This document shows, piece after piece, positions 1 through 21,230 of a DNA stretch of 21,230 nt (the stretch's first letter is position 1; every line of letters begins with the position of its first letter). Under the pieces are notes generated by a model, which saw nothing but the letters and a program-made list of their open reading frames with translations, was not told the DNA's origin and made no database searches. This stretch comes from a virus. The translations under genes and the position numbers were made by a program. The stretch covers positions 1 through 21,230 of the IMG/VR virus record IMGVR_UViG_3300025127_000344. One strand, written 5' to 3'.

Positions 1-1
1 T

Positions 2-2146
2 GCTAATATTAATATCCAGTATAGTAGTATTCCACCTATTAAAGCAACTTATGATTATGCTAAAAATAATCCCGATGAGGAAGTATTATTTATTTTAGGT
101 GCTAGAGAGGGTAATGAAGATGATTTTAAAGATATATCTGATAGAACTAAATCTCTTGATAATTACCCTAATTTAAATTTACGTACTATAGTTACCCAAG
201 GTGGTGTATCTGGTACAGCTGCTAGAGAGGCAGGTAAAATTAGTTCGGAAAAATTAAAACGTTTTCTACCAGATGAGTTAAGCAATAAAGAAGTAGAACA
301 AGTTTATCAAATGATTTCTGATAAATTAGATGAAGGTAGAAAAAAGAAAAAAGATCCTAAAAAAGGTACTGGTAAAAAACCTAAGGGTTCGGGTAGAAGA
401 TTATACACAGATGAAGATCCTAAAGATACAGTTGGTATTAAATTTAGTACTAGACAAGATATTGTAGATACATTAGCTAAAAAATCTTTTAAAGCCAAAT
501 CACATGCTAGGCAATCTCAAATCATTAATTTGATCCACCAAAGGGTAAGAGCGGCATTAGGTAGAACTAAGGATCCCAAGAAAAAAGCTAAATTAAAATC
601 TGGGTTTGAGTATATTAAAAAACGTAAAGAAGCATCGAAAGCTAAAACACAACGTTTAAAAAAACAAAAACTTAAAGAAAAAAAAGGATATGGTAAATCT
701 TCAGGTTATAGATATAGATCTATTTATAAAAAAGGAGGTAAGTTTTACTTTATGCAAGATAATCCATTTTCACCAGGGATAAGACAAGAATTTGGTCCTT
801 ACAAAACTAAAGAGGCGGCTAAAAGAAAAATGCAATCATTCCCTCCGGGTACTAGTTATAGAGATTTAACCGAAATTGGTATAGACTTATCTAACTACTC
901 AGGACAAGTATTACCTGGAGATGTTCTAAGAGCACCTAAGGGTTTTCCATTAGGGGGTAAAAAATTAGAAAAATCTAAACAACTAAAAGTTATAAAAAAC
1001 AGTAGAGAGGGAGTTAATAGATATAAACTTTCATTAGAGGATTCAGAGGGTAAAAGGTATACTGTTAGAAATTTTCAAATGGATGGTGAGTATAAGGGTA
1101 AAAAATTACCTAAATGGGGTATGGTTAGAAAATCTAAAAAAAATCTAAATGAGGAAATAGACTCCAGTAGGTTTGATTTTAAACCCTATATTGCTTCACT
1201 TAATCAATATTTTATAGATAATGAAATGGCTATAGAACCTATACCTAATGTAAAAATGGTTCATAATGATATAGAAAATGGGGAAGATATATTTGGTAAT
1301 ACTGCTTATTATGCCCCTTCTACTAATTTAATAGTTCTTTTTACTTATGGTAGGCACCCCAAAGATATTTTACGATCTTATGCTCATGAATTAGTTCATG
1401 TACATCAAAATATGGAAGATAGATTACAAAACATAAATACTACTGATGTTAATGAGGATGATTATTTAGAACAACTAGAAAGAGAAGCATATGAAACTGG
1501 AAATATTATGTTTAGAAGTTGGACGGATTCACTTACTGGTAATAAATTGCAAGAAAATATTCAAATGATAATTACTGAAAAAAAGAAAAAGGATCCATTT
1601 GGTCTTAAGGCATATGCCTTACAATTAGCTAAAGGTTTAGAGGAACAAGAAAGTGAATATAAAGTTTATCTTGATATGGATGGTGTTGTGGCTAATTTTG
1701 ATAAACGATTTGAAGATCTATCAGGTATGGCTCCAAGAGAATTTGAATCTAAATATGGTAAAAATAAATTTTGGGATTTTATAGATGAAGAACATAAAGT
1801 AAGTTTTTGGGTGGGAATACCAGTTATGCCTGGGGCTTCAGCTTTAATTGATAGGGTAAAAAAATATAATTATGAATTACTTACTGCCCCTTCAGTTAAA
1901 AAACAATCATATTTAGGTAAAATTCTTTGGGTAAGAAATCATAATGATTTATTAGGTGGTAAACCACGAATTAATTTTAAAAAGGCTAAAGATAAACATA
2001 AAGTTAAATCACAATTAAGTGATAAAGATATTTTAATTGATGATAGAATGGACACAATTGAAAGATGGGAAGCAGCTGGAGGTACAGGTATTCATTATAA
2101 ATCAGCAAGTCAAGTTTTAAATGATTTAAATAAAATGGGGTTATGA
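2..2146 (+). CDS. 5'-truncated multidomain protein: nucleotidyltransferase remnant, basic module, HExxH peptidase-like, HAD phosphatase
   Basis: The frame is open from base 2, so the gene starts before the window; the first visible ATG at 311 lies inside the protein. Residue numbers count from base 2 (714 residues). Residues 1-100 look like the C-terminal half of a cytidylyltransferase-fold nucleotidyltransferase, with a strand-like EVLFILGARE and the VSGTAARE signature at 69-76. Residues 112-230 are very Lys/Arg-rich, and 232-285 form a small aromatic/basic module (GYRYRSIYKKGGKFYF). Residues 387-526 hold a zinc-peptidase signature, HELVH at 462-466, with a possible third ligand in EREA at 493-496. 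Residues 554-714 are a HAD fold of the 5'-nucleotidase type: DMDG at 558-561, then LTAPS and LIDDR. Candidate (I/L)-x-E prohead-protease sites sit between the domains at E111, E384 and E526. HAD is the safest call; peptidase activity is inferred from the motif alone. It could be a packaged polyprotein or simply a fusion enzyme. Confidence 0.8.
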   Translation, partial: ANINIQYSSIPPIKATYDYAKNNPDEEVLFILGAREGNEDDFKDISDRTKSLDNYPNLNLRTIVTQGGVSGTAAREAGKISSEKLKRFLPDELSNKEVEQVYQMISDKLDEGRKKKKDPKKGTGKKPKGSGRRLYTDEDPKDTVGIKFSTRQDIVDTLAKKSFKAKSHARQSQIINLIHQRVRAALGRTKDPKKKAKLKSGFEYIKKRKEASKAKTQRLKKQKLKEKKGYGKSSGYRYRSIYKKGGKFYFMQDNPFSPGIRQEFGPYKTKEAAKRKMQSFPPGTSYRDLTEIGIDLSNYSGQVLPGDVLRAPKGFPLGGKKLEKSKQLKVIKNSREGVNRYKLSLEDSEGKRYTVRNFQMDGEYKGKKLPKWGMVRKSKKNLNEEIDSSRFDFKPYIASLNQYFIDNEMAIEPIPNVKMVHNDIENGEDIFGNTAYYAPSTNLIVLFTYGRHPKDILRSYAHELVHVHQNMEDRLQNINTTDVNEDDYLEQLEREAYETGNIMFRSWTDSLTGNKLQENIQMIITEKKKKDPFGLKAYALQLAKGLEEQESEYKVYLDMDGVVANFDKRFEDLSGMAPREFESKYGKNKFWDFIDEEHKVSFWVGIPVMPGASALIDRVKKYNYELLTAPSVKKQSYLGKILWVRNHNDLLGGKPRINFKKAKDKHKVKSQLSDKDILIDDRMDTIERWEAAGGTGIHYKSASQVLNDLNKMGL

Positions 2147-2724
2147 GTAAAGAATCAGTATTAAAAAAAACATTCCAAAAAAAAGATGTTGAGCGTTTAA
2201 GAAATTTAATGCAAGGCAAATATGGTAATAAATCGGGCACTAGTGTTGGATTTAAAAAAGCTAAAGATTATTATAATGAAGGTGATATTTGGGAAGCAGA
2301 TGGTAGGACTTGGACGATAAAAAATGGTATTAAACAAAATGTTACTAAATTAGATAAAGCTAAAAAAGCTCATATAGTACCTCTTTTATGTCCTAAATGT
2401 AAAAAAGCTATGAAAAGAGTAGATAAACCCTACTATAATATACATAAATTTTGCCTTAATTGTTTTGCTAAGTTCGAAGATAATTTAAAAAAAGAAGGTA
2501 AATATAAATTACATTATGAATCTTTAAATAATAAAATTATTGATAAAAGAATTGATGAATTTAAACAGTATGTAAAAGAAAGACTCCAAGAAAATAATAA
2601 ATCTTTTGTATCAGAAAATGGCGAAATTGAAAAATGGATTGGTAAATTAGATGAATCTAAAGTGGAAGAATATTTAAATAGTGTTATTAATTATTTAGAA
2701 ACTTTAAAGGTAAAAAGTACTTAA
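2143..2724 (+). CDS. Zinc-ribbon-like phage protein, function unknown
   Basis: This 193-residue protein overlaps the upstream gene by 4 bases (ATGA), so it is probably translationally coupled to it. The N-terminal half is basic and contains [20 protein letters not shown], followed by two CxxC pairs, CPKC at residues 83-86 and CLNC at 104-107. These would form a four-cysteine zinc ribbon. The C-terminal 70 residues are predicted helical, charged and Lys/Glu-rich. I recall proteins with this layout from marine T4-like phages, where no role is assigned. The zinc ribbon suggests nucleic-acid or protein binding, but nothing in the sequence fixes a function. It ends just before a late-promoter box. 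Confidence 0.85.
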
Positions 2725-2740
2725 TATTTATAATAAAATA
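2723..2740 (+). promoter_or_regulatory. T4-type late promoter candidate
   Basis: The intergenic sequence AATATTTATAATAAAATA contains TATAATAA (2729-2736), one insertion/shift away from the T4 late core TATAAATA. It shares the ATATTTATAA block with four other intergenic boxes in the window. The box ends 10 bases before the ATG at 2747, and no Shine-Dalgarno sequence lies between them. Confidence 0.6.
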
Positions 2741-2746
2741 TCACTC

Positions 2747-4219
2747 ATGAAAGATAATTTTAACATTTATAATTGGAAACAAAACACCAATAAAAATTCT
2801 GAAAATAAAGAAAAATTCGATTTATATGAATGGAATAAAAAAAGATATTTAGGTGAATTAGATATTTCTGATGAAGAAGAAGGACAGAATGTAAGTGCAG
2901 CTAATTTATCTGGGGATGTTAATATAACTCGTGGGGGAGATGATCCTAAAACCGGAGCCGAGCAAGAATCAGATGATAACGTAGTGGGAGAAGGTGTTAA
3001 TGATAGAGAAATAAAAGGTAAACTTTCTGATTTAACTTATGATTTTTTATCTAATTATTTTGAAACAGAAAGATTTAATGCACCTAATCCTGATGATAGT
3101 TCTAGAACTATTTATAGTCCTGATCAATGGGAAGATTGGAAACAGGGTATTATGAAAAGGTTTGGGGATGTTGATATTAAACTAGATAACCAGGGTAATT
3201 TTGATAGTGATAAATTTCAAATTTTAGATAAACAATTTCAATCTGATAAAAAAGGATTTATTCAGAGTAAAGCAGCTTATTTAGATAAAATTAGACAAAG
3301 AACTAATTTTGGTTTAGATGAAGCAATGGATGCATCCAGAGATAAATTAAATCAACTTGCTATGAATATAGGATTTGATAAATTTGCTAAAACTATATTA
3401 ATGTTAAAAGATGAAAATCTTTTAAATGATATAGTTGATGCTATGAAAATGTATAAAGTTGATAATGTTAGTTATTATAACCCAGACGTATTAAAAGAAT
3501 CAATTAATTTAAGTGATTATAATGAAGATGTAGAAAAGGCTATAGATGCTGGTATTAGGGTAGGTAGTAACTTTGATGTAGAAGATGTTATGTATTATGT
3601 ACATAATAATTGGATGGCAGGAAATTTATCAGCAGATGAAGCAATGAAAAAAATAAGTAAATATATTAGTCCTATAAGAGAAAATATTGATTATGATGAA
3701 GCTTTAACATTAAGAGGGATGTTAGCTGATCTAAAAAAAGAAAGGGAGCAATTATTTAGAGATATGGAACAGGAAGCTGAACCCGAAGGTGGACCAATTG
3801 CTGATAGATATGGTAACGAATTAAATAAAATAGAAGATCGTATGTATAAAATTGCTAAACAACTCCGTGATTATGATATGAATGAAAATGTAGCTCCTAA
3901 CCATGATGGTAAGGCTGCACCTTATGGTTCTGGTTATAAAGCTGTTAAAGAAACTTTAAGGTTTATTAAAGAAAATAACCCCGAATTCACAAATGAAGAA
4001 ATTAAAGCTGAATTAAAAAATATTAAGGAATTAGGTTCATTATTAGATGAAAAAGCTAAATCCAAATTATGTAAAAGAGGTAGAGATTATATAGCTGCAA
4101 GAAAAAGAGCAGGTGAAAAATCATCTGCTTATTTATCTGGTAGAGCAGTTAAAGTTTGTAAGGGACAAATTAAAGGAGCAGGTGGTAAAAGAAAAAAATC
4201 TTATAAAGGAAAAAAATAA
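2747..4219 (+). CDS. Modular virion-associated candidate with acidic body and basic Cys-pair tail
   Basis: This 490-residue protein begins [13 protein letters not shown], and a similar phrase ([17 protein letters not shown]) follows near residue 24. Both resemble the short N-terminal motif of the 5413, 10576 and 11064 products. A Gly/Asp/Glu-rich stretch follows ([20 protein letters not shown]), then a long charged, mostly helical body. The last 55 residues are a basic module with a C-x28-C pair ([20 protein letters not shown] to KVCKGQIKG) and a Lys/Gly tail (KKSYKGKK). I recall the same tail attached to different bodies in marine phages, which suggests an exchangeable module. It is the first gene after a late promoter and ends in a TAATG junction with the next gene. 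A structural or internal-head role is inferred from context. Confidence 0.8.
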
Positions 4220-4494
4220 TGTTACCTAACTACGAAGAAATTTTAAGGGAATCATTACGTGATTGGTTTAAAAAAGAGGACTGGGTAAGAATTAACACCT
4301 CAGGTAATATAGCTGGTCCTTGTGGTACAATGAAAAAAGGTAAACCTACCACAAGATGTTTGCCAAGAAAAAAAGCACAATCACTTACTAAAGCTGAGCG
4401 TAAAGCTACTGTAGCTAAAAAAGTACGTGGTAGTAAAAAAGGAAAACAGTTTGTAAAAAATACAAAAAAATCCGAATTCAAGAAGAAAAAATAA
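4219..4494 (+). CDS. Small, very basic protein (DUF6321-like), candidate internal head protein
   Basis: This 91-residue protein is extremely Lys/Arg-rich. The N-terminus [19 protein letters not shown] contains an L-R-E/S site (E11) that fits the gp21-type cleavage rule. Next comes the core WVRINTSGNIAGPCG with a C-x11-C pair (GPCG to TRCLPR), then LTKAERKATVAKK and a poly-basic tail. From memory the core matches a small domain common in marine T4-like phages (DUF6321); I cannot run a search. The start shares its A with the upstream stop (TAATG), and an AAGGA about 8 bases upstream could act as a ribosome site. The charge suits DNA binding inside the capsid, but that is inference. Confidence 0.8.
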   Translation: MLPNYEEILRESLRDWFKKEDWVRINTSGNIAGPCGTMKKGKPTTRCLPRKKAQSLTKAERKATVAKKVRGSKKGKQFVKNTKKSEFKKKK

Positions 4495-5387
4495 TGGAAG
4501 ACAAAAAAGGCCCTGAATACTTAGGTAGATTTTTAGGTGCTATTATGGCACTATTAATTTATCTTATGGTTACTGGTTGTAGCTCCTATAGATTAGCTAC
4601 CATTAGTGATGACATGTACCCAGTGGACTTTACTATCCCTGTATCTAATGAAACTAAAATAGATACAATTGATTCCTTTTTTAAATTAAAATATAAACTT
4701 AGAACTGATTTTAGCTTTAGATGGGATTTTGCACAATATGCTATGAACCAACCTTATTCATGGTATTGGAATAATCCAAGATTAGATGGTATTTGGAGAC
4801 CTTATAATAGATTTGATGTTTATTTTCATAGCCATTGGTTCTGGACTGATTGGGCTTGGAATTATCCTTTTAACTATTATTCATGGGGTTGGTACAATTG
4901 GAATAGACCTTATTATTACTATGGTTGGAATCGACCTTATAATCCTTGGAATAGTATAAATTGGAATAATAACTATAATAATAATGTAGTTTATGTTAAT
5001 GGAAGAAGAGGAAGCAGAAATGTCATTTCAAGTTATAATAATAATATTGAAAATAATATAGTTAGAAGATATAATAATCCTAGAAAAGATGTAAATAATA
5101 GTAATCTTAATAACATTGTTAATGAATTAAGAGATAATTATAATATTAAACCTAGAGTTTATAGCAATTCTAATAATGTACCTAATAATAATGTTATTAG
5201 AAATAATAATAGAAGACCTGTTATACCTAATTATAATAATAATACTAATTTTAATAATAATATAAATTCTAGATCTTCTTCTCCTGTTAGATCTTATTCT
5301 CCTCCACCATCAAGTAACATCTCACGAGGTAGTTCAGTATCAAGTGGAGGTAGTTCCAGAGGAGGCAATTCTAGAGGAATAAACTAA
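4494..5387 (+). CDS. Lipoprotein rich in Trp, Tyr and Asn
   Basis: This 297-residue protein has a lipoprotein signal: a short charged n-region (MEDKKGPEYLGRF), a hydrophobic stretch, and a lipobox V26-T27-G28-C29 followed by SS. A start at the later Met18 would leave too short a signal, so the first ATG is preferred. After about residue 80 the chain becomes very rich in Trp, Tyr, Asn and Pro (WYWNNPRLDGIWRPYNRFD and similar). Residues 150-260 are Asn-rich low complexity, and the end is Ser/Gly-rich. Proteins of this composition occur as cell-envelope lipoproteins in Bacteroidetes, so acquisition from a host is plausible. It is the last gene before a late promoter and is joined to the previous gene by TAATG. 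Superinfection exclusion, envelope modification during lysis, or a virion role are all possible; none is shown. Confidence 0.8.
   Translation: MEDKKGPEYLGRFLGAIMALLIYLMVTGCSSYRLATISDDMYPVDFTIPVSNETKIDTIDSFFKLKYKLRTDFSFRWDFAQYAMNQPYSWYWNNPRLDGIWRPYNRFDVYFHSHWFWTDWAWNYPFNYYSWGWYNWNRPYYYYGWNRPYNPWNSINWNNNYNNNVVYVNGRRGSRNVISSYNNNIENNIVRRYNNPRKDVNNSNLNNIVNELRDNYNIKPRVYSNSNNVPNNNVIRNNNRRPVIPNYNNNTNFNNNINSRSSSPVRSYSPPPSSNISRGSSVSSGGSSRGGNSRGIN
4963..5265 (+). repeat. AAT/ATT low-complexity tract inside the lipoprotein gene
   Basis: AAT-type triplets recur densely and encode runs of Asn with scattered Arg, Val, Ile and Pro. The pattern is an imperfect trinucleotide repeat, not an exact tandem array, and the reading frame stays open through it. 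Such tracts can expand or contract by slippage without breaking the frame. Confidence 0.6.
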
Positions 5388-5402
5388 TATTTATAAATAA
5401 AA
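5386..5402 (+). promoter_or_regulatory. T4-type late promoter, exact core
   Basis: AATATTTATAAATAAAA contains the exact T4 late core TATAAATA at 5392-5399. There are 13 bases between the core and the ATG at 5413, with no Shine-Dalgarno sequence. If transcription starts about 6 bases after the core, as in T4, the leader would be only 7-8 bases. It heads the long 5413-12073 gene run. Confidence 0.7.
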
Positions 5403-5412
5403 ATATACTATA

Positions 5413-6411
5413 ATGGACAACTTTAATTATCAAGCTTATATTAAAAGTGGTAGAATCTACGGAAATAAGCAAGAAGTGATTTCAGAATCACAAGAAATTT
5501 CTGAAAAGAAATATAAACAAGGGTACGACGATAGAGAAGACGAATCCTTAGGTGCTAGAAGAGGCGCTGAAAAAGGTAAAAAACAATCTTTTAAAGATCG
5601 TAGGGATGATTCTTACGGTAAATTCGGAAAACGTGATGCTGAAGCTAAAGGAAAAGATAAAGGACCTGGCAGAAATAAAGTCAATAAAGAAAATGTTGAA
5701 GAAGTAGGCAAGGGTTACTTTAAGAAAAAATTTGGTGTTGGTAAAAAAGGATTTTCTATGGATAAAAGAAAAGAATTAAAAGAAACTGTTCAAGAAGCTT
5801 ACACTAAAATTCAAGAAGGTTCTTATCCTTTTGACCAATGTGTGTCTGACAATGAAGGAAAGTATGGTGAAATGGGAGCTAAAAGAGTATGTGGTGCTAT
5901 TAGAGCCGCTTACGGTGAAGGTTTAGTTAATGAAATGGATGAAGTTTCTTGGAATGATAAAAATAATCCATCTAGAAATAGGGCAGTTGGAGAAAGAGAT
6001 CCTAAAAAAGTAGGTAAATCTACTGCTGCTTATTCTATTAACGAAGAAGTTTCTACTATAAAAATGTCCGAATTAAAATCTAAAATAAGAGAAGACATTA
6101 TTGAAATTCTATCAGAACAAGATGAGGAAGTAGATGTAGATGTTGAAGATGAAGTTAAAGCTGATGTTGATGTTGATGTAGAAGATGATGTAGCTGTAGA
6201 CGCTCAAGGTGATGATATAAACATTAAGAAAAAATCAGTTAAAGCTGATATTGAAGTTGGTTTATCACCTACAGAAGAATTAGTACAAGATTCACTTGAG
6301 GCAGCGATGAAAGCTTCTGAAGCATTAGGTGACGAAGTTTTAACTGATCAGATAGGAAATACTATTACTTATTTTACAAGACAATTTGTAGTAGGTAATA
6401 AATCTGACTAG
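5413..6411 (+). CDS. Modular virion-associated candidate with capsid-targeting-like N-terminus and acidic repeat
   Basis: This 332-residue protein starts MDNFNYQAYIKSGRIYGNK, aligning with the N-termini of the 10576 and 11064 products but without the Glu before the Gly. A basic/acidic low-complexity stretch follows (DDREDESLGARRGAEKGKK). Near residues 135-172 is a Cys-pair module (YPFDQCVSDNEGKYGEMG then RVCGAIRAAYG, C-x16-C). Residues 217-236 (KMSELKSKIREDIIEILSEQ) match the first residues of the 14752 product, and residues 237-263 are alternating acidic/Val (VDVDVEDEV). A conserved-looking C-terminal helix ends the protein. It looks assembled from interchangeable phage modules. It directly follows an exact late promoter, so late expression is likely. 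No enzymatic motif is seen. Confidence 0.8.
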   Translation: MDNFNYQAYIKSGRIYGNKQEVISESQEISEKKYKQGYDDREDESLGARRGAEKGKKQSFKDRRDDSYGKFGKRDAEAKGKDKGPGRNKVNKENVEEVGKGYFKKKFGVGKKGFSMDKRKELKETVQEAYTKIQEGSYPFDQCVSDNEGKYGEMGAKRVCGAIRAAYGEGLVNEMDEVSWNDKNNPSRNRAVGERDPKKVGKSTAAYSINEEVSTIKMSELKSKIREDIIEILSEQDEEVDVDVEDEVKADVDVDVEDDVAVDAQGDDINIKKKSVKADIEVGLSPTEELVQDSLEAAMKASEALGDEVLTDQIGNTITYFTRQFVVGNKSD

Positions 6412-6412
6412 T

Positions 6413-8206
6413 ATGCTTAATGAACGCAAGCTTACCGAAAGAGAACTAGATAAACGCGAAGAAGCTATAAAAGGTTTGTTGTCCAATAAGCGTAAATTAG
6501 TTCAAAAATATGGTAAGGATGCGGAAAAGGTTATGTATGGTATTGCAACTAAACAGGCTAAAAAGAAAATTAAAGATATGAATCTTGAAAATTTAAAGGA
6601 ACTTATAAAACAAACACTCCAAAAAGAACAAGGTCCTGCAACTAATGTAGAACCCTATCATGACCAAACAAAAACAGTAGATACTGGATTTTCTGGTAGA
6701 GCCGATTATGGTGAAGAAGATAAAGCATTAGGCAGAGAAGACGAACTCGAAATGAGAGGTTTAGAAGAAGGTCATGGTTTAGGTCAAAAGGATTTAGATA
6801 CCTTAGAATCACTTAGAAATCAAATAGAACAAGGAACACTAGATAGTAAAAAACAAGATGAATTTGTTAAAGTTCTTGATTTTCTAATTAAATCCAATAT
6901 ATTACAAGATAAAACAAAAGATTTATCTAAAGGTAAAGTTGATGAAAATCTTATTAATGAATTTATAGGGGGCAATACAGAAAAAAGATTATCTATTCTA
7001 TTTGATAAATTAGTTCCTGGTTCTGGTAATTCCGATTCTGTAGAAGGTGAAATTATTAGGGCTGTTAATAGAATTATTTATAGATGGGGTAATGATGGAG
7101 ACCATTTTGCAATGGGTTATGGAGCTGAAACAGCAGGACCTGCTATGGAATATTTAACTGATGCATCTGATATTCCCTTAGAAATAAGAACTAAATTTAA
7201 GGCTTGGGAAAATGATAACTTTAGTAAAGATTATGATAAGGGAGAATTAATAGATTTAGCCCAAATAGCTTTACAACACGTTGAAATGAAAGTAAAAGAA
7301 GATGATCTTACTCCTAATCAAGACGATTTGTTTAATTATGGAGACAAATATATTGATTATGTTAGAGATATGGAAGATGAGGAAGATGAGTATGATGATT
7401 ACTATGATGATGATGAAGAAGACTATATGCAAGAAGATTTAGATGTAGGTCATGTTGATAATGAACCTCATATGCTTAAAAAAGAATTAGCTAGAGCGGG
7501 TCAAATGATTCAAATGCTTTATAGAGCAGTAGACAAATATGATGATCAGGGAGAAGTAGATTTTCCACAATGGTGGCAGAAAAAAATAATTCAAGCTAAT
7601 GCCATGTTAGATAGTGCTTTTGATTATATTGATGGTGAAGAAATGGTAGCTAAAATAGATGCTGTAATTGGTAGTATGGAACCAGTTGAGGTGGATATAG
7701 ATGTTGTTAATGAAGAAGAAGATATTCAAAATAGATTAGATGCTGAAAAGGCAATTAGACAAACTTTAAAAGATGAAGGTGGTGCCGCTGGTTTAAAACC
7801 ATTAGTTAAAGCTGTGAAAAAGTTTGGATTTAATAAAGAAGACTTAATTAAGTTATTAAAAAGAACAGTTAAAGTTGATAAACATAAACATGGTGATTAT
7901 ATATTAACCCCAATAAACGAAAAAGTAACTAAACCAGAAGAAAAAAAACTTAAAAAAATAAAAAAAGAATTAGATAAGGCATCTAAAATGCATAAATCAC
8001 AAGCTGATAGAATTGCAAAAATTGTTAAAGAAAAATTAACAACAGGTGTTGAAGAAAAAAAATTAACTGCTGCTGAAAAAAGAAAAAAGGAAGATATCAT
8101 TATGGCTCTTAAAAAACAAAAAGGTGGTAAGAAAAAACTAGAACCAGTTGATTATGCTGTAGCTACAGATAGAGCTAAAAAATTAGCAGAAAAAAATGAA
8201 AAATAA
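6413..8206 (+). CDS. Large modular acidic/basic phage protein
   Basis: This 597-residue protein lies one base after the previous stop. The N-terminal module (KLTERELDKREEAIKGLLSN to about residue 65) is helical and basic. A middle region of unknown fold follows. An Asp/Glu/Tyr cluster near residues 320-345 (EDEYDDYYDDDEEDYMQED) precedes EDLDVGHVDNEPHMLKKELA and VDFPQWWQKKIIQAN. I recall this last segment as a conserved module in marine T4-like phages. A short acidic VEVDIDVVNEEED lies near residue 424. The C-terminal 120 residues are very Lys-rich and include KLTAAEKRKKEDI. No signal peptide, membrane segment or catalytic motif is visible. It is probably virion-associated; the exact role is unknown. 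Confidence 0.8.
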   Translation: MLNERKLTERELDKREEAIKGLLSNKRKLVQKYGKDAEKVMYGIATKQAKKKIKDMNLENLKELIKQTLQKEQGPATNVEPYHDQTKTVDTGFSGRADYGEEDKALGREDELEMRGLEEGHGLGQKDLDTLESLRNQIEQGTLDSKKQDEFVKVLDFLIKSNILQDKTKDLSKGKVDENLINEFIGGNTEKRLSILFDKLVPGSGNSDSVEGEIIRAVNRIIYRWGNDGDHFAMGYGAETAGPAMEYLTDASDIPLEIRTKFKAWENDNFSKDYDKGELIDLAQIALQHVEMKVKEDDLTPNQDDLFNYGDKYIDYVRDMEDEEDEYDDYYDDDEEDYMQEDLDVGHVDNEPHMLKKELARAGQMIQMLYRAVDKYDDQGEVDFPQWWQKKIIQANAMLDSAFDYIDGEEMVAKIDAVIGSMEPVEVDIDVVNEEEDIQNRLDAEKAIRQTLKDEGGAAGLKPLVKAVKKFGFNKEDLIKLLKRTVKVDKHKHGDYILTPINEKVTKPEEKKLKKIKKELDKASKMHKSQADRIAKIVKEKLTTGVEEKKLTAAEKRKKEDIIMALKKQKGGKKKLEPVDYAVATDRAKKLAEKNEK

Positions 8207-8667
8207 TGACAGCAGCCGAATTAAGACAAAAAATAAGACTACTTGCTAAACAAGTATATTCTGATGTTGTAAAAACTGACGAAGCAGCTCTTGCCTATCC
8301 AGAAATTCAAAAATTTCCTCCTTTAAAAGATATTATTGTAAATTTATTGACTAATGAATTTGATTCATTTATTGAATCAGTTGATTGGGTAGCCCCAAGA
8401 CCTACAACTTTTAGAATTAATTTATTAAATGGTGAAAGTTTTCTTTTAATGTACACTATTAAAAGTTGGATAGGAACGGTAGAGGGAAAAAAATATTATT
8501 TACTTAATCTAGACGAAGAAGAAAGATGTGCTTTAGCGATTAATAGACTACTAAGAGTAGGCCCAGCTAGTGGTGCTGAAGTTGAAGGCGAAGCTGATGC
8601 TGGAGCAGATACAGGTGAAACTGAGGTTGAAGATGAAGTGGATGTTAACGTAGACGTAGAAGCATAA
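8206..8667 (+). CDS. Conserved-looking small phage protein with acidic tail
   Basis: This 153-residue protein begins at a TAATG junction. The first 115 residues look like a compact globular alpha/beta domain (FRINLLNGESFLLMYTIKSW, then KKYYLLNLDEEERCALAINR). The remaining residues are an acidic Ala/Gly/Glu/Val tail ending EVEDEVDVNVDVEA. The tail repeats the V-D/N-V-D-V pattern of the proteins encoded at 5413, 6413 and 8667, suggesting a shared linker or interaction motif. I do not recognise the fold. Its position within an uninterrupted late run suggests a structural or assembly role. Confidence 0.75.
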   Translation: MTAAELRQKIRLLAKQVYSDVVKTDEAALAYPEIQKFPPLKDIIVNLLTNEFDSFIESVDWVAPRPTTFRINLLNGESFLLMYTIKSWIGTVEGKKYYLLNLDEEERCALAINRLLRVGPASGAEVEGEADAGADTGETEVEDEVDVNVDVEA

Positions 8668-9722
8668 TGGATGTATTTGATAAATTATTAAAAGAACATA
8701 GCTGGAAATTTAAAAAAGGATATCCAGATATTAAGGACATTGAAGATAAAACTCTTTTAGAAAAAATTATTAATGAATATTTAATTGAAGCTGAAGAAGA
8801 AATTAATATTGATGTTGAGGATAAGGAATCTTTAAAGGTAAAAAAAGCTTCACCTCCGCAACCAACCAAAGGTTCAAAAGTTTATAATGACACTATAAAA
8901 AACGCTTTAGATGTAGAAGTTATTCCTACAACACCTTCTAAATATAAATTTAATGGTTTAGGAGGAGCTACCTTTACTGAAACGGTTAAAGAAGCAGATA
9001 AAGCAATTTTTAGTAAATTATATCCTGTTAAACCACCTAAAACAGGTCAAGAAGTAGGTACTGCAGGTTCATTAGGAGTAGGTAATGGAGAGATAGCATT
9101 ATATTGGTTATATAATTTTTCTAATAGTGATGTAGTGGTAACCGAAGGTAGAGAAGGAGATGACCCCGATCTTAGATTTAATGATGTAGGTGTAGAAGTA
9201 AAAGCTTATAAAAACCCTGATGGCACAGTTGGATTAGGTAGATTTGGTGCTGATAAGGAAAATTTAGCACTTTTAAGTATAATCTTTGGATTAAATACTT
9301 TAAGTAAGGCATTAGGTGATGAACCACCAGCGAGATCAATTAATCCAACAAATTTTAATGGGCAACAATTGGAAGATGCCATGCAAGTTCTTATTGATTT
9401 TGATAGTATTGATGGTTTAAGTAGTTTGGCAGATCAATACCCATTATTTAGATCTATTCAAACTAATATAGATTCTGTTAAATCTAAATTAGGTGACTTT
9501 AGTGATGCTAAAACAGGTGCAATACTTATGGCCGATAAATTAGTAAGATCTAAATTAGAAAGAAAACCAGGTAATGGTGGATACTTAGCTAATGTTAAAC
9601 CAGATGGAGGATTAAAATTTTTCCAAATTGATTTGGATAGGCTAAAAGATGAAGATTTAATTAATTCATTTAAAGTATCTCAAAGTGCTATTTTAGTTAA
9701 ATTTTCAAAAATTTTTAATTAA
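8667..9722 (+). CDS. Candidate PD-(D/E)XK nuclease-fold protein
   Basis: This 351-residue protein starts at a TAATG junction. The N-terminal 40 residues (MDVFDKLLKEHSWKFKKGYP) form a module I recall at the start of various marine phage proteins. An acidic EEEINIDVEDKE follows at residues 42-54. The central domain has the arrangement expected for a PD-(D/E)XK nuclease core: E142 in a helix-like GEIALYWL, then D168 in DDPDLRF, and E177-V-K179 in GVEVKAY. The rest is helical. The spacing fits a restriction-like fold, but only a few residues define it, so the nuclease call is tentative. If correct it could process DNA in the head or after entry. It might also be a virion protein with a similar fold and no activity. 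Confidence 0.65.
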   Translation: MDVFDKLLKEHSWKFKKGYPDIKDIEDKTLLEKIINEYLIEAEEEINIDVEDKESLKVKKASPPQPTKGSKVYNDTIKNALDVEVIPTTPSKYKFNGLGGATFTETVKEADKAIFSKLYPVKPPKTGQEVGTAGSLGVGNGEIALYWLYNFSNSDVVVTEGREGDDPDLRFNDVGVEVKAYKNPDGTVGLGRFGADKENLALLSIIFGLNTLSKALGDEPPARSINPTNFNGQQLEDAMQVLIDFDSIDGLSSLADQYPLFRSIQTNIDSVKSKLGDFSDAKTGAILMADKLVRSKLERKPGNGGYLANVKPDGGLKFFQIDLDRLKDEDLINSFKVSQSAILVKFSKIFN

Positions 9723-9724
9723 TT

Positions 9725-10333
9725 ATGTGTAAATGCGGATGTAATACTTGTGAAACAATAAGAGGTCCTTTACTTACAGAAGGTAAAGTTAAGGTAAAAC
9801 CTTTATTATCTGAAAATCTACAATATCATTTAGATAAGAATATTCCTTTATTTGAATCAGTATTTAGAATTGGTTCTAATGCTCACTTAAACTTAATTAG
9901 AGAAGCTAGAAAAATGTATTCTAGAGATATAATAGATTTATGTGAGGAAGATGAGGGCTTAATTAAAACACATTTAGGAGAATTTGGAATATATGAAGGT
10001 GAAAGTGTACCTTTAGATTTACCTATGTTAAATGAAAAGAAAAAAGCTAAGAAAAAGAAAAAAGATCCACCAATTGGAAAACCAAAAAGAGGAGGACCTA
10101 AAGCATATTATGTATATGTAAGAGACCCTAAAACAAAAAGAATTAAAAAAGTAACATTTGGTTCTGGTGGTTTAAGAGCAAAAATTAGAAATCCTAAAGC
10201 AAGAAAAGCATTTGCAGCTCGTCATAGATGTTCCCAAGCAAAAGATAGAACAACAGCTCGTTATTGGTCTTGTAGATTACCTAGGTATGCTAAACAATTA
10301 GGATTAGGTGCTAATATGAATACTTTTTGGTAA
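9725..10333 (+). CDS. Cys-rich leader plus basic Cys-pair module, candidate processed head protein
   Basis: This 202-residue protein opens with a cysteine cluster (MCKCGCNTCETIRGP), then LLTE/GKV at E19, which fits the gp21-type (I/L)-x-E/G site. A second candidate site is MLNE104 followed by KKKAKKKKKDPPIGK, a linker also seen at two domain borders of the first gene. The C-terminal 95 residues form a basic module (KAYYVYVRDPKTKRIKKVTF to RYAKQLGLGANMNTFW) with a C-x13-C pair (HRCSQ to YWSCRLP). I recall this tail in many marine T4-like phages, function unknown. The upstream junction is TAATTATG, identical to those before the 11064 and 12011 ORFs. Metal binding by the leader and packaging in the head are both inference. 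Confidence 0.8.
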   Translation: MCKCGCNTCETIRGPLLTEGKVKVKPLLSENLQYHLDKNIPLFESVFRIGSNAHLNLIREARKMYSRDIIDLCEEDEGLIKTHLGEFGIYEGESVPLDLPMLNEKKKAKKKKKDPPIGKPKRGGPKAYYVYVRDPKTKRIKKVTFGSGGLRAKIRNPKARKAFAARHRCSQAKDRTTARYWSCRLPRYAKQLGLGANMNTFW

Positions 10334-10334
10334 A

Positions 10335-10583
10335 ATGAATCCCTATAAAGACAGTTCTAATATAAGAAGTTTTTCTAAAAATGTTAAAAAGCTAGAATTA
10401 GTTTGGCATAAAGATGATGAAGATAGAAATATAGAAATATTAGAAGGTAAAGGTTGGCAAATGCAATTTGATGATGAATTACCTTTTAAGTTAGTAAAAG
10501 GAGATCATATATTTATAAAACGACATCGTATTCATAGAATACATAAAGGTGTAACTGATTTAAAAATTAGAATAAATGGATAA
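10335..10583 (+). CDS. Small cupin-like protein
   Basis: This 82-residue protein has the layout of a minimal single-domain cupin: GWQMQFDDELPFKLVKGDHI, then a short gap, then KRHRIHRIHKG and a final strand DLKIRING. The Gly-Asp before a beta strand and the His-rich motif match the two short cupin motifs, although the metal ligands are not complete by eye. It overlaps the start of the 10576 gene by 8 bases. It may be a small structural or sugar-binding protein. Enzyme activity cannot be claimed. Confidence 0.7.
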   Translation: MNPYKDSSNIRSFSKNVKKLELVWHKDDEDRNIEILEGKGWQMQFDDELPFKLVKGDHIFIKRHRIHRIHKGVTDLKIRING

Positions 10584-11061
10584 TTTCGATTTAAGAAAAT
10601 ATTTGGCGGAAGGTAAATTATACGAAAACGTATTAGCTCAAAAACTTAGGGATGAAGCAAAACACCCGGATTCAAAAGTAGGTGCTGCCATACTTAACAA
10701 ATATGCTGAAAAAGTAGAAAAAGCTAATAAAGAAGATTATGTAAAACTTCTAAAAGATATGGAAAGTGAATTAATATCTAAACACCCCGATACATTTAGT
10801 GGTGAAGATGACATTCCAGGAAGCTTTTTATTTGAAGATAAATTGAACGAACAACTAGATTTAAGTAGCCGTGAATACCCAGCTAAAAAATTATTTGCTT
10901 TAATTGCTCGTGATTTAAAATTTTCTTCAAGAGTGCAAGATAATGAAATGTTAAATGCAGACGAAGCACTTGAAATTATGAGAAAAGTAATAGAAATTGA
11001 AGGTACAGAATCATCACCAGAAGCAGCATTAGGTGAATATATAGCTAACGGAGAATTATAA
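10576..11061 (+). CDS. Candidate capsid-targeted internal protein A
   Basis: This 161-residue protein begins MDNFDLRKYLAE/GKLYEN. The first 16 residues share 11 identities with the 11064 product and resemble the T4 internal-protein targeting sequence (MKTYQEFIAEA). L-A-E12/G13 fits the T4 prohead-protease rule. A helical, charged body follows, with a second possible site at KLNE/Q. The segment YPAKKLFALIARDLKF looks like a small conserved module. The gene overlaps the cupin gene by 8 bases and is followed 2 bases later by the 11064 gene. No catalytic motif is seen. Internal-head location is inferred from the N-terminus. Confidence 0.75.
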   Translation: MDNFDLRKYLAEGKLYENVLAQKLRDEAKHPDSKVGAAILNKYAEKVEKANKEDYVKLLKDMESELISKHPDTFSGEDDIPGSFLFEDKLNEQLDLSSREYPAKKLFALIARDLKFSSRVQDNEMLNADEALEIMRKVIEIEGTESSPEAALGEYIANGEL

Positions 11062-11063
11062 TT

Positions 11064-12008
11064 ATGGATAACTTTGATTTAAGAAAATATATATCTGAAG
11101 GAAGAATATTTAAAGAAGAACTAAGTTATGCTTTTAGTGAGTATGATTTTACTATTGAAGATGATGCCTATCAAGATGAAGTAGAAGTAAAGATTAAAAA
11201 GGAATTAAAAAAAGTTCAAAGTGAACCTCTTGAAATTCCCGAAAAAGACCTACAAGCTATAATTAAAAATGCTGAAAACTATTTTTCTAAAGAAGCTAGA
11301 AAAGAAGAAAAAGCTAATAGAAATCCTAGAAAAATTAAATCTACTGAATTTGCACAGTTTGCAGCTGATTACTATACTGAAGAATACTATCCAGAAAATT
11401 ATGGAAAAGATTATCCTGATAAAAGGCCTGTTAGCAAACCAGTTTCTGATGATCAAGAGAGATTGAAGAGCTTTGATGGTATAGATGTTCCTTCAACTCC
11501 CGAAGAACGTGAAATAAGAAGAAGAAGCAAGTTGCGTTTAAAGTATGGCCATGCTGCTTATTTTATTCGTAATAAAGATTTACCTAAGGACCTTTTTTAT
11601 TCAATGCCTAAAGATGAATTTGATAAAACATTTGGAAGAATAGTAGATGAGCCTACACAGGATGAATTAATTGACGGCAATATAGATATATTATTTGATA
11701 AACCAGTAAATGAAGTTAGACAATTTTTTGATGACAAACAATTGGCAAATGATATTTTAAGAAATCAAGCTGATGTTGAAAGACAATTGGGTACTAAATT
11801 AAAGGATTTTAAATTTAGTGGTGATGACAGAGTGTTTACTGCTGTTGATCCTGAAGAGTTTACTGTTTATGCTTTTAAATATAGAGACGTAAGAGATCCT
11901 AAATTTCCTTATAAAGATGAAGAACCATTTTTATCAGATGAAGGATATGAACCTCAAATAATAAAAGTAGATGGTAAAAAAGTTGCAGTAACTGTAGGAA
12001 ATATATAA
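11064..12008 (+). CDS. Candidate capsid-targeted internal protein B
   Basis: This 314-residue protein begins MDNFDLRKYISE/GRIFKEE, with I-S-E12/G13 fitting the gp21-type site. After the shared N-terminus the body differs from the 10576 product, so only the leader is shared. The body is highly charged. It includes a basic patch (EREIRRRSKLRLKYGHAAYF), then alternating acidic and hydrophobic stretches (KDLPKDLFYSMPKDEFDKTF), and ends in a strand-like VDGKKVAVTVGNI. No known domain is recognised. The gene is the last sizeable ORF before the terminator at 12122 and is followed after 2 bases by the micro-ORF at 12011. Confidence 0.75.
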   Translation: MDNFDLRKYISEGRIFKEELSYAFSEYDFTIEDDAYQDEVEVKIKKELKKVQSEPLEIPEKDLQAIIKNAENYFSKEARKEEKANRNPRKIKSTEFAQFAADYYTEEYYPENYGKDYPDKRPVSKPVSDDQERLKSFDGIDVPSTPEEREIRRRSKLRLKYGHAAYFIRNKDLPKDLFYSMPKDEFDKTFGRIVDEPTQDELIDGNIDILFDKPVNEVRQFFDDKQLANDILRNQADVERQLGTKLKDFKFSGDDRVFTAVDPEEFTVYAFKYRDVRDPKFPYKDEEPFLSDEGYEPQIIKVDGKKVAVTVGNI

Positions 12009-12010
12009 TT

Positions 12011-12073
12011 ATGAATTGCAATTGTAAAAACTGTAATTGTGAAGTATGTAATTGCACTTGTTGTGATTGCTAA
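12011..12073 (+). CDS. 20-residue cysteine-rich micro-ORF
   Basis: The 20 residues begin MNCNCKNCNC and continue EVCNCTCCDC: nine cysteines in total, with no hydrophobic stretch. This resembles a miniature metallothionein-like metal-binding peptide. The start lies 2 bases after the previous stop in the sequence TAATTATG, the same junction found before the 9725 and 11064 genes. That supports it as a real last cistron. The N-terminus of the 9725 product (MCKCGCNTC) has a similar composition, so this could be a free-standing version or remnant of that leader. Too short for firm coding statistics; a chance ORF is possible. Confidence 0.5.
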   Translation: MNCNCKNCNCEVCNCTCCDC

Positions 12074-12121
12074 ACATATAGACTGATTCATAGCCAGTCG
12101 ATTTATTAAAAAAATTAGTGG

Positions 12122-12160
12122 AGCTGTGGCCCAAATATTTGGAGCTACAGCTTTTTTTTT
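12122..12160 (+). terminator. Intrinsic terminator
   Basis: AGCTGTGGC (12122-12130) pairs with GCTACAGCT (12144-12152), with one G-T wobble. The stem continues inward through the palindrome CCAAATATTTGG (12131-12142), leaving one bulged A. A run of nine T follows (12152-12160). This is a strong Rho-independent terminator at the end of the 5413-12073 late run. A possible TTGGAG promoter element of the next unit lies inside the hairpin. Confidence 0.9.
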
Positions 12161-12167
12161 GTATATT
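12139..12167 (+). promoter_or_regulatory. Host-type promoter candidate before the FAD gene
   Basis: TTGGAG (12139-12144), a 17-base spacer and TATATT (12162-12167), extended to GTATATTAA. The arrangement also fits a Bacteroidetes pattern (TTTG, about 20 bases, TAnnTT). The site at 13482 has the same elements and the same spacing. No late-type box is present here. Confidence 0.5.
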
Positions 12168-12168
12168 A

Positions 12169-12192
12169 ATGTGTAAAACTTGTATTAAATGA
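12169..12192 (+). CDS. Possible 7-residue leader ORF MCKTCIK
   Basis: A short frame, ATG at 12169 to TGA at 12190-12192, encodes MCKTCIK with one CxxC. Its stop overlaps the start codon of the FAD gene (ATGA), which would allow coupled translation or attenuation. If transcription starts as predicted from the promoter at 12139, the ATG at 12169 may lie upstream of or at the transcript start, so expression is doubtful. Confidence 0.15.
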   Translation: MCKTCIK

Positions 12193-13493
12193 ATGTAGTA
12201 ATAATAGGAGCAGGTGTAGCAGGTGTTAATGCTGCTACAAAATTAGTTGATAATAATTTTAAAGGTAAAATCACTATTATAGATATGGGCTTGGATCCAT
12301 ATTTAAGACCATATGAAGAAGTAATGACAGGTTACTTAGGTGCAGGTGGTTGGTCTGATGGTAAATTAACTTATTCTACTCAAATTGGTGGACAATTATC
12401 TAAGTACGTAGGTGAAGAAAAAGCTATGGAGCTTATGAAACAAGTAGTAGATAATTTTAGTAGATTCCACCCTTATCCAGAACAAATTATATTATCAAAT
12501 CCAGATAAAGAACCAGATTTTATTAAACCATATTTTGGTTTAAGATTATTTCCATGCTGGCACATTGGCACTGATTATTTACATGAAATTGGTAAAAGTT
12601 GGTATGATTATTTAATATCTAAAGGTGTTGAATTTCACTGGGAAACTAAAGTTAGTGATATTAATTTTAAAACAAATGAAGTTACATTTAAATCTACCAA
12701 ACCAGAATTTGCTAACATGGATAATGATGGTATTTTTTATGATAAACTTATATTTGGTGTAGGTAAATCAGGTATTGATTTTACTTCTGAAATCATGCAA
12801 AAATATGATTTACCAACAGAAGAAAAACCAGCTCAAGTAGGTGTTAGATTTGAAGCACCACAAAAGCACTTTCAAAAATTAATTGATATAGCTTATGATT
12901 TTAAGTTATATAGAAAATTAGATAATGTTAGTTTAAGATCGTTTTGTACTAATAATAATGCTGCATATGTAGCGGTAGAAGAAACTTATGGTGATCATAG
13001 TTACAATGGTCACGCTAAAAAAGATGAGTCATTTAGAAATGATATGACTAATTTTGGTATATTAATGGAAGTTAGAGGTATTGAAAAACCATTTAAGTGG
13101 GCAAGAGAATTAGTGGGTAAAGTACAAGAAAATAGTACAGGTTTATTCTATAGTCCTACTAGAGAACCCTCAATGACATCAGAAGGAGTAGATGTATCAG
13201 CTACTAAAATAGATAATTTAGATGTAGTTAAAGATGCATTCCAAGGATATTTTAAGTATATTGATGATTTTATCAATGATATGAAATTAGTATTTCCTAC
13301 GTTGAAAGACGATTGGGGGATCTATGTACCTGAGGTAAAATACCTAGCTCCTGAACCATTAGTTAACTATTCTGATTTATCATTAACTAAATATCCTGAT
13401 GTGCATTTTGTAGGTGATGCGTTGTCTGCAAGAGGGATTTCGGTATCAGGGGCTCACGGTACACTTGTTGCTGAAAAAATTTTGGAAGTTTAA
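12189..13493 (+). CDS. FAD-dependent oxidoreductase (COG2509-like)
   Basis: This 434-residue protein starts MNVVIIGAGVAGVNAA, a Rossmann GxGxxG (residues 7-12) at the very N-terminus that would bind FAD. The C-terminus has the second FAD motif VHFVGDALSARGISVSGAHG followed by a helix, in the style of uncharacterised FAD-dependent dehydrogenases (COG2509), where a GDG/S-x-x-RGI motif precedes the last helix. The middle includes YEEVMTGYLGAGGWSDGKL and PAQVGVRFEAP, consistent with a substrate domain. The substrate is unknown. The gene lies just after a strong terminator and has its own host-type promoter candidate, so it is probably expressed separately from the flanking late genes. It is an uncommon metabolic gene for a phage and was probably acquired from a bacterium. 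Confidence 0.8.
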   Translation: MNVVIIGAGVAGVNAATKLVDNNFKGKITIIDMGLDPYLRPYEEVMTGYLGAGGWSDGKLTYSTQIGGQLSKYVGEEKAMELMKQVVDNFSRFHPYPEQIILSNPDKEPDFIKPYFGLRLFPCWHIGTDYLHEIGKSWYDYLISKGVEFHWETKVSDINFKTNEVTFKSTKPEFANMDNDGIFYDKLIFGVGKSGIDFTSEIMQKYDLPTEEKPAQVGVRFEAPQKHFQKLIDIAYDFKLYRKLDNVSLRSFCTNNNAAYVAVEETYGDHSYNGHAKKDESFRNDMTNFGILMEVRGIEKPFKWARELVGKVQENSTGLFYSPTREPSMTSEGVDVSATKIDNLDVVKDAFQGYFKYIDDFINDMKLVFPTLKDDWGIYVPEVKYLAPEPLVNYSDLSLTKYPDVHFVGDALSARGISVSGAHGTLVAEKILEV

Positions 13494-13510
13494 AATAAAA
13501 TACGTATATT
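13482..13510 (+). promoter_or_regulatory. Host-type promoter candidate before the 13516 gene
   Basis: TTGGAA (13482-13487), a 17-base spacer and TATATT (13505-13510), within GTATATTAA. The TTGGAA lies in the last codons of the FAD gene. The TATATT ends only 5 bases before the ATG at 13516, so a transcript from here would be nearly leaderless. Confidence 0.45.
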
Positions 13511-13515
13511 AAGGT

Positions 13516-13770
13516 ATGAGTGAAAAATGGGAACAAAGTAAAAGATTAAAAAAGGCAGATGGCACTATAGCAGTTGTTTGGGAAGGTAAATTACATAATT
13601 GGGATGGACCAGCTTTAATACCACAGGGTAATCTTAAAAAAGCTGAATATCATATTTATGGAATAAAATATTCTAAATCGGAATGGACTGATAGAAGAAG
13701 ACAAAGAGAAGGTTTGCCTTACTATAAAAACCAATCTATGAAATCTAAATTAACAGATTATAGAAATTAA
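13516..13770 (+). CDS. Small DGPA-motif protein
   Basis: This 84-residue protein contains one copy of the phrase GKLHNWDGPALIPQGN, similar to the repeated H-x-x-DGPA motif of MORN-like phage and bacterial proteins, followed by KKAEYHIYGIKYSKSEW. The rest is basic. I recall close relatives in marine phages but no function. It is joined to the following nucleotidyltransferase gene by TAATG and probably shares the promoter at 13482. Confidence 0.7.
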   Translation: MSEKWEQSKRLKKADGTIAVVWEGKLHNWDGPALIPQGNLKKAEYHIYGIKYSKSEWTDRRRQREGLPYYKNQSMKSKLTDYRN

Positions 13771-14192
13771 TGAAAAGGGAAGCAGTTATAGTATCTGGTT
13801 ATTTTAATCCACTTCATGTTGGGCATTTAGAATTATTTGAAAAGGCATCTAGTGAGGGTAATTTTTTAATTGTTATTGTTAATTCAGATTTACAAAGAGA
13901 ATTAAAAGGTTCAAAAGAATTTATGTCCGAAGATGAAAGATTAAAAATAATACAATCTATTAAGGGAGTTGGTATGGCTCTAATTTCTGTGGATAAAGAT
14001 TCAACTCAAAACCAAACATTAAGATTATTACATGATAGATTTGGTGATACTTGGGATCTTAATTTTGCTAATGGGGGAGACCAAAATAATAATACTATCC
14101 CAGAAGGCTTGGTTTGTAATGAATTGGGCATTACATTAATAGACGGATTGGGTGATAAAATTCAATCTAGTAGTTGGTTATTAAATAAATAA
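13770..14192 (+). CDS. Cytidylyltransferase-like nucleotidyltransferase
   Basis: This 140-residue protein shows the class signature SGYFNPLHVGHLELFEKA with the catalytic HxGH at residues 16-19. Later features are KEFMSEDERLKIIQSI and a C-terminal KIQSSSWLL that stands in place of the usual ISSS/T-x-x-R motif. Length and layout match single-domain enzymes of the glycerol-3-phosphate cytidylyltransferase, RfaE2 and NMN adenylyltransferase superfamily, which transfer a nucleotide from CTP or ATP to a phosphorylated substrate. The substrate cannot be told from sequence alone. The NadR-like kinase gene starts 2 bases downstream, which makes NAD salvage one option; activation of a sugar or polyol phosphate is another. 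Confidence 0.85.
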   Translation: MKREAVIVSGYFNPLHVGHLELFEKASSEGNFLIVIVNSDLQRELKGSKEFMSEDERLKIIQSIKGVGMALISVDKDSTQNQTLRLLHDRFGDTWDLNFANGGDQNNNTIPEGLVCNELGITLIDGLGDKIQSSSWLLNK

Positions 14193-14193
14193 T

Positions 14194-14724
14194 ATGAAAA
14201 TAGGTTTATGTGGTACAATGAGTGTGGGTAAAACTACATTAGTAAAAGCATTAAAAAATACTTCGGAATTTAACATGTATAATTTTTCTACAGAACGTAG
14301 TAAATATTTAAATGATTTAGGTATTCCATTGAATACTGATTCAACATTAAAAGGGCAAACGGTATTTTTAGCCGAGCGTTGTGCAGAATTAATGAATAAT
14401 AATATAATTACTGATAGAACAGTTATTGATGTAATGGCATTTACATTAAATGCAAAATCTATAGGGCATCAAGATAAAGATATATTTGAAAATTATGCAA
14501 AAGAATTTATTAGAGAATATGATTATATTTTTTATATTTCTCCTTATGGCATTCCTATTGAAAATAATGGAGTACGTGAGACAGATGAACATTATAGAGA
14601 TATAATTGATTTTACTATTACTACACTTATTAAAAGATATAGCCATATGGCTAATAGAATAGAAAAAATTTCCGGTTCAACAGAAGAACGTATAGAACAG
14701 ATATTAAAGTTTACAAATCTTTAA
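14194..14724 (+). CDS. NadR-like P-loop kinase (AAA_28 type)
   Basis: This 176-residue protein starts MKIGLCGTMSVGKTTLVKAL, a Walker A motif at residues 7-15. It continues with ITDRTVIDVMAFTLNA, the DR-x-x-x-D-x-x-AF pattern of the AAA_28/NadR C-terminal kinase family. YDYIFYISPYGIPIENNGVR and RETDEHYRDI follow, matching the lid region. Members include ribosylnicotinamide kinase, but the family also covers other ATP-dependent kinases. The gene is 2 bases after the nucleotidyltransferase, so the two probably act in one pathway, like a split NadR. It ends directly before a late promoter, so it closes the non-late block. Confidence 0.85.
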   Translation: MKIGLCGTMSVGKTTLVKALKNTSEFNMYNFSTERSKYLNDLGIPLNTDSTLKGQTVFLAERCAELMNNNIITDRTVIDVMAFTLNAKSIGHQDKDIFENYAKEFIREYDYIFYISPYGIPIENNGVRETDEHYRDIIDFTITTLIKRYSHMANRIEKISGSTEERIEQILKFTNL

Positions 14725-14740
14725 CATATTTATAATAAAA
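14725..14740 (+). promoter_or_regulatory. T4-type late promoter candidate
   Basis: CATATTTATAATAAAA contains TATAATAA (14731-14738), the same variant as at 2729. There are 13 bases between it and the ATG at 14752, the same spacing as the exact cores at 5392 and 19663. It marks the return from the metabolic block to late genes. Confidence 0.6.
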
Positions 14741-14751
14741 CCCTTATTATA

Positions 14752-15459
14752 ATGAAAAAATCTGATTTAAAAAATTATATTAGAGAAAATATCCTCTCTA
14801 CATTATCTGAAAGTATTGAAGACGAAACAGCGGCTTTAGAAGATTATGAAGCTAAACTAGATGATGTAATTAAGAAAAAACAAGAAGCAGGTATCGAAGA
14901 ACAAGTAGATAAATTTAATGTGGATGTTTTTGGCTATAAAACTAAATATTATAAGGTATGCCCTGGAGCTAAAGCATTTATGGATAAAGTAATGGATGGT
15001 GCTTATGGCGATATGTCTCAAAAACAAAACGAAGTTATAAGAATTGCTAAATTACATGATTTACTTTTTATTAGAGAATTAAGAGCATTAAAAGATCCTA
15101 AATACGCAATGTCAGTAATACCTCAAGCAGAATATATAGCTGAAGAAATAAAGGATAATGTTCAATTTTTAGGTATTCCTGTTGCAGATGTGGATTATGT
15201 AGATAATCATGTTGAAATAATTAAGGACGCAGCTAAAAAAATAAATGAAGAAGATGAACCATCTGATTCAGATATTAGAAAAAATAAAAGCTTAGCTAAA
15301 ACAGCCGAGGATTTAGCTTTAATTCAAGCAGATATGAGATCTTTAGCAAGAAAATATTCAAAAGCCAAGGGTGAGGAAAAGGAAGAATTGTTAAATAAAT
15401 TAAAAGAAAAAACTAAACTTAAAAAAGAGTTAGAGAATATTTTAGATAAAAAATTATAA
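14752..15459 (+). CDS. Modular helical protein, candidate internal head protein
   Basis: This 235-residue protein begins MKKSDLKNYIRENILSTLSE. Eleven of these 20 residues are identical to an internal segment of the 5413 product (KMSELKSKIREDIIEILSEQ). Possible gp21-type sites are I-R-E12/N and L-S-E20/S. The body carries KYYKVCPGAKAFMDKVMDGA, a motif I recall in other marine phage proteins, then a charged helical region. A coiled-coil-like Lys/Glu C-terminus (EEKEELLNKLKEKTKLKKEL) ends the chain. It follows a late promoter and joins the spanin-like gene by TAATG. Role unknown. Confidence 0.75.
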   Translation: MKKSDLKNYIRENILSTLSESIEDETAALEDYEAKLDDVIKKKQEAGIEEQVDKFNVDVFGYKTKYYKVCPGAKAFMDKVMDGAYGDMSQKQNEVIRIAKLHDLLFIRELRALKDPKYAMSVIPQAEYIAEEIKDNVQFLGIPVADVDYVDNHVEIIKDAAKKINEEDEPSDSDIRKNKSLAKTAEDLALIQADMRSLARKYSKAKGEEKEELLNKLKEKTKLKKELENILDKKL

Positions 15460-15842
15460 TGGGGTATAAAGAAAGGGTTATTTATATATTAAAAATTATT
15501 GTTCTTATTAGTATTATAGTTTGGTTATTATATTCTGATAGGGAAAGATACGTTGAAGAATATAATGCTAAAATAGAAGCATTAGAACAAAAAGTTGATT
15601 CTCTTCATAGTATAAATGATGAATTAACTTTTAAAATTGATACCCTAAATGGACAAATACTAAGTTTGGATAAAGAAATTTATTTAAAAAATAATAGAAT
15701 AAATAATTTAAAATATGAAATTAGTACAAAAGTTGATGCTGTTGATAATTTTAATGATGATGAGCTTGAAAGGTTTTTCACAGAACGATACCGTTCAGTC
15801 CTCGATTCAATTAAAAAAGCCAATAGCAAAATTAGTAATTAA
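15459..15842 (+). CDS. Candidate inner-membrane spanin (Rz-like)
   Basis: This 127-residue protein has one N-terminal membrane segment (about residues 8-25, IYILKIIVLISIIVWLLY) followed by a long coiled coil rich in Glu, Lys, Leu and Asn (about residues 30-95). It ends with DELERFFTERYRSV. Cytoplasm-in, periplasm-out topology with a coiled coil is that of an i-spanin, which links the inner and outer membranes at lysis. The last 128 bases of the gene overlap the start of the 15715 gene in another frame, like the Rz/Rz1 pair. No conserved enzymatic residues are visible. The spanin call rests on architecture only. Confidence 0.6.
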   Translation: MGYKERVIYILKIIVLISIIVWLLYSDRERYVEEYNAKIEALEQKVDSLHSINDELTFKIDTLNGQILSLDKEIYLKNNRINNLKYEISTKVDAVDNFNDDELERFFTERYRSVLDSIKKANSKISN

Positions 15843-16128
15843 GGATTTAATTACGGGTGATGGAGCTAAAGAAGAATTAGTTATAACATCTGATAAAATT
15901 AAATTATTAGAACAAAAAATAGTTTTAAAGGATAGTATAATTACTAATTTAAATTCTCAAATAGGGAATTTTAATTCTATTATGAGTACTAAAACAGATC
16001 AACTAGCTTTATCTAGGGAGTTATCTGAAAAACTTCAAGCGGATTTAAAAAAGCAAAAGCTAAAAACTAGATTAGTAGGAGGCGTTGGAATAGCAGTAGC
16101 AGTTGGTATCTTAGTTATAGCTAAATAA
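15715..16128 (+). CDS. Overlapping secreted coiled-coil protein, candidate spanin partner
   Basis: This 137-residue protein starts inside the 15459 gene in the +1 frame and extends 286 bases past its stop. The start is supported by a signal peptide (MKLVQKLMLLIILMMMSLKG, then FSQ/NDTV) that lies wholly in the overlap; the next ATG downstream would lose it. The mature part has KPIAKLVIKDLITGDGAKEE, a coiled coil, and a C-terminal hydrophobic segment (LVGGVGIAVAVGILVIAK). It has no lipobox, so it is not a classical o-spanin lipoprotein. It may be a spanin partner anchored by its C-terminal segment, or another lysis or envelope protein. The terminase gene starts 1 base after its stop. Confidence 0.7.
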   Translation: MKLVQKLMLLIILMMMSLKGFSQNDTVQSSIQLKKPIAKLVIKDLITGDGAKEELVITSDKIKLLEQKIVLKDSIITNLNSQIGNFNSIMSTKTDQLALSRELSEKLQADLKKQKLKTRLVGGVGIAVAVGILVIAK

Positions 16129-16129
16129 T

Positions 16130-17701
16130 ATGGCTGATTTAAAAAAAGTAATAAGACAAGAATACCTTAAATGTGCTAAAGATCCTGTTCATTTTATGCG
16201 TAAATATTGTTATATCCAACATCCTCAAAGGGGAAGAATTCAATTTAATCTATATCCATTTCAGGAAAAAGTATTAACTTTATTTAGAGATAATCCATAT
16301 TCTATAGTACTTAAATCAAGACAATTAGGTTTATCTACTTTATCAGCTGGCTATTCTTTATGGTTAATGATATTTCATAAGGATAAAAATATTCTTTGTA
16401 TAGCTACAAAGCAAGAGACAGCTAAAAACATGGTTACTAAAGTTAAGTTTATGTTTGAAAATTTGCCCTCTTGGTTAAAAATAGATGCATCCGAAAATAA
16501 TAAACTTAATTTAAGATTAATTAATGGTTCTCAAATTAAAGCAACATCCGCTAGTAGTGATGCAGGTAGATCAGAAGCAGTATCCCTACTACTAATAGAT
16601 GAAGCAGCTTTTATTGATAATATTGGTGAAATTTGGGCATCAGCTCAACAAACACTAGCTACTGGAGGTGGTTGTATAGCTTTAAGTACTCCATATGGTA
16701 CTGGAAATTGGTTTCATCAAACTTGGACTAGAGCAGAATCATCGGAAAATGAATTTTTACCTATAAAGTTACCTTGGTATGTTCATCCTGAAAGAGATGA
16801 AGCTTGGAGAAAAAGACAAGATGAATTATTAGGTGATCCTAGAATGGCAGCTCAGGAATGTGATTGTGATTTTGCTACTTCTGGTGATATTGTTTTTTAT
16901 CCTGAATTTATAGAATATTATGAAAAATCTTATATAAAAGATCCAATGGAACGTAGAGGTATAGATCAAAATTTATGGGTTTGGGAATCTCCTGACTACA
17001 CTAGAGATTATATGGTGGTTGCAGACGTTTCTAGAGGTGACGGAAAGGATTATTCTGCATGTCATGTAATAGATGTAGCTAATAATGTACAAGTAGCTGA
17101 ATATAAAGGACAATTAGGAACAAAAGAGTATGGTCATTTATTAGTTGGTTTAGCTTCTGAGTATAATGAAGCTTTATTAGTTATTGAAAATGCTAATATA
17201 GGTTGGGCTACTATTCAAGTTGCACTTGATAGAAACTATTTAAATTTATATTATTCTCCAAGAGGTGATTCAAATAATGCTAATACTTATTTTGATAAGT
17301 ATCAAGATCATTCAAAAATGGTACCTGGCTTTACTATGTCTTCTAGAACTAGACCTATGGTAATAGGTAAATTTCAAGAATATTTAAATGATAAAGGTGT
17401 TACTATTCAATCTAAAAGACTAATAGAAGAAATGAAAACCTTTATTTGGAGAAATGGTAGACCTGAGGCACAATCGGGTTATAATGATGATTTAGTTATG
17501 TCTTTTGGTATTTCTATGTATATTAGGGATACGGCTCTTAAATTTAGGCAGCAGGGTTTAGATATAACTAAAAATGCTTTAAACAATATTAAAGTTAATA
17601 GAACTGCCTATAAAGCTGGTTATTTTTCAAGTGGTGCAGATAACCCTTACCATATAGATACTAAAAATGGTAAAGAAAATATTGATTGGCTTTTTAAATA
17701 A
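16130..17701 (+). CDS. terL: Large terminase subunit, T4 gp17-like
   Basis: This 523-residue packaging motor pumps DNA into the prohead and cuts it. The N-terminal ATPase has Walker A KSRQLGLST (S63-T70; T4 has SRQLGKTT), Walker B LLLIDEAA (D157-E158) and the coupling motif STPYG (186-190). The C-terminal RNase H-like nuclease has D299 (VVADVSRGDG), E353 (VIENAN) and D453-D454 (YNDDLVMS). All catalytic positions are present. In Walker A the usual Lys before the Thr/Ser is Leu, and the Arg of SRQ would take its role. The protein is shorter than T4 gp17 (about 610 residues). The portal gene lies just downstream, with no small terminase, sheath or tube gene between them. Confidence 0.97.
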   Translation: MADLKKVIRQEYLKCAKDPVHFMRKYCYIQHPQRGRIQFNLYPFQEKVLTLFRDNPYSIVLKSRQLGLSTLSAGYSLWLMIFHKDKNILCIATKQETAKNMVTKVKFMFENLPSWLKIDASENNKLNLRLINGSQIKATSASSDAGRSEAVSLLLIDEAAFIDNIGEIWASAQQTLATGGGCIALSTPYGTGNWFHQTWTRAESSENEFLPIKLPWYVHPERDEAWRKRQDELLGDPRMAAQECDCDFATSGDIVFYPEFIEYYEKSYIKDPMERRGIDQNLWVWESPDYTRDYMVVADVSRGDGKDYSACHVIDVANNVQVAEYKGQLGTKEYGHLLVGLASEYNEALLVIENANIGWATIQVALDRNYLNLYYSPRGDSNNANTYFDKYQDHSKMVPGFTMSSRTRPMVIGKFQEYLNDKGVTIQSKRLIEEMKTFIWRNGRPEAQSGYNDDLVMSFGISMYIRDTALKFRQQGLDITKNALNNIKVNRTAYKAGYFSSGADNPYHIDTKNGKENIDWLFK

Positions 17702-17724
17702 TATTTATAATTATAAAATAAAAC
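17702..17724 (+). promoter_or_regulatory. Late promoter candidate before the portal gene
   Basis: The 23-base block 17702-17724 is pure A/T with two overlapping TATA boxes, TATAATTA (17706-17713) and TATAAAAT (17712-17719). It starts with the TATTTATAA block of the other late boxes. The first box leaves 14 bases to the ATG at 17728, close to the usual 13. It is the weakest match of the five. Confidence 0.5.
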
Positions 17725-17727
17725 TAT

Positions 17728-19647
17728 ATGGCTAATAAAAGTGTATTTAGTAGATTAAGAAGATTATTTTCTACTGATGTTGTTATAAGAAATGTAGGAG
17801 GAAACCAACTAAGAGTAATAGATAGTGGTAAAATCCAATCAATGGGTGAAATTGAAACTAATTCACTTATTGATAGATATAATAGAATATATTCTACTAG
17901 TCCTTCTTCCCTTTATGGAGCTCAATTTAATTTAAACTACCAATATCTTAGACCAAGACTATATTCAGAATATGATGTCATGGATCAGGATGCTATTATT
18001 GCTTCAGCACTTGATGTTCTATCAGATGAATCTACATTAAAAAATGACATGGGAGAAGTTCTTCAAATTAGAAGTGCTAATGAAGATATACAAAAAATTC
18101 TATATAATTTATTTTATGATGTACTAAATATAGAATTTAATTTATGGATGTGGATTAGACAAATGTGTAAATACGGTGATTTTTTCCTAAAATTAGAAAT
18201 AGCAGAAAAATTTGGTGTTTATAATGTTATTCCTTACACTGCGTATCACATAGAAAGACAGGAAGCATTTAATGATGCTAACCCTTCTGAAATAAGATAT
18301 AAATACGCACCTGATGGTTTAATTAGTTTAAGTTCAGGTTACTACCCAGTACAATCTAATAGAGCGGTAGAAGATGATACAACAGGTATATTTTTTGATA
18401 ATTATGAAATGGCTCATTTTAGATTAGTATCTGATGTTAATTATCTTCCTTATGGTAGGGCTTATATAGAACCTGCCAGAAAATTATTTAAACAATATAC
18501 ATTAATGGAAGATGCTATGCTAATTCATAGAATAGCTCGCGCACCAGAAAAACGTATATTTTATATGAATGTTGGTTCTATACCACCTAATGAAATAGAA
18601 ACATTTATGCAAAAAACAATATCTCAATTAAAAAGAACTCCGTTTTTAGATGAAAAAACAGGTGATTATAATTTAAGATATAATATGCAGAATATGCTTG
18701 AAGATTTTTATATTCCTATTAGAGGTAATGATACAACAACCAAAATAGAAACAACCCCAGGTTTACAATATGATGGTATTCAGGATGTTGAATATTTAAG
18801 AGGTAAGTTATTTGCTGCACTTAAAATACCTAAAGCATTTTTAGGTTATGAAGAGGGTGTAGAGGGTAAGGCTACTCTAGCTGCCCAAGATATTAGATTT
18901 GCTAGAACAATTGAAAGAATTCAAAGAATAGTTTTATCTGAATTAAATAAAATTGCATTAGTACACTTGTATACTCAAGGTTATACAGATGAAACTTTAA
19001 CTAATTTTTCACTTCAGATGACCAGTCCATCGATTGTATTAGAGCAAGAAAAAATTGAATTACTTAAAGGAAAAACTGAATTAGCAGGTCAATTATTAGA
19101 ACAAGGATTAGTTCCATCTGATTGGATTTATGATAATGTATATCAATTTAGTGAGGATCAATTTGAAGAATATAGAGATTTAAGTAGAGAAGATGCTAAA
19201 CGTAAGTTTAGAATAGCTCAAATTGAGGCAGAAGGAAATGACCCAGTACAAACAGGTAAATCTTATGGTACACCTCATGATTTGGCCTCATTATATGGTA
19301 AAGGAAGAATGTATACAGACCCAGGTAATGTACCAGAAAAAGATAAATATGCTGCTGATGATCCTAAATTAGGAAGACCAGTAGTATCTAACACTAAACG
19401 AAATAAACAAGAGGATAATTTTGGTAAAGATAGACTTGGAGTAAAAAGAATGAAAGGAAAGGATAAAAATGATTCCGATGGTATAAAACAAAATTTTAAA
19501 GGAAATAGCCCATTAGCTTTAGAGGATGCAAGAACTACATATCTAAAAAATAAGGATATGTTTAAAAAATTAAATGAAAAAAAGTTAATATTTGAAAAAG
19601 ATGAAAATTCATCTTCGCTTCTTGATGAAAACCAATTAAAGAAGTAA
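17728..19647 (+). CDS. Portal protein, T4 gp20-like
   Basis: This 639-residue protein would form the dodecameric ring at the head vertex through which DNA passes. Recognisable gp20 features are YDVMDQDAIIASALDVLSDE in the N-terminal wing, LPYGRAYIEPARKLFKQYTL, IHRIARAPEKRIFYMNVGSI, the MLEDFYIPIRG block, and IEDVEYL-type QDVEYLRGKLFAALKIPKAF. It is longer than T4 gp20 (about 520 residues). The extra length is a low-complexity, charged C-terminal tail from about residue 515 onward (KRNKQEDNFGKDRLGVKRMK). That tail includes KKLNE/KKL and SLLDE/N, which fit the gp21-type cleavage rule. The gene has its own late promoter candidate. Confidence 0.93.
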   Translation: MANKSVFSRLRRLFSTDVVIRNVGGNQLRVIDSGKIQSMGEIETNSLIDRYNRIYSTSPSSLYGAQFNLNYQYLRPRLYSEYDVMDQDAIIASALDVLSDESTLKNDMGEVLQIRSANEDIQKILYNLFYDVLNIEFNLWMWIRQMCKYGDFFLKLEIAEKFGVYNVIPYTAYHIERQEAFNDANPSEIRYKYAPDGLISLSSGYYPVQSNRAVEDDTTGIFFDNYEMAHFRLVSDVNYLPYGRAYIEPARKLFKQYTLMEDAMLIHRIARAPEKRIFYMNVGSIPPNEIETFMQKTISQLKRTPFLDEKTGDYNLRYNMQNMLEDFYIPIRGNDTTTKIETTPGLQYDGIQDVEYLRGKLFAALKIPKAFLGYEEGVEGKATLAAQDIRFARTIERIQRIVLSELNKIALVHLYTQGYTDETLTNFSLQMTSPSIVLEQEKIELLKGKTELAGQLLEQGLVPSDWIYDNVYQFSEDQFEEYRDLSREDAKRKFRIAQIEAEGNDPVQTGKSYGTPHDLASLYGKGRMYTDPGNVPEKDKYAADDPKLGRPVVSNTKRNKQEDNFGKDRLGVKRMKGKDKNDSDGIKQNFKGNSPLALEDARTTYLKNKDMFKKLNEKKLIFEKDENSSSLLDENQLKK

Positions 19648-19654
19648 ATATTTC

Positions 19655-19672
19655 CTAATATTTATAAATAAA
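19655..19672 (+). promoter_or_regulatory. T4-type late promoter, exact core
   Basis: CTAATATTTATAAATAAA contains the exact core TATAAATA at 19663-19670, with the same flanks as the 5386 site. There are 13 bases between the core and the ATG at 19684. Confidence 0.7.
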
Positions 19673-19683
19673 TATATTTTTTG

Positions 19684-20553
19684 ATGAAAATTAAACATTC
19701 GAAGTACAAAAATACAGGTATACTTTTTGAATTATTAGTTAGACAGATAACGGCAGATACTTTAAAAGGTGAAAACTCCCCAGCAATTGATATTTTAAAA
19801 AAATATTTTGTGAAAACCTCATTAGGGAAAGAATATAAACTGTATGAAACTGTAATAAAATCTAAAACCATTAGCGAATCGAGAGCTAATGTATTTATAA
19901 GTTCTATTTTAGATAATTCTAAAAAATTTAGTAGAAGTTCTTTAAAAAAACAAAAATATAGTCTTATTAATGAGATTAGAAAACATTATGATTTAGATGT
20001 ATTTTTTGGTTCTAAAATAAAAAACTATAAAGAACTAGCTGCTTTGTACACTTTAATTGAAGGAATTAATAGTAAAAATATAGTTGATTCCAATCAATTA
20101 GTTGATAATAAAATTAATTTACTAGAGTTTTTAACTAAAAAAGAATTAAATGATTCTAAGGTTAAAAAAGATATACTAAGTGAATTCTCAGAATATAGTA
20201 AGGATGTTAGAATTTTAACTTATAGGGTATTGTTAGAAAAATTTAATGAAAAACATAAAGATTTATCTAATGAACAAAAAACAGTTTTAAAAGAATTTAT
20301 AAACTCAGTTGATTCAACTCCTGGGTTAAGAAACTTTTATAATATTAAGATTAATGAATTAAAAGATTCCTTAGCTATTGAAGTTAAGAATGTTAAAGAT
20401 AAAGCTACTAAAATAAAAATAAATGAAGTAGTTAAATTATTAGTAGAAATTTCCAAAACAGAAAAGGTTACAAGCGATAATTTAGTTGATTTACTTCAAT
20501 ATTATGAATTAATCCAAGAAATAAAAGTAGCAAATGGCAAAGTTCAAGTATAA
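19684..20553 (+). CDS. Conserved-looking structural-region protein, function unknown
   Basis: The ATG at 19684 gives 289 residues; an in-frame TTG one codon upstream is less likely as start. The N-terminus KIKHSKYKNTGILFELLVRQ is distinctive, and I recall it in marine T4-like phages next to the portal. The rest is helical and Lys-rich (FFGSKIKNYKELAALYTLIE, DVRILTYRVLLEKFNEKHKD), with no signal peptide or catalytic motif. Its place after the portal corresponds to the T4 prohead core and protease region (gp67, gp68, gp21), so an assembly or scaffold role is possible. It does not look like the serine protease gp21. The next gene overlaps its end by 20 bases. Confidence 0.8.
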   Translation: MKIKHSKYKNTGILFELLVRQITADTLKGENSPAIDILKKYFVKTSLGKEYKLYETVIKSKTISESRANVFISSILDNSKKFSRSSLKKQKYSLINEIRKHYDLDVFFGSKIKNYKELAALYTLIEGINSKNIVDSNQLVDNKINLLEFLTKKELNDSKVKKDILSEFSEYSKDVRILTYRVLLEKFNEKHKDLSNEQKTVLKEFINSVDSTPGLRNFYNIKINELKDSLAIEVKNVKDKATKIKINEVVKLLVEISKTEKVTSDNLVDLLQYYELIQEIKVANGKVQV

Positions 20554-21230
20554 AATTTCCGAATTAGCAAAAAAAGCATCGGCAGAAGATGCTGAAAAAG
20601 AATTAGGTATCCCAAAATCTAGATTTGAGGTAGGGCAAGTAACTATTAGTGATGATGGTACTTCTAAATCTACTATTACTGATATTGATCCTGAAACTGG
20701 AGCAGTAAAATGGACTATTACACAATTACCTGGATTTGATAAACTTTATGATGATTTAACTGATCTAGTCAATACTGCCAAACGAACTTATGTTAAAACT
20801 AAAGATGATAAAAAATTTAGGGATTTTTATGATGAGATAAGAGTTATTAGAAACAAAGTAAGAACACACCTTAGAAATGAATATCCGGATCAGTATAAAA
20901 GAATAGTTAGAGAAAATGAAGTGGAGGAAATATCCACCTCAGGTGCAGCGGGTGCATATAATACACCTTATGCTTTTGTAAGGAAACCCAAAAGAAAAAA
21001 AGGTAAATATAAATATCAAATGAAAATGCCTTCTGGTATGGTAAGTTCTTTAGGTTATACAATAGCTGAAGCAATGGATGGTGGTCAATTATTTGATTAC
21101 TTTGCTAAAAAAGGCTATAAAGTAACAGAACGTAGCCCAGATGGAAGAGAAGCTGGCTTCGAAGGGTATATGGTAAGTAGAGGAGATGGTCCATATCCTC
21201 AATCAGTAATATTTCAATATAATAAAGATA
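20534..21230 (+). CDS. 3'-truncated modular structural-region protein
   Basis: The gene starts at ATG 20534, inside the last 20 bases of the previous gene, and stays open to the window end (232 residues seen). It begins MAKFKYKISELAKKASAEDA. A domain of mixed strands and helices follows (RFEVGQVTISDDGTSKSTIT, then VKWTITQLPGFDKLYDDLTD). Near residue 133 is EEISTSGAAGAYNTPYAFVR, a short Gly/Ala phrase I recall from many marine phage virion proteins. The following part contains SLGYTIAEAMDGGQLFDYFA. Function is not recognised; the position suggests prohead assembly. Neither gp21 protease nor major capsid features are visible in the portion seen. Confidence 0.75.
   Translation, partial: MAKFKYKISELAKKASAEDAEKELGIPKSRFEVGQVTISDDGTSKSTITDIDPETGAVKWTITQLPGFDKLYDDLTDLVNTAKRTYVKTKDDKKFRDFYDEIRVIRNKVRTHLRNEYPDQYKRIVRENEVEEISTSGAAGAYNTPYAFVRKPKRKKGKYKYQMKMPSGMVSSLGYTIAEAMDGGQLFDYFAKKGYKVTERSPDGREAGFEGYMVSRGDGPYPQSVIFQYNKD

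Follow-up and report, generated by a model that had tools for sequence, protein, structure and literature searches.

Polyproteins of unrelated enzymes that are separated by processing are familiar in eukaryotic RNA viruses; for tailed phages, no description of a prohead-protease polyprotein of enzymes was found in the open-access literature.

The internal head proteins of phage T4 carry leaders of 10-19 residues, and the T4 protease gp21 cleaves after L/I-x-E (PMC9026906). In IPIII, residues 4 and 7 control targeting and residues 8 and 10 control processing (PMC9026906), a Glu-to-Asp exchange at residue 10 being reported to block the cut, and Alt is cleaved at both ends, at ITE6 and LTE619 (PMC5694885). 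The locus described here is like the T4 internal proteins (IPI, IPII, IPIII and Alt) in its short leaders ending in L/I-x-E, its setting among head genes, its association with a gp21-type protease and its cargo, which is mostly basic or enzymatic. The leaders of T4 ipII/ipIII (MKTYQEFIAE-A, where the last hyphen marks the cut) and gp24 (MAKINELLRE-S) fit M..h..hh.E, the pattern of the leaders in this group. The two systems differ in that T4 has one cargo protein per gene, whereas here a single chain combines 4 to ~10 unrelated modules, every joint between them carrying a site, and the modules are swapped between phages. In the giant phages phiKZ and SPN3US a number of ejection proteins are likewise cleaved behind Glu by the gp21-like prohead protease, some of them at more than one site, but the motif there is A-x-E or S-x-E, and propeptides are removed rather than enzymes separated (PMC5694885).

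A second likeness is with the polyvalent proteins of phages, which, according to Iyer et al. 2017 (PMC5512222), unite numerous domains of different kinds, among them zincin, ART-like and ParB-like ones, in a single polypeptide, are predicted to be injected with the DNA and evolve as mosaics. For their release, cutting by an embedded zincin or no cutting is proposed (PMC5512222), and the passages drawn on here contain no description of prohead-protease sites between domains; the modules found here, by contrast, are short and bounded by the motif phi-x-E, i.e., (I/L/V/M)-x-E. The nearest cultured relative found was Flavobacterium phage vB_FspM_immuto (NC_055915), in which gp88 holds an NMNAT-like domain and two zincins, preceded by an additional N-terminal domain joined via AQTLAE, and the HAD domain is a separate adjacent gene (gp87) with the leader MKKVMGNLADLLLE. 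Both genes are annotated only as enzymes, without a role as processed head precursors.

Modules of the frame and their homologues

The window, i.e., the whole stretch of DNA that was analysed, is a 21,230-base virus record from a T4-like phage, the host of which is probably a member of the Bacteroidota. Its positions 2-2146 (+ strand) form a single open frame of 714 aa, which is truncated at the 5' end, lacks a start codon of its own, shares 4 bases with the next ORF and has the same orientation as the head genes. The ~83 residues missing at this end are supplied by homologues, with the leader MSLVNELIKGLLPE and the motif GGFKPPTKGH. The features of the window to which the text refers are the following.

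2-334, + strand: module A, C-terminal part of a putative NMNAT/PPAT-type nucleotidyltransferase, residues 1-111, ending in KLDE111
335-679, + strand: module B, Lys-rich and basic, residues 112-226, ending in KLKE226
680-874, + strand: module C, small, residues 227-291, ending in DLTE291
875-1153, + strand: module E, small and beta-rich, residues 292-384, ending in NLNE384
1154-1555, + strand: module F, putative zincin metallopeptidase with HELVH, residues 385-518, ending in KLQE518
1556-1645, + strand: inter-domain stretch, residues 519-548, in which IITE526 and GLEE548 flank the leader-like peptide KKKKDPFGLKAYALQLAKGLEE
1646-2143, + strand: module K, HAD domain resembling 5'(3')-deoxyribonucleotidases (DMDGV), residues 549-714
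2747-4219, + strand: second head-region ORF with cassette D at its C-terminus (residues ~440-490), directly after SLLDE435
8667-9722, + strand: ORF with the T4-type 10-residue leader MDVFDKLLKE, a pattern that alone is weak evidence
9725-10333, + strand: ORF opening with a CxCGxxxC mini-cassette (9725-9781) that ends in PLLTE
16130-17701, + strand: T4-type large terminase (Terminase_6N, E 3.2e-14)
17728-19647, + strand: gp20 portal (Portal_T4, E 1.3e-64)

A sequence-only reading of the window had recognised in the frame a nucleotidyltransferase end, a basic module, a HELVH metallopeptidase-like segment and a HAD phosphatase, with (I/L)-x-E sites at the borders E111, E384 and E526; the frame, the profiles and the alignments bear out all of these, and the inventory is to be enlarged by two further modules and by the border sites E226, E291, E518 and E548.

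Module A of the window is 85% identical to that of homologue L005 and contains the motif SGTAAR, which most homologues share; GGFKPPTxGH lies in the part preserved only in the homologues. Profile matches to PPAT/NMNAT structures were weak (best E 8.6e-4), and the putative assignment to NMNAT/PPAT-type nucleotidyltransferases follows from the pair GxFxPxxxGH and SGTxxR. In module F, HExxH and a downstream Glu are invariant in 21/21 aligned homologues, which suggests a gluzincin-type metallopeptidase with this Glu as the presumed ligand; the match to Pfam Peptidase_M91 was weak and under the cut-off. Module K matched PHROG 2643 (5'-3' deoxyribonucleotidase) at E 1.2e-23 and, in VIA-align, the structures 3bwv (Z 15.2, rmsd 2.4, 140 aligned) and human mitochondrial dNT (Z 13.9), with a Pfam NT5C match under the cut-off; it is a HAD domain with the DxDG nucleophile motif, its best matches being 5'(3')-deoxyribonucleotidases, which is also its predicted activity. 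The VIA-align rows cover residues 550-714 only, and Foldseek returned 0 matches at E <= 0.001 for the whole-chain model. The search with module B gave two weak pelagiphage matches, relatives of module D were absent from 50,697 phage records, and the model of the ART-like module of the homologues was poor (pLDDT 50).

Homologues were collected by an IMG/VR scan, which gave 29 loci, and by two profile scans, from which the best 80 of 345 and the best 80 of 402 stretches were taken. Among the matches listed, 107 proteins carry module A after removal of duplicates and 67 are complete from module A through the C-terminal HAD, with lengths of 447-1602 aa. More than 20 modules are gained, dropped or reordered across these 107 listed proteins. 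In the first homologue set, A comes first, F lies within the chain and K last, and the variable modules between them are B, C, D, E, a second zincin, ParB-like, ART-like, cupredoxin, a zinc-ribbon-like peptide, DUF5661 and others. Module B is an exchangeable unit, present at 84-98% identity in many homologues at differing positions; it precedes F in most of them and follows it in L023 and L026. Modules C and E are each gained or missing as one unit, and module H is duplicated in L020. With several disparate predicted activities on one polypeptide, the frame also shares a defining trait of polyvalent proteins.

Several further cassettes and genes were observed. The cupredoxin, similar to plastocyanin/azurin (Copper-bind, E 3.1e-13), is a cassette at residues ~451-550 of the protein encoded at 7755-10967 in L026. 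The CxCGxxxC mini-cassette (15-20 residues), possibly a metal-binding peptide, occurs at gene starts and inside the polyproteins of L026, L030, L152 and L173, with phi-x-E directly after it in 19/19 contexts. In the window, two adjacent ORFs at 10576-12008 have different bodies and the common N-terminus MDNFDLRKY(L/I)(A/S)EG(K/R)(L/I), a longer leader type that is also present in immuto (MENFDLKKFLVENKL). An FAD/NAD-binding oxidoreductase-like gene (12189-13493; Pyr_redox_2, E 3.4e-9) lies inside the head-gene cluster, and at 13770-14724 a cytidylyltransferase-like gene (PF01467, E 2.7e-12) adjoins an AAA_28-type kinase gene (E 2.5e-9); this pair looks like a split NadR and would be a second nucleotidyltransferase besides that of the polyprotein.

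The motif at the joints

The window protein contains nine [ILVM].E motifs versus 9.9 expected from its composition, so the motif count was dropped as a signal, and the sequence-only reading had rightly looked for the signal in the placement instead. An AlphaFold2 model built from 15 sequences (mean pLDDT 69, pTM 0.31) shows separate folded blocks connected by low-confidence segments at residues 109-140, 225-238, 281-301, 361-386 and 513-550. Segments with pLDDT < 50 make up 21% of the chain and hold 7/8 [IL].E motifs (E111, E226, E291, E384, E518, E526 and E548) versus 1.7 expected (binomial tail 1.3e-4); among them, E226 lies within 225-238, E291 inside 281-301 and E384 in 361-386. The remaining motif, E596, belongs to the HAD domain itself. 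The control motifs E.[IL], [IL]E, [IL]..E, [IL].K and [IL].D occurred in the same segments at chance level.

As the module map was cut and named by hand at the motif, the map alone is no test of it. In order to avoid this circularity, breakpoints were defined with the motif ignored, from all-against-all alignments, as the ends of shared blocks beyond which both proteins go on, and the expected coincidence was taken from positions in the same proteins. Right-hand breakpoints lay no more than 1 residue away from where a motif ends in 153/354 distinct edges versus 18.2 expected (8.4x), 130 of them at offset zero, and left-hand breakpoints fell within 4 residues of a motif in 195/328 versus 47.8 expected (4.1x); no p-value is claimed for these ratios, since breakpoints of related proteins are not independent. 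An origin of the motif by chance in Lys/Glu-rich linkers would fit the overall count, which equals the composition expectation; it is refuted by the controls of the same composition, in which spacing, direction or one residue class was altered and which stayed near chance (0.4x-1.7x) at the same breakpoints, and we regard its probability as negligible.

At the exit of module A, the motif was present in 106/106 testable proteins, no more than 12 residues from where the profile ends. In 93 distinct junctions, its hydrophobic position was occupied by I in 35, L in 28, V in 24 and M in 6; the x position and the residues after Glu varied freely. A motif site also precedes the HAD domain in 67/67 of the complete proteins listed, and E111 and E384 were invariant in a 15-protein alignment. 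A DPFGL-type element stands before the HAD domain in 59/67 complete homologues, with a site upstream of it in 49 and a site between the element and the HAD domain in 59. The sequence-only reading had staked the idea on homologues keeping the sites at domain borders, and both the exit of A and the approach to the HAD domain, together with the motif-blind breakpoints, show that they do.

Across the joints, the hydrophobic residue is encoded by 11 different codons and Glu by both of its codons. The number of hydrophobic codons in use indicates selection at the protein level, and a DNA scar or microhomology as the source of the motif is disfavoured by the codons of both residues. The drift of codons and adjacent residues also bears on the possibility that the chain is an unprocessed multidomain protein of the polyvalent type, packaged or cytoplasmic, with phi-x-E joints that are uncut relics of old gene leaders. 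Its domains (zincin, ART-like, ParB-like and nucleotide enzymes) are like those of polyvalent proteins (PMC5512222), and the virion RNA polymerase of phage N4 is packaged without cutting (PMC5512222); relics would decay, however, and the hydrophobic residue and the Glu of the joints are kept, which makes uncut packaging or a cytoplasmic role unlikely.

Leaders on other genes, protease and capsid protein

Modules of the polyprotein also exist outside it, with the motif at the same place. Taking the first ATG of each frame as start site, the HAD domain as its own gene in immuto and other contigs is preceded by a brief leader with the motif at its end, e.g., MYKLTDLYKQLKE or the immuto leader given above. 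Hand-cut HAD leaders were scored 21/21 (shuffled mean 10.5), and the fair count is 20/21, because MMEKNYKIF of L110 is essentially leaderless and its match an accident of the start. In 67/67 distinct cases (shuffled mean 26.7), the P-loop kinase gene that directly precedes the polyprotein gene opens with a ~10-residue leader of the type MISLVQLLKE. Where module D is part of other genes, the motif lies ahead of it in 23/23 distinct contexts, some of them N-terminal (e.g., MDRIKELVKE), and cassette D in the second head-region ORF of the window matches module D at 67%. In the polyprotein homologues the leader likewise ends in the motif, a region that the window lost with its 5' end; in L143, L168 and L174 there is no leader, and the nucleotidyltransferase fold begins from the start. 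The 1602-residue polyprotein of L143 (1702-6510) has a P-loop kinase between two sites, the upstream kinase gene having been taken up there as a cassette.

Genome-wide, the 10-residue leader pattern was found in 19 families versus 0.5 expected from internal positions. This enrichment was dropped as evidence, given that a K-ending control of the pattern was nearly equal (8.8 vs 10.2 by family weight) and N-termini are generally hydrophobic; a crude leader scan by protein cluster gave no clear excess.

The stand-alone genes also inform on whether the embedded zincin, rather than a prohead protease, could process the chain. Module F with HExxH is present in 67/67 of the complete proteins listed, and processing by a zincin is a mechanism proposed for polyvalent proteins (PMC5512222). 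Zincin-free genes (the kinase, the stand-alone HAD and the module D genes) nonetheless have the same sites in their leaders and joints, and the joint motif is the published gp21 specificity (PMC9026906). Zincin processing would thus explain the universal F module and not the sites on genes that lack it, and we consider it very unlikely.

Cutting by a prohead protease is consistent with the gene content of the relatives, from whose records the evidence comes, the record of the window ending before the gp21 region. A gene of the Peptidase_S77 family, to which T4 gp21 belongs, was found in 5/16 relatives' records searched (E 1e-31 to 1e-36) and a gp23-type capsid gene in 4/9 records of relatives; in G006, all three genes, for the polyprotein, the protease and the capsid protein, share a strand and are ~22-24 kb apart. 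The capsid proteins of three relatives have IVSE-A, LVVE-S and LVTE-T aligned with LTE65-A of T4 gp23, so V-x-E at the T4 cleavage position of their gp23-type protein is a plausible cleavage site.

Proposed processing and its meaning

Taken together, the gene is quite probably a capsid-targeted precursor polyprotein of internal head proteins that is processed by the prohead protease and has diversified through the exchange of cassettes. The earlier idea of a polyprotein with prohead-protease-like sites is supported by the joint sites and, in relatives, by the protease and the plausible capsid site; it was understated, the locus being a shuffled array of cassettes with more modules and more sites than had been supposed.

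The short amphipathic leader of the homologues would act like the T4 capsid targeting sequence and draw the chain into the prohead core, where a gp21-type prohead protease would cleave each disordered joint behind the Glu of (I/L/V/M)-x-E. The nucleotidyltransferase, the small basic modules, the zincin and the deoxyribonucleotidase would be freed separately, stay in the capsid and leave with the DNA at ejection. Injection with the DNA is suggested by the position in the head cluster and the resemblance of the leaders, and the ejected modules would most likely change nucleotide/NAD metabolism or defences of the host. A theme of nucleotide/NAD metabolism is likely, judging from the predicted nucleotidyltransferase, deoxyribonucleotidase and kinase. 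Since each cassette ends in its own cut site, its insertion, loss, duplication or move to a stand-alone gene would be harmless. More broadly, we lean towards the view that the prohead protease releases the contents of a combinatorial cargo system, in which phages of this group load dozens of interchangeable effector cassettes into the capsid, as single proteins with leaders or as polyprotein strings, and evolve by swapping them, the main requirement being a terminal phi-x-E.

For this widespread T4-like group, phi-x-E at module ends would be a simple rule to predict packaged or injected proteins among the uncharacterised ones, and more than 20 domains come to light as candidate effectors. What T4-like phages have inside their heads, a question of long standing, can thereby be tested directly on a cultured phage.

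Follow-up and report, generated by a model that had tools for sequence, protein, structure and literature searches.

A portable N-terminal leader on unrelated proteins of T4-like phages that probably works like the T4 capsid-targeting sequence

In bacteriophage T4, the proteins IPI, IPII, IPIII and Alt carry a capsid-targeting sequence (CTS), which is cut by the protease gp21. The T4 CTS propeptides span 10–19 residues, of which residues 4, 7, 8 and 10 have a role, and according to the same paper T4-like phages may generally use the CTS as a means of placing proteins in the head (PMC9026906). In phage P1, a reporter is carried into the head by no more than 30 N-terminal residues of DarB (PMC9024508), and in the giant phages SPN3US and phiKZ a gp245-type prohead protease removes the N-terminal propeptides of internal proteins, some of them at multiple sites (PMC10052503). 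The polyvalent proteins of phages and conjugative elements comprise several domains and are presumed to enter the host along with the DNA (PMC5512222). Here we describe a short N-terminal leader that is probably a capsid-targeting propeptide of the T4 kind, so that the proteins behind it would be head cargo and would be trimmed by a protease.

The window, by which we mean the whole 21,230-base viral record analyzed here, is a fragment. Its terminase large subunit gene (starting at 16130) and T4-type portal gene (gp20, starting at 17728) serve as the head-gene anchor (16130..19647; PF03237, E 3.2e-14, and PF07230, E 1.3e-64) and place the window in a T4-like phage; these and the leaders, modules, sites and border genes located below are on the plus strand. 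The closest isolate is Flavobacterium phage immuto_2-6A (immuto), whose portal is 55.5% identical. Its genes include those for an S77 prohead protease (PF03420, E 8.9e-35) and gp23 (PF07068, E 6.3e-84). In the relatives of the window, gp21, gp22 and gp23 come after the terminase and portal genes. As the window stops upstream of gp21, its own S77 protease is deduced from synteny in these relatives.

Two open reading frames of the window, 10576-11061 (161 aa) and 11064-12008 (314 aa), encode products with a common start. Eleven of the first 16 residues are identical, the highest value among all gene pairs in the window, and none of 20,000 composition-matched simulations reached 11, the best pair attaining at most 9. 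The leader of the 10576 product, MDNFDLRKYLAE↓GKLYE↓ (10576..10626; arrows denote candidate protease sites), appears from its sequence, the leader model and the distribution to comprise a targeting part and two candidate sites, E12 and E17, and the leader of the 11064 product reads MDNFDLRKYISE↓GRIFKE↓ (11064..11117). The first candidate sites are thus LAE↓G and ISE↓G. The earlier note had claimed that the two proteins share this start and then diverge completely, and both points hold: with the whole 10576 product as the query, a search of the window gave a match to the 11064 product that was limited to residues 1-25 (E 1.7e-4), and no similarity was detected past residue 25. Pfam and PHROGs returned nothing significant for either product. 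AlphaFold2 models built from single sequences were of low confidence (mean pLDDT 57 and 45). In the 10576 product, both the leader and the residues that precede the LFEDKLNE join were poorly structured, with a low-confidence helix at residues 6-11. These models are in line with a separate leader and fall short of proof.

The leader DNA of the two genes differs at 11 of 48 positions, including several silent third-position changes, which indicates that the protein sequence is what is kept. This bears on the idea that the shared start is a recombination joint or a translation-start element that duplicates with the genes and plays no part as a peptide. When the window is compared with its close relative L123, breakpoints do fall at leader DNA, and some leader pairs are 82-94% identical in DNA. 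However, third codon positions vary while the residues are kept, leaders with different DNA and length variants preserve the hydrophobic spacing and the glutamate, and internal leader copies lie inside proteins (L099, L038), where no start is needed. Because codons vary and internal copies exist, we rejected the joint or start element as the main explanation and consider it very improbable.

We scanned sequence collections with a degenerate DNA pattern for M-x-N-F-D/N-L-x-K-Y/F-L/I-x-E. The pattern matched at least 119 stretches in viral contigs and five in bacterial and archaeal genomes (257 Gb), all five on phage contigs binned into metagenome genomes; four of these five contigs carry relatives of the window's genes. 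The phage contigs L222-L225 of the leader group are binned into metagenome-assembled genomes labelled Woesearchaeota, Pelagibacter, 'bacterium' and Flavobacteriaceae, which is contamination of those assemblies. A set of 178 leader proteins fell into about 94 unrelated cargo groups (E 1e-4), a rough count in that single-linkage grouping may merge unrelated proteins via a shared module, and many leader loci hold two to four leader genes in tandem. A profile search of relatives, which the earlier note had proposed as a check, found one to six copies of the leader per leader record and four in immuto (profile A1); the same profile had no match in T4, RM378 or Mel-JY01. A tblastn search of isolated phages with a 20-residue leader gave no match even at E 10 though immuto carries the leader, showing that this query is insensitive. 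No description of the leader was found in the open-access literature.

Pfam gave few good matches for 99 cargo representatives (one Zeta_toxin, E 5.5e-15, and DUF5872, E 3.4e-7, the others being weak), and the function of most cargoes therefore cannot be stated. By its P-loop sequence, we assign the Zeta_toxin match to a leader protein at L027:8743-9561, whose cargo resembles a zeta-toxin-type kinase, and this product is a candidate injected effector.

In the window, the two leader genes occupy a variable slot between conserved border genes (10335 and 12189). On the left is a small cupin-like protein (10335..10583; 64-84% identical in relatives, with a weak Cupin_2 match only), and on the right an FAD/NAD-dependent oxidoreductase-like protein (12189..13493; 71-95% identical in relatives; PF07992, E 3.4e-9). 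In close relatives the borders stay and the slot contains zero to three leader genes with different cargoes. L162, L164 and L123 have two, L214 has three, L216 and L124 have a single one, and L200 has none. Of the nine portal relatives that reach about 4 kb upstream of the terminase, six had at least one leader gene there. A few portal relatives (L163, L200 and L219) lack a leader gene in the slot, a point against the targeting reading.

The looser leader versions that the earlier note had seen on the 5413 and 2747 products are real, as relatives carry matching variants. Relatives of the 5413 product have MSDFNYQDYLRNNPLLQE, MDNFDYKNYLKNNPLLNE or MDTFDYKLYIANNPLLKE, and the variant in the window, MDNFNYQAYIKSGRIYGNKQEVISE↓ (5413..5487), has lost the first site; its relatives are in L123, L222, L109, L064, L096 and L005. 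The 2747 product carries a tandem W-type variant, NFNIYNW...↓ (2747..2857), with the same repeated unit in its relatives in L123, L222 and L005, and relatives of this product have MDNFDIYKWKQN..NRYLNE or MKDNFDIHAWNRERYLGK. A further leader had been missed: the 14752 product begins with MKKSDLKNYIREN-ILSTLSE, and this related leader, MKKSDLKNYIRE↓NILSTLSE↓ (14752..14811), has an N-terminus kept in relatives, several of which have a different downstream sequence. Elsewhere in the window, the first 40-60 residues of the 8667-9722 product (F-K-KGYPD....D...LE) are common to L164, L216, L200, L122 and immuto gene 193, and the remainder differs; this N-terminus is perhaps a second kind of portable N-terminal module.

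The leader is linked to T4-type head genes. A T4 portal was found in 14 of the 24 leader records of at least 30 kb, and an S77 protease in 13 of these 14; in the lone portal record without S77, the portal stands at the edge of the contig. Wherever a leader record covers the head genes in full, it encodes an S77 (gp21-type) prohead protease. The isolate immuto combines its four leader genes with S77 and gp23. We compared 80 portal relatives of the window: wherever S77 was found (31 loci), it is located 2.5-4 kb downstream of the portal and is followed by gp22 and gp23. The gp23 N-terminus in the window's relatives keeps (L/I/V)-x-E sites of its own (LLE↓G, ILE↓N and VVE↓S/E/Q). In about 10 distinct phages, which were selected because they have leaders, the gene that starts at most about 30 bp after gp21 and before gp22 bears the leader or a close variant, and the cargo of these genes is unrelated in each phage.

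These positions also bear on whether the leader is an address elsewhere, such as a compartment built by the phage, a part of the tail or a site on the host membrane. Some leader genes are indeed located outside the head cluster, with immuto gene 3 adjoining the DNA polymerase gene, and the T4 ip genes are placed likewise. The leader genes between gp21 and gp22 in several phages speak against such a destination, as do the charged leader sequence devoid of a secretion signal and the (L/I)-x-E sites, which fit both the S77 rule and the sites of gp23 itself. We regard an address other than the head as having a very slim chance.

The earlier note took the leader for a T4-like targeting sequence that directs cargo into the prohead and is removed at E12/G13. 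The targeting part of this interpretation has indirect support: the leader is a portable element confined to phages, goes together with T4-type head genes and S77, and is spaced like the T4 CTS. Removal at E12/G13 has to be revised, because E12 is only one of two conserved (L/I)-x-E sites and the second marks the start of the cargo. A second [LI]-x-E falls within residues 13-25 in 129 of 165 distinct leaders, as against 11-23 per 165 further along these proteins. This second site is positioned at residue 17-18 after G13 and at residue 23-24 after the N13-KLTTNSK type; in the window it is E17 in the 10576 product and F-K-E18, a weaker match, in the 11064 product. E12 formed part of the scan pattern, and its invariance there is partly built in; outside the pattern, E12 is present in 28 of 49 N-termini matching only the loose start, and seven other N-termini lack E12 but retain an (L/I)-x-E slightly further downstream (PLLNE, PLLKE, PLLQE, ILLQE, YLLQE, TLLKE and KLNE).

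The border with the cargo can be followed in one module, F-I/V-G-x-E-L-E..., which begins right after the second site in L043 and L057 and after an internal LTEGRLLKE in L098. In the window, the LINE↓ site of the 6413 product (6950..6961) stands just before the FIGGNTEKR module, and related modules come after the second site of the leader in L043 and L057. In our view, a mature end after the second site is somewhat likelier than one after E12, and cutting at both would be possible. T4 shows both layouts, with MKTYQEFIAE↓A in ipII and ipIII and MKTFKEFTSTTTPVSTITE↓A in ipI.

The 10576 and 11064 products are two-module fusions with relict leader ends inside, a feature unseen in the earlier note. 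In the 10576 product, module X (residues 18-84; 10627..10827) is missing from the close relative L123 according to the alignment and the DNA breakpoints. The relict leader end LFE↓DKLNE↓ (10828..10851) has the L123 counterpart KYLAEGKLNE, and module Y (residues 93-161; 10852..11058) is identical in L123. There, the second module is 100% identical from KLNE to the end and sits directly behind the leader (KYLAEGKLNE↓QLDLSS), while the window has about 75 additional residues inserted inside the leader and LFEDKLNE↓QLDLSS at the join. In the 11064 product, module A (about residues 19-190; 11118..11633) is present in a 1196-residue mosaic protein of L122, alongside modules of the 6413 and 8206 products. 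The relict leader end FDKPVNE (11694..11714) aligns with EGRLNE in L123 and EGKLNE in L124, and module C (residues 219-314; 11718..12005) is 95-96% identical in both relatives, with a DNA identity of 93.8% and a breakpoint at about 11707. These last 96 residues, 96% identical in L123, follow the leader directly there (LAEGRLNE↓RQFF) and follow another module and FGEGKLNE↓RQFF in L124, the join in the window being FDKPVNEV↓RQFF. At the module joins, the window and L123 cease to match at the DNA level, where they are otherwise about 93% identical. L123 thus has modules Y and C as separate proteins, each directly behind a leader, as would be looked for in a processed polyprotein.

[LI]-x-E lies within -4..+6 of 262 of 832 distinct module joins, whereas positions drawn at random from these proteins gave 160 ± 11 (at most 190 over 500 trials). 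The joins were taken from local alignments with genes outside the head included, so that the true enrichment may be larger or confined to a subset. Among control motifs, only [LI]-x-D was in slight excess. The enrichment suggests that the module strings are polyproteins cut inside the head. The right edge of the window (from 21062) truncates a protein that contains IAE↓AMDGGQLFDYF, and the MDGG module of this protein follows LLNE, SIKEA, PINEA or QLNEA in other proteins.

Could the leader dock on the prohead core or scaffold and stay uncut, the (L/I)-x-E motifs being incidental? Targeting and cutting are separable in T4 (PMC9026906), and the P1' residues in the leaders are varied, often E, N or D, both of which would suit an uncut leader. 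Incidental motifs are hard to reconcile, however, with the enrichment of the second site past the targeting part and of (L/I)-x-E at module joins, with a second site that persists where E12 is lost, and with S77 being present wherever the head genes are covered. Permanent retention of the leader is therefore improbable in our view, and we continue with a leader that is cut.

The resemblance of this leader to the T4 CTS lies in a short N-terminal peptide of 10-19 residues on unrelated small proteins, in its spacing (aromatic or L, two residues, aromatic, I/L, x, E), in the S77 prohead protease of the same phages and in cargo sets that vary between relatives. The same N-terminal sequence occurs on several unrelated proteins of one phage, the leader ends in a gp21-type (I/L)-x-E, and S77 is encoded in 13 of the 14 portal-bearing leader records and in immuto; for the window's phage it is expected from synteny in relatives. 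Sequence homology to the T4 CTS was not detected with A1, so the likeness is one of spacing and motif, and we file the leader as a CTS-like variant, common descent being unsupported. The principle is known from T4, and the leader would be a variant that works like the T4 CTS rather than a proven member. In contrast to T4, most leaders here have two successive sites, the cargo groups number about 94, a locus can hold two to four tandem copies, cargo modules are stacked with internal sites, and the P1' residue is often E, N or D instead of A, G or S. The P1 system likewise has an N-terminal capsid-targeting signal, but the Dar proteins have neither a shared consensus nor an (L/I)-x-E leader common to many cargoes. 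SPN3US and phiKZ resemble the present case in the N-terminal propeptides of their internal proteins, some with several protease sites; they differ in their cutting rule (A-x-E or S/A/G-x-E), in propeptides mostly longer than 100 residues and in having no single portable leader. For polyvalent proteins, processing has been proposed to occur via built-in metallopeptidase domains, whereas here no such domain was found and the joins carry head-protease sites.

By analogy with T4 (PMC9026906, PMC5694885), we infer that the M-x-N-F-D-L-K/R-K-Y/F part, predicted to form a short helix, would bind the prohead core and bring the protein into the assembling head. An S77 (gp21-type) protease would then cut after (L/I)-x-E, at E12, at the second site at 17-24, or at both, and the freed cargo would stay in the head and presumably be injected with the DNA. 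Cargo modules are swapped downstream of the leader and are also strung together, separated by (L/I)-x-E. Each of the 10576 and 11064 products is thus probably a precursor of two modules, and separate release of their stacked modules is a prediction. A broader proposal, to which we give slightly less than an even chance, is that marine Bacteroidota T4-like phages possess effector cassettes, in which a two-site leader loads proteins or strings of them, the head protease splits the strings in the capsid, and the leader allows a phage's injected effectors to be read off from sequence.

Relative to the open-access literature, the leader family with its variants, its scale, the second site as a module border and the module strings with relict leaders would be new. 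If this reading of the leader is right, a tag of 12-25 residues marks the head-carried, injected proteins of a large, mostly uncultured group of marine phages. Nearly all leader-marked proteins are without known function, and the injected set would become a list testable in one isolate, immuto. Prohead proteases would also mature strings of cargo modules, which to our knowledge is not known in T4, and the leader would be a new tag for loading proteins into phage heads.

Three further observations concern other genes of the window. In the 9725-10333 product, both ends are conserved among relatives, and the stretches inserted between them are unrelated and vary in length; its relative in L200 has 357 aa compared with 202, and the insertion adjoins an (L/I)-x-E (MLNE↓K). 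The 311-2146 product joins a basic N-terminus and a weak metallopeptidase-like stretch to a 5′ nucleotidase-like domain (phrog_2643, E 9.9e-24); immuto and L122 encode the nucleotidase part as a protein of its own. Just upstream of the terminase gene, the frames 15459-15842 and 15715-16128 overlap by 128 bases in different phase. Both are 55-84% conserved in relatives and each has an N-terminal hydrophobic stretch, an arrangement that resembles an Rz/Rz1-type pair.
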